From IMG/VR virus record IMGVR_UViG_3300045825_000032, positions 1 through 53,134 of that record: a DNA stretch of 53,134 nt; one strand, given 5' to 3'. Below are positions 1 through 53,134 of the stretch, one piece after another. The stretch is from a virus. Made by a program: the position numbers and the translations under genes. Below the pieces are notes generated by a model. That model did no database searches, had not been told where the DNA came from, and was given only the letters and a program-made list of their open reading frames with translations. How positions within the stretch are numbered: position 1 is the stretch's first letter; the number at the start of each line of letters is the position of its first letter.

Positions 1-127
1 CTACTGATGAGTTTGCATGGGATACTGCCCCAGAGTGGGATACTCCAGTAAAACAATCTAAAGCGGAACTAGCTAAACAATACATGGACTCTGCCAAACA
101 GGGTTCTATGGATTGGTCTAATAACCT
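1..127. repeat. Terminal direct repeat, left copy
   Basis: Bases 1-127 are identical to 53008-53134. Both copies lie inside one open reading frame that is continuous across the join. This is the signature of a circular assembly graph or a circularly permuted or terminally redundant genome cut at an arbitrary point. The length 127 is also a common assembler k-mer, so it should not be taken as the physical terminal repeat. Confidence 0.97.
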
Positions 128-3100
128 TACTGGGGTTGCCGAGTCTGGATTATCTCTTGCTACTGGAGCTGGTAGTATGCTGACTGGTCTGGTTCCTGCG
201 GCTATGCAGAAACTAAACGACTCCTCTGTTGACTTTGAGAAGCAGTATGCTGCTAATATTGATAGAACCACCTATGAACCTAGAGAACAACTAGGTAAAG
301 ACCTTGTAGAGAAATCAGGTAAGTTTATTAATGATACTTTGGTCCCCGGTGTTATGGGTGCCCAAGGACTTCCGTATGTAAATACGGCTGCTGTTCCTCT
401 TCGTGCTGGATTGTCTGCCCTAGGTAAGAATCTACGTAAAGCTGGAGAAAAAGCACCCTCTAAGGTTGAGTCTGCTATCGCAGAACTCAATAGTAAAGAA
501 GAATCTAAAGTTGACCCTAACTTAGAGTTCTATAAACAAGAAGCAGAACGTAAACGTCAAGAGGCTCTTGGTATCATCCAAGTAGATCCTAATGGTATTG
601 CTCGTACTGCCGAACAGGAACGTAGTCAACCTAGGGTAGAGGAGAAAGCCACTAATGGCCCTGACGGGCAAATGGCTTTGTTTGATATTCCTGAAAACCT
701 TAGACAACCTACTAAGTATGAGGCTGTTCCGGGGGATTGGCGTGTTGATGAGAATGGTATTCCTATTAAGGCCGACCTTAGTATGGAAGCTCAGAACCTA
801 CAGGAACCCCTTCAAAGGAACCTGTGGGGGGATGAACTTGCTCCTAAACATGAGCAGGAAGCCCCTAGAGGCCTCACAGACGCGATTGATTCAATGGACT
901 GGGCACATAAGAGGGGTGCCCTTAAAAAGACGCTCCTAGGCCATGATTTAGAAGCTCCCGGTACTCTGGAAGCAGCTAAGATGGCAGCCGAGAACCAAGC
1001 TAATCGTAACCCTCATGGCAGTCCTCTCATTGAGATGAACTCTGGGATTAAGGTTAGCCGTGAAGCCATTGAAAAGCTTCGTTTCCTTCGTGATGAAATC
1101 CCTGTTACTACTGATAAGGGATATAAGCTCTCTATTGGGGAAGCTGGTCCTGTTAAACGTAATGAAGCTAATCAATGGTTGGTAGACAATACACATACTC
1201 CTACAGAGGGTGATAGAAGTCTAGTAGCCAAGGATATTCATGGACGTGTAGTTGCTTATGTTGATTTAAGTCATGTAGAAGGTAACACCTTTACTCCTAA
1301 GGATGTGAAGGTATCTGCTGAGGCACAACGTAAAGGGATTGCTACTGCTCTCTATAATGAAGCAGAACGTCGTGGCTGGACTATTAAAGAGTCTCCCTAC
1401 AAGACGGATGCTGGTAGTGCCTTCCGTAAAGGCTTTAATGCCAAACAAGGACAAGTCACTGAACTCAACTCTGGTTTAAAGCCTAGTTGGGGTCAAAAAG
1501 ATACCATAGAACCTCTGAAGGCTATCCCCGGTATCGGTAATAGGCTTCGTGAGGTTGGTCATGCTATGATTCAATCTCCTGAGGAAGCTATCAAGCTTGC
1601 CAAAGAACGGCCTGACGTTTCTCAAGGACTTATAGATAAGACCTTATCTTTAAATAACATGATGACCAAGGGAGGTACTTACCTAAAAGCTAAAGTTAAC
1701 AACCCAGTGGTTCACTATGTTGTGGATAAGTTCTTAGGTGCAGAGAATAGAGGTAAGGCTGAGATTGCGGACAAGGTACATCAAACCTACCTTCCTACTC
1801 TCCGTGACCTCTCCGGTAAAGAGCGTACAGAAGTGTTCACTCTGTTGAATGCTGCGGACTTAAACAAGAAGACTATTACTCCTGAACTTATGAATAAATG
1901 GGGTCTTTCTGACAAACAGAAAGCCTTTATTACTCTTCATAACGAGAGGATGGCTGATGTATTGGGTAAGATTAACTCTGCCCGTGAAGCTGTAGGGAAA
2001 AAGCCTATCGAGGCTCGTGAAGCCTACTCTGCCATGAATATGACAGGTGACTATCGTAAGGTAGTTAAAGTAGGAGAACAGGTAGTAGGTGTGATTGGTT
2101 CTAACTCCATGACCTTTGGAAAGAACTCTCTAAAGAATCTTGAAAAGAATCTGAAGGAGAAGAACCCAACCTATGAGTTTGGTCCCTTAGTCAAAGCTAA
2201 TGAAACTACCCGTACTAAAGGTAGTCCACATGAAGCCTTTATGGATGTATTGAAGACTCTTGGTGAGGATAATCCCCACATGAAAGAGTTCCTGAATACT
2301 CTAGCTGAGGTTGCTAAAGATGATGCCTCTAACTATATGGGTATGCAGAAGCATACTCTGACTAAGAAGGGTGTCTTTGGTATGGAAGGACGGAAAGAGT
2401 GGCTGTCCCCCGAAGAGAATGCTAAACAGTTCTTTGAGAACCAAGTCCGCTATATGGAGAATGCCTATAATTGGGCACACATTACCGAAGCAGCTAAGGA
2501 TGTAAATAAAGTCCTTCGTGATAAGGATGTAATTGATAAGCAGCCTAAAGCTATTAAGATGGGTGAAGACTACATGGCTAATGCCATCGGTCTTAATACC
2601 AGTAAAGTAGGTAAGGCTATGAATACTCTTATTCATACTCCTTTAGAGTTGCTTGGATATGGTCCCTCAGTAGGTAGAGAGGGTGTTAGTTTAGCTCGTA
2701 AGACGGCTAATACTATGGTCCTGTCTCTGAATCCATTCTTCTTAGCTATTAACATAATGCAACCTATGGCAGCTATGCCGGGGTTGAGTTCGATGCTCAG
2801 GAGTGTTGGGGGTAGTAAATCCCTTACCTTTGGTATTGGGGATATGACTAAGGCTGCTTGGACTCTAACTAAACCTAAATCTATGCTTTCTGGCTTAGAG
2901 AAGGGTGCTTTAGACTATGCTAAAGACAACCATATATATTCTACTGATATGGTGGAACACGCTAATCAAGTGGAGAAAGGTACTCGTTACTATGGTACTA
3001 AGGTCCTACAAGGGCCTGCGGCTATGGTGGAACAGGCTACCCGTGCCCAGATGTATATGGGTCTAGTCCATATGCTAGACAGTGCAGGTATTACTCCTAA

Positions 3101-4127
3101 AGCTGGATTGTATGAACAAGCCCATCGGTTTACCGACATGGCTATGAACAACTATGCAGCTATTGAGAAGCCCCCTATCTATAATGCCCTAGGGGATGCA
3201 GGTAGTATGGCCTATAATTTAAAGAGTTATGGACATAATGAGATTTCTCGTTGGGCTTTGTATGCTCGTGAGTTAGGTGAACATGGAAATGCCAAACCTA
3301 TCCTGACCCAAATGGCGACTACAATTGCCTTGGCAGGGGTTATGGGGCTTCCCTTCTTCTCTCAATGGGATGATTTGTATAGTTACATTACTAAGAAACT
3401 AGGTTCTCCTAGGTCCCTTAGTTTGGATACTATTGCTATGTCTGAGAAAGTAGGTAAGCATCTAGGCCCTAAAGGAGCCTATGCTCTGTCTAATGGCTTA
3501 TTCTCTATTGCTGGTGCTGATATGTCTAAACGTGTTGGCCTAGGTGATGTGGTCCCTAGCCATGTATCTGATGCTGCTTTCGCTGGCGCAGGTAAGCTAG
3601 GAAGTGCTGTGAAGGCTGGAGTTGGTGCTGTGATGGACCCATCCAATCCTGATAAGTGGAAAGCTTTGGGATACAACGTGGCTCCTCAAGTTGCCCAAGG
3701 ACCTATGGATGTGAGTATGTACCAGAAGAATGGTCTTGCTTATAGTAAAGACCCTGAGAATATCCATCCTGTAGCTAAACGTAATGATACCGATATTCTC
3801 ATGAAGAAGATTGGTCTTACAGGGATAAATGAGTCAGTCCAAAAGACTAAGAACTATGAGAACTCCCAAATTACTAAAGCTATTATGGAGTATCGTACTC
3901 AAGGGTTACATCAGATTGCTCAAGACTTGTTTAACAACAGGCCAATCAATCCTAAAGCAATTGAACGCTACTTTAAGAATGGTCAGGGGGATGGTAAATC
4001 CTTTGAAATGGACCTACAAAACCTAGCTCAGAAGCAGAACATGGACCCACGTACTTACCAAGTTATCAGGGATGCTGCCTCACAGCGTATTCCCCAAGTT
4101 AGGGAACTGCAAAGGATTACACAATGA
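1..4127 (+). CDS. Large ejection (internal virion) protein, 3' part; the gene starts at 52980
   Basis: The frame is open from the first base, and its true start is the ATG at 52980 on the other side of the join (begins MADFDWDKPATDEF), giving 1384 aa. It is the largest gene and is mostly alpha-helical. It lies last of three consecutive virion genes and directly before the endolysin, the position of T7 gp16-like or phiEco32-like ejection proteins that leave the capsid with the DNA. Around full-length residues 427-489 there is a segment resembling a GNAT acetyltransferase acetyl-CoA loop (QRKGIATAL followed by YNEAERRGW). No lytic transglycosylase motif was recognised. The stop overlaps the endolysin ATG (ATGA). 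The role as an ejection protein is inferred from size and position; the GNAT assignment is a motif call. Confidence 0.75.
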   Translation, partial: TDEFAWDTAPEWDTPVKQSKAELAKQYMDSAKQGSMDWSNNLTGVAESGLSLATGAGSMLTGLVPAAMQKLNDSSVDFEKQYAANIDRTTYEPREQLGKDLVEKSGKFINDTLVPGVMGAQGLPYVNTAAVPLRAGLSALGKNLRKAGEKAPSKVESAIAELNSKEESKVDPNLEFYKQEAERKRQEALGIIQVDPNGIARTAEQERSQPRVEEKATNGPDGQMALFDIPENLRQPTKYEAVPGDWRVDENGIPIKADLSMEAQNLQEPLQRNLWGDELAPKHEQEAPRGLTDAIDSMDWAHKRGALKKTLLGHDLEAPGTLEAAKMAAENQANRNPHGSPLIEMNSGIKVSREAIEKLRFLRDEIPVTTDKGYKLSIGEAGPVKRNEANQWLVDNTHTPTEGDRSLVAKDIHGRVVAYVDLSHVEGNTFTPKDVKVSAEAQRKGIATALYNEAERRGWTIKESPYKTDAGSAFRKGFNAKQGQVTELNSGLKPSWGQKDTIEPLKAIPGIGNRLREVGHAMIQSPEEAIKLAKERPDVSQGLIDKTLSLNNMMTKGGTYLKAKVNNPVVHYVVDKFLGAENRGKAEIADKVHQTYLPTLRDLSGKERTEVFTLLNAADLNKKTITPELMNKWGLSDKQKAFITLHNERMADVLGKINSAREAVGKKPIEAREAYSAMNMTGDYRKVVKVGEQVVGVIGSNSMTFGKNSLKNLEKNLKEKNPTYEFGPLVKANETTRTKGSPHEAFMDVLKTLGEDNPHMKEFLNTLAEVAKDDASNYMGMQKHTLTKKGVFGMEGRKEWLSPEENAKQFFENQVRYMENAYNWAHITEAAKDVNKVLRDKDVIDKQPKAIKMGEDYMANAIGLNTSKVGKAMNTLIHTPLELLGYGPSVGREGVSLARKTANTMVLSLNPFFLAINIMQPMAAMPGLSSMLRSVGGSKSLTFGIGDMTKAAWTLTKPKSMLSGLEKGALDYAKDNHIYSTDMVEHANQVEKGTRYYGTKVLQGPAAMVEQATRAQMYMGLVHMLDSAGITPKAGLYEQAHRFTDMAMNNYAAIEKPPIYNALGDAGSMAYNLKSYGHNEISRWALYARELGEHGNAKPILTQMATTIALAGVMGLPFFSQWDDLYSYITKKLGSPRSLSLDTIAMSEKVGKHLGPKGAYALSNGLFSIAGADMSKRVGLGDVVPSHVSDAAFAGAGKLGSAVKAGVGAVMDPSNPDKWKALGYNVAPQVAQGPMDVSMYQKNGLAYSKDPENIHPVAKRNDTDILMKKIGLTGINESVQKTKNYENSQITKAIMEYRTQGLHQIAQDLFNNRPINPKAIERYFKNGQGDGKSFEMDLQNLAQKQNMDPRTYQVIRDAASQRIPQVRELQRITQ

Positions 4128-4564
4128 ACATATCAGACAAAGGAATTAAGTTCCTTAAATATGTAGAAGGTGTAGAGCATAAAGCCTATATTGATAGTGG
4201 GGGTGTTGCTACTATTGGGGTCGGTCATACAGGTCCTGAGGTAAAACTCGGGCTTGTGTGGTCTGACCAACAGATAGAAGACTCCTTGAAGAAAGACTTG
4301 AAATGGGCAGAGGATGCTGTCAATGGTGATGTGGCTTGCCCCCTAAACCAAAACCAGTATGATGCCCTTGTCAGCTTTGTATTCAATGTTGGAGTTCATG
4401 CCTTTGAGCAATCCACTCTATTGAAACTCCTGAATATAGGAGATACTGATGGAGCCATGCACCAATTCATGCGTTGGAATATGGATAATGGTCATGTTGT
4501 CGCTGGTCTTACTAAACGTAGGGGAGCAGAGGTAGCTCTATTCAACGGTACTTGGAGTACCTAA
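4124..4564 (+). CDS. Endolysin, GH24 (T4-type) muramidase
   Basis: Hydrolyses the beta-1,4 bond between N-acetylmuramic acid and N-acetylglucosamine for host lysis. At 146 aa it has the usual length. The catalytic triad is visible with T4 lysozyme spacing: E15, D24 and T30, within the pattern YxDxGGxxTIGxGHT. There is no signal peptide or SAR segment at the N-terminus, so it should be cytoplasmic and depend on a holin (candidate at 46855). It overlaps the ejection protein by 4 bp and the next gene by 1 bp (TAATG), so the three are probably translated together as late genes. Confidence 0.93.
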   Translation: MNISDKGIKFLKYVEGVEHKAYIDSGGVATIGVGHTGPEVKLGLVWSDQQIEDSLKKDLKWAEDAVNGDVACPLNQNQYDALVSFVFNVGVHAFEQSTLLKLLNIGDTDGAMHQFMRWNMDNGHVVAGLTKRRGAEVALFNGTWST

Positions 4565-5148
4565 TGGATGACAACCTTCAACAGATTATTGATAAGGCTA
4601 ATGCCAATCCTGACTATCGTGCTTTAGTTGATTATCTCAGTACTAGGAAACAAATGCCTAGTATGGCTGTAGAAGACTTAGCTGGAGGTTTGGGGATGTA
4701 TCGTCCGCAAACTAACCATGTGGTCTTAGACAGAACTAGGGGAATGACTCCCGAAAATCTACTACATGAAACTACTCATTCGGCATATAAAAATATGTCA
4801 GACCAATACCTTGAACTTCATAAGAAACCAAATAAGACTCCTTATGAATCTCAATTTGTTGATAGTTATGAGAAGATGAATGGAGAGGGAAATAGGGAAA
4901 TGACTTCTCCTCAGTGGTATGACCAGCAAAGAGACTATAGGGTAAAACCTACAGAAGAGTATGCTCATGGAGTGCAGAATGCTAATTATCCACCGGGACC
5001 TATTCCGTATGAGGCAACTAATGTGGGATGGAGAGCACCGGGAGGGCATTTAGACCCTACCAAGGCTAGTGAGATTATGATGTTAATGGAACAAGCTAAA
5101 CGAGCACAAAGTCCTCCGGGATTCCTTCAACGATTATTCAGTAGATAA
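4564..5148 (+). CDS. Putative zinc metallopeptidase with HExxH motif
   Basis: 194 aa from the ATG at 4564, which overlaps the endolysin stop. Residues 68-72 read HETTH inside a hydrophobic helix (NLLHETTHSAY), the classic gluzincin or metzincin zinc-binding signature; a Glu-rich stretch further on (TEEYAHG) could supply the third ligand. The family is not recognised. It is last in the late operon, immediately before the terminator, next to lysis and ejection genes. Possible roles are an ejected protease or a virion maturation enzyme. The C-terminus is Pro/Gly-rich and ends in a basic amphipathic helix. Function is inferred from the motif only. Confidence 0.6.
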   Translation: MDDNLQQIIDKANANPDYRALVDYLSTRKQMPSMAVEDLAGGLGMYRPQTNHVVLDRTRGMTPENLLHETTHSAYKNMSDQYLELHKKPNKTPYESQFVDSYEKMNGEGNREMTSPQWYDQQRDYRVKPTEEYAHGVQNANYPPGPIPYEATNVGWRAPGGHLDPTKASEIMMLMEQAKRAQSPPGFLQRLFSR

Positions 5149-5151
5149 AAG

Positions 5152-5186
5152 AAAAGCCCCAAGGATTGCTCCAAGGGGCTTTTTTT
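5152..5186. terminator. Bidirectional rho-independent terminator between convergent blocks
   Basis: AAAAGCCCC (5152-5160) pairs with GGGGCTTTT (5175-5183), a 9-bp stem. The plus strand continues into a T-run (to 5186), and the minus strand continues GGGGCTTTTCTTTT. It sits where the rightward late operon (ends 5148) meets the leftward operon (last stop at 5185), so it should stop transcripts from both sides. Confidence 0.93.
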
Positions 5187-5328
5187 ATGTCGCTAGTTTA
5201 TACAAACCGATGTTAGAGACTGCATAACCTAAGAAAGTGATTCCCATTGCTAGGTTACCCCTCCAAGATTGTTCAATTCCAATACACAGGTAGATGAGTC
5301 CTACGAAGGCAATAAGCCATCCACTCAT
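5185..5328 (-). CDS. Small two-helix membrane protein
   Basis: 47 aa (begins MSGWLIAFVGLIYLCIG) with two hydrophobic segments, about residues 3-17 and 28-42. Its ATG overlaps the stop of the upstream HslV-like gene (ATGA), and it is the last gene of the leftward operon; its stop codon lies in the T-tract of the terminator. No family recognised; it could be an accessory lysis or membrane-modifying peptide. Confidence 0.6.
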   Translation of the reverse strand: MSGWLIAFVGLIYLCIGIEQSWRGNLAMGITFLGYAVSNIGLYKLAT

Positions 5329-5780
5329 TTAATCTTATAGGTCTTTACACCCATACCTGTATAAGTGTCCTTCTTACTAGCAATCTTAATGGCTTCCGTG
5401 GGGGTGGCTCCTGCCATCATAGCCCCCATAGCAATACCCTGACCACTACCAATAGCTCCAAAAGGTTCATTTACTTTAAGCCACTTATCATAGCTGTCAA
5501 AGGTAAAGATTTCCCCTTCTTCAGTTAGTACCAAACCAATAAGTCCTTTTACTTTTGGTGGTTTATCAAATTGATGGGGCCTACTAAAGAATTCTGCTGT
5601 TACAATAATGTCTTGGGCAGTCCCAGCAAACCCCACATAGAAGTCACAGTGCGGATAGGTATCCTTATGCTTCTCGAATTTGTAGACTTTAGGGGAGCCT
5701 TTAAATTTACTGGCATTATTCATATCAGTATATTGAAGGTCCCCTGCAATCTCCTGTTTGTTACAAGCAATAGTAGTCAT
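5325..5780 (-). CDS. HslV-like Ntn hydrolase (proteasome-fold peptidase)
   Basis: 151 aa when started at the ATG at 5780, which overlaps the stop of the reductase gene (TAATG). It begins MTTIACNKQEIAGD, matching the HslV/proteasome beta-subunit start in which Met is removed and the new N-terminal Thr is the nucleophile, followed by a G-D pair. Later segments fit the fold: YVGFAGTAQD, the glycine-rich GSGQGIAMGAMMAG and PTEAIKIASKKD. It is slightly shorter than HslV (about 175 aa). No HslU/ClpX-like ATPase is encoded in the window, so it would need a host unfoldase or work on small substrates. Family assignment is from motif recognition. Confidence 0.75.
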   Translation of the reverse strand: MTTIACNKQEIAGDLQYTDMNNASKFKGSPKVYKFEKHKDTYPHCDFYVGFAGTAQDIIVTAEFFSRPHQFDKPPKVKGLIGLVLTEEGEIFTFDSYDKWLKVNEPFGAIGSGQGIAMGAMMAGATPTEAIKIASKKDTYTGMGVKTYKIK

Positions 5781-7513
5781 TAGACTCCACAAGACCCACC
5801 ATGACCCGTAATATCACAAACATCATGTTCTTCAAATACAGTTCCTTTATGTGTTAGGGCTTCTCCATAGTCACACTCGGTAATGGGTTGACCTCCTCGA
5901 CTTCCATCTGGATAGCAGGTGAAACCTCGCAACCTAGGAGCGTACTTAGCGAGAGTGTTTGCAAAGAGTTCAACATCAGACTCTTTGTTTCCTTTACTCC
6001 CCCAACTAGGTAGGTTGATGGTTGAACTAATTGACATATCAACGTAATCCTGTATGTCGGCCTGAAACTTGATTCGTCGTTCATAATCATGACTTAGTTT
6101 GTAGGCGGTGTCAATGGAGCTTGGGTCGATTCCGTACTCTTTAATAAGTCTGTCGGCTGTCGCATCCACAACATAGGAGTATTTCCACTTTGTTCCTTCA
6201 GTGAGAAATCTACGTTTATATGCGACGGCAAACAAAGGCTCAATACCAGTTGTAGTAGAAGCAAGAATCCCAATAGTACCAGTAGGGGCAATAGCCCGAT
6301 AAGCCACAGGACGAGATATAAAAAACCTATCACAGTGCTCATCAGCCGCACGCTTAGATTCATCACGATATACCTTTAACCATTCGTGGAGTTCTGGGGT
6401 GACTTCATACTTTGCTCCTCGTTGTAGCAACCATTCATGAATACCCATAAGTCCAAGACCGAGCCGTCGATTCTTTTCACGGACACGATATACCTTTTCG
6501 TAAGGTAAGTCAGCGCGAAGGGTTCCACATACGAGGAATTTGCTTGCGAGGCTAACGACACTTTTGAAATCTTCCAAACTCGAAATATTACCAAGATTGA
6601 TAGACCCAAGATTACAAACGTCGCTGTCGTCTTCGCTCGTAACCTCTGTACAAGCATTTCTAAGTGTTTCATTCTGTTTATCTCCAAAGTTAAAGCTAAA
6701 GCCCGGCTCACCTGTCTCCATCGCCTGTCGAACATTCTGTAGGAAGATTGGGTTTTCTGCAAGGGTATTAACTTGCTTAAAGAAGAACTCTTTATTTATT
6801 TTATTTAGTTCTTCATGACTACCAGCTACTTTATATTCTTTATAGGAATACCCCTCTCCTAACAAGGCAGCATCATCATAATTGACACTAATGTTAGTCA
6901 TGTCCAACGGAGCAGGGAAGTTAAAGTCTTTCTCTTTCTGTTCCTTTATGAATTGGGACCAATTTTTGACTTTAAGGAATTCTGGAATATCTTCATGTTG
7001 CCAGTTAAGGCTTGCGTAGATTGCCGAGCGACGACTCCCACCTTGCATAACATTTCTACCAATTTCATTGATTGCTGACATGAGAGGGAGTGGCCCCGAA
7101 GCAATACCTCCAGTTCGTGACAGAGCCTTTCCAGCCGGGCGAAGTCGTGAGTAGTCAATTCCAATTCCGCCTCCAGTCATTAAACAAGACATAGCTCGCC
7201 ATGTTACATTACTCCATTCTTCTCGTGTGTCCTCTTCTGCTCTCAATAAATAGCAATTATTGAAGGCGTGATAAGGTCTACCAGCATAGTATAAATAACG
7301 TCCACCAGCAATGAAAGCCATTTCTTTCATATACTGAAGGAGCTGGTGTCTATCCCCCTCATTCATTAAAGCAGGAAGAGTCCCTCCTCTTGTTCCACAT
7401 ACATCATCTACTACTCGTTCACAAAGCGCGTCCCATGTATCGTTAGCACCTTGGGCATATTTGTTCCTAAAAATTGTGTCTGCAAATTCTGTTTTAAATC
7501 TATTTACTATCAT
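5780..7513 (-). CDS. nrdJ: Ribonucleotide reductase, probable class II (adenosylcobalamin-dependent)
   Basis: 577 aa, a compact single-gene reductase that converts ribonucleotides to deoxyribonucleotides for phage DNA synthesis. The redox and radical residues are visible: C87 (NNCYLL), the active-site loop N286-x-C288-x-E290 (NACTEV), C300 (CNLGSINL), an APTGTIG loop, and a C-terminal thiol pair (CDITGHGGSC). No small subunit (NrdB) or glycyl-radical activase (NrdG) is present, which favours class II. A B12-dependent enzyme would use host cobalamin. It is the second-to-last large gene of the leftward operon and overlaps the upstream small gene by 14 bp. Confidence 0.88.
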   Translation of the reverse strand: MIVNRFKTEFADTIFRNKYAQGANDTWDALCERVVDDVCGTRGGTLPALMNEGDRHQLLQYMKEMAFIAGGRYLYYAGRPYHAFNNCYLLRAEEDTREEWSNVTWRAMSCLMTGGGIGIDYSRLRPAGKALSRTGGIASGPLPLMSAINEIGRNVMQGGSRRSAIYASLNWQHEDIPEFLKVKNWSQFIKEQKEKDFNFPAPLDMTNISVNYDDAALLGEGYSYKEYKVAGSHEELNKINKEFFFKQVNTLAENPIFLQNVRQAMETGEPGFSFNFGDKQNETLRNACTEVTSEDDSDVCNLGSINLGNISSLEDFKSVVSLASKFLVCGTLRADLPYEKVYRVREKNRRLGLGLMGIHEWLLQRGAKYEVTPELHEWLKVYRDESKRAADEHCDRFFISRPVAYRAIAPTGTIGILASTTTGIEPLFAVAYKRRFLTEGTKWKYSYVVDATADRLIKEYGIDPSSIDTAYKLSHDYERRIKFQADIQDYVDMSISSTINLPSWGSKGNKESDVELFANTLAKYAPRLRGFTCYPDGSRGGQPITECDYGEALTHKGTVFEEHDVCDITGHGGSCGV

Positions 7514-7658
7514 TCAGTCTTTTTAATTCTTCTTTAAGTTGTTCTTCTGCCTCAAGTTCCTCTTGCTTCCGTTTACGGTAATGAATTCCCTCTTTATGGG
7601 GATGCCGTACTTCTTGCAATAGGTCTTGGGGCTTCTTATTATTCTTTGAGGTAGTCAT
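7500..7658 (-). CDS. Small basic coiled-coil protein, unknown
   Basis: 52 aa from the ATG at 7658 (MTTSKNNKKPQDLLQEV). The second half is a highly charged helix (KRKQEELEAEEQLKEELKR) that should form a coiled coil. It overlaps the reductase start and the preceding gene, as expected for this operon. No function assigned. Confidence 0.55.
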   Translation of the reverse strand: MTTSKNNKKPQDLLQEVRHPHKEGIHYRKRKQEELEAEEQLKEELKRLNDSK

Positions 7659-7791
7659 GGATGTACTGGAAGCGTTCTTTAATCTTGTCTGGGAAGGCAT
7701 CAATTAAATCATCTGCCTCAATATCCAGTAATTCCAAGAGAGTTACTTCATCTACTTTCCTCAATTCTTCGATTAGGTCAATTAGTCCCAT
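7639..7791 (-). CDS. Small acidic phage protein, unknown
   Basis: 50 aa (MGLIDLIEELRKVDEVTLLE...). The pattern E-V-T-L-L-E-L-L-x-I-x-x-x-D-L-I-D-x-F is common among small acidic proteins of diverse phages. It overlaps the HD gene upstream by 14 bp and the next gene by 20 bp. No signal or membrane segment; function unknown. Confidence 0.6.
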   Translation of the reverse strand: MGLIDLIEELRKVDEVTLLELLDIEADDLIDAFPDKIKERFQYIHDYLKE

Positions 7792-8326
7792 ATTGTTTTT
7801 GTAGTTCGTAATACCTATCCAGAAAGACTTCTTTTGCAGTAGCAGGAGCCATCCCGATAGGTTTAAAGTTGTGTTGTATTTGGGGACGTTTCCGGTCAGT
7901 CCATAGGTCCCAAGTATTCCCTTTGGACTTCATAAGGTAGTGAGCTTCTGTACTGAGCATGGTTAAGTCTAATTGCTTAATCAAAGGATTCAGTGGATAA
8001 TCAAATCCATATCTACTGGCAATCCGTGTCATAAGCATATCCTCTAGCTCTACATAATCCATCAAATGCTGCTTGATAGGAGAGGCTATGTCAGTAATAT
8101 AAGCTTCACTAGCATCATGGAGTAGGGCAGCTAGTTCAAAGCCCTCTGGGGCCATTCTAGACATATGCCAGCTATGTTCTGCCACACTATAGAACCTAGA
8201 ACAATGCCCGGTGTACCTACAGTTCATGGCGAGAGCATGAGCAATATCCTCAATATCAAAGTCCTCTGGTCTGGGCTTTAGGAAGTAAAACTTCCGCCCA
8301 GATACAGTCTCAATATAGGAGTCCAT
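7778..8326 (-). CDS. HD-domain phosphohydrolase (YfbR-like 5'-nucleotidase family)
   Basis: 182 aa from the ATG at 8326, which overlaps the upstream stop (TAATG). The HD signature is H51 (in VAEHSWH), H70-D71 (ALLHDASEAY) and a downstream Asp (KQLD). Proteins of this family remove phosphate from deoxyribonucleoside monophosphates; beside the reductase gene this fits nucleotide-pool remodelling. The N-terminal SGRKFYFLKPRPEDFDIEDIA segment is typical of phage members. The substrate is inferred. Confidence 0.8.
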   Translation of the reverse strand: MDSYIETVSGRKFYFLKPRPEDFDIEDIAHALAMNCRYTGHCSRFYSVAEHSWHMSRMAPEGFELAALLHDASEAYITDIASPIKQHLMDYVELEDMLMTRIASRYGFDYPLNPLIKQLDLTMLSTEAHYLMKSKGNTWDLWTDRKRPQIQHNFKPIGMAPATAKEVFLDRYYELQKQYGTN

Positions 8327-8739
8327 TAGAATGGAGGAAGCCCACACTCAGCACCGCAAGCAGCATATCCTGCTAAGTCTACCCAACTATCACGATGGGC
8401 AGGGCTATTCTTTAGCCTTGCAATTTTGAGTAAAGCCAGCATAATAGCCACATCAGTAGGACGATATACAGTACCAAAGTAACTGCCCCAAAGCTTTGCG
8501 ATTGTTTCAAAGGATTGCTCTGGACCCCCATAGGTGTTGGCTCGTTCTCCATTTACAATCTTACTAGCCTCATCCAACACCTCTGCCCTAGTGTTTTTAG
8601 GTTGTTTAAATCCATCCGATTTATAATCTTTAATATCTGTTTCTGAAATCATAATCCACTCTCCGGGTTTAGGGTTATTCCATGCGTTTATAATATTAGC
8701 TTCCTGAATTTCCATTAATCTTTTTTTAACTTGCCCCAT
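8326..8739 (-). CDS. DUF6378-like phage protein
   Basis: 137 aa. The C-terminal two thirds match a family found in many phages, with the patterns VLDEASKIVNGERxxTYG, LLKIARL and HRDSWVDLAGYAACGAE. Its biochemical role is unknown; it commonly lies with nucleotide-metabolism genes, as it does here between an HD phosphohydrolase and a phosphoesterase. An alpha-helical nucleotide-pyrophosphatase-like fold is conceivable but not shown. Confidence 0.7.
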   Translation of the reverse strand: MGQVKKRLMEIQEANIINAWNNPKPGEWIMISETDIKDYKSDGFKQPKNTRAEVLDEASKIVNGERANTYGGPEQSFETIAKLWGSYFGTVYRPTDVAIMLALLKIARLKNSPAHRDSWVDLAGYAACGAECGLPPF

Positions 8740-9496
8740 ACCGTTCCTTTAGAAACTTCATAGATACTGGCATCAATTCAAATTCACCATCATATACATC
8801 ATGAGCTACTAGGAATCCACGCCAATGTTTGTTTCCTTGGGGTCCTAGATAATCTTCATCATGTTCATAAAATGAACCACAGATAACAGAGGTAATTAAA
8901 CCACCATCAGCTTTGTATCCTGTAGCAATCTGGAGTCCTTGTTGATGCCCTGCAATACAGGACTGATGCTTCTTGTTTAATTGAGCACTAGCAGAACTAG
9001 CAGGACGACCAGCAACACCGGTAACGAAGTAATGGCTGTACGCAACACCATCAATGATAACCACTTTAAGAAAGTCATGAACTTCCCACCCCATCTCTTC
9101 ATATTTTAAATCTTTTATTGAGAGAACACCATCCAACTTAGGGTCATCATTTACTGCTCGATTGATTCGATTCTCATGATTGCCTAAGGTCATTACCATT
9201 CTGGGTTTGTACTGCTTCTCTTTATTCCTTTGGGCACGAGCATTAAATGTGTTAATAGGCCATAACATAGTTTTCATAGCCTCATTTGCCGCATCAATGT
9301 CTAGTTTATACCTACGCCCCTCAAAGGACTTCTTACCTACATCATAAGAAGACAAAGAAGGCATATCAGCAAAGTCTCCAATACAGATAATTACTTCTGG
9401 CTGTTTCTTCACCAAATATCGCCCAAGAGCAGTAAGATATTCTGTATTATCCCCTGCTCTAATCTGTGTGTCAGGAATTACAACGTGGCTTGTCAT
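8726..9496 (-). CDS. Calcineurin-like metallophosphoesterase
   Basis: 256 aa. The dinuclear metal motifs appear in order: PDTQ (about residues 8-11), GDFAD (40-44), GNHENR (105-110) and GHQQG (about 184). This is the metallophosphoesterase fold, acting on phosphodiesters or phosphomonoesters. In phages such proteins may be DNA nucleases or nucleotide phosphatases; I cannot separate these. It starts at an ATGA overlap with the upstream small gene and overlaps the next by 14 bp. Confidence 0.85.
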   Translation of the reverse strand: MTSHVVIPDTQIRAGDNTEYLTALGRYLVKKQPEVIICIGDFADMPSLSSYDVGKKSFEGRRYKLDIDAANEAMKTMLWPINTFNARAQRNKEKQYKPRMVMTLGNHENRINRAVNDDPKLDGVLSIKDLKYEEMGWEVHDFLKVVIIDGVAYSHYFVTGVAGRPASSASAQLNKKHQSCIAGHQQGLQIATGYKADGGLITSVICGSFYEHDEDYLGPQGNKHWRGFLVAHDVYDGEFELMPVSMKFLKERYGAS

Positions 9497-9687
9497 TGTG
9501 TCATGGGGGCCTGTGGAGATACAATACCTAATTCCTCATCAGATTTACCTGTGAACAACGGCATCACTCCGTTAGCCATAAGAAAGTTAATCCCTACGTT
9601 GAGGACTAGCTCAACCTCTTGCTTATTGAGAGTACCTTCAAAGGTAACATTCCCATCAGCATCTTCAGTCTTTACTTGAATTTTCAT
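9493..9687 (-). CDS. Small conserved phage protein, unknown
   Basis: 64 aa (MKIQVKTEDADGNVTFEGTL...). It reads as a short beta-hairpin followed by a helix (NKQEVELVLNVGINFLM) of a type often seen beside phage exonuclease and phosphoesterase genes. It overlaps both neighbours. No function assigned. Confidence 0.6.
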   Translation of the reverse strand: MKIQVKTEDADGNVTFEGTLNKQEVELVLNVGINFLMANGVMPLFTGKSDEELGIVSPQAPMTQ

Positions 9688-10123
9688 TTATTTGTTTTAA
9701 TAGATTAAAAAAGTGTTCTGCGTTTACAATGGCTAAGGGTTCCTTGTAGTCCATCTTAACAATGACCAGTGGCTCATATTTACCATGAGTCTTAGCCTGC
9801 TCATAGTATGTGTGAATTTGGCTCGTCGCCTTGTTCTTACATTCGATTTGGTAAGGAACCAGTTTCCGTGCCGCTGGGCTAAGTTGTACGTCCTCACCAG
9901 AGGCACCCATCGAGGTTGATTTAACGTCGTCTGGTTCCAGTTTAGTAAAGGCTGTAAGAATTGCATCACGTACCCATTTCTGTAGTATCCGTCCTTTTGC
10001 TTTTGCACTTTGTGGTTTCAAATAATCTCCATATTCCCCTGTGTCTTCATTATACCAACCTCCCTCTATTTTTGGGATAGCGTCCCATGGGCTTAATTGT
10101 CCGAGAAGTCTGGAAATTGCCAT
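9665..10123 (-). CDS. PD-(D/E)XK nuclease, possible resolvase
   Basis: 152 aa. The catalytic core is visible: E77-D78 in SGEDVQLSPAARK followed by E94-C-K96 (YQIECKN), the D...ExK arrangement of PD-(D/E)XK nucleases. Located directly after the 5'-3' exonuclease in the replication operon, it could resolve branched intermediates like T7 endonuclease I, or degrade host DNA. Fold call is good; the biological substrate is inferred. Confidence 0.75.
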   Translation of the reverse strand: MAISRLLGQLSPWDAIPKIEGGWYNEDTGEYGDYLKPQSAKAKGRILQKWVRDAILTAFTKLEPDDVKSTSMGASGEDVQLSPAARKLVPYQIECKNKATSQIHTYYEQAKTHGKYEPLVIVKMDYKEPLAIVNAEHFFNLLKQINENSSKD

Positions 10124-10812
10124 ATGTCATTTTCCTTGTGGAAGATATATAAGCATTGACCATTCATAAGCATTTCTTCATCATTAGAATAAGCATCACG
10201 AACAGCTTCAAACATTTCCTGCTCTGTAGTCAGGCCGTCCAAGATTCGAGTTGCTTTGACTTTACCAATTCCAGAAACACCCTTGAGGCCATCTGTTGCA
10301 TCTCCGATAAGGAGTTGGTAGTAGAAAAATCTAAGTCCATCTTCGGCTGTGACACTAGCAAACTCTGCTGGTTTTGTCCAACGATTTTTACCCACAACGC
10401 CCCCTGATATTTCCCAACTGTAATGATTACCGGGGATTTGCCGAAGGTCTTTGTCCAAAGAGCAAATAACTGTGTTACGAATATCCCCACATTGGCTAAT
10501 TCCAAGAAGGTCATCTGCTTCACATCCGTCAGAACGTACCGCGTTATATTGTTGCTCAAGATAGTCTTTACATTGTGTAAGGTACTGAGGTCGGTCCATA
10601 GTAAGCCGATTGGCTTTATACTCTGGAAAGACTTGATACCTAAAATTATTCTCTCCTGAGAGAGCTACATACATTTCGCTGGCATGTGTGGCTAATAGAA
10701 TATCATCTATCAAACGCTCCATATAATAACGAGCGATTTCAAAGGTTTCTAGATTAGCAGCAGCGGCACACCTGTATGCAATAATATCCCCATCTATTAG
10801 GGCTTTAATCAT
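10093..10812 (-). CDS. 5'-3' exonuclease / flap endonuclease (FEN family)
   Basis: 239 aa. The metal-binding acidic residues of the PIN/FEN fold are seen at the N-terminus (ALIDGD, D7 and D9), in CEADDLLG (about 97-104) and in SLDKDLRQ. A helix-3-turn-helix DNA-binding motif follows (GDATDGLKGVSGIGKVKA, about 169-186). It would remove RNA primers or resect ends during phage replication, as T7 gene 6 does. It overlaps the nuclease gene downstream and a small membrane protein upstream. Confidence 0.88.
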   Translation of the reverse strand: MIKALIDGDIIAYRCAAAANLETFEIARYYMERLIDDILLATHASEMYVALSGENNFRYQVFPEYKANRLTMDRPQYLTQCKDYLEQQYNAVRSDGCEADDLLGISQCGDIRNTVICSLDKDLRQIPGNHYSWEISGGVVGKNRWTKPAEFASVTAEDGLRFFYYQLLIGDATDGLKGVSGIGKVKATRILDGLTTEQEMFEAVRDAYSNDEEMLMNGQCLYIFHKENDIWQFPDFSDN

Positions 10813-11065
10813 AACTTATAACGGACCCCCTTGACCTATGTGGGTACTCTCGGTACTCCATAAAACATCGGTAAACTCCATTCTTTTTAGCTATCCATGC
10901 TTCTTGTTTTACTGTATCCCTACAGTTTTCATGCCATTCCATGTGTTCATTAACATCCTTGGTGAGAGCAACCCCCATCCAAAATCCGGCTGTTCCAAAG
11001 GAAGCAGAACAAAGGATAAGGGTTAGTATATACAAGAAGTCCTGAACCTTACTCTTTAGGCTCAA
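10805..11065 (-). CDS. Small single-pass membrane protein, unknown
   Basis: 86 aa with one strong hydrophobic helix (about residues 11-35, FLYILTLILCSASFGTAGFW) and a charged C-terminal domain containing two Cys. It lies between the SSB and exonuclease genes, overlapping both. Function unknown. Confidence 0.6.
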   Translation of the reverse strand: MSLKSKVQDFLYILTLILCSASFGTAGFWMGVALTKDVNEHMEWHENCRDTVKQEAWIAKKNGVYRCFMEYREYPHRSRGSVISYD

Positions 11066-11516
11066 GTACCCAGTCCGTGAACTGTTGAGCTACCTCGATT
11101 ACAGTATTAACATCAAGATGCTCAATGTCAGACCGCAATTTAATGTACTCGATAGCATTACTGATACTGGACTGTTTAATGATATACACTTGTTTACGAG
11201 CACGTTCTTCTGGAGTCTCATAGTTACTACCAGTGACTCGTGTAGTGCCTGTAGTTGAGGCAGGAGCACCTGTAGGAGCACTACCATCACTAATAGAGGC
11301 CCATTCATTGTAACCTTGGGCATTCTTGGTCAACTGAACGTCAACTTCTTGTCCTGCCAAAGTTTGTACTTGTTTATAGATGCTAGGATTAGCAAAATCC
11401 ATAATGTTCTGAGTACGGGGTTCACCATTATAGGTGTAAGCTACAATAGCTTTATTGTAACCCTTTGTACCTTTTTTAACGAACTCGTTATTAACACTGT
11501 TAATTGTAATTTTCAA
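11049..11516 (-). CDS. Probable single-stranded DNA-binding protein
   Basis: 155 aa. The N-terminal 80 residues are beta-rich in a way consistent with an OB fold. A Ser/Thr/Gly-rich linker follows, then a helical tail with YETPEERARKQVYIIKQSSIS, a pattern I associate with a family of phage SSB-like proteins. The tail ends acidic (VLEPKE), as in SSBs that recruit partners. Its place between DNA polymerase and exonuclease supports the role. An exact TTAACACTGTTAA palindrome lies in codons 5-9, and a consensus promoter lies 160 bp upstream inside the polymerase gene. Confidence 0.65.
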   Translation of the reverse strand: MKITINSVNNEFVKKGTKGYNKAIVAYTYNGEPRTQNIMDFANPSIYKQVQTLAGQEVDVQLTKNAQGYNEWASISDGSAPTGAPASTTGTTRVTGSNYETPEERARKQVYIIKQSSISNAIEYIKLRSDIEHLDVNTVIEVAQQFTDWVLEPKE

Positions 11517-12247
11517 AGTTTAATTTCCTTCATTTCTAGTTTGTTCATCCCATACTGCACTTCGCAGGACAGGGGTAGTTTAAATTCATAGTCGAAGACT
11601 TGTTTACATAGTTTTGGTACATCTTCGATTGCTTGTTTTAAAAGCATACTAATATTATACACGTTTTTCTCTGGTGTGTCAAGTACTATCGAGTCATGGA
11701 TGGTAGAAATCATTAGAGCTTCCATACCAGACTCACGTAGTAGCTTTCTAGCTTGTAAACGTGCAAGCATAACCAAGTCTGCACCGAATCCCTGAACTGG
11801 ATAGTTTTTAATAATTGTCAGGGGCCACGGCTCAGTCTTGTTGTAGTCAGGGGTTATGGGATAGTGTCTCCCACTTGGGATAGTAAGCTTCCCTTCTTTT
11901 TGGGCGGTACGGAGGAGTTCTCCGTGCCATCGCTGGATTCCTTTATATTTAGAGTAATACTCGTCAATAATGCCTTGCCAGAACTGGACAGACTTAGATA
12001 CGTCTTGAAAGTCTGCATCGTTTGCATAAGAGTATGCGCTTCCACCGTAGATAAGTCTGAACTTAAAGATTTTAGCAATAAGTCTTCCTTGTTTCCCTTC
12101 ACCGAGTTTAAATCTATCACGATTTGCTTCATGTATATCTACCTTGTCAATAATTTCTTGGCACAGAACTTCATCCCCGGATAGCTCTGCGGCTACAACG
12201 ACCTCTAGCCCTTTTACGTCAGCGTTAATTAGTATTATTGTACTCCT
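11513..12247 (-). CDS. Family A DNA polymerase, C-terminal (palm/fingers) part in a separate frame
   Basis: Open from the TAG at 12248-12250 to the stop at 11513. It carries polymerase motif A (INADVKGLEVVVAA, catalytic Asp), motif B/O-helix (R-x3-K-x3-F-x3-YGG) and motif C (TIHDSIVLDTP). There is no ATG, GTG or TTG in frame before motif B or indeed before 11776, so translation must come from a non-standard start, a frameshift or splicing. AGGAG (12247-12243) is followed by ATA codons at 12238 and 12235. The matching N-terminal part lies at 12406-13590, and a 62-codon ORF sits between them. Together they make about 635 aa, a normal PolA-type phage polymerase length. Confidence 0.85.
   Translation of the reverse strand, partial: RSTIILINADVKGLEVVVAAELSGDEVLCQEIIDKVDIHEANRDRFKLGEGKQGRLIAKIFKFRLIYGGSAYSYANDADFQDVSKSVQFWQGIIDEYYSKYKGIQRWHGELLRTAQKEGKLTIPSGRHYPITPDYNKTEPWPLTIIKNYPVQGFGADLVMLARLQARKLLRESGMEALMISTIHDSIVLDTPEKNVYNISMLLKQAIEDVPKLCKQVFDYEFKLPLSCEVQYGMNKLEMKEIKL
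11654..11682 (-). promoter_or_regulatory. Leftward sigma70 promoter inside the polymerase C-terminal part
   Basis: On the minus strand TTGACA (11682-11677), 17 bp, then TATAAT (11659-11654): a full consensus match. It is preceded by AGTAC, as in the promoters at 14996-15024 and 29258-29286. It would feed the SSB, exonuclease and downstream genes. It lies within codons for the motif C region of the polymerase. Confidence 0.75.
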
Positions 12248-12413
12248 CTATAAAACATTCTGCTTCCGCATCTGAATCATTTTCTTGAAGAATATATAAT
12301 TCCATTATCCAAAGTTTATTTATAGTATCAAGATATTTCTCTGCCGGGTTAGCTTTATACCATTCTATATCTTGAAATTCTTTTTTCCATCTAAATGAAA
12401 CAAATTTAGTCAT
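12225..12413 (-). CDS. 62-codon ORF splitting the DNA polymerase
   Basis: The ORF (MTKFVSFRWKKEFQDIEW..., 62 aa) starts in an ATGA overlap with the stop of the polymerase N-terminal part, and its last codons contain the AGGAG that precedes the C-terminal part. It has no resemblance to polymerase and no recognised domain; it is acidic toward its end. Its frame differs from both flanking polymerase frames. It may be an inserted small gene that split the polymerase, or part of an intervening sequence. Confidence 0.5.
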   Translation of the reverse strand: MTKFVSFRWKKEFQDIEWYKANPAEKYLDTINKLWIMELYILQENDSDAEAECFIEEYNNTN

Positions 12414-13590
12414 ATCTTGAGATTAAAAGTTGGTCAACTTGATTTCCAAAGTTCTGCATATTGGGATTACTACTGGATAATCGACCAGTTCTAGCCACTA
12501 CCTGATTATACTGTCCATGTAGAAACTCACCCCATCCCATCTTGTCTAGGAGTTCAGGAAGCTTCCCAAAATAAGTATCCATCAGTTTAGCTAACTCTGC
12601 TCGTTCCAATAGCAACTCAATAATCCGTCTATGTTCCTTTGTGGGTTTCTTTAATTGTTTTAGTACCCCTTCATTAGTTTCATAGATAGTAATTTCCTGA
12701 ATACTTCCGTCTGGTAAAGCCAGCTTCTTTTTAAGTTTTGTTTCAGTTTTAGGGAGAGGTCTGAACCTCCACCCACATTCATAGATAACAATGTTATGTC
12801 GAACCCGTGTATAAACTTCTCCCTTACGTGGGCCGCTTTTGTAGACTGTCTCTTCTTCTGTGGGTTCATCAATATCTATTTTCCCGCCATATAACAGACA
12901 GCTAAGATGTTGACCGCTGTCGAGATTAATAGCAGGAGTAGGGGAATGCGTGAGAAGCTCCTCTGTAATCGTCTGTAATTTCTTTGCCGTTTCGTTAGCT
13001 TTAACATTACATAACTCCTTATCAAATTTAATTCCATTCCATTCAATCTCTGCAAGAACCAACAAATCTAATCCCATAATCAGACAGAGTTTCTTCTGTT
13101 TCTCTGTCATTACCTCTTGCTGTTTGAGATAGAGTTTGTAGGTAAGGTCTACATCGAGGTCATTGTAGAACTGCAATTCAGTTACAGGAATGTCTGGAGT
13201 ATCTATCCCAAGGGACCAATACTCGGCAATTTTATCATCTTTGGAACCTAGTTCATACTTCGCAAGGCACTCATTAAGACTAGGATAAGTGCTCGTTTGA
13301 CCGGAGATAATGAACTCCGCCAGTTGGCAATCCCAGATGCGAGTTTTATCAGGTGGTACTATCCCATGCCTGCGAACCCATGTCAGGTCAAATTTAAGAT
13401 TAAATCCTACTACCAGACTTGCTGACTGCATTTCGAGACGTAGCTCATGCAGGAAGTCCGGGGCATCATAATAGTTAAATGATGGTGGATTATCATCTAT
13501 CTTCACTGAATAGGACACCAACTTGTTACTCGCCGTAAACGGGTGTCCTTTCAGATGTGTGGTTGTCTCTACGTCAAATGTTAATACAAT
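12406..13590 (-). CDS. Family A DNA polymerase, N-terminal (3'-5' exonuclease/thumb) part, ATT start
   Basis: 394 aa from ATT at 13590. Exonuclease motifs: FDVETT (Exo I), VGFNLKFD (Exo II) and YNDLDVD (Exo III); thumb and TGRLSSSNPNMQN follow, and the frame ends just before motif A. Exo I lies upstream of the first TTG/GTG (13521), so those starts would delete a catalytic motif. Between the in-frame TGA at 13605 and Exo I there is no ATG, GTG or TTG. A perfect AGGAGGT (13603-13597) stands 6 nt before ATT at 13590. AUU is a known rare start (infC, pcnB in E. coli) that limits expression, so autoregulated synthesis is possible. Confidence 0.88.
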   Translation of the reverse strand: MVLTFDVETTTHLKGHPFTASNKLVSYSVKIDDNPPSFNYYDAPDFLHELRLEMQSASLVVGFNLKFDLTWVRRHGIVPPDKTRIWDCQLAEFIISGQTSTYPSLNECLAKYELGSKDDKIAEYWSLGIDTPDIPVTELQFYNDLDVDLTYKLYLKQQEVMTEKQKKLCLIMGLDLLVLAEIEWNGIKFDKELCNVKANETAKKLQTITEELLTHSPTPAINLDSGQHLSCLLYGGKIDIDEPTEEETVYKSGPRKGEVYTRVRHNIVIYECGWRFRPLPKTETKLKKKLALPDGSIQEITIYETNEGVLKQLKKPTKEHRRIIELLLERAELAKLMDTYFGKLPELLDKMGWGEFLHGQYNQVVARTGRLSSSNPNMQNFGNQVDQLLISRYD

Positions 13591-13601
13591 ATTAAAACCT
13601 C

Positions 13602-13700
13602 CTATTCACTTTTAATAAGTTTACATTTTCTGCATTGGTATCTATTCATACCATAACCAGCAGACCCAACATATTCCCAATCATGTTTGCATTCAATCAT
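13602..13700 (-). CDS. Mini zinc-ribbon protein
   Basis: 32 aa (MIECKHDWEYVGSAGYGMNRYQCRKCKLIKSE) is too short for most gene callers but has C4-x-H6 and C-x-x-C (QCRKC), a complete set of zinc ligands. It overlaps the helicase stop by 8 bp, and its own stop (TAG) is fused to the AGGAGG that serves the polymerase. That coupling argues it is translated. Function unknown. Confidence 0.65.
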   Translation of the reverse strand: MIECKHDWEYVGSAGYGMNRYQCRKCKLIKSE

Positions 13701-14946
13701 AATTTTCAATGTCCTTAAAACGTGCAATCTCCGGTTCAATCAACACTTGCATACGAGCATGGCGCATATGAGGGATAGTATCTTCATCTCCTAACAATTT
13801 GTTCTTTGAAATGTTAAGGTAGCGAATATACTCTGCACCCTCTGCATGGGTATTACCCATACCTAGAATCCAATCTGCCTCTGCTTGTTTACTGGTCTTT
13901 GCATTAGCTACGTTATCCATAGTAAGCCACTTCTGGCCCTCCGCAGTACCGTCAGCCTGACATACACCAATAACCGGACAATATCGTTTAGCTAGTTCCC
14001 TAGCCCAGATATAGATTGCTCCTAGCCGTAGGTCTTCCCGGTCAGCATCAAAGCCCTTAATCTTGTCAATCTGGTCAAAGACAACAAGACTAGGGTTTAG
14101 TTGCTTACAAATAGCTTCGACTTTGGACCGACCTATTAACGCGTCGTCAACAAGCCGGAATGAATCAGTTGGAAATCCATGTTTGTACCTTTCAGTTGAA
14201 CCCAACAATTGTTCAAGTCGTACTCCGTGGAACCCTTGATGTACACGAAGCATGACCTCAGCACCAACCTGCTCGTTGTTGAACCATATAATCGGGCCAC
14301 GAGTATCAGGTAAATGTTGAAGCATATATGAAACTTCCGATGCAAGGAAAGTAGTTTTTCCTGACTCTGGTCTTGCGAAAAGAAATCCGAAGTTTCCTTT
14401 TCTAAGGCTTCCAAGGCTTTTGTTAAGGCAATCAAGTCTCCATCTAAGTCCTTTATCCTGATATACTTCGTGTAGAAGCTTCTCCAAATCCCCCGAAACA
14501 AACTCGAAATCTTCCGTCGTTTCTGGATTGTCATTGTTTAATTCCTCCAATAGTTCATTAACAGGTGTTAATTCCCCGGACCCAGTACTGAACTTAAAGG
14601 CTGCCTCAGACAGTTTTAAAGCCGTTTTACGGCGTTTAATCTGCTTAAGGATACCTACCCCTAGGGTGGGGTCTATTTGTGTCTCTGAGAGCGTTTTAAA
14701 TAGCTCCAGATAGATTCCTTTATCCACATCAGGGTATGCTGTGAAGAAAGCAGCCTGTAGGTCGTCTAAACTGAAGTCCTGTATGTAATCCCTATGCAGG
14801 GATTGTAACACCTTGTAAACATAATATAGTTCTTTATACTCATCCCTGATATGTTGCAGGTCAATAGAGTCAAAGTAGCTATCGTAGAACTCCCGTCTTA
14901 GTAGGAGTGTGATTAAGTCCCGTTCAGGGACGTATATAGTATTCAT
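13693..14946 (-). CDS. Replicative DNA helicase, DnaB/RecA-like
   Basis: 417 aa. Walker A is ARPESGKTT (residues 191-199) and Walker B is LVVFDQID (about 285-292); a later QADGT and the conserved N-A-K-T-S-K-Q-A-E-A-D segment fit the DnaB-family core, which unwinds the fork 5' to 3' as a ring. The N-terminal 150 residues are helical, as in DnaB/T7 gp4-type proteins, but carry no primase; the primase is a separate gene at 16105. It is the first gene behind the promoter at 14996-15024. Confidence 0.85.
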   Translation of the reverse strand: MNTIYVPERDLITLLLRREFYDSYFDSIDLQHIRDEYKELYYVYKVLQSLHRDYIQDFSLDDLQAAFFTAYPDVDKGIYLELFKTLSETQIDPTLGVGILKQIKRRKTALKLSEAAFKFSTGSGELTPVNELLEELNNDNPETTEDFEFVSGDLEKLLHEVYQDKGLRWRLDCLNKSLGSLRKGNFGFLFARPESGKTTFLASEVSYMLQHLPDTRGPIIWFNNEQVGAEVMLRVHQGFHGVRLEQLLGSTERYKHGFPTDSFRLVDDALIGRSKVEAICKQLNPSLVVFDQIDKIKGFDADREDLRLGAIYIWARELAKRYCPVIGVCQADGTAEGQKWLTMDNVANAKTSKQAEADWILGMGNTHAEGAEYIRYLNISKNKLLGDEDTIPHMRHARMQVLIEPEIARFKDIENYD

Positions 14947-15060
14947 GTATTAATATATTATATTAATAATATATATTATTATATATTATATATAAAGTAT
15001 ATCATATTCCTTTCTATATGTCAAGTACTGTTACAAATGTTACTTAGCCTGGGGTGATGG
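14947..15060. promoter_or_regulatory. AT-only leader and gap between helicase and the inserted cassette
   Basis: This 114-bp gap is almost pure A/T near the helicase start (14950-14990), giving a leader of about 40 nt with many short self-complementary TATTAATA runs. A similar AT-rich block lies at 29155-29257. The gap contains the promoter described separately; nothing else is seen. Confidence 0.6.
14996..15024 (-). promoter_or_regulatory. Leftward sigma70 promoter for the helicase-polymerase genes
   Basis: On the minus strand TTGACA (15024-15019), 17 bp, TATACT (15001-14996), preceded by AGTAC. The predicted start is near 14989, about 43 nt before the helicase ATG. It restarts transcription after the inserted cassette at 15061-16108. 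Confidence 0.85.
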
Positions 15061-15453
15061 TTACGTTATCTCGCACAGAGGGGTTATTTTGTTCGCTGTG
15101 TATTCGGAGAAGTTTTTACAGTCGTATTTTTTCCCACAGTATTCTTTTTGCGACCCGTTGCTTTGGACGAATGTTGAGTAGCTTCTGCAAGTTCTGCAAT
15201 CTTGCGTAGTCGGTACTGCGGCAAGGGCGGTGCGGAGTTCATACGTTTTCTCAAATATTTCTCGCCCGATTGGGTATTCCTCACTGCTGACACCGCGCAT
15301 TATTAAGTCGTCAGGCAGGACGGGCGTTATCCCTTCTCTGGTGCTGGAGTGCGACTCTCCTAGCCTTTGCTTACGTACATGGACGATAACAGGAAGTTTC
15401 ACGCATGGAACCCAGCCTCCATTATCCAGCGCCTCGCGCAGTTTATTGCTCAT
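15061..15453 (-). CDS. Cys-rich accessory protein, unknown
   Basis: 130 aa with a cysteine cluster in the C-terminal half (DCRTCRSYS, EYCGKKYDCKNFSEY), probably metal-binding. It belongs to a three-gene insert of higher G+C than the flanking genes. Similar small Cys-rich proteins are typical of accessory genes in temperate proteobacterial phages. No function assigned. Confidence 0.6.
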   Translation of the reverse strand: MSNKLREALDNGGWVPCVKLPVIVHVRKQRLGESHSSTREGITPVLPDDLIMRGVSSEEYPIGREIFEKTYELRTALAAVPTTQDCRTCRSYSTFVQSNGSQKEYCGKKYDCKNFSEYTANKITPLCEIT

Positions 15454-15863
15454 TTCACTCTCCCTTCTATATCAGAAATGCTTTGTTTGTAACTCTTTAA
15501 CACCCGCTCAAAGTGCGGAAGGCAGGAATCGGTAACAGTTGCACCGAGGTAGTCTTTCGCTGCTTTCATATCCCGCATCGCCTGCTCAAGCAGCTTGTCC
15601 TGAGACTCTGCTTTGCATTGCTGGCAATCGTGCTGCACCCAATTGGTAGCGGTTAGCCAGCCGTGACCTTTATCACATTCCTTGAATACGATGGTGCAGT
15701 TCTTCATTGAAGGCGGAAGTTGCTTCTCAAGTTCAGCAACTCGGGCGCGGAGTTCGTCTATCTCTGCTTCCATGGCGTAGTTATCTTCCTGAATATCAAA
15801 GTCTGGTCCCTTTGAATGTGCTGGCAACCGTTCCGGCCAAGTTTTAATAGTGGTCATGGTCAA
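15450..15863 (-). CDS. Coiled-coil accessory protein with Cys pairs
   Basis: 137 aa. Residues about 29-47 (YAMEAEIDELRARVAELEK) form a clear heptad coiled coil; the middle has a possible zinc site (C...CDKGHG...HDCQQC), and the rest is helical. Start and stop overlap the neighbours by 4 bp. The G+C is higher than that of the core genes. Function unknown. Confidence 0.6.
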   Translation of the reverse strand: MTMTTIKTWPERLPAHSKGPDFDIQEDNYAMEAEIDELRARVAELEKQLPPSMKNCTIVFKECDKGHGWLTATNWVQHDCQQCKAESQDKLLEQAMRDMKAAKDYLGATVTDSCLPHFERVLKSYKQSISDIEGRVK

Positions 15864-16108
15864 TCCTTTGGGAGAAAATGCAACTTCATTCCAAGTGGCA
15901 ATTCTTTTGCTGAATACAAGCCAACGACAACTCTCGCCAATGGCTCATTTTCAAGAACAATTCCAATCGGCTCACCAACCCGCTTGATGTAGTCCTGAAT
16001 GGCTTTGGCGTAGCAGGCGGCTCCGTATTCGTGCATATGGTCATGCGAGAACGACAAGTTATCCGCATAATCACCCATATCTGCTGGCGGCAATTCTGGT
16101 AAGTTCAT
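15860..16108 (-). CDS. Small accessory protein, unknown
   Basis: 82 aa (MNLPELPPADMGDYADNL...). The MNLPELP start followed by AACYAKAIQDYI is common in small hypothetical proteins of temperate-phage accessory regions. It overlaps the primase stop by 4 bp and completes the inserted cassette. Function unknown. Confidence 0.55.
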   Translation of the reverse strand: MNLPELPPADMGDYADNLSFSHDHMHEYGAACYAKAIQDYIKRVGEPIGIVLENEPLARVVVGLYSAKELPLGMKLHFLPKD

Positions 16109-16830
16109 GTTAAATACTCCTTAATTTGTTGAACACTATATTCCTTTGGGTCTTTCTCTGTTCTTATCCATCGGACAGGATGTTTAAGAAACGTCTGTAA
16201 ACGTGCAACTTTTGCTGGTAATAGTGTATATTGGTCGTCATCCAACCATAAAGTCACAGGTCTTTTTTCCTTAATTAACAGTGTTAATGCTAGGTCATGT
16301 ATATGTGTCCCAAACAGACATAATGCTTGAGTAACCTGACCTACCTTGTGAGCAGAAATCAGGTCCTCAACCAGCACGATGGGAAGGTCGGTCCTTGTTC
16401 CAATTAATTCTACATACTTGTGCCCATCACCCCAGAATCTCCACTTTCTTTTTTCTTTCGTCTTGTCCATTTCAAGGGACCTGCCGATGGAGAACCTGAT
16501 GGGGTTTCCAAAGGTGAGTACAAGCCTGTTGTGGGCTGGAGAATAGCCGGTGTAGGGCTTCCAGTAGGAGTAGGGGAGTCCATACTGGAGGAGCCACTTC
16601 CATCCCTCTGGGGGAATTTCTCTGGTGAAGTCACTAGGTAACACAGCTTTTTCATCATCTGGTATCCTTTCTTTAAGTTTGAAACGAGAGGAATGAGGAG
16701 GTAGTCGATGAAACCCACAACTAAAACAGTGAGAAGAACCATCATTATAAATAGCAAGATTATCTCCAGACCTATCCCGCCCATTAGCAATACATCTTGG
16801 ACATTCATCATATTTTAGAAACTTTGCCAT
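16105..16830 (-). CDS. DNA primase (zinc ribbon plus TOPRIM)
   Basis: 241 aa from the ATG at 16830. A zinc ribbon is formed by C10-x2-C13 and C35-x2-C38; the TOPRIM core follows with a conserved Glu (IVLVEDLISA) and Asp residues (LWLDDDQ). It would make RNA primers at the fork, and it is compact compared with T7 gp4 primase-helicase. The helicase is encoded separately downstream beyond the inserted cassette, so the primase-helicase pair was probably adjacent before insertion. An exact palindrome (16275) and an AGGACCGACC copy (16386) both lie inside its coding sequence. Confidence 0.85.
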   Translation of the reverse strand: MAKFLKYDECPRCIANGRDRSGDNLAIYNDGSSHCFSCGFHRLPPHSSRFKLKERIPDDEKAVLPSDFTREIPPEGWKWLLQYGLPYSYWKPYTGYSPAHNRLVLTFGNPIRFSIGRSLEMDKTKEKRKWRFWGDGHKYVELIGTRTDLPIVLVEDLISAHKVGQVTQALCLFGTHIHDLALTLLIKEKRPVTLWLDDDQYTLLPAKVARLQTFLKHPVRWIRTEKDPKEYSVQQIKEYLT

Positions 16831-16832
16831 GA

Positions 16833-17261
16833 TTACCACTCATCATCACTACCCTCCTCATCCCCGTTATAGAAAGCCAAGTAGGTATTAATCTCTTCTT
16901 CTGGCAGGAAACGATTATATGTAGTTACCAAATGACCAGTGTTAGCATTCTTAAACTCTACCATAGGAACCCAACCAGACTCTAACAAGTAGTCCTGTAG
17001 AATCGGATATTGCTTTGTACCATTAGCACCATAACTTGATACTAGGGAGCATTGGAGTAGATACCCCCCGCCCGAATACTGGTTATTCCCACTAACAATA
17101 TCTACCACATAGTCTATGAGCGTTTCTTCAAACTTGGTACTATTCCATTTAGGAGGTATTACTTTATCAAGGAAGGTACCATACTCCTCATTAAAGTTCC
17201 CTACTTGGATAATCCCACAACAATTATCATCAATACCAGCATAAAATCTAATATTATTCAT
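16833..17261 (-). CDS. Hypothetical protein
   Basis: 142 aa, starting MNNIRFYAGIDDNCCGIIQVG and ending in a strongly acidic tail (GDEEGSDDEW). No domain recognised; a mixed alpha/beta character with many aromatic residues is seen. It overlaps the zinc-ribbon gene by 8 bp and lies just upstream of the primase, between the ATP-grasp cluster and replication genes. Confidence 0.6.
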   Translation of the reverse strand: MNNIRFYAGIDDNCCGIIQVGNFNEEYGTFLDKVIPPKWNSTKFEETLIDYVVDIVSGNNQYSGGGYLLQCSLVSSYGANGTKQYPILQDYLLESGWVPMVEFKNANTGHLVTTYNRFLPEEEINTYLAFYNGDEEGSDDEW

Positions 17262-17463
17262 TATCTTCTCCTTCCTCTACATCACTAAAATCTTCCATGT
17301 CAATCGCTTCTGTAGCTTCCAAGTCTTCCCGTGTAACTACAGGAATATCAGAGGATACATCACGGAAGCATCGGTTACACAAATCAATGAATTCTCCAGT
17401 GACTCCATGTTTGCGGGTACTTTCAAAATCATTAAGGTTTTTATCACAAGCAACACAGCGCAT
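17254..17463 (-). CDS. Zinc-ribbon protein with acidic tail
   Basis: 69 aa. Two CxxC knuckles (CVACDKNLNDFESTRK and CNRCF) define a zinc ribbon of a type common in phages; the last 25 residues are almost all acidic or small. Its start overlaps the stop of the ATP-grasp gene by one base. It may be an adaptor or a target for the modification enzymes next to it; this is speculation. Confidence 0.65.
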   Translation of the reverse strand: MRCVACDKNLNDFESTRKHGVTGEFIDLCNRCFRDVSSDIPVVTREDLEATEAIDMEDFSDVEEGEDNE

Positions 17464-18167
17464 TATACAAGTCCTTTAATAATAGCATTAGCATAACTAT
17501 CCAGAGTCTCTCCCATCAGCCCCGGATTAGCATTAACCTCAAGCAGAATCAATCTATCTTGCTGCTTGTTATAAATAATATCCACAGCACCAAGAGGGTA
17601 ATCCAGCGCTTTAACTGCTTTGAGGGCCAAGTCCCGTAGTCCGTTAGGCTCTTGAATGTCTCCACGGCAAAAAATATAACCATTAGCAAGATTGCGAATC
17701 CGAGTATCCCGTGTATCATCGAAACTCCTTTTCTTTCGTTTCTCTTGAACATCAATCACAGTCCCATTCAGGATATGCACCCGATACTCAAACTTCTTCT
17801 TAGTATATTTCGTGTACAAGGGAGCATTCACCAACTCTTCCCGAGTCTTAGCAAATACAATTCCCTTTCCCTCACTAGACCGAAGTAGAGTACGACAGAC
17901 AACCTGAACTTCTTCTCCAAGCCAAGTAAGAGCAGTCTCGCGGCTATCCGTCCATTCCGGAATCGGTAGCCCCGCCACAGCAAACTTACGGAATTGTGTA
18001 AGCTTATCTGTCCCCCTAAACAATTGGAAAGCTTTACGCCCTCGTACTCGTTCAGGAGATACACGCCAAACCTTGTAACCCAGCTTGGCACTCATAGTTT
18101 CCGCTAGTTCTTTAGCGGCACGTGACCCCATATTATTGGGGACTAATACAATTTTCTTAGTGGACAA
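17463..18167 (-). CDS. RimK-like ATP-grasp ligase
   Basis: 234 aa. ATP-grasp features are a Lys/Arg-rich nucleotide-binding middle (EGKGIVFAKT, EYRVHIL) and the metal-binding C-terminal GAVDIIYN ... LILLEVNANPGL. The fold uses ATP to join a carboxylate to an amine through an acyl-phosphate. It overlaps the class II glutamine amidotransferase by 11 bp. The same set is known from phiEco32-like phages and was proposed to make or attach peptide-like tags. The substrate is unknown. Confidence 0.82.
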   Translation of the reverse strand: MSTKKIVLVPNNMGSRAAKELAETMSAKLGYKVWRVSPERVRGRKAFQLFRGTDKLTQFRKFAVAGLPIPEWTDSRETALTWLGEEVQVVCRTLLRSSEGKGIVFAKTREELVNAPLYTKYTKKKFEYRVHILNGTVIDVQEKRKKRSFDDTRDTRIRNLANGYIFCRGDIQEPNGLRDLALKAVKALDYPLGAVDIIYNKQQDRLILLEVNANPGLMGETLDSYANAIIKGLV

Positions 18168-19497
18168 CTAAAACTCCTTTATTAGCGTTAGGACCGACCG
18201 GTGTTTCTAGGTCTTGTTGTGAGAGGGTAATTGCAGATGTTGAACAAAGAACAAAGCCACTGGGTTCTGTGCCCTTCCATGTTGAAGGCCACATATTCTT
18301 TTGCCATGATTTGTTTTTAACAACACAATCAAATATACACCCAGTAGTAGCATACTCAATACACTCCTCCTCTTTAATTTTATCAGGGGCATATCTATGA
18401 CGAAGAACAACAGAAGGTTCATCTAGTGCCATAAGCCAAAGAAACATTCCATCCTTATCATCCACACCATTAATACAGGTAGCATCATAGGCATATGCCT
18501 CTACTGAGCAATCAGCAGGGATAACAGAGGTAATCTTTTCCCATTCAGTAACTGTACAATGTACCGCTTGTTTAGCACATTCCAGCATTTCTGTGGAGGT
18601 AAGAGCATTATCCCCAAATCCAACTACTAGGTTCATTGCTCTGTCTGCACAAGCATCCCGCCCTACATATCCTCCACGGGGACTATCATTCTGGTATGGG
18701 TGTCTATTCCACTTCCGTTCCTCATAGTCTTCCAAATCATATCCACAAGCATCAGGATAATATCCTGTAGTAATAGGAGCTACATATTTTGGTTTGATTT
18801 CAATTTTTGTATTAGTAACTCTCCATGATTTATCTACCAACTTATAGGAGCATTGAAGAAGCTCTGCTAGTTGAAAGGGTTTCTGTTTCCATACTAGATT
18901 CATCCGGTCCCCTACAAAATTCAACATAGCCAACTCAGAGGACCAAATCCATTCAGTATCTGTAGTCCCTACCCATAGAGGGCGTTGAGAATTCCGTAAG
19001 AAATTCACAGTTTCCTCCTCAAAGTTATACCAAATCAAGGCAAAGGCTCCATTAATAGTGTTAATGGCTACCTCTACCCCCTCTTTAGCAATCAAGTGGG
19101 CTATGGCATGACTATCCACATCAACATCAGCGTGTTGTTTATGGTCCCCCCATAGTGTACCATTATGGACAAGACAAATCTTATCATCCACTAGGAAAGG
19201 ATGGGCATTCTCATCAATGATATTACCCTTAGTGGCCTTTCGATTATGCCCAATGAGAGCACTACCATTAAGAATAGATAGCCGCATCAACTCATCATAA
19301 TCCTTATGACTCATGAACTCTTGTGCAGTACTTGCCTCCTTACTCAACCGAAGGGACCCATCGTTGGATACCAAGAAACTACCAGTGGAATCATCCCCCC
19401 TAAGGGTATCAACAAACAAAAGGGTTGAAAAGATTTCCTTCTGTCGTTGGGTAAATCCATTGGTATATTTACTAATAACTCCTACAAGTCCACACAT
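18157..19497 (-). CDS. Class II glutamine amidotransferase (Ntn fold)
   Basis: 446 aa. It begins MCGLVGVIS, so Cys2 becomes the N-terminal nucleophile that releases ammonia from glutamine; the expected RGDDSTG, GHNRKATKG, VHNGTLWG and DVDSHAIAH motifs follow in order. The C-terminal half (about residues 230-446) is not a known synthetase such as GlmS or AsnB and has no obvious acceptor domain. Ammonia or a glutamyl group could be passed to the neighbouring ATP-grasp or amidoligase enzymes. A near-copy of the palindrome (19052) lies in frame. Confidence 0.85.
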   Translation of the reverse strand: MCGLVGVISKYTNGFTQRQKEIFSTLLFVDTLRGDDSTGSFLVSNDGSLRLSKEASTAQEFMSHKDYDELMRLSILNGSALIGHNRKATKGNIIDENAHPFLVDDKICLVHNGTLWGDHKQHADVDVDSHAIAHLIAKEGVEVAINTINGAFALIWYNFEEETVNFLRNSQRPLWVGTTDTEWIWSSELAMLNFVGDRMNLVWKQKPFQLAELLQCSYKLVDKSWRVTNTKIEIKPKYVAPITTGYYPDACGYDLEDYEERKWNRHPYQNDSPRGGYVGRDACADRAMNLVVGFGDNALTSTEMLECAKQAVHCTVTEWEKITSVIPADCSVEAYAYDATCINGVDDKDGMFLWLMALDEPSVVLRHRYAPDKIKEEECIEYATTGCIFDCVVKNKSWQKNMWPSTWKGTEPSGFVLCSTSAITLSQQDLETPVGPNANKGVLVVH

Positions 19498-19498
19498 A

Positions 19499-20701
19499 TT
19501 ATGTATTCCTTTCTATTTCATATTCATTTAATTCTCTAATTGCTGCTGTATATTGAGCATCTGCCGCCTGTATTTCCGCTATATTACCCGCCAACATTCT
19601 CCGAGTCTGATGCTCCCTTGCTAGTAATTCCCTTTGATTCATGGGCCTTGGAGCTGGAGGGATAACATACTCTGTTCCAGTATGGCCTGTTAGTTCCGTT
19701 CCGTCTATGCGTCTAGCCGCTGTATCCCAACGCACAGCATTGTATTGTGTTCCTGCCGCAACACCTAGATTATGTAGACCTCCCTCCCTTAACCCCAGTA
19801 TTGCTTCTTCTTTAGAGATAGCTTTCTTTTTAGGAGGAACCACTACTTCCCGTTTATCTGGGTCAAATCCTACCAATGAGTACTTAGCTTGAATAACTCC
19901 ATCCTGTAGAGCGAGGCGATACTTATCATTGTAAGGAAGGAACCCATTAAAGACAGAATCAAAATACCGATTGTATTGAGAGCTATCATTCAATGTTGTA
20001 ATATCAGTAAAGATTTCATCAAAGGAAGATGATTTAGCCTTATACAGCAGGTGGCTAATAATATTCAACCATGTAGTAATCTTTGCTATATCCGCCGTAC
20101 CGTGCATATGTCGAAACTCTACTGTCCCCTGCTTAAGAATTGGTAGAAGATTCAATGCGGTATATTTTTGCCAGCGTTTTAATGTATCTGTTCCCTCTGT
20201 ATACAGCCCATTAATAAGTTTGTGATTCATTAGACATTGGGACCAAGGAATACAGTAGAGATTGGTGTCTCGATGCCCTCCTACAAACTCAAACAGAACC
20301 TGCTCAATAGTCTGGTAGCACAGAGCAAGACTAGATAACTGGTCCACAGTCATATCCACAACATTAGCATGAACATGGATACTACAGCGGTCAGTGAAAT
20401 TAGTCTCTGTGAATCCAGTCTGAGTGTAGAAGTAGTTAACACTGTTAATAAGACTTATAGCATTCATGGGCTTGGAGATAAACTCAAAGGCCCTACCACG
20501 AAGGGAAGAGTCATTAGTCACCAACCATTGATGAGCATCCAATGCAGCATGGTATGAATCAGCTCCATGACGACAATTTTCTACCTCAATCTCCATACCA
20601 AGAATCTGAGCTTGGTGAGGAATCTCTGGAGTCTTGCTGGTATATGTCAGAGGCATCTTGATGCCATAGATACTACCGATATTCGGTTCAGGTTTTTTCA
20701 T
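19499..20701 (-). CDS. Putative amidoligase (glutamine-synthetase-like fold)
   Basis: 400 aa from the ATG at 20701. The signatures GMEIEVEN (metal-binding Glu), RCSIHVHANV and GTVEFRHMHGT match the putative amidoligase superfamily related to glutamine synthetase and gamma-glutamylcysteine ligase, which form amide bonds with ATP. The C-terminal 120 residues are a helical, charged extension. It overlaps the preceding gene by 14 bp and is followed by the class II amidotransferase after one base. Acceptors are unknown. Confidence 0.8.
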   Translation of the reverse strand: MKKPEPNIGSIYGIKMPLTYTSKTPEIPHQAQILGMEIEVENCRHGADSYHAALDAHQWLVTNDSSLRGRAFEFISKPMNAISLINSVNYFYTQTGFTETNFTDRCSIHVHANVVDMTVDQLSSLALCYQTIEQVLFEFVGGHRDTNLYCIPWSQCLMNHKLINGLYTEGTDTLKRWQKYTALNLLPILKQGTVEFRHMHGTADIAKITTWLNIISHLLYKAKSSSFDEIFTDITTLNDSSQYNRYFDSVFNGFLPYNDKYRLALQDGVIQAKYSLVGFDPDKREVVVPPKKKAISKEEAILGLREGGLHNLGVAAGTQYNAVRWDTAARRIDGTELTGHTGTEYVIPPAPRPMNQRELLAREHQTRRMLAGNIAEIQAADAQYTAAIRELNEYEIERNT

Positions 20702-21308
20702 ATTGATGAATCTCCATAGTTTGTTCACAATTACGAAGGGCATCTTTAATTTCAGTAAGGAACATATTCCCAGATTTATTTAATTCGATTCGTCCAAGGT
20801 GCTGAAGGACCGACCCAACAATCTCCTTAAATACACAGATACCAAAGGGTGTTATTGCAATACTAGGTGAGATTGCATAGCAATTAAATTTTCCTACTGT
20901 TTCCTTAAAAGGAAGAGCCTTCTCATACACAGGTAAGAGACTAGAAAAATCAATATGCACAGGATTAAATCCTCTCTCTGTTACTTTATATGCACGCATA
21001 TTAGCAGAACATACTCCTCGTTTAAATTGACGACTGGCGTGGCGTTCCATAAAAAACAACCCGTCAGAAGTATTGTAGAAAGCAGAGGCCGGAGGAAGGA
21101 ACTCAAATCCAATCTCTCGTGCAATATCAGCATTTACCTGATACTTAGTTCCCTTTTTATCGGAAAAGCTCACAGTTTTTTCCTCTTGGTCAATATGCTC
21201 CAAGAGAGCAAGGAACTTACGAGTTCCATCCACAGTATAGAAACCAAAGGTTCCTTCATAGCGCTGACGGAAATCAGCAGATGTTGCTGAGAAGAATTTC
21301 TCAAACAT
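20688..21308 (-). CDS. Conserved protein of the amidoligase cluster, unknown
   Basis: 206 aa from the ATG at 21308, chosen for the GGAGG 6 nt upstream and the 8-bp overlap with the upstream ligase. The sequence (MFEKFFSATSADFRQRYEG...) has a basic segment RHASRQFKRGVCSANMRAY and no catalytic motif I recognise. Sitting between two amidoligase genes, it could be a substrate carrier, scaffold or modified target. An AGGACCGACC copy is read as GSVL near its C-terminus. Confidence 0.65.
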   Translation of the reverse strand: MFEKFFSATSADFRQRYEGTFGFYTVDGTRKFLALLEHIDQEEKTVSFSDKKGTKYQVNADIAREIGFEFLPPASAFYNTSDGLFFMERHASRQFKRGVCSANMRAYKVTERGFNPVHIDFSSLLPVYEKALPFKETVGKFNCYAISPSIAITPFGICVFKEIVGSVLQHLGRIELNKSGNMFLTEIKDALRNCEQTMEIHQYEKT

Positions 21309-22089
21309 GGATAACCTCCAATCCAAATTTAGATACCATTTCTTGAGCCAATCGTTTATCATTATTGTTAATTGTGTTGACGATGCTATCTCGATATTCA
21401 TCGAAAGGAAACTGTGCTTCCACAGCAGAGATTGCTCGTTCTGTATTTCTCCATACCCATTCAATCAAACGATCGTCAAAAATCCAGAAGTTTGACAGAG
21501 TACGATACTCAAGGCCATAAGGCTTATACCGGACTGCTCCAGCTTTACCATACAACAGCTTGCGTTTGTCGCCTTTGTCCATTAGGACCGACCCAATTCC
21601 TAGGTGCATATCCATAGCCTTACCTAATTGGTCTGCATTAACAGTGTTAACATCCTCCAAACCAATATGAATGTGTCCCCCACAAGAGCGAAGAGTTTTA
21701 TCTTCTGCCTCTGGTCGAGGATTCTTCTTACCCGTCCAAACATTGTAATCAGGGTCACAGCCAAAATTCAAGGCCGCATCCGATTGCAATTCAGATTCAG
21801 GGAAAGAAGCAGCACTCTCATTAATAATCTGGAAACCATAACGGTTTTTGATTACTCCAGAGAGGAAATCCAAGGTGGATTTAATATGACTAACATATTC
21901 TTCTGCACCAGATGCAGGAGGAATATTGAATTCCATAGCCACATTATCTTCCTGAACAGCAAATCCCTTCCCAAGTGGAAGGTCCAGAGGAAATGCCTTA
22001 CTACCACCAATCAAACCCACAGAAGATTTGAGATTACCCTGCAAATCCGCCATGAATACTTCTGGGTCACAGCCAAGTTTAAATTTCAT
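21301..22089 (-). CDS. Phage-type COOH-NH2 ligase (type 2 amidoligase)
   Basis: 262 aa from the ATG at 22089 (AGGTG just upstream). The motifs GCDPEVFM, QEDNVAMEFNIPPA, RSCGGHIHIG and GLEYRTLSNFW are those of the phage COOH-NH2 ligase family, a glutamine-synthetase-related fold in which His and Glu residues bind metal and ATP. Expected to join a carboxylate to an amine. Its length is typical of the family. It overlaps genes on both sides. Confidence 0.85.
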   Translation of the reverse strand: MKFKLGCDPEVFMADLQGNLKSSVGLIGGSKAFPLDLPLGKGFAVQEDNVAMEFNIPPASGAEEYVSHIKSTLDFLSGVIKNRYGFQIINESAASFPESELQSDAALNFGCDPDYNVWTGKKNPRPEAEDKTLRSCGGHIHIGLEDVNTVNADQLGKAMDMHLGIGSVLMDKGDKRKLLYGKAGAVRYKPYGLEYRTLSNFWIFDDRLIEWVWRNTERAISAVEAQFPFDEYRDSIVNTINNNDKRLAQEMVSKFGLEVIHV

Positions 22090-22402
22090 ACACCTCACCC
22101 TTTCCTTTGTAAATGTAAATGGTTAATCGACGCGGTTTACTTGGATAATTCGGATTACTAATCACCGGACTCTGATGAATCAAGTACTCAGAAAATCCTA
22201 AAGTCTCCAATTGTTTTTTTGCAATAGGTTGCATATCTGTTAGAATAAAAATCAATGTGGTATCAGAGATTTTTAATAGCTCCAATAACTCCAACCAAGT
22301 ATTAACTCTTGGAGCATCAATTGGTATCTCAAAAATATTATAACCCTTTGGAATAATCTGTACATCTGTATAGACCTTCTCAGAAAATACACTAATAATC
22401 AT
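22079..22402 (-). CDS. Hypothetical protein of the amidoligase cluster
   Basis: 107 aa from the ATG at 22402. Beta-rich with a central helix (WLELLELLKI) and no recognised motif. It overlaps the COOH-NH2 ligase start by 11 bp, so it is very likely co-translated with it. Function unknown. Confidence 0.55.
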   Translation of the reverse strand: MIISVFSEKVYTDVQIIPKGYNIFEIPIDAPRVNTWLELLELLKISDTTLIFILTDMQPIAKKQLETLGFSEYLIHQSPVISNPNYPSKPRRLTIYIYKGKGEVYEI

Positions 22403-22403
22403 G

Positions 22404-22751
22404 TTAACCGTTCCAATACATAATATGAAGTTTACAATCGGTATCCTCAAGAGTTACCACCACTTTTTCTGCATCTTTGGTAACATCCTCTGGAGGATAT
22501 AGTTTTGGAGGTACTTTATCTGGTCCCCATATGGTATCAGGGTCTTCAGTTACTCCTAAAATTCGATTTATCTTTTGGTATACCTCTAAACTATGACCAA
22601 CAGTGAGACTTCCACAACAATTTGAAAGACTCCCATAATCGAGTAGTAATCCGAAAGGAACTTTCTTCCTTTTCTTATAACCATGTAAAGTTATAGCACT
22701 CCTCTGATTAAATTTTGCTAAGATATCCTCTACTGCTTTGCGGTTTGACAT
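22404..22751 (-). CDS. Hypothetical protein of the amidoligase cluster
   Basis: 115 aa (MSNRKAVEDILAKFNQRS...), basic in its first third, with one Cys-Cys pair (SNCCGS). It overlaps the class I amidotransferase gene by 22 bp and ends just before the next start. No domain recognised. Confidence 0.55.
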   Translation of the reverse strand: MSNRKAVEDILAKFNQRSAITLHGYKKRKKVPFGLLLDYGSLSNCCGSLTVGHSLEVYQKINRILGVTEDPDTIWGPDKVPPKLYPPEDVTKDAEKVVVTLEDTDCKLHIMYWNG

Positions 22752-23389
22752 AGGCGTTCCTTCATAGTTTCAAACACATACTGAGTAGCCTCAGTCCGTC
22801 CATCCATCATTTCAGGATGCCATTGGATAGCGAATCCTTTTACATCTTTGAAATAGACATACTCAGGTTCGTGCCAATCAGGACTTGGAGGAGTCCATAC
22901 TTGGTCGTCTTTATAAATATAATGAGAACTCAAGTTATTGGGTAGCCAAGCCAATAGCTCGTGGTTTGTCTTCTCCAATCCTGCCATCATTTGATGGTGA
23001 ATAGAGTTTGTGCTGAAGGACCGACCATTAACAGTGTTAACTGTGTGTCGCCCACCATGACCGCGTACATCTTGGATAAGATAACCACCAGCCAAGGCAC
23101 ATAACATTTGAGCACCACGACAGATACCAATGATAGGAATACCCATCTCTTTAGCACGTTGCATCAAGTCCCACTCAGCATGGTCCCGTGTAGGATAAGG
23201 ATAAGTAGACTTGGATTGGGGATGCTTATAGGTCCACGTACCAATGTCTGACCCACCCCATACTACCAACATGGAATCCTTTTCCTTCAAATCCTCTGGC
23301 AATCGTGCTGTAACAACAATCTTAACCAGAGCATCAAAGGGATGGGCATCCCCACCACTAAGCGCACTATATAGAATTTTTGCAATCAT
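22730..23389 (-). CDS. Class I glutamine amidotransferase (gamma-glutamyl hydrolase/C26-like)
   Basis: 219 aa. The nucleophile elbow is GICRGAQ with Cys90, and the partner His/Glu are in AIQWHPEMM, the triad of class I GATases and C26 gamma-glutamyl peptidases such as PuuD. It could cleave gamma-glutamyl amides, removing or recycling what the ligases make, or supply ammonia. It is the first enzyme of the cluster. An AGGACCGACC copy and an exact palindrome lie next to each other within it (23017-23040), encoding VNTVNGRS. Confidence 0.85.
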   Translation of the reverse strand: MIAKILYSALSGGDAHPFDALVKIVVTARLPEDLKEKDSMLVVWGGSDIGTWTYKHPQSKSTYPYPTRDHAEWDLMQRAKEMGIPIIGICRGAQMLCALAGGYLIQDVRGHGGRHTVNTVNGRSFSTNSIHHQMMAGLEKTNHELLAWLPNNLSSHYIYKDDQVWTPPSPDWHEPEYVYFKDVKGFAIQWHPEMMDGRTEATQYVFETMKERLCQTAKQ

Positions 23390-23679
23390 ACAGGCAAGAT
23401 TCCTTCCTTAGAAATTTCTTTCAATGTCATTTCCCCTGCTGGGCGAATACCAGAACGATATGGTTTATAGGCTACCACTTCCATCCCCGGATTCCATTCT
23501 GTTAACAGTGTTAATGCACCATCAACAAACTTTTCATCCACTTCATACAGACGAGGAGTACCCCCATCATCAAAACCAACCTTATCTGTTGTAATGTAAT
23601 GACAATGCCGGTCAAGTCCCTCCAAATAGGTTTCCGCCCTATTGTTAGGAGTGTTAATCAGAATCAATACTTTAGCCAT
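23386..23679 (-). CDS. Hypothetical protein
   Basis: 97 aa (MAKVLILINTPNNRAETYLEGLDRH...). The start resembles a Rossmann-like beta strand and loop, but the protein is short. It overlaps the class I amidotransferase by 4 bp and is probably a cluster member. An exact palindrome (23512) is read as LTLLT. Confidence 0.55.
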   Translation of the reverse strand: MAKVLILINTPNNRAETYLEGLDRHCHYITTDKVGFDDGGTPRLYEVDEKFVDGALTLLTEWNPGMEVVAYKPYRSGIRPAGEMTLKEISKEGILPV

Positions 23680-23680
23680 T

Positions 23681-24022
23681 TTACGCTCCTATAAAACGAA
23701 GTTTAGTTTCATACGTCTTTGCATACATAGTCTGCCCAGCCGCATTCCTTTTCTCCAGCTCTACTGTAATGTATGCTGGAAGGGACCCTTCGGGTCCTCC
23801 TCTTGTCCATGTTACTTTATCCAAGTCCCTTTCAATGTTAGAGATACGACCATACACACGATTCTTCTTTGGTTTCTTGAACACAACCCGCTCCCCTACT
23901 TTAAGAACACAGCGGTTTAGGTGATGTTCCAACCGTGCCTTCCTACTCTCTAAGGTAAGCAGACCGGAGGAGTTCTGGGTCAGGTCCAGAGCCTTCGGTT
24001 TGAGCAGTTGTGTTGTTATCAT
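23681..24022 (-). CDS. Hypothetical basic protein
   Basis: 113 aa, strongly basic in the middle (GERVVFKKPKKNRVYGRIS), with a beta-barrel-like alternation that could be an SH3/KOW-type nucleic-acid-binding fold. It overlaps the gene upstream by 80 bp. Function unknown. Confidence 0.55.
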   Translation of the reverse strand: MITTQLLKPKALDLTQNSSGLLTLESRKARLEHHLNRCVLKVGERVVFKKPKKNRVYGRISNIERDLDKVTWTRGGPEGSLPAYITVELEKRNAAGQTMYAKTYETKLRFIGA

Positions 24023-24443
24023 ATTTCTTTTCTTCCTCAGTTAGTTGACGCATATCATCAGGACAACGCCAAATTAAAGTACTACCGCGACTGAACCTAT
24101 CACCCAATACCCGAAGCCCCAAAGCTTTTGGAATTTTACGAACAGGGTCAATCTCAGCATCATAATGTAACTCTTGAATGTATTCCACAATATATGTAAA
24201 TGGTTCATGCCCTATTACATTAGGGAGCATCCTAAGAGTAACCTTATCCCCTATCTTGAAGGATTGCTTTACCGTTTCAATCCATCGAGAATAAACCAGC
24301 TTCCCCCAAGTAAGGTCTTCCAAGGTTCGTGTAGGTAAAGGTGCAGGGAGCATCCTAGGATGTTGTTGGTGGATGTGATTATACATCCCCACTACCTTAC
24401 TAACAAACGACTTGTAGGGTTTCCGTAGTTCTTGTGTAATCAT
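23943..24443 (-). CDS. Hypothetical protein
   Basis: 166 aa from the ATG at 24443. It has a KIGDKVTLRML segment resembling the neighbouring protein's GERVVFKKP, so both may carry small beta-barrel domains. An exact palindrome (24449-24461) ends 6 nt before this start codon on the minus strand and could cover the initiation region. No function assigned. Confidence 0.55.
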   Translation of the reverse strand: MITQELRKPYKSFVSKVVGMYNHIHQQHPRMLPAPLPTRTLEDLTWGKLVYSRWIETVKQSFKIGDKVTLRMLPNVIGHEPFTYIVEYIQELHYDAEIDPVRKIPKALGLRVLGDRFSRGSTLIWRCPDDMRQLTEEEKKYDNNTTAQTEGSGPDPELLRSAYLRE

Positions 24444-24588
24444 AGTTATTAACAGTGTTAATGAAAGCGTCTTCCCCGCTGGAGATATTACGCAGTTGAT
24501 GGGGTGCAGGACCGACCTTCTGTGGACCCTTTGGCATTTCGTGACACCAATCGCAATCCTGCATAATACAATGTTCACAGTGTTTCAT
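24400..24588 (-). CDS. Small Cys-rich zinc-binding protein
   Basis: 62 aa with a dense metal-binding N-terminus (KHCEHCIMQDCDWCHE). The remainder is linker-like. It overlaps the next gene by 44 bp in another frame and contains both repeated motifs (AGGACCGACC at 24508 as KVGPA and the palindrome at 24449 as INTVN). Function unknown. Confidence 0.55.
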   Translation of the reverse strand: MKHCEHCIMQDCDWCHEMPKGPQKVGPAPHQLRNISSGEDAFINTVNNYDYTRTTETLQVVC

Positions 24589-24857
24589 GATGGGTCTTTC
24601 TTAGTGGAGACAAGGGCAATACTTGGACTAGTCCCTTGTCGTGGTTCAAATGATATACTCAAATGATTACAAATACGATTAATCATTTCAATCGCAGTCA
24701 TTTTAAAACGAGTATCATGGTAACACATACCACTATACCCATTCCAGTCACCTACATAAGTCTTAGAGGCATAACTAAGCTCTACCACCTTTGCCTCTAA
24801 TTCCCTATAGGAAGTTTTAAGAGATTCAAACTCTTTTCTAGAAACTAATCCAAACAT
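24585..24857 (-). CDS. Hypothetical protein
   Basis: 90 aa from the ATG at 24857; a GTG at 24863 is an alternative that overlaps the upstream stop. A coiled-coil N-terminus (EFESLKTSYRELEAKVVEL) is followed by a mixed segment. It overlaps the Cys-rich gene by 4 bp. Confidence 0.5.
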   Translation of the reverse strand: MFGLVSRKEFESLKTSYRELEAKVVELSYASKTYVGDWNGYSGMCYHDTRFKMTAIEMINRICNHLSISFEPRQGTSPSIALVSTKKDPS

Positions 24858-24859
24858 AC

Positions 24860-29887: not shown

Positions 29888-30491
29888 GGTAGTCTCCCAG
29901 TACCTAGTACTTGGGAACATGAAATTGGTGGCTGCTATGACTGGGGTTGACTATGGCCTCATCCGACAGTGGAAGATTCAGCCTTGGTGGATGGACCTTG
30001 AACGGGAAATCCGGGCTACCCAGAATATTGCTGTAGACAACAAACTTTCTCGAATTATCGAAAGGTCTATGGATGCCACCCTTGACAGGTTGGAAAATGG
30101 GGAACACCTAGTTGATAAGAAAACAGGTACAGTCTACCGCCAGCCGGTAGCAATGAAAGATGCGGCTAAAGTCACTACTGACTTCCTGACCCGTCAATCA
30201 GTTCTGCGTAAAGCAGAGGATGCTGTGGAGCAAGTTTCGACTACTTCGGTGGTTGACCAACTTAAAGCCCTAGCACAAGAATTTTCAAAATGGTCCAATA
30301 AGCAGAATGCTGTGGACATTATAGACATTGAATCTAAGGAGATTACAGAAGATGCCATTTCAGAAGAACGGGAAACGGGACTACAAGAGGGAGCTGGAGT
30401 GGGAACACAAGACCCATCCGAACCGAGTGAAGGAACGGGACGCGAGGAACAAAGCGCGCTCGGAACTGGCGAAAGCCGGGAAAGTCCATAA
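29787..30491 (+). CDS. Terminase small subunit (putative)
   Basis: 234 aa directly before the large terminase. An N-terminal helix-turn-helix-like segment (KVEVVSQYLVLGNMKLVAAMTGVDYGLIRQWK) suits DNA-site recognition; helical oligomerisation segments follow, and the last 45 residues are low-complexity Glu/Gly/Ser. That tail is encoded where the HNH gene overlaps by 140 bp, so it is constrained by another frame. The role is assigned from the HTH and position. Confidence 0.72.
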   Translation: MSEALKEQLANVKIGNLRQVHQKNRNYPLEKKVEVVSQYLVLGNMKLVAAMTGVDYGLIRQWKIQPWWMDLEREIRATQNIAVDNKLSRIIERSMDATLDRLENGEHLVDKKTGTVYRQPVAMKDAAKVTTDFLTRQSVLRKAEDAVEQVSTTSVVDQLKALAQEFSKWSNKQNAVDIIDIESKEITEDAISEERETGLQEGAGVGTQDPSEPSEGTGREEQSALGTGESRESP

Positions 30492-30663
30492 AGGAGATGG
30501 CAAGGATGTTGACCACATTAAGCCGTTGTCTAAGGGTGGTAAGCCTACTGATAAGTCTAACCTACGTGTGGTTCCCGCCAAAGAGAACCGCAGCTTCAGT
30601 CGAAATAAGGATGGCAGTCTGAAATCTCAAACTTCCAAAAAAGAACGAGCTAAGAAGAAATGA
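30352..30663 (+). CDS. HNH endonuclease
   Basis: 103 aa from the ATG at 30352 (AGGAG upstream). The HNH core is DVDHIKPLSKGG ... SNLRVVPAKENRS in a very basic protein. HNH nucleases next to terminase genes assist packaging in several phages; this one overlaps the terminase small subunit by 140 bp and the large subunit by 4 bp, which supports a functional unit rather than a free homing enzyme. Confidence 0.85.
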   Translation: MPFQKNGKRDYKRELEWEHKTHPNRVKERDARNKARSELAKAGKVHKGDGKDVDHIKPLSKGGKPTDKSNLRVVPAKENRSFSRNKDGSLKSQTSKKERAKKK

Positions 30664-32180
30664 AACTTACCCCTGATATCATTCAGGGCTTTAGTGCCTC
30701 CCTTCTTCAAAAGACGTTCGACTCCCCAGTACAGTCACCTTCCTGCCACAAAGAATGGTGGGAGTTATTCTGTATGGACCATCCAATGGTGGCTATTGCA
30801 GCCCCACGGATGCACGCCAAGACAACCGCCCTGACGCATACATATACGTTAGCGGCGGTACTTTTTCGTGAACGCAAGTATGTCCTAATTGTCTCAGACA
30901 CTATTTCTCAGGCAGTTCAGTTCCTTGGAGACATTAAAAAAGAACTTCTAGAGAATGAGCAGATTCGCTCTCTCTTCAAAGTTAAAGAGTTTATCAAAGA
31001 AACTGAAGATGACTTTATCTGTCTGTTTGAAGACGGAGAGAAGTTCAGGATTTCAGCCAAAGGTTCAGAGCAAAAGGTACGTGGTCTTAAATGGGACAAT
31101 ATGCGTCCTGACCTTATTGTATGTGATGACCTTGAGAATGATGAGATTGTGCTCAACAAAGAGCGCAGGATGAAGTTTAAAAGGTGGTTTTATGGTGCAT
31201 TGTTACCATGTAGGTCCTACAAAGGAATCGTCCGCTATGTTGGAACCATTCTTCACAACGACTCGTTACTTGAATCGGTTATGCCTAAGCGTTCCGACAA
31301 GTACACAGTTACAGAGCCTCTTAAACAATACTCCAGTAGAAAAAAACCTAGTTGGATTGCCGTCAAATACCGGGCACATACCAACGACTACACTGGAATA
31401 CTCTGGCCTGAGCGCTACGACAAGGACTTTTTCGTAACTAAACGCCAAGAGTTCATGGACCAAGGCCTTCCTGATGTGTATTCTCAAGAATATTTGAATA
31501 TTCCGATTGATGAATCCCTCAGTTACTTCAGAAAGACTGACTTTTTGGACTTTACTGAAGAAGACCATGTACTTTTACAGAAACCTGACTGGAAAAAGCA
31601 TTTCAACTTTTATGTTTCAAGTGACTTAGCAGTATCTCAAGCAGAAACTGCGGACTTTTCAGTGTTTGTGATAGGTGGTACAGATGAAAATGGAACACTC
31701 TATGTATTCAGGGTCATCCGGGAGCGCATGGACAGCCAAGAGATTGTGGAGACACTCCTTTCCCTTCAGCGGGTCTATGACCCCATCGCCGTCAGCATGG
31801 AAAAAGGCCAAATTGAGAAATCAATTGGTCCCTTTTTACGCCAAAGAATGCTGGAAACGGGTGATTTCTTGTCGTTACTCCCCCTTGCTCCATCGACGGA
31901 TAAGCCAACTCGGGCAAGGTCAATACAGGCTCGTACCCGTGCGGGTGCCGTTAAGTTTGATAAGCGTGCGGACTGGTACTTGGACTTTGAGGATGAATTA
32001 TCCATCTTTCCGCGAGGAAAACATGATGACCAAGTGGACGCCTTTGCATATCTGGGCTTAATCCTCGACAAACTAATACAAGCTCCAACTCAAACTGATT
32101 TGGATAAAGAAGAATATGAGGAATCCTTAGAGGGTTCCGATTTAAACCTACAAGGCAGAAATGAATTCACTGGCTACTGA
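30660..32180 (+). CDS. Terminase large subunit
   Basis: 506 aa. The ATPase half has a Walker A variant APRMHAKTT (48-56) and Walker B LIVCDDLE (152-159); the nuclease half has acidic residues in SSDLAVSQ (about 320) and HDDQVDAFAY (about 459), the RNase-H fold metal site. It pumps DNA through the portal and cuts concatemers. It overlaps the portal gene by 20 bp. Packaging type (cos, pac or direct repeat) cannot be decided from motifs. Confidence 0.95.
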   Translation: MKLTPDIIQGFSASLLQKTFDSPVQSPSCHKEWWELFCMDHPMVAIAAPRMHAKTTALTHTYTLAAVLFRERKYVLIVSDTISQAVQFLGDIKKELLENEQIRSLFKVKEFIKETEDDFICLFEDGEKFRISAKGSEQKVRGLKWDNMRPDLIVCDDLENDEIVLNKERRMKFKRWFYGALLPCRSYKGIVRYVGTILHNDSLLESVMPKRSDKYTVTEPLKQYSSRKKPSWIAVKYRAHTNDYTGILWPERYDKDFFVTKRQEFMDQGLPDVYSQEYLNIPIDESLSYFRKTDFLDFTEEDHVLLQKPDWKKHFNFYVSSDLAVSQAETADFSVFVIGGTDENGTLYVFRVIRERMDSQEIVETLLSLQRVYDPIAVSMEKGQIEKSIGPFLRQRMLETGDFLSLLPLAPSTDKPTRARSIQARTRAGAVKFDKRADWYLDFEDELSIFPRGKHDDQVDAFAYLGLILDKLIQAPTQTDLDKEEYEESLEGSDLNLQGRNEFTGY

Positions 32181-34242
32181 TGAACCAGAAGGTTCCTACC
32201 AAGATAACCCCACGGAAGAAGCCTCTGAAAAGCCTTTGGGGGCTATGCTTGAGTCTATTAACATTGCCGAAAAACTTACTGAGGATGAGCTTACTAAAAT
32301 TGGTTCGGATGCTTCTAAGGGCTTTGAATTAGACCTGTCTACTTGTTCTGAGTGGACTAAAAATATAGATGAGTGGACTAAACTGGCGAAGCAGACTATT
32401 GAGCCTAAAACATGGCCGTGGCCTCGTGCTTCTAATGTCAAGTATCCACTTCTCTCTACTGCTGCCATGCAGTTTGCTGCTAGGGCCTATCCTAGTCTGA
32501 TTCCTTCCGATGGTAAAGTTGTCAAAGCTAAGGCTGTAGGCAAAGACCATACCGGGGGCAAGACAGAACTGGCTCTTGCAGTCTCTACCTATATGTCCTA
32601 CCAACTCCTTGAAGAGATGGATGACTGGGAAGAGCAAATGGACAAACTTCTTATCATGTTGCCTATTGTGGGCACTATGTTTAAGAAGACCTACTGGGAT
32701 TCTCTTAAAGAGAAGAATTGCTCTCATCTTGTGATGCCTAAGAATCTAGTAGTGAACTACTGGACTAAGAATCTTAAAGACTCTGAGCGCATTTCTGAGA
32801 TTATCGAAATGTCTCCCCGTAAGGTTAAAGAGCGTCAACAATCCAACCTCTGGTTGGATGTGGAACTTGGGGATGCCCCTAGTCCTATGGCTGGAGAAAA
32901 GAATCAACCAGCATTGGATGAGACTACTCCCTATACCTTTATTGAGCAGCATACTTTCCTTGACCTTGATGAAGATGGCTATAAGGAACCCTACATTGTT
33001 ACCTTCCACAAGGAGAGTAAGAAGGTAGTTCGTATTGCTGCTCGGTTTGATGAAAAGACTATTACGTTAGGACCAGATGGAAAAATCCGTAAGATTGACC
33101 CAGTTGAGTTTTACACCAAGTATGGTTTCATTCCTAATCCAGATGGCGGATTTTACGACATTGGGTTTGGTGTTCTTCTTGGGCCAATTAATGAATCCGT
33201 AAATACTCTTATTAACCAGTTGGTTGACTCAGGTTCTCTGAATAATCTCCAGTCTGGTTTCCTTGGTAAAGGTCTTCGCCTACGCATGGGTGAATCAGCC
33301 TTCAAACCGGGTGAGTGGAAAGTGGTTAATAGCACGGGGGATGATTTGAAGAAACAAATCGTACCTATGCCGAGTAAGGAACCCTCCAATGTGTTGTTTC
33401 AACTCATGGGTTCTCTTATAACGTCAGGAAAAGAACTGGCGTCAGTGGCGGAAATCTTTGTAGGTAAGATGCCGGGGCAAAACACTCCAGCTACCACAAC
33501 GATGGCTACCATTGAACAGGGTATGAAAGTATTTACCGCTGTTTACAAGCGTATTTACCGTTCTATGGCTTCCGAATTCAACAAATTAGCCCGTCTAAAC
33601 ACGTTGTATTTGAACCCCAATACTACCACGGAAATAATGGAACAACCTCTGAATCCAGAGGATTTTGACATTACAACCCATAAAATCTATCCGGGTGCGG
33701 ACCCTACAGCAGTATCTCAGACTGAAAAACTCCTAAAAGCCCAAGGGTTGATGGAACTACTCCAGACTGGTATCCTGAACCCTGTAGAGGTTGTTAAACG
33801 CGTCTTAGAGGCTCAAGAACAACCCAATTGGGAACAGGTTCTTAATCCTCAAGTGGCCCAAACTGGGCAAATGCCCCCTCCTCCGCCTGACCCCAAACTC
33901 ATGGAAAGTCAAGCTAAGATTGAGGCAATGCAACAGGCAAGCCAGATTAAAGCACAAGAAGCTTCATTCAAACAGCAACTATCTGAGAGGGATTCTCAGT
34001 TCCAGTTGATGATGAGTAAAGCCGCTGCTGACCAAGAAGGTCGGCACAAAGAGATGTTAGCCGCCATTGATATTGCTATCAAGACACATACGGCTAAACA
34101 GCAGGTAGCTGCTGATAATGCGACCTTCATGCAAGGTTTGGCCCATAAGCAAGTGGACCATACCCAGAAGGTACAACACGCAGAACAGATGGCTACTGTA
34201 CAACGTAAGACAGCCCAACAAAAAGGACCTACTAAGAAGTGA
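32161..34242 (+). CDS. Portal protein (head-tail connector)
   Basis: 693 aa in the portal position after the large terminase. The central part (FYDIGFGVLLGPINESVNTLINQLVD and the following GKMPGQNTPATTTMATIEQG) resembles portal proteins of podoviruses with large portals, and the C-terminal 150 residues form a long Gln/Lys/Ala-rich helix like the P22 barrel. A dodecamer at one capsid vertex is expected. Confidence 0.88.
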   Translation: MNSLATDEPEGSYQDNPTEEASEKPLGAMLESINIAEKLTEDELTKIGSDASKGFELDLSTCSEWTKNIDEWTKLAKQTIEPKTWPWPRASNVKYPLLSTAAMQFAARAYPSLIPSDGKVVKAKAVGKDHTGGKTELALAVSTYMSYQLLEEMDDWEEQMDKLLIMLPIVGTMFKKTYWDSLKEKNCSHLVMPKNLVVNYWTKNLKDSERISEIIEMSPRKVKERQQSNLWLDVELGDAPSPMAGEKNQPALDETTPYTFIEQHTFLDLDEDGYKEPYIVTFHKESKKVVRIAARFDEKTITLGPDGKIRKIDPVEFYTKYGFIPNPDGGFYDIGFGVLLGPINESVNTLINQLVDSGSLNNLQSGFLGKGLRLRMGESAFKPGEWKVVNSTGDDLKKQIVPMPSKEPSNVLFQLMGSLITSGKELASVAEIFVGKMPGQNTPATTTMATIEQGMKVFTAVYKRIYRSMASEFNKLARLNTLYLNPNTTTEIMEQPLNPEDFDITTHKIYPGADPTAVSQTEKLLKAQGLMELLQTGILNPVEVVKRVLEAQEQPNWEQVLNPQVAQTGQMPPPPPDPKLMESQAKIEAMQQASQIKAQEASFKQQLSERDSQFQLMMSKAAADQEGRHKEMLAAIDIAIKTHTAKQQVAADNATFMQGLAHKQVDHTQKVQHAEQMATVQRKTAQQKGPTKK

Positions 34243-34445
34243 CTTCCAAAGACTTTTATGACTGGAAACGTCATCCAATGACGACCATAGTTATGTCGCA
34301 ATTATCCAGCCGAGTGAATGAACTTAAAGAAGTTCTCGCTCATCAAGCAGGTAAGAACCCTCCACAGGATTGCTACCACACCGGATATATTGCAGCTTTC
34401 AATGACCTTATCCTAATGGAATATGAGGGAGATGAAAGTAAATGA
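34239..34445 (+). CDS. Small hypothetical protein
   Basis: 68 aa from a GTG in a GTGA overlap with the portal stop. It has a helical stretch (MSQLSSRVNELKEVLAHQAGK), one Cys, and an acidic end. Its stop overlaps the next ATG. Function unknown. Confidence 0.6.
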   Translation: MTSKDFYDWKRHPMTTIVMSQLSSRVNELKEVLAHQAGKNPPQDCYHTGYIAAFNDLILMEYEGDESK

Positions 34446-34933
34446 TTATCCCAGTTTCCGAAAAAAGACGGGAACAACTTAAAAAAGCCAATATTAAATT
34501 TAGAAGTTTGCATCCTGAAAAAGTAAAACTTACTAAATTAAAATACAAATTAACTAATCCTGAAAAATATAAACTTTCAATAAAAAAAGCAAATGATAGA
34601 AAACGTCTTTTGCACAAAGAAACTCTAAATTTAAAAAATAAAGAATGGCGCAATGCGAACAAAGAGTACATTGCTCATACAAATGCTTTAGCTCGGGCAC
34701 GACATAGAAAACAGACTCCCTTGTGGGATAATGAACTTACTGCCTTTGTCTATATGGAAGCTAAACGTCTTACAAAACTTAGAGAAATTTGTACTGGAAT
34801 AAAATGGCATGTAGACCATATTGTTCCGCTTAAGGGTAAGTTAGTCACTGGGTTTCATATTTGGAATAACTTTCAGGTAATCCCTGCAATTCTAAATATA
34901 AAGAAACATAATATTTTTAAGGAGATAGTTTAA
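34442..34933 (+). CDS. HNH-family homing-type endonuclease
   Basis: 163 aa, very Lys-rich, with an HNH-like core WHVDHIVPLKGK ... FQVIPAILNIKKHN. It is much more A+T-rich than the flanking head genes and sits between the portal and co-chaperonin genes, which are normally collinear. These are signs of an inserted free-standing homing endonuclease. It overlaps the next gene by one base. Confidence 0.8.
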   Translation: MIIPVSEKRREQLKKANIKFRSLHPEKVKLTKLKYKLTNPEKYKLSIKKANDRKRLLHKETLNLKNKEWRNANKEYIAHTNALARARHRKQTPLWDNELTAFVYMEAKRLTKLREICTGIKWHVDHIVPLKGKLVTGFHIWNNFQVIPAILNIKKHNIFKEIV

Positions 34934-35262
34934 TGGCAGTAGTGCCGGTATTGCATAGAATTCTGGTTAAGCAGGATAAACTTGAAGAATCAGACAAGAC
35001 CTATGTGAAGATGCGGGAGATGGGGCTAACCCTTCCCGACTCAGATGATAGGAAACGCGCTCAAGTGGGCGTTGACAAGGGGACTGTAATCGCCATAGGT
35101 GGCACAGCCTACCGAGACTTCGGTACGGAACCCCCGATTAAAATCGGAGACAAAGTGGCATATGCCCGCTTCTCTGGTAAATTTATTACAGACCCACAAA
35201 CTGATGAAGAGTTTGTAGCACTTAACGATGAAGATATCATCGCTGTGCTGAAGACAGAATAG
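34933..35262 (+). CDS. GroES-like co-chaperonin
   Basis: 109 aa with the GroES-fold order: PVLHRILVKQDK at the start, a mobile-loop region (residues about 18-45), GTVIAIGG, IKIGDKVAYARFSGK and a C-terminal ALNDEDIIAVLK. Phage co-chaperonins such as T4 gp31 replace GroES so that host GroEL can fold the capsid protein. Its place just before scaffold and capsid genes fits that role. Confidence 0.88.
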   Translation: MAVVPVLHRILVKQDKLEESDKTYVKMREMGLTLPDSDDRKRAQVGVDKGTVIAIGGTAYRDFGTEPPIKIGDKVAYARFSGKFITDPQTDEEFVALNDEDIIAVLKTE

Positions 35263-35272
35263 GAGCTATTAG

Positions 35273-36061
35273 ATGGCTGACGCAGAAGATAATATTGGTG
35301 GAAACACCGAAGAAACTAAAGAAGTAACCTTTACCGCTGCTGAAGAAAAGGCAATGGAACAAGGATGGGTCCCTGAAAACGAATGGGAAGGTGACCCTGA
35401 CAAATGGCGACCTGCTAAAGAATTTCTAGACCGGGGAGAATTGTTTAAAAAGATTGATGACCAAAATCGCAGTCTTAAACAAGTTAAACAAGCCTTAGAA
35501 GACTTAAGCAAGCATCACGCCAAAGTCCGTGAAACTGAGTATGCACGAGCACTCGATTCCCTCAAAGCACAGAAAGTTACTGCTTTGGAAGAAGGAGATG
35601 CTGCTGCTGTAGTTAAACTGGATGACCAAATTGATTTGGTTAAAGATGCCCAGACTCAACTGAAATTGCAACCTACAGGTACACAAGAACCTGCACAGGT
35701 TAATCCTGAGTTCACAAACTGGATGAATCGCAATAAGTGGTACGAGTCTGATGATGGTATGCGGGGTTGGGCAGATGCAGTTGGTCGCCGTTTGGCGGCA
35801 ACTGGCCTATCTCCTAGTGCTGTCTTGGCAGAAGTAGAGAAACAGATTAAGACTGAATTCCCGAATAAGTTCCGTAATCCCAATAGGGATAAACCGGGCA
35901 GCGTGGAAGGCAGTTCTAGTAAAGGTGGAAAGGCTAAGGACGACTATGCCCTTTCCGACGATGAGAATCGAGCAATGCAGCGTTTTATCAAGACTATTCC
36001 GGGGTTTTCAAAAGAAACCTATATTGCGGAATTAAAAGCCCTTGATGCAAGACGTTCATAA
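35273..36061 (+). CDS. Scaffolding protein (putative)
   Basis: 262 aa, highly charged and helical. The N-terminal QGWVPENEWEGDPDKWRPAK and the following coiled coil (about 60-130) are typical of podovirus scaffolds; the C-terminus is basic and helical, suitable for capsid contact. It precedes the capsid protein by three genes. It would guide procapsid assembly and leave before packaging. Confidence 0.75.
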   Translation: MADAEDNIGGNTEETKEVTFTAAEEKAMEQGWVPENEWEGDPDKWRPAKEFLDRGELFKKIDDQNRSLKQVKQALEDLSKHHAKVRETEYARALDSLKAQKVTALEEGDAAAVVKLDDQIDLVKDAQTQLKLQPTGTQEPAQVNPEFTNWMNRNKWYESDDGMRGWADAVGRRLAATGLSPSAVLAEVEKQIKTEFPNKFRNPNRDKPGSVEGSSSKGGKAKDDYALSDDENRAMQRFIKTIPGFSKETYIAELKALDARRS

Positions 36062-36075
36062 ATAGGAGCTTAATT

Positions 36076-36489
36076 ATGAGTAACGAAAAAGAAGCTATTG
36101 CGAAAGCGCCGAGTGGCCGCAAGCAACGCACCCCGATAGGGCAGCGAAATGTTTTAACCGTAAGCGGAAAAGACCCCGAGTACGTATATAGAATTGTAAA
36201 TGACGTTGGAGACAACGTGCAGCGGTTCCTCGATGCTGGTTATGAGCCAGAAAAAGCGGATGCCGTGAAGGTAGGCGATAAACGTGTAAACAATGCTTCG
36301 GCAGAGGGAACCGTTAGTCAGATGAGTGTCGGACAAGGCATCAAGGGTTTAGTAATGAAAATCCGTAGAGAGTGGTACGAAGAGGACCAAGCTCGAAAAC
36401 AAGGCCATGTGGACAACACTGAACGCGCTATCAAAGATAAAGCTCTTGATGGTACTTATGGTAATCTCGAACTAAATGCTCGACTTTAA
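36076..36489 (+). CDS. Conserved head-region protein, unknown
   Basis: 137 aa (MSNEKEAIAKAPSGRKQRTPIGQRN...). Basic N-terminus, mixed middle (GKDPEYVYRIVNDVGDNVQRFLDAGYEP), helical end. Conserved small proteins of this kind often lie between scaffold and capsid genes. Function unknown; GGAG lies upstream. Confidence 0.65.
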   Translation: MSNEKEAIAKAPSGRKQRTPIGQRNVLTVSGKDPEYVYRIVNDVGDNVQRFLDAGYEPEKADAVKVGDKRVNNASAEGTVSQMSVGQGIKGLVMKIRREWYEEDQARKQGHVDNTERAIKDKALDGTYGNLELNARL

Positions 36490-36538
36490 CTAAACTAAGT
36501 GCCATTAGGATTAATCATTTAAATATGGAGAATTGCTA

Positions 36539-37165
36539 ATGGCAAGTGTTTCTAGAATTAACGGGTTTCGGCCTGTTAAATCAATCACGGGAGCGCCCTA
36601 TAATGGTGGTGCAAACGTGTATTTTATGCCCGCTTCTGACTCTACTGTAGTCATGGTTGGCGATGCGGTTAAACTCTTGGGTGATGCCCGAGCCGCATCT
36701 GGTGTTCCTACGGTGACTCGTGCAGGCGCTACGGATATTCCGGTTGGTGTGGTGGTTGGTATTCTCTTCAGTGGTATTGCCAATGAAGCTCAGAATACTC
36801 CTCCGGTCAATGACCTGAATACCCCAATTTATCGTCGTGCTTCTACTGACCGCTATTTGCTGGTTTCGGATGACCCGAATCTGGTTTATGAAGTTCAGTA
36901 TGCTGGTACGTCTGTGGCTGCTGCTACTATTACAGCTAACGTGGGTTTGAATGGTCAGTTTACGACTACGGCAGGCTCGACGACCTCTGGTTCGTCTGGT
37001 ATGCAGTTGGATTCTGCTGGCTTGGCTACTACGGCTACTCTCCCCCTCAAGATTGTTGGTTTCCCCAATCGTCCTGATAACATCCCCGGTGATACCTTTT
37101 TCAGTTACTATGTGAAGCTCAATACGACTTCGTTCAGTACTGGTACTGGTGCTGCTGGCGTTTAA
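36539..37165 (+). CDS. Probable capsid decoration or head protein
   Basis: 208 aa from the ATG at 36539 (GGAGA upstream; an in-frame TTG at 36533 is less likely). Beta-rich with Gly/Ala/Thr and a loop of small residues (TTTAGSTTSGSSG). It is directly before the major capsid protein, a usual place for decoration proteins. No specific family named. Confidence 0.55.
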   Translation: MASVSRINGFRPVKSITGAPYNGGANVYFMPASDSTVVMVGDAVKLLGDARAASGVPTVTRAGATDIPVGVVVGILFSGIANEAQNTPPVNDLNTPIYRRASTDRYLLVSDDPNLVYEVQYAGTSVAAATITANVGLNGQFTTTAGSTTSGSSGMQLDSAGLATTATLPLKIVGFPNRPDNIPGDTFFSYYVKLNTTSFSTGTGAAGV

Positions 37166-37185
37166 TAGTTAAAGGAGAGATATAA

Positions 37186-38094
37186 ATGTCAGTTATGAAT
37201 AGTGGCTCATTTGCAAAGGCCCTCTGGCCCGGCGTAAATGCGTGGTATGGTAAATCTTACGGTGAATATGCCGTTGAGTGGGATGGTTTGTTTGACAAGA
37301 ATACGTCAAGCAAAATGTTCGAGGAGGATGTTGGTGTTTCGTCTTTTGGTCTTGCTGTAAGTAAGGCTGAGGGTGCTCCCATCTCCTACGATAGTGAACG
37401 TCAAGCTTTCATCACGCGTTATCAACACGTCGTGTATGGTCTGGGCTTCATTATCACCCGTGAAATCATGGAAGACGACCAGTATGACATCGTTGGTCAG
37501 CGCAAAGCACAAGGCTTGGCTTTCTCGATGCGTCAGACTAAAGAGATTGTTGGTGCTAACATCTACAATCGTGCTTTCAACAGTGCTTTCGTTGGTGGTG
37601 ATGGTGTTTCCCTGATTAACGCTTCGCACGTTAACATCAAAGGTGGTACTTGGTCTAACCAGATTGCTACTGCTGCCGACTTGTCGGAAGCTGCGCTGGA
37701 ACAAGCCTGTATTGATATCGCTGGTTTCACCAATGATGCTGGTCTTCTGATTGCGGTTAAACCCGAAACTCTGATTATCCCGCGTCAATTGATTTTTGAA
37801 GCTAAGCGTATCTTGGGTACGGAAGGCCGAGTTGGTACGGATAACAACGATTTGAATGCTATCAAGACTCTTGGTGCCATTCCGAAGATTGTTACTAACC
37901 ACTTCTTGACCGATACGGACGCATGGTTCATTCGTACTAACGTGCCGCACGGCATGAAGTATTTTGAGCGTCGTGCTGATTCGTTCGATATGGACAACGA
38001 TTGGGATACTGAGAACGCCAAGTTTAAGGCTACTGGTCGTTACAGCTTTGGCTGGACTGACCCCCGTGGTCTGTACGCCTCTGCTGGTGCTTAA
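37186..38094 (+). CDS. Major capsid protein (HK97-fold, Mu gpT-like)
   Basis: 302 aa. The N-terminal arm, the EDVGVSSFGLAVSKAEGAPISYD region, and the RYQHVVYGLGFIITREIMEDDQYD segment match phage Mu gpT-like major head subunits; the C-terminal half (KPETLIIPRQLIFEAKRIL, FERRADSFDMDNDWDTENAKFKATGRYSFGW) fits the A-domain. AAGGAGAG precedes the start and terminator-like hairpins follow, as for a highly expressed gene. Confidence 0.9.
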   Translation: MSVMNSGSFAKALWPGVNAWYGKSYGEYAVEWDGLFDKNTSSKMFEEDVGVSSFGLAVSKAEGAPISYDSERQAFITRYQHVVYGLGFIITREIMEDDQYDIVGQRKAQGLAFSMRQTKEIVGANIYNRAFNSAFVGGDGVSLINASHVNIKGGTWSNQIATAADLSEAALEQACIDIAGFTNDAGLLIAVKPETLIIPRQLIFEAKRILGTEGRVGTDNNDLNAIKTLGAIPKIVTNHFLTDTDAWFIRTNVPHGMKYFERRADSFDMDNDWDTENAKFKATGRYSFGWTDPRGLYASAGA

Positions 38095-38102
38095 TAACCA
38101 TA

Positions 38103-38123
38103 TGGCCCCTTCGGGGGCTATTT
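38103..38123 (+). terminator. Hairpin after the capsid gene
   Basis: GGCCCC-TTCG-GGGGCT with a UUCG tetraloop, followed by only a short T-run (ATTT). Probably a partial terminator or an mRNA-stabilising 3' hairpin that keeps capsid mRNA abundant. Confidence 0.65.
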
Positions 38124-38135
38124 AAAGGATAAAAT

Positions 38136-38591
38136 ATGGCTATTATTGTTACTCAAGGACAAGTTGCGGTAAGCGACCCTTCTCCTACGGGACCAACAGC
38201 AAATAGTAATGTCAAGGACGTAGTTGTTAAGGTAGTTAAACTTACCTCTGCAAACTTCAGTACTGGTGGTGTTAATACCCAAGTGGCAACGCTTGCGGCT
38301 GACGCTACTATCCTTGGTATGCGTTTGTGGGTTAAAACCCAGTTGGCTGGTGGTGGTATTACTGCTGCTACCTACAGTGTGGGTTCTGCCTCAGCAGGTA
38401 CTCAGTTTGTGAATGCTATTACCGCTTTTGGTACGGCAGGCGCTTATGCTGTTGTTACTCCTATTTCTGGTATCATGCAAAACTATGCAATCCCTTTTGG
38501 GGGTGATATTCCGATTTGGGTGAACGGTACTGCTACCACAGGTACTCCTACCTCTGGTGAACTGTATCTCGTAATCGAATACGTGCGATAA
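38136..38591 (+). CDS. Hypothetical structural protein
   Basis: 151 aa, beta-rich with small residues (TQVATLAADATILGMRLWVKTQLAGGG). It resembles head-decoration or fiber-tip proteins in composition and lies between two hairpins in the structural block. Function unknown. Confidence 0.55.
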   Translation: MAIIVTQGQVAVSDPSPTGPTANSNVKDVVVKVVKLTSANFSTGGVNTQVATLAADATILGMRLWVKTQLAGGGITAATYSVGSASAGTQFVNAITAFGTAGAYAVVTPISGIMQNYAIPFGGDIPIWVNGTATTGTPTSGELYLVIEYVR

Positions 38592-38599
38592 ACAAGACT

Positions 38600-38624
38600 G
38601 GGGGATTCGTCCCCCTTTCTTTTA
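38600..38624 (+). terminator. Rho-independent terminator
   Basis: GGGGGA (38600-38605), TTCG loop, TCCCCC (38610-38615), then TTTCTTTT. This is a clear terminator that would lower expression of everything rightward unless read through; no strong promoter follows it. Confidence 0.88.
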
Positions 38625-38636
38625 AGGAATATATAA

Positions 38637-38954
38637 ATGCGACCAAAGAGTGTAACTCAAACTGGTACTGGAACGACGGCTTGGTTTCCCCTTGACCGTA
38701 TGCAAGCCCCATTCAATGTGGGCATCGGTGTTGTCCTTGTCTCAGGTACGGCTACTTACACAGTAGAACACACCTTCGACAATGTTCTGGACCCGGCTGT
38801 AGTGTCTCCGGTTGCCTTCCCGAACTCTGGCCTAACGGCACAGACTACAAGTAAAGATGGTAATTATGCTGCCCCTGTGTGTGCAGTCCGTCTTAACGTA
38901 ACTGCGGGTGCTGCCCCAGTTGTTAAAATGACAATTCTACAAGGAATCCGATAA
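38637..38954 (+). CDS. Small structural protein, unknown
   Basis: 105 aa (MRPKSVTQTGTGTTAWFPLDRMQ...), an all-beta pattern often found in small proteins near phage capsid or tail-fiber genes. AAGGAA precedes the start. Its stop overlaps the next ATG region. Confidence 0.55.
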   Translation: MRPKSVTQTGTGTTAWFPLDRMQAPFNVGIGVVLVSGTATYTVEHTFDNVLDPAVVSPVAFPNSGLTAQTTSKDGNYAAPVCAVRLNVTAGAAPVVKMTILQGIR

Positions 38955-39427
38955 TGCAATTCGATGACTTCATGCAGGTCTTGGACCTTATCAAGAATCC
39001 TAAAGATTATGAAGCTAAAGTAAAAGACCTTATTGCCCAACAAAAAGCTATTCAAGATTCTATTGATGAATTGAATATTAAGGGTGATATTGGTAAGGCT
39101 CGTGATGATGCCAATACTTTAGTTAAACAAGCTAAGGCAAAAGTAGAAGCAGCTAATAAACAAGCTGCTGATATTATTGCTGGTGCTCAAGCATCCTTTG
39201 ATAAACGCAATGCTGAACTTCAAGTAAGGGAAGTTATTGCTGACCAAAAGTTTGCTGATTATAATACAATGAAAGCACAAGAAGCAGCCCGTAATGAGGC
39301 TCTCCGAGTGCAAGAGAAACAACTCTCTGCTATGCAAGCAGACTTGGAAAGCACTAAGGCAACCCTTCGTAGCGCCCAAGCAGAAGTTGATGAGCGTTTG
39401 AATAAACTACGACAAGCAATGGGGTAA
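38954..39427 (+). CDS. Coiled-coil structural protein
   Basis: 157 aa, almost entirely a long charged helix (from about residue 15 to the end) rich in Gln, Ala, Lys and Glu. Such rods occur as fiber shafts or scaffolding accessory proteins. No domain otherwise. Confidence 0.55.
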   Translation: MQFDDFMQVLDLIKNPKDYEAKVKDLIAQQKAIQDSIDELNIKGDIGKARDDANTLVKQAKAKVEAANKQAADIIAGAQASFDKRNAELQVREVIADQKFADYNTMKAQEAARNEALRVQEKQLSAMQADLESTKATLRSAQAEVDERLNKLRQAMG

Positions 39428-39430
39428 TAT

Positions 39431-39646
39431 ATGGGTGTTTCCTTTTCTGATGCAACAGAATATACACTAGAAAAGGTCCCCGGACTAAGTATCCCGATTC
39501 ATGACTATATATCCCAAGCACAAAATGCTACTCAAGATATATGGTCATTCTTTTTCGGTGGCTCTGGTGGAACTCTTGTAGCGACAGTTACAATCACATA
39601 CACCGATGCTACCAAAGCAACAATAGCTAGTGTAGCTAAGACATAA
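39431..39646 (+). CDS. Small hypothetical protein
   Basis: 71 aa with a Gly-Ser-Gly loop and a short beta segment ([22 protein letters not shown]). It overlaps the collagen-like gene by one base. Possibly a small adaptor for the fiber that follows. Confidence 0.5.
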
Positions 39647-41178
39647 TGGCATATACCTTTAATCCTCTTAGTGGTAAGTTTGATTACTTTGAACCTAGCA
39701 CGGGTACTCCCGGCCCACAAGGTCCAACTGGACCACAAGGCCCAATGGGTGCCCCTATTCCCGGTGAAGACGGCGTAGATGGTGAAGTTGGCCCCCCGGG
39801 TCAAGCTGGTCCTATAGGCCCACAGGGTCCCGCAGGAGCCGATGGTTCCTCAGGTGTTGCTGGTCCTCAGGGACCAATGGGACCTCCGGGGTTAATGGGG
39901 GATGATGGTTTAGATGGAGATGCAGGTCCTCCCGGACTTGCTGGACCACAAGGTACTCAAGGTATCCAAGGTGATCCGGGTTCTACAGGAGCCACTGGTC
40001 CTGCTGGATTGATGGGTACTCCCGGTAATGATGGTATTGACGGTGAGGATGGTTTAACTATTCCCGGACCACAGGGACCTGCTGGTTCTGCTGGTAGTCC
40101 CGGAAGTGCTGGAGCTACTGGTCCTTCTGGACCTCCCGGCTTTGGTATGGATGGACAAGATGGAGAGGATGGTTGGTCTATTCCGGGTCCTCAAGGCCCT
40201 ACAGGAGCAACTGGCGGTGGAGGTGGAGGAGGTAGTTCTACTTATACTACCATTGAGACTAACCTTAGTGCCAGTCAATATATTAATAGAGGAAGTAAAC
40301 AATTATTCTTCCATATTGAAACCTCTGTTAGAGGCGAGTCTGCTGTTCCGACAGGGAATGCTTCTTTATCAGAATGGCCTCCAGAATCTCCAGACTCAGC
40401 AGGACAACTTGCGGGACACCTATCTACTAGTACAGGAGCAGAGGGCTTCCTACTTAATAAACCTACTACCAAAGATGAAACTTATGTAGCAGGTACTTCT
40501 ATGCCTACCACAGCCCCTCCAGCGGTTGCTCATAGGTTTGGTTGGTTCTCTGATATTACCTATACTGGTATAATTACTCCCGGTATGTGGACATTCCAGT
40601 GGCGGGAAGATGATACTAACGTAGGACTTGCAGGTAATCCTGTCATAGCTTTGTTTGCATCTACTACTAGAGACTTTACTGGTTCTATGCGATTTCTAGG
40701 AGAACTCTCTGGATTCCAAGACTGGTGGTTAGCTTCTACTAATGCCATAGGGCAATTAAATAAAGCTTTAGATACTATTACATTAACTAATGAGTATCTT
40801 TTTGTATTACTGTGGTGTCATGAAACTTCTGGTTTTACTGCTGGACAGACACTGACATTTAATACAGAGGGTTCAGACCTTGACAACAATAATCGTTCTT
40901 GGCTCCGTACTCCTCCATATCGAGAATTAGTCTCTGGTCCTCAGTACACTGGAAACTTTACAATTTCTGGAACTGGACTTACAGCAGGAAAAGTAGTGTC
41001 TATCCAACAAGCAGCAGGACCTTATACTAATAAGGGAGATAGAGCAGATGAAGCAGAGATGGACCAAGTTCATGTAACTGGATATGTTCTGAATTCTACC
41101 ACAATACAAGCATACTGGAGTAGTGATAAATCACCTATGGCTGGTAATGTCAAATTTAATTATTTAGTGAGTGCATAA
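39646..41178 (+). CDS. Collagen-like tail fiber / adhesin
   Basis: 510 aa. After a short N-terminal domain (about 1-20), residues 25-200 are Gly-x-y repeats with many GPQGP and GxDG triplets, long enough for a collagen triple helix; a poly-Gly hinge follows ([10 protein letters not shown]), then a 300-residue beta-rich C-terminal domain. The trimeric shaft plus globular tip suggests receptor binding or environmental adhesion. No carbohydrate-active motif was recognised. Confidence 0.82.
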
Positions 41179-41849
41179 TGGCAATCATCCAATCAGGCGT
41201 AACTACTGACCTTTTAACCGTAGACCCTACAACCAAGGCGGCTAGGATTACCTCCAAACCCACAGAGTATGGTGCTCTTGGGCATTACAAATGGGGGTCC
41301 TCTACTGGTATCCTTCCAGCGGCTTTAGCAGCTAACTCAGAGATTGTCCAGTTTCGTTGGTCGAACGCTACTAACCTTTGCCTTATAACAAAGATTCGTG
41401 TTTCTGCTGCTGTCACGACTACCTTCTTTGCTGCTGGTGTTCCTGTTGAGATTGATATTATTAAATCTACTGCATGGACTGTTGCTGGTACTGGAGGTAC
41501 TGCCCCAACCTTAGCTGCTACACTGAAGGCCCGTGCTAGTATGGGTAATAGTCTTATGGTTGCTGGAGACTTACGTATTGCTACTACAGCAGCATTAGGT
41601 GCCGGTACTAAGACACTTGAAGCAAACTCTTTAGCATCTCTGGTAGCCGCAGGACCTATTACTGCTTCTTTGAATGGTACTATTATTGCTCCGGGAACGG
41701 TGATATGGGAACCAGACATGGGGGATGGTGAGCATCCTTTGCTTCTGGGGACAAATGAGGGATTCTCTATTCGTAGTGTAGCAGTTCCTGCTACTGGTAC
41801 TTGGAGATTTTCAGTAAATATTAATTGGGTTGAACTTTCTGCTTTCTAA
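41178..41849 (+). CDS. Structural protein, possible fiber partner
   Basis: 223 aa, beta-rich with small residues, ending WRFSVNINWVELSAF. Proteins with this ending follow fiber genes in a number of phages. The start overlaps the collagen-like stop (TAATG). Function unknown, probably virion-associated. Confidence 0.55.
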   Translation: MAIIQSGVTTDLLTVDPTTKAARITSKPTEYGALGHYKWGSSTGILPAALAANSEIVQFRWSNATNLCLITKIRVSAAVTTTFFAAGVPVEIDIIKSTAWTVAGTGGTAPTLAATLKARASMGNSLMVAGDLRIATTAALGAGTKTLEANSLASLVAAGPITASLNGTIIAPGTVIWEPDMGDGEHPLLLGTNEGFSIRSVAVPATGTWRFSVNINWVELSAF

Positions 41850-41860
41850 GGATAATAAAA

Positions 41861-42154
41861 ATGGCAATAGGAGCATCAGGGAATAGGATAGTAATTCTAG
41901 CTAGGAATATAGGTGTAAATCTCGATTCCATTGGACGAACAGTAATTTTAGTTAATTATAGATTATCGGAGGCTACTATTGATGGAGCACGGCAAGATGG
42001 TCTTCTGGAAAATACAGAAAGTCTTCTTGCTGAGTTTGAACCCACAGATAGTGAGATTGAAGCCACTCTTCGTGAAGAACTAGCTATTAGATTGTCAGAG
42101 GATTTCTTTCCTGCTGAATTCCTTAGTTCAGACATTCGGGGACTTAAAATATGA
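41861..42154 (+). CDS. Hypothetical protein, possible paralogue of the next gene
   Basis: 97 aa. Its C-terminal segment (LREELAIRLSEDFFPAEFLSSDIRGL) resembles that of the following gene product (VKDALVYELREHFPTEDIRAKDI), suggesting an old duplication. GGATA precedes the start. Function unknown. Confidence 0.5.
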   Translation: MAIGASGNRIVILARNIGVNLDSIGRTVILVNYRLSEATIDGARQDGLLENTESLLAEFEPTDSEIEATLREELAIRLSEDFFPAEFLSSDIRGLKI

Positions 42155-42432
42155 GTGATAATCATGGACAGACTGCTAAAATCGCTGCTACTCGTTTTGG
42201 TGCCGTTAGGCATCCTCTTACTGATGCTGAGGGTACTGCTAAAGTAATGCTGGAGTATGTATTCCTTTCTGGTACTACATATCGGGCAGCTAAATATGAA
42301 GTGAGTGTATTAGCTCCTAAAAATGAACAAGACTTTAAAGATTCTGTGAAAGATGCTTTAGTCTATGAATTGCGGGAACATTTTCCCACAGAAGATATAC
42401 GAGCCAAAGACATTATGTTGTTTGGGTTTTAA
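42151..42432 (+). CDS. Hypothetical protein, possible paralogue of the previous gene
   Basis: 93 aa with a central YxxxKYEVSVLAPKN strand and a C-terminal helix ending in FPTEDIRAKDIMLFGF. It overlaps the previous gene by 4 bp. Function unknown. Confidence 0.5.
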   Translation: MSDNHGQTAKIAATRFGAVRHPLTDAEGTAKVMLEYVFLSGTTYRAAKYEVSVLAPKNEQDFKDSVKDALVYELREHFPTEDIRAKDIMLFGF

Positions 42433-42449
42433 TTAAAGGATATTATTAA

Positions 42450-42824
42450 ATGGCAGCAAACAAAACAATACGTCTAGGTCCTGTAACGGTAGCTGGAACG
42501 GTTGGTAATCTTTTTAATCCCCCGACGGTAACTGGTGGTGTTAATCCTCCGGGTACGTCTACTAATACTTATTACATTCTGCGGCACATCCGTATTGTAA
42601 ATAAGACTGCTGGGGCAGTTACCTTCTCTGGGTATATTGGTGCTACTGGTGGTTCCGCTGCTGGTACTGAATTTTTGGGTACTGGCCTTTCCATTGCCGC
42701 TAACAGTTATGTTGATTGGTATGGTGCCGTCCGTTTGGACGTAGCTGACTTCCTCACCGGTGTTGCTTCTGCTGCTACCTCTTTGGTTATTGAAGCTGAA
42801 GGCGAAATCGGTATTGCAGGTTAA
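42450..42824 (+). CDS. Structural protein, unknown
   Basis: 124 aa, beta-rich (GPVTVAGTVGNLFNPPTVTGG, VTFSGYIGATGG). The composition is like the products at 38136 and 41178, so these may be related beta-sandwich virion proteins. AAAGGA precedes the start. Confidence 0.5.
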   Translation: MAANKTIRLGPVTVAGTVGNLFNPPTVTGGVNPPGTSTNTYYILRHIRIVNKTAGAVTFSGYIGATGGSAAGTEFLGTGLSIAANSYVDWYGAVRLDVADFLTGVASAATSLVIEAEGEIGIAG

Positions 42825-42826
42825 TC

Positions 42827-43210
42827 ATGCGTAATTGGCTTGACCTAGGAAACTGGAACGCCCTATGCGACAGTTGTGGTAGGAAATTTAAAGCCTCCCA
42901 ACTAAAAAAGCGTTGGGATGGTTTACAGGTCTGTGCTGATGATTGGGAAACTAGGCATCCTTCTGATTTCCTTAGGGTCCAACGAGAACAGATTAGTGTT
43001 CCTTGGTCCCGTCCAGAAGTAACAGATACTTTTATTAGAGATACCTGTGATTTGTGGTCTAGTTCCCCTATGGCAGATTTTGGTACTGCTAATTGTGCTA
43101 CTGTAGGAGGTAACACAAGTATTCGTATTCTTATTGATGTATTTAATCCTGTCGCTATAGCTGGTATTGCTATCACTGGTAGGTCTATCCCCGGAGTAAC
43201 TCGTGTATGA
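42827..43210 (+). CDS. Zinc-binding phage structural-region protein
   Basis: 127 aa. CDSCGRKFKASQLKKRWDGL followed by VCADDWETRHPSDF is a pattern common in a family of phage proteins, probably a zinc knuckle; the rest is a beta-rich C-terminal domain. It overlaps the fiber gene by 4 bp. Confidence 0.6.
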   Translation: MRNWLDLGNWNALCDSCGRKFKASQLKKRWDGLQVCADDWETRHPSDFLRVQREQISVPWSRPEVTDTFIRDTCDLWSSSPMADFGTANCATVGGNTSIRILIDVFNPVAIAGIAITGRSIPGVTRV

Positions 43211-44334
43211 GTACAACTACTTTTGTAAATAATGTAACACCAATTCTAGCTGATTGGCTTAATGACGTAAACTCTGCTGTTTACGGGAACGCTACTTGGA
43301 CTTTCACTGGTATTAATATTAGTGGAAACCTTGCGTTTACAGGTACTGGAAACCGCATCACCGGAGACTTCTCTAATGCGACATTAGCTAATCGGGTGGC
43401 ATTCAAATCCAGTACAGTAAATGGAAATTCTATTTTAGGTATTATTCCAAACGGGACTTCACAAGTTACTGGTTTTGATGCTTTTAATTCTGCTGACCCT
43501 GATAACAGTGGACGAGCTAGATTTAACATTTCAGCACTCGCTGTAACCCTTGAATCAACGGTAACTGGTACAGGAACGAACCTACCTCTGCTAGTGAATG
43601 TTGGCGGCAGCGAGAGGATGCGGATTGATACCAGTGGGAATGTTGGGATTAGTGGAAACCTTGCGTTTACAGGTACTGGAAACCGCATCACCGGAGACTT
43701 CTCTAATGCGACATTAGCTAATCGGGCGATGTTCCAGACGAGTACGGTTAATGGCGGTACAACAGTTGCTGCTATTCCAAATGGTGCTGGAACTATTGCT
43801 GGCTATATGGTGTCGGCAACGGCAGATACGGCAAACTCCTCACAGCTTTATATAAACACCGATAACTCCGCGTTTTATTTTAACTCCACCAAGTTCGGAA
43901 CTGGCACCTTCCTCCCCATGGCGTTCTACACGAGCGGCAGCGAGAGGATGCAGATTGATACCAGTGGGAATGTCCTGCTGAAATCTGCTACTGGTGGACT
44001 CGGCTACGGCACAGGAGCAGGAGGCTCAGTCACTCAGGCTACGAGTAAATCTACTGCGGTTGCTCTGAATACACCTACTGGTCAGATAACGATGAATAAC
44101 GCTGCTTTGGCGGCGGCTACTTCTGTTTCTTTCACCTTGAACAACACCGTTATCGGAGCAAACGACCTGATTCTTGTGCATCGAGTTTCTGGTGGCTCTG
44201 CTGGTGCTTACATAGCTACGGGCGATGGCGTTGGCGTAGGTTCTTGCTCAATCACTGTTCGGAACAATTCGGGCGGCTCTTTGTCAGAGGCGATTGTTCT
44301 GGGCTTTGCAATCATCAAAGGCTCAATAACATGA
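43207..44334 (+). CDS. Tail fiber protein with a 110-residue tandem duplication
   Basis: 375 aa. It starts with an adaptor segment (STTTFVNNVTPILADWLNDVN) also used, in altered form, by the fiber at 44867. Two 110-aa modules follow, then a C-terminal domain (GGSVTQATSKST ... LSEAIVLGFAIIKGSIT) seen in many phage fiber proteins. The second module and C-terminus are more G+C-rich. Probably part of a receptor-binding fiber. Confidence 0.7.
   Translation: MSTTTFVNNVTPILADWLNDVNSAVYGNATWTFTGINISGNLAFTGTGNRITGDFSNATLANRVAFKSSTVNGNSILGIIPNGTSQVTGFDAFNSADPDNSGRARFNISALAVTLESTVTGTGTNLPLLVNVGGSERMRIDTSGNVGISGNLAFTGTGNRITGDFSNATLANRAMFQTSTVNGGTTVAAIPNGAGTIAGYMVSATADTANSSQLYINTDNSAFYFNSTKFGTGTFLPMAFYTSGSERMQIDTSGNVLLKSATGGLGYGTGAGGSVTQATSKSTAVALNTPTGQITMNNAALAAATSVSFTLNNTVIGANDLILVHRVSGGSAGAYIATGDGVGVGSCSITVRNNSGGSLSEAIVLGFAIIKGSIT
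43318..43977 (+). repeat. 330-bp tandem duplication inside the fiber gene
   Basis: 43318-43396 is identical to 43648-43726 (79 bp), and GGCAGCGAGAGGATGC at 43605 recurs at 43935 in a near-identical block, both at a distance of exactly 330 bp. The interior of the modules has diverged. This indicates duplication with later exchange or conversion of the ends. Confidence 0.92.
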
Positions 44335-44864
44335 ACGTAATAGCAACCCTTCTGCTATTTATCCCGCTAGAAGTAGCGGGGCTGGTCATGTCGCTAGTGG
44401 CGATGGTGTTTTGCTGGCTGATTGCTTTGTTCGTTGACAAAGATGGAAACCTGCCAAAGTACCTGCGCTGGTTTCAAACTCCAGATGCTACTTGTTTTGA
44501 TGAAATGTGGGTAGCCGAACACCCTACTTGGAGCAAGTACAAAATAGCTCTTACTTGGATAGCCCGCAATCCCGCCTATGGATTCAGGAAATGGGTTGGG
44601 ATAAAGGTTTCACCGATTGCAAAGACCTACGGAGATATTGAGATTGGTGATGGGGAACTAGGTAAAGCAGGATGGTTTTTGCTTATTGATGAACAGGGAT
44701 TCTGGAATTACACCTACGTCATTGATCTAAAAAACAAAAGCTGTATGCGCGGCACTTTAGGCTGGAACCTTATTCCTATTGCCAAAGGTTACGACAGTGT
44801 TAATTCGGGAATGCTGGAAACAGACTTCCTGAGGTTTTATTCTTTCGGTGTAACTGGACACTAA
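44331..44864 (+). CDS. Membrane-anchored protein (DUF7338-like)
   Basis: 177 aa from the ATG at 44331 (ATGA overlap). Residues 3-33 form a long or double transmembrane segment; a soluble domain with WIARNPAYGFRKW and GWFLLIDEQGFWNYT follows, recalling a family of phage fiber-region proteins. It lies among fiber genes, an odd place for a membrane protein. It could modify the cell surface against superinfection. Confidence 0.55.
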   Translation: MNVIATLLLFIPLEVAGLVMSLVAMVFCWLIALFVDKDGNLPKYLRWFQTPDATCFDEMWVAEHPTWSKYKIALTWIARNPAYGFRKWVGIKVSPIAKTYGDIEIGDGELGKAGWFLLIDEQGFWNYTYVIDLKNKSCMRGTLGWNLIPIAKGYDSVNSGMLETDFLRFYSFGVTGH

Positions 44865-44866
44865 AT

Positions 44867-46249
44867 ATGACAAGTAAAACATGGTCTTCTGGAGTTGTAA
44901 TAGACTCTGCTTGGTTGCAGGATGTAGATACAAGTGTCTATACTACTGTTCCAGCAAATCAAGCAACAAATACTGCTGCTATTACAGCCCTTCAAACTAA
45001 AACTGCTAATCTTCCTACAGTATCAGCATTTGCTGGCACTATGATGGATGATGCGAATGCGGCTGCTGTTAGAACTACTATTGGGTCTGCGGCTAGTGGA
45101 GCCAATACTGATATTACTTCTTTAAGTGCTCCAGCATTAGGAGCAGCTACGGCTACTACTCAAGCAGCAAGTGATAATAGTACAAAAGTAGCTACTACTG
45201 CTTATGCAGACAGAGCTGGTGCTGGCACCTCCAAAATCCAATCAATCTCAGCCTCAGTCGCTGCAAATGCTTTAACGATTACCCTCCAGCCTACTACGCT
45301 GGATTTTAGAAGCACCACGCTCGGCTCGGGAACGATAACAACCGTTTCAAATGCGGCTGCTATCAGTACGGTTATTTCCTCTGGTTCTACCGCAGGAACA
45401 ACAAACGCTGTCAAGAGCGGGATTTGGGTCGCTGCGATAAACAACGCAGGAACGATGGAGCTGGCTTGGACGAACGGAACTCCAATCGACGAAACGGGGA
45501 TTATTAACACGACCGCCGAAGGGGGTGCAGGCGCGGCTGATAGCGGTAATGTCTGGTACTCCACGACCGCAAGAACTGGTGTGGCATATCGAATCGTAGG
45601 GCGTGTTGATTCCACTCAGGCGACAGCGGGAACATGGGCAACTGCTCCAAGCCTCGTACAGGGTGCCGGTGGATTTGCTTTCATTGGTTCCCTAATCGCC
45701 TATACCCGAATCACAGCAACAAACGCTTCTTTAGCCCGTACTGTTGGCACTACAAGAGCCTTGTATCGAGTTAAAGGTGGTGGTGGGAATGGCGGGGCTT
45801 CTAACGGTGCTACTTCTGGTGGTGGTGGTGGAGAGGGACAAGAGCGTGTTTATTTTGATACTGCTCCTACTGCTACTTATAACGTAACTATTGGTGCAGC
45901 GGCCTCAAGCTCTTCCATTGTTGGTAGCGTAACTGTTACTGCTACTGGGGGTACTAACGGCGGGTCTGGTGGTGCTGGTGCTGGGGGTGGTCCTGGCGCT
46001 CGTCAGGGCGGTTCCGGTGGGCTTGGAAAAGTTGGAGCCGATGGTTCTGCGGGTACGGGTGCAGCCGGTGGAAATAACGGCGGTGTCGGTGGCGGCGTAG
46101 ATGGGGGCACGGGTGGCGGCGCTGGTAGCGCCGGTACTGCTGGTGGGGCTAATACGGGCTGCGGCGGTCAAGGTTCTGACATTGGCGGCGGCGGTGGTGC
46201 TGGTGCTGCTGGTGGAACTGGTGTTGTTGAGATTTGGGAGTACGCATGA
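44867..46249 (+). CDS. Tail fiber protein with glycine-rich C-terminus
   Basis: 460 aa. The N-terminal segment (SSGVVIDSAWLQDVDTSVYT) and the repeat-like TQAASDNSTKVATTAY motif are typical of fiber shafts; the last 130 residues are very glycine-rich (GGxGGGG runs) ending in VVEIWEYA, as in phage adhesins with polyglycine-helix tips such as T4-like gp38/S16. The second half is G+C-rich, a sign of recombination. Probably host-range determining. Confidence 0.75.
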   Translation: MTSKTWSSGVVIDSAWLQDVDTSVYTTVPANQATNTAAITALQTKTANLPTVSAFAGTMMDDANAAAVRTTIGSAASGANTDITSLSAPALGAATATTQAASDNSTKVATTAYADRAGAGTSKIQSISASVAANALTITLQPTTLDFRSTTLGSGTITTVSNAAAISTVISSGSTAGTTNAVKSGIWVAAINNAGTMELAWTNGTPIDETGIINTTAEGGAGAADSGNVWYSTTARTGVAYRIVGRVDSTQATAGTWATAPSLVQGAGGFAFIGSLIAYTRITATNASLARTVGTTRALYRVKGGGGNGGASNGATSGGGGGEGQERVYFDTAPTATYNVTIGAAASSSSIVGSVTVTATGGTNGGSGGAGAGGGPGARQGGSGGLGKVGADGSAGTGAAGGNNGGVGGGVDGGTGGGAGSAGTAGGANTGCGGQGSDIGGGGGAGAAGGTGVVEIWEYA

Positions 46250-46623
46250 TTAAGAACTTTGCCTCAATCGCTGGTGGGTTTATCACTCACGTTTCCCCTG
46301 CTGAAGATGTTTGGCCCCTACCTGACGAGCGGGTAGAGTGCCCCGATGGATTTGGAGTAGGTGATTTATATGACGGTACGACTTTCTCAAAACCTGCTCC
46401 TATTCCTCTAACCCAAGAGCAAATAGACGCTCAAGCCAAAGCCTCCAAGGACCGCGCAGACGCTATCGCTGCAAAGGCAGACGCAAAACTACAAGCCCTA
46501 TCAGCTATGAATCCAACTCAGGTACGTGCTTGGGTAGCAGCGAATGTTTCAACGCTTGCAGACGCAAAAGACGCTCTGGCGACTCTTGCTGTTTGTGTCT
46601 CTATCCTTGCAAGAAAACTATGA
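46246..46623 (+). CDS. Tail fiber assembly-like protein
   Basis: 125 aa from the ATG at 46246 (ATGA overlap with the fiber stop). A short beta domain (FASIAGGFITHVSPAED) is followed by a long Ala/Lys/Asp helix (about 65-110). Small proteins directly after a fiber gene often chaperone fiber assembly. Assigned by position and pattern. Confidence 0.55.
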   Translation: MIKNFASIAGGFITHVSPAEDVWPLPDERVECPDGFGVGDLYDGTTFSKPAPIPLTQEQIDAQAKASKDRADAIAAKADAKLQALSAMNPTQVRAWVAANVSTLADAKDALATLAVCVSILARKL

Positions 46624-46865
46624 GCACTCACGATATAATTAGCGCCCTTCTTAGTGGGGGCCTTTTGGCACTTGGTTGGTTTGCAAGGGAGCTTTGGGCT
46701 GCTGTAAAGAATCTTAAAGAGGACCTAATCCGCCTTAAGGATGACTTACAAACTCACTACGTCCGTAAAGATGACTTTAAGGAGTTTCGGGACGAACTTA
46801 GAGGATTCCTCCAACGTATCGAAGCTAAACTAGATAATAAACAGGATAAACATAATGGCCCTTGA
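46620..46865 (+). CDS. Small membrane/coiled-coil protein, possible lysis accessory
   Basis: 81 aa from the ATG at 46620 (ATGA overlap). One N-terminal transmembrane helix (about 4-20, HDIISALLSGGLLALGW) and a charged coiled coil (25-75). It precedes the holin by overlap; a helper of lysis or an i-spanin-like role is possible but unproven. Confidence 0.6.
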   Translation: MSTHDIISALLSGGLLALGWFARELWAAVKNLKEDLIRLKDDLQTHYVRKDDFKEFRDELRGFLQRIEAKLDNKQDKHNGP

Positions 46866-47250
46866 CCCTCTAACCGCTGGTATTGATGCAGTATCTAATA
46901 TTGGTTCTGCTTTAATTAAACACTTCTTTCCCGATGCTGCACAACAAGCGGCTGCTGAACAGAAGCTGGCAGAACTTAAACTGAATGGGGACCTTCAAAT
47001 TATTGCTGGTCAAAATGCAGTTAATCTAGAAGAAGCTAAAAATACCAATCTATTTGTATCAGGCTGGCGGCCTTTTATTGGTTGGATTTGTGGTGTGGGA
47101 CTTGCTTACCACTATCTAGTTTACCCTCTTCTGGTTGCTTTGATTCCTCATATTCTTCCTTTAGATGTCGGGGATTTGATTGCTCTTGTAGCAACCATGC
47201 TTGGTATGGGCGGTCTACGCTCTTGGGATAAGAAAAACGGAGTAGCTTAA
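46855..47250 (+). CDS. Holin, 3TM superfamily
   Basis: 131 aa. The core FVSGWRPFIGWICGVGLAYHYLV and the end GMGGLRSWDKKNGVA match the 3TMs holin family used by phages and gene-transfer agents. An amphipathic N-terminal part precedes three hydrophobic segments (about 72-125). It would open the membrane for the signal-less endolysin at 4124, which is far away on the map but in the same transcript. Confidence 0.82.
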   Translation: MALDPLTAGIDAVSNIGSALIKHFFPDAAQQAAAEQKLAELKLNGDLQIIAGQNAVNLEEAKNTNLFVSGWRPFIGWICGVGLAYHYLVYPLLVALIPHILPLDVGDLIALVATMLGMGGLRSWDKKNGVA

Positions 47251-47251
47251 T

Positions 47252-47962
47252 ATGGCAACGAGTGGAACAACTTCATGGACACTACAGAAGGATGCTGCTA
47301 TTAATGCAGCTCTTCGTAAGATTGGAGTTGTCTCTGGTGGGGCTTCTCCTCAGACTTACGAGATTACAAATGCCACTGAAACACTTAATGGGATGATTAA
47401 GAGTTGGCACGCTGATGGTATGCCTGTATGGGCTATTAATGATTACTCATTTGCCACAGTAGCTGGAACTTCTACTTACACTATTGGCACAGGGCAGACA
47501 CTAAATACTCCTGCTCCTCTTAAGATTACTCAAGCTTATCGTAATCAGGGCACTACCAGTGCTAATGTTCCTATGAACATTTATACTGAGTACAACTTTA
47601 AACTCTTACCGACTACGGCAAGTTCAAGTACTCCTGTTAATCTTTGGTATCAGCCCTTGGGAGCTACTGGTGTTATCAGTCTTTGGCCAGCCCCAGTAGA
47701 TACTAGCTACACAATCCATATTGTCTATCAGCGTCCCTTTGAGGATATGACAGCATCCACAGATAACTTTGACTTTCCTTCCTATTGGATGGAAGCTGTG
47801 GTCTATGGTTTAGCTGCTCGTATGGCTCCTGAGTATGGTATCCCTCTTCAGGATAGGCAACAACTAATGAAAGAAGCCGATATCTTCCATCAAGAAGCCT
47901 TGCTATTTGGTTCAGAGGAAGGTTCGATTTATATGATGCCTGATTGGGCAGGAAAGAAATAA
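47252..47962 (+). CDS. Head-tail adaptor (T7 gp11 / P22 gp4-like neck protein)
   Basis: 236 aa. The start KDAAINAALRKIGVVSGG ... ATETLNGMIKSWHADGMPVWAIN is the helix bundle characteristic of podovirus neck adaptors; the C-terminal part (SYWMEAVVYGLAARMAPEYGIP) is also typical. It binds the portal and seals DNA. Confidence 0.8.
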   Translation: MATSGTTSWTLQKDAAINAALRKIGVVSGGASPQTYEITNATETLNGMIKSWHADGMPVWAINDYSFATVAGTSTYTIGTGQTLNTPAPLKITQAYRNQGTTSANVPMNIYTEYNFKLLPTTASSSTPVNLWYQPLGATGVISLWPAPVDTSYTIHIVYQRPFEDMTASTDNFDFPSYWMEAVVYGLAARMAPEYGIPLQDRQQLMKEADIFHQEALLFGSEEGSIYMMPDWAGKK

Positions 47963-47964
47963 CT

Positions 47965-49893
47965 GTGCCTTTTTCTAAAGCCCCCGTTACCTCTACCTAT
48001 GAGACTAAACAAATACCCTTTGTTACAAGTCCTCATCAAAGGTCTGGTGCTTTACCAGCCAAGGATTCTCGTCTTGTAAATATGTTAGTGGAGGTTCTAG
48101 ATGCGCCTACTCCAAGTAATCCGGGTTCTAAGAAAGTCTTTGTCAAATCGAGGGCTGGAGTATCTACCGCTTATACTAATACTGCTGGTGCTGGTAGGGG
48201 GACTTATTTTTGGGTACTTAATGGCACTCAATATCTCTTTACGGTGATTGGAGCTAGTGTTTATGTTAATGGTTCTTTAAACCAGACTCTTACCACAAGT
48301 ACAGGTGAATGCGGATTTACTGAATATATTAATGATGTTGGAACTAAATACTTAGTACTACTAGATGGAACACAAGGATACATATGGGACAATCCGGCAA
48401 ATCCCCCTGTTTCCATTAGTCCTGCTGCTTGGGCAGCGGGAGACGTAATTACGTTAAATAGTCGCCGCCAACCCTCTACAGATGCAACAAGTAGAATTAT
48501 AAGTTCTAATGGATTTTATTATAAAGCGACTACTGCTGGAACCACTGGAAATTATTCTTGTAGAGTCTTTGGTATTAATGCTCTTGGAACTGGCTATATA
48601 GTTGGGGATGTTATCACGGTATTAGGGGGAACAGCCGTTACTCCCGCAAGTTTTACGGTAACTACTGTAAATGGGGGAGGGGGAATAACCGATTTTACTC
48701 CTAATGCAAATTTAGGAAATTACGTAGTTCCCCCACTTACATCAACAGTTTTATCCACATCTGGTGGTACGGGTACAGGGTTTAAAGTTGTTTATTTTAA
48801 TGCTGACCCGATAATGCCCACATGGCCTACTACGGAAGGAGCCACGCTAACAGATGGTACTGTGGTTTGGACTTGTGTTGGAGGAAGTTTTCCAACTCCC
48901 CATGTTCCAATGCCCGCTTTCCTTGATGGGTATCTTTGTGTGGCTAAAGCAAATACAGCAGACGTTTATAACTCTGACTTAAATGACCCGTTTACATGGA
49001 CAGCAGGTGATTTTATATCGGCTGAAATGTATCCTGATATTATTGTAGGTCTTGTTAGAAATAACAACTATATTAATGCTATTGGTACTAATAGTGTAGA
49101 ATTTTTATATGATGCTGCTAATGCCACAGGTTCTCCATTAGGACGACATGATGGTGTGGTTCTCCAATTTGGATGTGCTGCCGCCGGTACTATTGTTGGT
49201 ACAGAGAAAGAAGTTGTCTTTGTTGGTGAAACAGGAAATGGTGGTCATACTGTTTGGTTCATTGATGGGTATAAACCAGATGAAATAGGTACTCCTGCTA
49301 TTAAGGGAGTTCTTCTTAACGAAGGTTCTTCTCTAGCTAATGCTACTGCCCACTGTATTCGTGTCTCTGGTCAAAAGGTTTACATTCTTTGCTTATCCTC
49401 TAGAACCCTGGTGTATAGTTTTGATAGCAAGATTTGGACAGAGTTTGATAGTGGTGCTACGGGTGGTTCTACCTTCTTTGGTGGACATTCTACTGATGGC
49501 CCTAATGGAACTGCCTATATACTGGGTAAGACCAGTGGTAAAACCTATCAAATGGGAGAAGCATATCTAGATGATTCTGGAACTAATTTCCAATGCCAGA
49601 TTATTACGGATAAGCATAACTTTGATGTAATGGATAATAAATTTATGTCTAGATTAAGTATTGTTGGTGATATTCCAGATACTACTAATGTAGATAATGG
49701 ATTATCGGTAGAATGGTCAGATGATGACTATAATACTTGGACTACTGCTAGAACTCTTGATATGGGAGCAGAACAACCAAGTATTCGTCAACTAGGTAAA
49801 TTTCGTCGTAGGGCCTTCAGATTCAAATATGCTAAACCCCATTTACTTCGTTTAGAGGGTGTTGAGGTTGATATTAATAAAGGAAGTCAATAA
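47965..49893 (+). CDS. Tail hub / DNA stabilisation protein (P22 gp10-like)
   Basis: 642 aa from GTG at 47965 (GGAAAG 8 nt upstream); a TTG at 47944 lies inside the previous gene and is less likely. All-beta, with successive blades (GTQYLFTVIGASVYVNG, TKYLVLLDGTQGYIWDN, DGYLCVAKANTADVYNSD, VVFVGETGNGGHTVWF) reminiscent of a beta-propeller. The C-terminal WTTARTLDMG...RQLGKFRRRAFRFK is common in these hub proteins. Confidence 0.78.
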   Translation: MPFSKAPVTSTYETKQIPFVTSPHQRSGALPAKDSRLVNMLVEVLDAPTPSNPGSKKVFVKSRAGVSTAYTNTAGAGRGTYFWVLNGTQYLFTVIGASVYVNGSLNQTLTTSTGECGFTEYINDVGTKYLVLLDGTQGYIWDNPANPPVSISPAAWAAGDVITLNSRRQPSTDATSRIISSNGFYYKATTAGTTGNYSCRVFGINALGTGYIVGDVITVLGGTAVTPASFTVTTVNGGGGITDFTPNANLGNYVVPPLTSTVLSTSGGTGTGFKVVYFNADPIMPTWPTTEGATLTDGTVVWTCVGGSFPTPHVPMPAFLDGYLCVAKANTADVYNSDLNDPFTWTAGDFISAEMYPDIIVGLVRNNNYINAIGTNSVEFLYDAANATGSPLGRHDGVVLQFGCAAAGTIVGTEKEVVFVGETGNGGHTVWFIDGYKPDEIGTPAIKGVLLNEGSSLANATAHCIRVSGQKVYILCLSSRTLVYSFDSKIWTEFDSGATGGSTFFGGHSTDGPNGTAYILGKTSGKTYQMGEAYLDDSGTNFQCQIITDKHNFDVMDNKFMSRLSIVGDIPDTTNVDNGLSVEWSDDDYNTWTTARTLDMGAEQPSIRQLGKFRRRAFRFKYAKPHLLRLEGVEVDINKGSQ

Positions 49894-50273
49894 TGGCTGC
49901 TCTTCTTCCACCACCTCCTTCCCGGTCAGACATGGGGAGTTTTGCGTATCAGTCTTGGTTCCAATCTCTACATGATTTCCTTGTAGTTAATTCAGGGACT
50001 ATTGCTTGGGCTAGTATTAATTTTGCAGGAAGTTCCCTCACAGACTTAGCTGCTAGGGCACATAGCCAACTTCAAAGCATTCAAGGCAACGGGGGATACC
50101 ATTTGAATGCCACGGAACAATCAAGGATTGCCGGATATATCTCTATTGCGGGGGACCCAACTACTTCCGATATTGCTTCTGGACAATGGGCAGTTTATAA
50201 AAATACTACCTCTGGGGTAGTTAAACTCTGGGCTAACAATGCGGGTACAATGAAAAGTGTAGCTCTTACATGA
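49893..50273 (+). CDS. Small tail-region protein, unknown
   Basis: 126 aa with a Pro-rich N-terminus (LLPPPPSR), a helical middle and a beta end (WAVYKNTTSGVVKLWANN) like fiber attachment proteins. It overlaps the hub stop and the acetyltransferase start. Probably a minor tail or fiber-linking protein. Confidence 0.55.
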   Translation: MAALLPPPPSRSDMGSFAYQSWFQSLHDFLVVNSGTIAWASINFAGSSLTDLAARAHSQLQSIQGNGGYHLNATEQSRIAGYISIAGDPTTSDIASGQWAVYKNTTSGVVKLWANNAGTMKSVALT

Positions 50274-50725
50274 TATATCATGAGTTGACTGATGAGATTG
50301 CCTTTAAACTACTAGCTTTTGGAAAGCAAGCTCATAAAGAAACTAGGTACGGAGATAAACCATATAATCCACAGAGTTTATATGATTTATTTAATTTGAT
50401 TGCTACATATCCATTAAAGTTCTATATTGGTTATACCAAGAATAAGAATGGGGATATCACAGGAGCCTTCTTAGGTCAAATCTCTACTGAGTACTTTTCT
50501 GGTACTACGATAGCAAATGACTTAGGAATGTTTGTAGCGCCAGCCTATAGAGGGTCTAGTGTCTTTGTAAGACTACTAAAAGACTTCGAGGGGTGGGCTA
50601 AAGAGATGGGTGTTAAGAAGATTATACTGTATCACAGTACTGGGATAGAACCAGAAAAAACAAATAAATTATTTACTAAACTGGATTATACAATGTTTGG
50701 TACTATCTTTGATAAGGAAATATAA
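50270..50725 (+). CDS. GNAT-family N-acetyltransferase
   Basis: 151 aa. The motif A region FVAPAYRGSSVFVRLLKDFEGWAKEMG is the acetyl-CoA pyrophosphate loop and helix of the GNAT fold, preceded by a beta-bulge strand. Found between tail hub and ejection genes, as in other podoviruses. It may acetylate virion or host proteins. The substrate is unknown. Confidence 0.8.
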   Translation: MIYHELTDEIAFKLLAFGKQAHKETRYGDKPYNPQSLYDLFNLIATYPLKFYIGYTKNKNGDITGAFLGQISTEYFSGTTIANDLGMFVAPAYRGSSVFVRLLKDFEGWAKEMGVKKIILYHSTGIEPEKTNKLFTKLDYTMFGTIFDKEI

Positions 50726-50727
50726 GT

Positions 50728-51915
50728 ATGTGCGGTAAAGTAGATGACATTCTAAGCACGGTAGATAAAAAACCAATTAGCGGTCCGTTCACCCTAGCTA
50801 AGAACTTCTCTAAGGGTTGGGACCCTTTGGGTGAGAGAATAAATGAGGATATGGAACACTGGCATAAAGTTGGTGCAGCTAATCCTTATGTGCAAGGTGC
50901 AGGTACAATTGTAGCCGGTATCTATGGAGGTCCTGCTGGTGCTGCTGGTGCTCGTGCTGCTTTTATTCGTGAGAATGGTGGGAGTTATGAAGATGCCGCT
51001 AAAGGGGCTGCTGTAACCTATCTTGGTGGTTCCGCCATGCAAGGTATGAGTTCTGGTGGAGAATATTCTGATGTTGGTGGCGGTGTAGACCAATATGGTG
51101 GTAATGCCGGAGACTACCGTGGGGCTACTGATGGCTTCCAAGGGGGTCAGGCAGATGGTACTGATTATGGTGCCACTCAAAGTGCTCCAGAATACAGTGG
51201 AGAAGCTAACTATCAAGGTCCCCAAGATACAATGTTAGCTGGGGATTCTGGTGGATATAATGGGACTGCTCGTCCTATTTCGTATTCGGGAGATTCTTCT
51301 GGTGGTTCTTTAGGAAATATACAACAACTTAATGACACTGGCTATTCTCCCTATAATCCTTATGGAACTGGGGGACCCACAGATATGTCCTCCTCTGTTG
51401 GACAGGGTGGTAATTTATCTTATGATGGTACCCCAGATACTAATAATCTAGGATACGATAGTTCTCTTCCTAATGCTGGTCCCCAGAATTGGTGGCAAGA
51501 TATGGGTAAGATGGGTAAACTCCAGATGTACCAAGGGGGTATGAAAACTCTTGGTGGGCTTATGGACCAAGGCCCTATGAAGTCCCGTGCTGACGATATT
51601 GCTCGTCAACGTCAGGCTTATGAAACCCAAATGAATAGTTATTATGCTCCGGGTTCTGCTGAATCTAAGTTACTGCAACATCAAATGAATCGTAAGGATG
51701 CTGCTGCTGGTCGTAATAGCCAGTACGGTACTCGTGCTACTGATATTGCTGCTAAAATTGCTACTATGCAAGCAGAGAATCGTCAACGCTCTCTTCCTGA
51801 CCTGTTTAGAATGAATCAGACGGAAGGCCAACTGCGTGGACAAGCTGATGCGGGTATTTATGGGGGCGCATCTCAAATGGCTACTGGTTGGGGCATGAAC
51901 CAATTGTGGGGTTAA
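50728..51915 (+). CDS. Ejection (internal virion) protein 1, putative
   Basis: 395 aa. A short N-terminal region, a Gly/Ala-rich hydrophobic segment (about 57-80, GAGTIVAGIYGGPAGAAGARAA) and a long Gly/Tyr/Ser-rich disordered middle (about 105-240) precede a helical end. The composition suits a pore-forming ejection protein. First of three consecutive large virion genes before the endolysin. Confidence 0.65.
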   Translation: MCGKVDDILSTVDKKPISGPFTLAKNFSKGWDPLGERINEDMEHWHKVGAANPYVQGAGTIVAGIYGGPAGAAGARAAFIRENGGSYEDAAKGAAVTYLGGSAMQGMSSGGEYSDVGGGVDQYGGNAGDYRGATDGFQGGQADGTDYGATQSAPEYSGEANYQGPQDTMLAGDSGGYNGTARPISYSGDSSGGSLGNIQQLNDTGYSPYNPYGTGGPTDMSSSVGQGGNLSYDGTPDTNNLGYDSSLPNAGPQNWWQDMGKMGKLQMYQGGMKTLGGLMDQGPMKSRADDIARQRQAYETQMNSYYAPGSAESKLLQHQMNRKDAAAGRNSQYGTRATDIAAKIATMQAENRQRSLPDLFRMNQTEGQLRGQADAGIYGGASQMATGWGMNQLWG

Positions 51916-51918
51916 TAT

Positions 51919-52980
51919 ATGGCATATGCAGGACTAGAATCAATCTTTCAGAACGAAGGTCCTAACAGCGGTGCTGTAACTGGGGGCCAGCGTGAAGCTC
52001 TAGCTCAGTCTGGAGATTTGCTTACCCAAGGTGGGCAAGTACAAGCCCTCCGTCAAGCGGATATAATGAATCCCTTACTTGCCCAATATAAGCAAGGGGA
52101 AATTGACCAGCAGGCTCCCACTCTTCGTAAGCTTAACACTGAAGCTCAGTTTGGTGAGGATACCCTTGCCTCTAAAACTAGCTCTACTAATGCAGAGAAT
52201 GAGTCCAAGTTTACTAAAGCTAACTATGAAAAGCTTGCTCATGTAGCACAGACTGCTGCTGCTATTGGTACACAACTACAAGCAATCCCAGAAGGCTTTG
52301 CTAGGGACTCTGCTGCCCGTCAATTGCTACAACAGCATGGAGTTCCTGCTGATAGTCAAGCTGGTCAGTATGTGCTCAATGAGGGGGTTAAAGACCCTTC
52401 TAAACTTCTTGATATTCATAAAAAGATTGTAGAGGCAGGACCAGCCTTTATGACTAAGATGGCGGAAGAGAATATGAAGAAGGATTCCCATCTTCAAGGT
52501 ATTGCCTCGATTAATGCAAGCAACCAATTACTTGAAGATAAGCGTATTGCTGCTGGTAAATATGATAAGAAAGCTACGGCTTCCTTTGCTATAAAATTTA
52601 TGGCGCTGTCCCCAGATAAACAAATGCTGGAACTAGCAGAAGCTCTTCGTAAGAACATAAATCCCTTTACTGGCGAAGCTCTTGATGCTACAGATAGGGA
52701 TGCACTAATAGTTCGCTATCAACAAGCAGATGCTATAGTTAAGGCTAATAATGCCGCTAAAGCTTCTGGTGGTATTGATGTGGCTAGAACTGCGGGATTG
52801 CCTGAAAAACAAGTGGCCCCGATTGCTCAAGATATTCGTGGTCCTCAAGAACGAGCTGCTGCTCCAGCACAGCCTGCTAGTGCTGTTAAACCAGTACCTA
52901 CACCAGCAGATAGAGAAAGAGCGAAATCTAATCCTACCTCTCGTGCTAACTTTATTCGACACTTTGGAGTTGAACCATAA
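51919..52980 (+). CDS. Ejection (internal virion) protein 2, putative
   Basis: 353 aa, helical and Gln/Ala/Lys-rich throughout (EALAQSGDLLTQGGQVQALRQ...), with a Pro/Ala-rich segment near the C-terminus (AAAPAQPASAVKPVPTP). It lies between the glycine-rich protein and the 1384-aa ejection protein; its stop overlaps the start of the latter. The trio resembles T7 gp14-gp15-gp16 in order and character. Confidence 0.65.
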   Translation: MAYAGLESIFQNEGPNSGAVTGGQREALAQSGDLLTQGGQVQALRQADIMNPLLAQYKQGEIDQQAPTLRKLNTEAQFGEDTLASKTSSTNAENESKFTKANYEKLAHVAQTAAAIGTQLQAIPEGFARDSAARQLLQQHGVPADSQAGQYVLNEGVKDPSKLLDIHKKIVEAGPAFMTKMAEENMKKDSHLQGIASINASNQLLEDKRIAAGKYDKKATASFAIKFMALSPDKQMLELAEALRKNINPFTGEALDATDRDALIVRYQQADAIVKANNAAKASGGIDVARTAGLPEKQVAPIAQDIRGPQERAAAPAQPASAVKPVPTPADRERAKSNPTSRANFIRHFGVEP

Positions 52981-53134
52981 TGGCTGATTTCGACTGGGAC
53001 AAACCTGCTACTGATGAGTTTGCATGGGATACTGCCCCAGAGTGGGATACTCCAGTAAAACAATCTAAAGCGGAACTAGCTAAACAATACATGGACTCTG
53101 CCAAACAGGGTTCTATGGATTGGTCTAATAACCT
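52980..53134 (+). CDS. Large ejection protein, 5' part; continues at base 1
   Basis: ATG at 52980 overlaps the preceding stop (TAATG). The first 37 codons, before the Met at base 84, are recovered only by joining the two ends. See the entry at 1-4127 for the rest of the protein. Confidence 0.9.
   Translation, partial: MADFDWDKPATDEFAWDTAPEWDTPVKQSKAELAKQYMDSAKQGSMDWSNN
53008..53134. repeat. Terminal direct repeat, right copy
   Basis: Identical to bases 1-127; see that entry. Confidence 0.97.

Follow-up and report, generated by a model that had tools for sequence, protein, structure and literature searches.

Both halves of the split DNA polymerase of an uncultured phage appear to start at near-cognate codons, AUU and AUA, each behind a strong Shine-Dalgarno sequence. 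The phage is represented by a virus contig of 53134 bases (the whole stretch analysed, hereafter the window), and its lineage seems to have swapped AUG repeatedly, and in place, for AUU, AUC, AUA or CUG in genes of the replication module. The favoured reading, to which a probability of about three in four is given, is that the AUU and AUA starts are real and that the lineage tunes the yield of its replication proteins by combining a weak start codon with a strong Shine-Dalgarno sequence. Relationships were viewed by polymerase similarity (37% to phage MEP402) and by a polymerase tree only. Close DNA similarity to named phages was limited to one 45-bp match in the helicase, and no relatives were found in bacterial genomes.

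The replication genes considered here are encoded on the minus strand of the window. The first polymerase gene, polN (12406-13590, 394 codons), comprises the 3'-5' exonuclease and the initial portion of the family A polymerase domain (Pfam DNA_pol_A, 6.5e-18; PHROG 9556, 3e-54); its match to DNA_pol_A_exo1 (E = 0.00054) lies under the gathering score of that model. It ends at 12406, just ahead of polymerase motif A, and the remainder is encoded by a second, differently framed ORF, polC (11513-12235; Pfam DNA_pol_A, 2e-29), which provides the palm/fingers half from motif A (NADVKGLE) to the end. Between them, and overlapping both, lies a 62-codon ORF (12225-12413) that matched no Pfam or PHROG family. 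A 32-codon zinc-ribbon-like mini-gene (13602-13700; MIECKHDWEYVGSAGYGMNRYQCRKCKLIKSE) with weak PHROG matches of unknown function (best 0.0014) is situated between polN and the DnaB-like helicase (13693-14946; PHROG 19, 2.5e-43). The helicase, the 5'-3' exonuclease (10093-10812; Pfam, 2.6e-12) and an HslV-family peptidase (5325-5780; PHROG 1040, 1.3e-26) all have ATG starts in the window. Unrelated small genes occupy the helicase/polN/polC junctions in the window and its relatives, marking these as insertion hot spots. Elsewhere, a single tRNA-Trp (CCA; 29557-29631, plus strand) is found close to where the genes change strand, and the minus-strand ORFs 18157-19497 and 17463-18167 form a pair of which one is glutamine amidotransferase-like (by eye) and its neighbour ATP-grasp-like; MEP402 also has a glutamine amidotransferase annotated near its replication genes.

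A division of the polymerase before motif A is familiar from Zobellviridae-type phages. MEP402 and phage QDWS535 each have the polymerase annotated as two CDS, and of the 171 loci where both halves are present, 125 have them unfused. The split is better explained by two genes translated separately than by an intron, because the halves lie only some 7 nt apart in many relatives and a search of Rfam at E up to 1 matched neither an intron nor any other RNA in positions 11000-14500 of the window.

On the minus strand the polN frame reads TGA (13605-13603) ATA GGA GGT TTT AAT ATT (13590-13588) GTA TTA ACA TTT GAC GTA GAG, and between the upstream stop and the conserved N-terminus it contains no ATG, GTG or TTG. 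A preliminary description of this DNA had claimed just such an absence upstream of the exonuclease motif, together with a perfect AGGAGGT 6 nt ahead of ATT; both are seen directly in the sequence, the Shine-Dalgarno at 13603-13597 having a duplex energy of -10.9 kcal/mol. Relatives lend good support to its proposal of ATT as the start codon: their alignments to polN commence at this codon, and the comparison of start regions that it recommended places AUU or AUC in the same column in three other phages. The mRNA around the start has no special predicted fold (z = -0.13).

Among 168 distinct polN loci, ATG is present between the stop and the motif in 138, only GTG or TTG in 26 and none of these in four; in L089, one of the 26, the only candidate is a distant TTG and the real start appears to be ATT. 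The locus/contig pairs used below are L002/G001, L003/G002, L004/G003, L005=L006/G004, L007/G005, L011/G006 and L101/G008, with W for the window. Within the closest clade of seven phages, four polN starts are AUU or AUC (ATT in the window, L002/G001 and L011/G006, ATT or ATC in L007/G005) and three are ATG (L003/G002, L004/G003 and L005=L006/G004). The four AUU/AUC starts each have their own Shine-Dalgarno (-10.9, -7.7, -5.6 and -9.5 kcal/mol), whereas at the three with ATG, which lie across the helicase stop or almost touch it, such a site is faint or absent (-0.4, +0.4 and -3.1 kcal/mol). Two arrangements thus alternate: in one, ATG follows the helicase and lacks a site of its own; in the other, an inserted gene is followed by a strong site and AUU/AUC. 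The polymerase tree, some nodes of which are weakly supported, intersperses AUU with ATG members.

The start of polC follows the same pattern. No ATG, GTG or TTG occurs between TAG (12250-12248) and motif A, and the putative AUA start (12233-12235), aligned with ATG in 13 relatives, stands 7 nt behind the Shine-Dalgarno core AGGAG (12243-12247; -8.6 kcal/mol). The window sequence ATA CTA ATT AAC GCT GAC aligns with ATG CTA ATT AAT of L003, and ATC CCA CTT GTA of L002/G001 with ATG CCA CTG GTT of L005; the start codon of L004/G003 is ATC. Both polN and polC therefore have an AUN codon in the column where homologues have AUG, with a Shine-Dalgarno at normal spacing, and AUU and AUA are well supported by these alignments as their respective start codons. 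The preliminary description was sound as to the polN start, but the split of the polymerase and the ATA start of polC had escaped it. The 171 polC loci divide into 103 with ATG, 11 with only GTG or TTG, 46 fused to the first half and 11 with none, and in three of the last group (window, L002 and L004) a near-cognate codon is accompanied by a Shine-Dalgarno. The remainder include seven that are unplaceable or seem to be frameshifted close to motif A. In G008, the contig of L101, the polC start column is occupied by TCG (13097, plus strand) behind AAGGAGT; as this codon is neither canonical nor near-cognate, a missing AUG does not always signify a weak start.

The clearest case of a near-cognate start is the HslV-like peptidase. 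Mature HslV starts with its catalytic threonine, which is exposed by removal of Met. The 14 HslV-like loci comprise eight with ATG, four with ATA and two with ATT, and in every one Thr-Thr follows directly after the start; if the enzyme works like HslV, initiation must therefore be at that codon. The ATT or ATA of G005 and G010 comes directly after a stop codon. The G003 gene, with a TTG a few codons upstream, is less clean. A profile search from four closer proteins yielded five loci.

The wider occurrence of such starts was surveyed in the stop-to-stop ORFs of 28 contigs, the clade being the window plus 18 relatives and the outside group nine others. Near-cognate starts (AUU, AUC, AUA, CUG) were accepted for 24 of 497 testable clade genes versus 1 of 195 outside (Fisher p = 0.005). 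The clade count, curated by hand, derives from 32 genes without a canonical start despite conservation extending upstream of the first canonical codon, of which 22 were kept, and from two genes hidden by a distant TTG and added by hand (G006 polN and G003 HslV-like). The ten dropped were the unplaceable G010 helicase, G008 polC (TCG), a G010 polC fragment, two G017 fragments, G007 14847, the shadow frame G007 13943, G002 2542 and two small other-strand ORFs, G011 28224 and G007 44151. Outside the clade two of three were dropped as frameshifts (polC of G019 and of W01), the one kept being the AUA-started helicase of MW202697. Unsure genes (nine in the clade, three outside) were entered as tested but not as near-cognate. 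The 24 clade cases are without exception on the polymerase (replication-gene) strand (24/360 versus 0/137 on the other strand, p = 0.0006), a test that depends on dropping three other-strand ORFs, one a shadow frame and two small ORFs. Small conserved other-strand ORFs without a start codon were observed at G011 28225-28446 (+) and G007 44152-44433 (+), and are perhaps products of programmed frameshifting.

The families affected are polN, polC, the DnaB-like helicase (AUC or AUA in some relatives), the 5'-3' exonuclease (AUU in G007), a RusA-like resolvase, the HslV-like peptidase, a small zinc protein and a small ORF. Together with the MW202697 helicase, the 24 clade genes use ATA 12 times, ATT seven, ATC three, ATT or ATC once and CTG twice. 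The window itself contributes two near-cognate genes, polN and polC, among 35 tested. A special case confined to the polymerase was also considered and rejected: a strict Shine-Dalgarno scan of the early strand of the window found AUN starts at polN and polC and otherwise just one ATT, within another gene, but a wider scan found other genes in relatives. The earlier suggestion of an unusual control point is accordingly not borne out as a peculiarity of one polymerase gene, since further genes of the lineage share the feature.

Shine-Dalgarno pairing is stronger at the near-cognate starts (median -7.7 kcal/mol, 25 rows) than at 344 ATG starts (median -5.3; p = 3.5e-7) or at random places (median -1.7; p = 5e-15). 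The 25 rows represent the 24 genes with G005 polN entered at both candidate codons, the MW202697 helicase included and the G003 HslV-like gene left out. For the helicases of G007, G008, G011, G013 and W01 the Shine-Dalgarno itself helped to place the start, a bias towards this result; the 19 starts for which homology was the sole guide share the median, -7.7 kcal/mol.

How might such starts operate? The start positions, their recurrence, the Shine-Dalgarno strength and the restriction to the replication strand emerge from comparing the sequences, and upon these a mechanism can be proposed. The initiator tRNA would read the polN AUU as fMet behind its perfect Shine-Dalgarno, and the polC AUA likewise. 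The strong Shine-Dalgarno would recruit the 30S subunit, while the weak codon would slow the step after binding and expose it to proofreading by IF3, the outcome being a low, tuned yield of replication proteins. The initiator tRNA is described as pairing with the first two positions of AUN, in complexes that IF3 destabilises (PMC5472188, PMC2268962), and S. aureus genes with AUU or AUA starts are described as giving about 10% of the AUG yield in poor medium (PMC13009471). IF3 overexpression is described as impairing the propagation of M13 (PMC2268962), and so phage growth can be IF3-sensitive. For these reasons we infer that the lineage keeps its replication proteins low by means of a weak codon preceded by a strong Shine-Dalgarno, with fMet initiation, dependence on IF3 and benefit to the phage as presumed parts of the arrangement.

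The main rival is tolerance of weak starts in low-yield genes. Near-cognates may simply be tolerated in this lineage or its hosts, drifting in and out without regulation while a stronger Shine-Dalgarno compensates, and this has an appreciable, though smaller, chance of being correct. In at least six gene families sister phages differ in starting with AUG or AUN, and near-neutral drift with Shine-Dalgarno compensation may therefore be at work; the stronger pairing at AUN starts is likewise in its favour. Pure tolerance would not lead one to expect the lack of any near-cognate start on the other strand after curation, except if selection for yield acts more strongly on late genes. A bolder version of the favoured reading, that the AUU/AUC/AUA starts shared by the polymerase halves, helicase, exonuclease, resolvase and peptidase form an early-gene regulon through which replication tracks the host supply of IF3 and the fidelity of start-codon choice, is unlikely, and the same must be said of a phage factor that would loosen start selection after infection. 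None of 14 phage records searched contained an IF3 gene, and no altered initiator tRNA was found in the window or in 13 relative pieces, the tRNA-Met of L253 having a normal CAT anticodon.

Far less probable is that splicing, ribosomal bypass or frameshift connects the polymerase frame with an ATG further upstream, from which inserts would have parted it. The gene upstream of polN is something other than the helicase in all four AUU/AUC phages, versus none of the three with ATG, which overlap or almost touch the helicase stop (p = 0.03, with shared ancestry not corrected and the upstream gene of L007 visible only as far as the contig end). Moreover, PMC10580990 describes the family A polymerase of the Methylophilales phages MEP401/402 as two ORFs with a small ORF between, and proposes a possible intron; in this analysis both polymerase halves of MEP402 have ATG, whereas those of the window have AUU and AUA. 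Against joining, the inserts (a mini-gene, several small ORFs or, by eye, a phosphoesterase-like gene) are unrelated between phages, lie in other frames and match no Rfam intron; the first two points also leave the fusion to the upstream mini-gene, raised in the preliminary description, unsupported. A Shine-Dalgarno at the usual distance precedes every one of these starts, and in HslV-like genes the codon changes in the same way directly behind a stop codon.

Loss of ATG through sequencing or assembly error, likewise raised before, is more improbable still. The contigs are metagenomic save a few, and polC is frameshifted in some of them, but a sequencing slip is unlikely at polN since four phages from different samples carry AUU/AUC at the same start column. 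Accepted replacements are AUN and CUG only, with AAG, ACG and AGG found 0 times, and a strong Shine-Dalgarno is present at each. A different genetic code was considered and rejected, internal AUA, AUU and AUC codons of the window aligning with Ile. Apparent frameshifts of 1-4 bases, in both directions, occur directly after the motif A aspartate of polC in eight contigs (L089, L099, L020, L076, L044, L047, L147 and L084) from about six lineages. They may represent programmed frameshifting, a mutation hot spot or an assembly artefact; they imply that something further occurs in polC, and this counts against the favoured reading.

Least probable of all is translation of an exonuclease-deficient protein from TTG 13521, the earliest in-frame ATG, GTG or TTG of polN and the choice of a gene finder with three start codons: it lies 23 codons downstream of the ATT, past the FDVETT motif, with no Shine-Dalgarno seen before it, and the residues TFDVE and KG.PFTAS upstream of it are invariant in seven relatives, where differences in codons 2-23 fall mainly at third positions (193, versus 95 at position 1 and 71 at position 2), indicating constraint at the protein level. 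Codons 17-21 within this region (13528-13542, minus strand; CCGTTTACGGCGAGT / CCGTTYACGGCGAGT) are identical in seven close relatives except for one wobble T/C. CCG, ACG and GCG are rare codons in close relatives, yet are present in this stretch, which looks like an element conserved at the nucleic-acid level.

Near-cognate starts in bacteria are known from a handful of genes. In the literature covered, which took in few subscription papers, we recognised no report of phage polymerases with an AUU start or of near-cognate starts in large number within one phage lineage. If the favoured reading is true, a lineage using such starts in both polymerase halves and nearby replication genes offers a natural experiment on start selection and IF3. 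There is also a practical consequence, as gene finders limited to ATG, GTG and TTG truncate or miss near-cognate-start proteins: the helicase of MW202697 (GenBank) is annotated from 1949, 42 codons downstream of its likely AUA at 1823.

Several known systems bear comparison. Gene 26 of phage T4 has an internal AUU start that gives a shorter product, whereas the AUU in the window would be the main start of the polymerase. E. coli infC (PMC5472188) and pcnB are described as having AUU starts with a Shine-Dalgarno that are yield-limiting and IF3-sensitive. These are single host genes, in contrast to the lineage of the window, where the starts occur in the two parts of a single phage enzyme and across several replication genes, with an effect of IF3 presumed. 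In Streptomyces, the GUC start of sigR is described as repressed by IF3, keeping the protein low (PMC5472188); sigR differs in encoding a host sigma factor and in using a GUC codon. Also comparable are S. aureus cvfC1 (AUU), ccpN and infC (both AUA), with conserved starts and extended Shine-Dalgarno sequences, ccpN being described as reaching up to 30% of the AUG yield in rich medium (PMC13009471). The S. aureus genes are chromosomal and their yield was measured, whereas in the phage lineage a reduced yield is proposed.

Follow-up and report, generated by a model that had tools for sequence, protein, structure and literature searches.

We describe a phage gene module that we tentatively read, at a probability of about 0.45, as a pathway that would make and then trim a gamma-glutamyl amide during early-to-middle infection. 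It was found in a single IMG/VR virus record, a phage contig of 53,134 bp (here the window), as a cluster of nine minus-strand ORFs at positions 17254-23389. The module itself was already known; the comparison made here adds that one of its proteins, E, belongs to the core, and that the module is almost constantly accompanied by a hydrolase of the C26 family or a gamma-glutamyl cyclotransferase (GGCT).

Results

Gene content and order

The ORF list gave all nine genes in the place and order set out in a preliminary description of this DNA, and their families were confirmed with Pfam and PHROGs. Read in the direction of transcription, all on the minus strand, they encode A, a class I GATase-like/peptidase C26 protein (22730..23389, 219 aa); the ORFans B (22404..22751, 115 aa) and C (22079..22450, 123 aa, with an uncertain TTG start); D, a PF14395 COOH-NH2 ligase type 2 (21301..22098, 265 aa, starting at GTG 22098 or ATG 22089); E, a core protein without a named family (20688..21308, 206 aa); F, a PF12224 amidoligase (19499..20743, 414 aa as listed, its start being either ATG 20743 or ATG 20701, the latter suggested by a GGAG-like site); G, a class II GATase of the GlmS/PurF type (18157..19497, 446 aa); H, a RimK-like ATP-grasp ligase (17463..18167, 234 aa, TTG start); and I, a small zinc ribbon with an acidic tail (17254..17463, 69 aa). 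In the ORF list E begins at a TTG and reaches 258 aa; homologues together with a GGAGG site, however, favour the ATG at 21308 and hence the 206 aa given earlier. The tight gene overlap described before is real; however, it is not specific to the cluster, and the stoichiometric complex deduced from it does not follow, because overlaps of 4-8 nt run on through the primase and beyond, across the entire replication operon.

The kinship with the phiEco32-type amidoligase/ATP-grasp/GATase modules, which were reportedly predicted by Iyer et al. 2009, was borne out, since the families of D, F, G and H were all matched. The PF14395, E-family, PF12224, GATase-II and RimK-like genes are shared between the window and the modules of the phiEco32/LUZ24/PA11 type, and phiEco32 and LUZ24 have the same gene order as the window, followed by the primase. 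These two phages encode GGCT and no C26, whereas the window encodes C26 and no GGCT (none at E <= 1). The window also differs in the insertion of B and C and in its shorter ATP-grasp protein (234 versus 397 aa in phiEco32). No homologue of B was present in 88 other loci, a homologue search with C found none, and a 12-kb piece of the window had no megablast match among phages.

Among 50,697 phage records, D, F, G and H were matched in 312, 312, 338 and 310, respectively, with nearly equal counts per host genus. In 60 of the 69 IMG/VR loci where D is followed by 5 kb or more, the order is D-E-F-G-H; the window has this order too, followed by the primase. Dozens of independent phage contigs repeat it, far exceeding chance expectation. 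The module always adjoins replication genes, and a search for a further universal component beside it found only the primase and the zinc ribbon to be frequent. PF14395, used as the module marker, is carried by about 310 isolated phages (LUZ24-like, phiEco32-like, Zobellviridae and others) and by at least 589 IMG/VR contigs. A survey of 84,980 species genomes of bacteria and archaea yielded module loci in just 10, each a metagenome bin, and so the module looks phage-specific.

Ligases and amidotransferase

Matches to Pfam and PHROGs support each assignment: PF14395 (6.5e-9, above the Pfam cut-off) and phrog_3815 (1.5e-79) for D, PF12224 (3.4e-10) and phrog_7469 (5e-36) for F, GATase_6 (1.8e-14) and phrog_4736 (1e-63) for G, and RimK (1.6e-5) and phrog_2599 (3.7e-49) for H. 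Mutated catalytic residues, named in advance by the preliminary description as evidence against its reading, were not found; the family-conserved residues are intact in each enzyme. Invariant positions are E51, E53, E55, D78, E87, H123, H125, R158, E209 and R211 in F, and R92, E127, R129, H131, R158, N159, D196, E210 and N212 in H, which is closest to the alpha-L-glutamate ligases of the RimK/MptN type. G consists of a glutaminase domain (1-232) that retains the residues lining the GlmS/PurF glutamine site, a disordered linker (about 244-305) and a C-terminal domain (about 308-421) that weakly resembles an OB/S1 fold (Z 8.5 and 7.8). Sequence searches of D and of F against solved structures gave no usable match, and a profile-profile comparison of the two (probability 9%) showed no common ancestry. 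We know of no assayed enzyme for PF14395 or PF12224. PADLOC models of anti-phage defence proteins did not match any of six proteins at 0.01.

A recurrent C26 or GGCT component

Protein A matches Peptidase_C26 in Pfam (4e-16), and its Cys90, His191 and Glu193, invariant in 15 homologues, occupy the catalytic positions of the fold. The nearest characterised relatives are gamma-glutamyl hydrolases, PuuD and the gamma-glutamyl-CDP-amidate hydrolase, with A scoring far below the equivalog cut-offs of both (21.3 versus 266 for PuuD; 47.6 bits versus 250 for NF045546). Belonging to a family does not settle the substrate: some C26 relatives are ammonia-producing subunits, and GGCT-like folds likewise include proteins with other or unassigned functions.

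C26 and/or GGCT was present in 49 of the 50 records searched whole, the sole exception being a contig that begins at D. GGCT is not constant in the phiEco32-type group: 35 of the 44 standard modules searched have C26 only, 6 have GGCT only and 3 have both. This near-exclusivity is significant in a Fisher test that leaves out the truncated record and ignores phylogeny (p 1.2e-5), and the records lacking C26 fall into about four lineages. Counts for isolated phages, not joined record by record, gave 121 modules in Pseudomonas phages, equal to the sum of 105 GGCT and 16 C26, 93 modules and 93 GGCT in Escherichia phages, and 11, 8, 7 and 6 modules in Aeromonas, Proteus, Salmonella and Cronobacter phages, all with GGCT. 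Where the module is of the GGCT type, the large proteins encoded upstream of D (LUZ24 gp14/gp15, phiEco32 gp87/gp88) are mostly unrelated by sequence. Taken together, nearly every module has a C26 hydrolase, a GGCT or both, exceptions being confined to contig ends, and in standard modules the two largely replace each other. They are unrelated families that act on gamma-glutamyl bonds, and their recurrence points to gamma-glutamyl chemistry in particular. The enzyme set and the phiEco32 kinship of the earlier interpretation stand, while this component had been missed.

Protein E and the zinc ribbon

E lies between D and F in 60 of the 62 IMG/VR loci with the standard order (D-E-F-G-H), and by this conservation it is a fifth core part of the standard module, as anticipated by the earlier emphasis on the 206-aa protein. 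It was undetectable in seven loci of a second module type, which indicates that it is not needed in every version. No Pfam family matched E. Its structure was modelled confidently (pLDDT 94), and the predicted N-terminal barrel (residues 6-73 only) resembles Sm/Tudor folds, though not decisively (VIA-align Z about 6). Foldseek found nothing below E 0.01 for the model in the PDB, and in a viral structure library no more than nine hits, all phage proteins, fell below 0.001; these include at least one E homologue (CW02). The conserved motif, R.P.RQW[KR]RG[IL]...N, is internal and basic and E has no conserved terminal residue, which argues mildly against a role as tag or carrier.

The call of I as a zinc ribbon rests on its CxxC/CxxC spacing and on about 52 similar neighbours in related loci, the Pfam match being weak (0.057). 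Its family sits just upstream of the primase, which the gene tracks, while anything between 0 and over 2 kb separates it from H across loci; I is therefore probably a neighbour of the module and not a core part, and the proposal that it is a carrier or target is not upheld. The specific idea that I carries amino groups in the manner of LysW, with the RimK-like ligase loading it, draws on four loci, this one included, in which a small acidic zinc ribbon lies directly 3' of the ATP-grasp gene. LysW requires a fixed C-terminal Glu, but the C-terminus of I varies among the roughly 50 homologues, with no residue conserved, and given also the variable distance to H and the link to the primase, we consider this idea exceedingly improbable and rejected it.

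Expression

PaP3 ORF22-56 are early-to-middle genes (PMC4707531), and the PaP3 module genes p48, p47, orf45 and orf42/41 fall within this range. Mass spectrometry of SU10 lysates detected G, H and GGCT (PMC4281155), and the E homologue of SU10 was matched by mass in the same data. In the window, a sigma-70 promoter called by consensus match only (29258..29286, minus strand; perfect TTGACA-17-TATAAT with TG) stands at the head of the early region that runs leftward, some 6 kb upstream of the module, and is a candidate source of its transcript.

Discussion

From gene content and order, conserved residues, the constancy of E and the C26/GGCT component, we infer the chemical steps of the pathway, the role of E and the kind of target. 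G would convert glutamine into glutamate and ammonia; H, D and F would each consume ATP in linking a carboxylate with an amine or ammonia, glutamate serving as donor or acceptor; and A, or GGCT in other phages, would remove or recycle the gamma-glutamyl group. E may have no catalytic role of its own and serve instead as a dedicated partner, binding the product, the acceptor or the ligases. Because the proteins would be produced early-to-middle, before assembly, a metabolite or a host component is a likelier target than the virion. In line with the preliminary description, the literature searched contains no demonstrated product.

Known pathways offer partial parallels. The Puu/Spu gamma-glutamyl-polyamine pathways combine PuuD, a C26 hydrolase related in sequence to A, with a gamma-glutamyl-amide ligase, and the Campylobacter capsule gamma-glutamyl-CDP-amidate hydrolase (NF045546) is another C26 relative of A; the phage ligases, however, belong to other families, and A matches far below the equivalog cut-offs. 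The butirosin side-chain and glutathione pathways use an ATP-grasp or GCS-type ligase with a GGCT-family enzyme, and the pairing of an ATP-grasp ligase with such an enzyme is their point of resemblance. Unlike them, the phage module lacks an acyl carrier protein, and its sequences gave no match to GCS or GshB.

Other functions have to be weighed. Peptidoglycan stems contain gamma-D-glutamyl bonds and amidated groups, and amidation or amino-acid addition on them, a modification of the host wall or envelope that could for example exclude other phages, would be compatible with gamma-glutamyl chemistry. The named full-module carriers examined all infect Gram-negative bacteria, and expression is early-to-middle, both of which fit; but neither annotation nor modelling marks any of the module proteins examined as secreted or membrane-bound, and they would therefore need cytoplasmic precursors, and the set has no MurT-like or Mur-ligase relative. 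We regard this function, proposed for phiEco32 by Iyer et al. 2009 in the words quoted in PMC10580990, as unlikely. Equally doubtful is a tagging role like that of RimK towards ribosomal protein S6, in which glutamate or a peptide would be added to a protein of the host or the phage. The nearness of H to RimK/MptN-type ligases speaks for it, and the OB/S1-like domain of G and the Sm/Tudor-like barrel of E would fit an RNP target, yet these structural matches are weak, a shared fold shows no function, and one ATP-grasp enzyme would be enough for poly-glutamylation, leaving D, F and G unexplained.

Genome-wide hypermodification of phage DNA bases might be suspected from the replication genes always beside the module and from the nucleic-acid-binding-like folds possible in E and G. 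Phage tf has module genes, but its DNA was cut by RsaI, HpaI, EcoRV, SmaI and HaeIII, cloned and sequenced (PMC3517423), and base-modification genes are not among the recurrent neighbours of the module; this makes hypermodification very improbable. It is also conceivable, though we doubt it strongly, that E itself is the acceptor, with D, F, G and H building a gamma-glutamyl-type amide on this phage-specific protein and C26 or GGCT editing it later.

The constancy of E in standard modules and the recurrence of C26 or GGCT narrow the search for a product from any amide to gamma-glutamyl species, and the minimal set for expression would be D, E, F, G and H together with A or GGCT. Should E prove to be the acceptor, the module would represent a new, phage-restricted kind of carrier or post-translational tagging system.

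A conserved gene module with a core protein of predicted fold

Besides the module, the window, which is one 53,134-bp IMG/VR virus record, also encodes a terminase, a portal-like protein, a DNA polymerase, a helicase, a primase, an exonuclease, an endolysin and a ribonucleotide reductase large subunit. The nine minus-strand ORFs of the module (17254-23389) were all found in the order previously claimed, and Pfam and PHROGs upheld their families: A, a C26-type class I glutamine amidotransferase (GATase; 22730-23389); the ORFans B and C (22404-22751 and 22079-22450); D, a PF14395 ligase (21301-22098); E (20688-21308); F, a PF12224 amidoligase (19499-20743); G, a class II GATase (18157-19497); H, a RimK-like ATP-grasp protein (17463-18167); and I, a zinc ribbon (17254-17463). 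E starts at the ATG at 21308, with a GGAGG site, giving 206 aa, while 20743 and 20701 are both candidate starts for F. From the tight gene overlaps, the preliminary description judged a stoichiometric complex plausible. The genes from A to the primase are indeed joined by overlaps of 4-47 nt, but 4-nt overlaps persist through three further genes past the primase, so overlap is an operon-wide property and no evidence for a complex.

Two small proteins of the window (16833-17261 and 22404-22751) have an NCCG motif in common (DDNCCGIIQVG, LSNCCGSLTVG). A similar CCG motif occurs in a family found by starting from gene 44 of the Alcaligenes phage; in several loci its members sit between A and D, and the L015 homologue of the 16833-17261 protein belongs to it as well. 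Adjoining the endolysin gene, an ORF of 1347-1374 aa at the contig start (3-4127, plus strand), with no PHROG match, is possibly a large virion protein.

In each of the eight named phages examined, the PF14395 and PF12224 genes flank one for a hypothetical protein of 179-206 aa. A profile built from these proteins and the window E was searched against all ORFs of the IMG/VR loci, and its matches fall between D and F. In 69 loci the sequence extended at least 5 kb past D, and 60 of these had the order D-E-F-G-H, GGCT (gamma-glutamyl cyclotransferase) being next in 8 of the 60; of the others, one had a divergent protein in place of E, one lacked H after G, and seven were modules of a second type, in which the profile search did not detect E. 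With a 60-member profile, every significant match was in the expected slot, including that in the window's minus-strand locus. The family carries the motif R.P.RQW[KR]RG[IL]...N, had no Pfam match across the 60 members and matched only two PHROGs families, both unnamed. Its AlphaFold2 model, a confident one (pLDDT 94.2, pTM 0.87), predicts an SH3/Sm-like barrel followed by more strands and a C-terminal helix, and no solved structure matched the E model as a whole. Judged by sequence conservation, E is a core component of the module.

The second-type modules (L054, L060, L066, L069, L083, L085, L088 and L090, none with a detectable E) have a different gene order, for example GGCT-H-A-D-G-F, with an F and a G that are longer and diverge strongly, and mostly carry C26 and GGCT together. 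Separately, jackhmmer (1e-17 to 1e-71) revealed a family of unknown 320-500-aa proteins that recurs in unrelated phages, upstream of the module (L014 3545-5041, L012 12062-13390, L079 4998-5957).

C26 and GGCT enzymes largely replace one another in standard modules

In LUZ24, phiEco32, CW02 and the Alcaligenes phage a GGCT gene adjoins the module, whereas profile searches of the whole window record found C26 and no GGCT. When 50 records were searched at full length with profiles of both families, 49 had at least one of the two; the remaining one, L015, is a contig whose start lies 110 bp ahead of D. In standard modules the two families were near-exclusive (both, 3; C26 alone, 35; GGCT alone, 6; Fisher p 1.2e-5, rising to 6.7e-5 when the truncated record is included, relatedness not being corrected for), and C26 is absent from about four lineages. 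When the set was widened to 75 clusters (D at 80% identity), both were missing from the fetched stretch in three: L015; L056, which has C26 elsewhere on the contig; and L066, whose stretch ends at the contig end. In isolated phages the two families complemented each other in the genus counts, which were not joined record by record: 105 GGCT plus 16 C26 against 121 modules in Pseudomonas, 93 GGCT against 93 modules in Escherichia, and 3 C26 against 3 modules in Klebsiella.

The C26 and GGCT families are unrelated to each other. In both, the best-known reaction is the opening of gamma-glutamyl bonds (PuuD, SpuA, GGCT, BtrG), which are not the sole substrate of either family.

The module enzymes are intact

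Mutated catalytic residues, which the preliminary description had named as evidence against a working module, were not found in alignments of A, D, F, G and H. Cys90, His191 and Glu193 of A are invariant among 15 homologues. In G, Cys2 and T89 are conserved in at least 90% and R86, N112, G113 and D128 are invariant, at the positions expected of a GlmS/PurF-type glutamine site; the N-terminal domain of the predicted model gave Z 24-25 against PurF and GlmS. F keeps E51, E53, E55, D78, E87, H123, H125, R158, E209 and R211 (30 sequences), H keeps D196, E210 and N212 (29 sequences), and D has 35 invariant columns among 9 sequences. From the folds, we infer that these conserved residues are catalytic.

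A putative gamma-glutamyl amide pathway

The most economical reading is that the module is a gamma-glutamyl amide pathway, a chemistry proposed mainly because of the best-known C26 and GGCT reactions and because the nearest named relatives of A are gamma-glutamyl hydrolases. G would liberate ammonia from glutamine, D, F and H would form amide bonds around glutamate, and A or GGCT would take off or recycle the gamma-glutamyl group, with E as a putative binder of product, acceptor or ligases. The zinc ribbon I had been put forward as a candidate carrier or target, but it lacks the conserved C-terminus of LysW-like carriers and its gene goes with the primase.

Such a pathway might act on a small metabolite, a protein or a wall precursor, the last being the published proposal as quoted in PMC10580990. 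Action on the phage DNA itself is unlikely, because the DNA of tf, a LUZ24-like phage carrying module genes, was cut by RsaI, HpaI, EcoRV, SmaI and HaeIII and could also be cloned (PMC3517423).

Expression of the module

In phage PaP3, an inhibitor test classed ORF22-56 as middle genes, with ORF32-48 reaching their maximum at 10-30 min (PMC4707531); the module genes p48, p47, orf45 and orf42/41 lie within those ranges. Mass spectrometry of concentrated SU10 revealed six early products (PMC4281155); among them were the ATP-grasp protein, the GATase, YtfP/GGCT and a hypothetical protein of 23.3 kDa, the last detected by one peptide. By its mass, this hypothetical protein can be assigned to SU10_087, the homologue of E (23.3 kDa, against 42.2 kDa for the adjacent amidoligase). 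Because DNA polymerase was also detected, these data show expression of the 23.3-kDa protein and not its placement in the virion.

As annotated, the SU10 GATase begins ICGIV at a non-ATG codon (L011 14494-16524 and L105 7291-9321, the phiEco32 and SU10 GATases). The version fitting the published proteomics mass (63.8 kDa) begins at Met114 and would lose the catalytic Cys at the N-terminus; the start given in PMC4281155 is therefore probably wrong.

In the window, two divergent sigma-70 promoters, separated by about 90 bp, are predicted between the transcription units that run leftward and rightward, at 29258-29286 (minus strand, heading the leftward region) and 29375-29403 (plus strand), each with 12/12 consensus positions, a 17-nt spacer and a TG.

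The module is essentially a phage system

Using tblastn, F, D, G and H matched 312, 312, 338 and 310 of 50,697 phage records, with nearly equal counts per host genus (for example, 119/121/121/120 in Pseudomonas, 92/93/92/93 in Escherichia). The D profile found at least 589 places in IMG/VR and only 10 among 84,980 species genomes, every one of them in a metagenome-assembled bin, so the module is essentially a phage system. Those ten PF14395 loci (L095-L104), some of them very short, may be misbinned phage contigs.

Megablast of 12 kb of the window against isolated phages gave no match, all being too distant. Modules of this kind are already known as predicted, uncharacterised systems, and the window phage is a new member. 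Neither the universality of E nor the C26/GGCT rule was found in the literature searched; the founding paper, Iyer et al. 2009, may contain part of these findings. The module offers a clear experimental handle.
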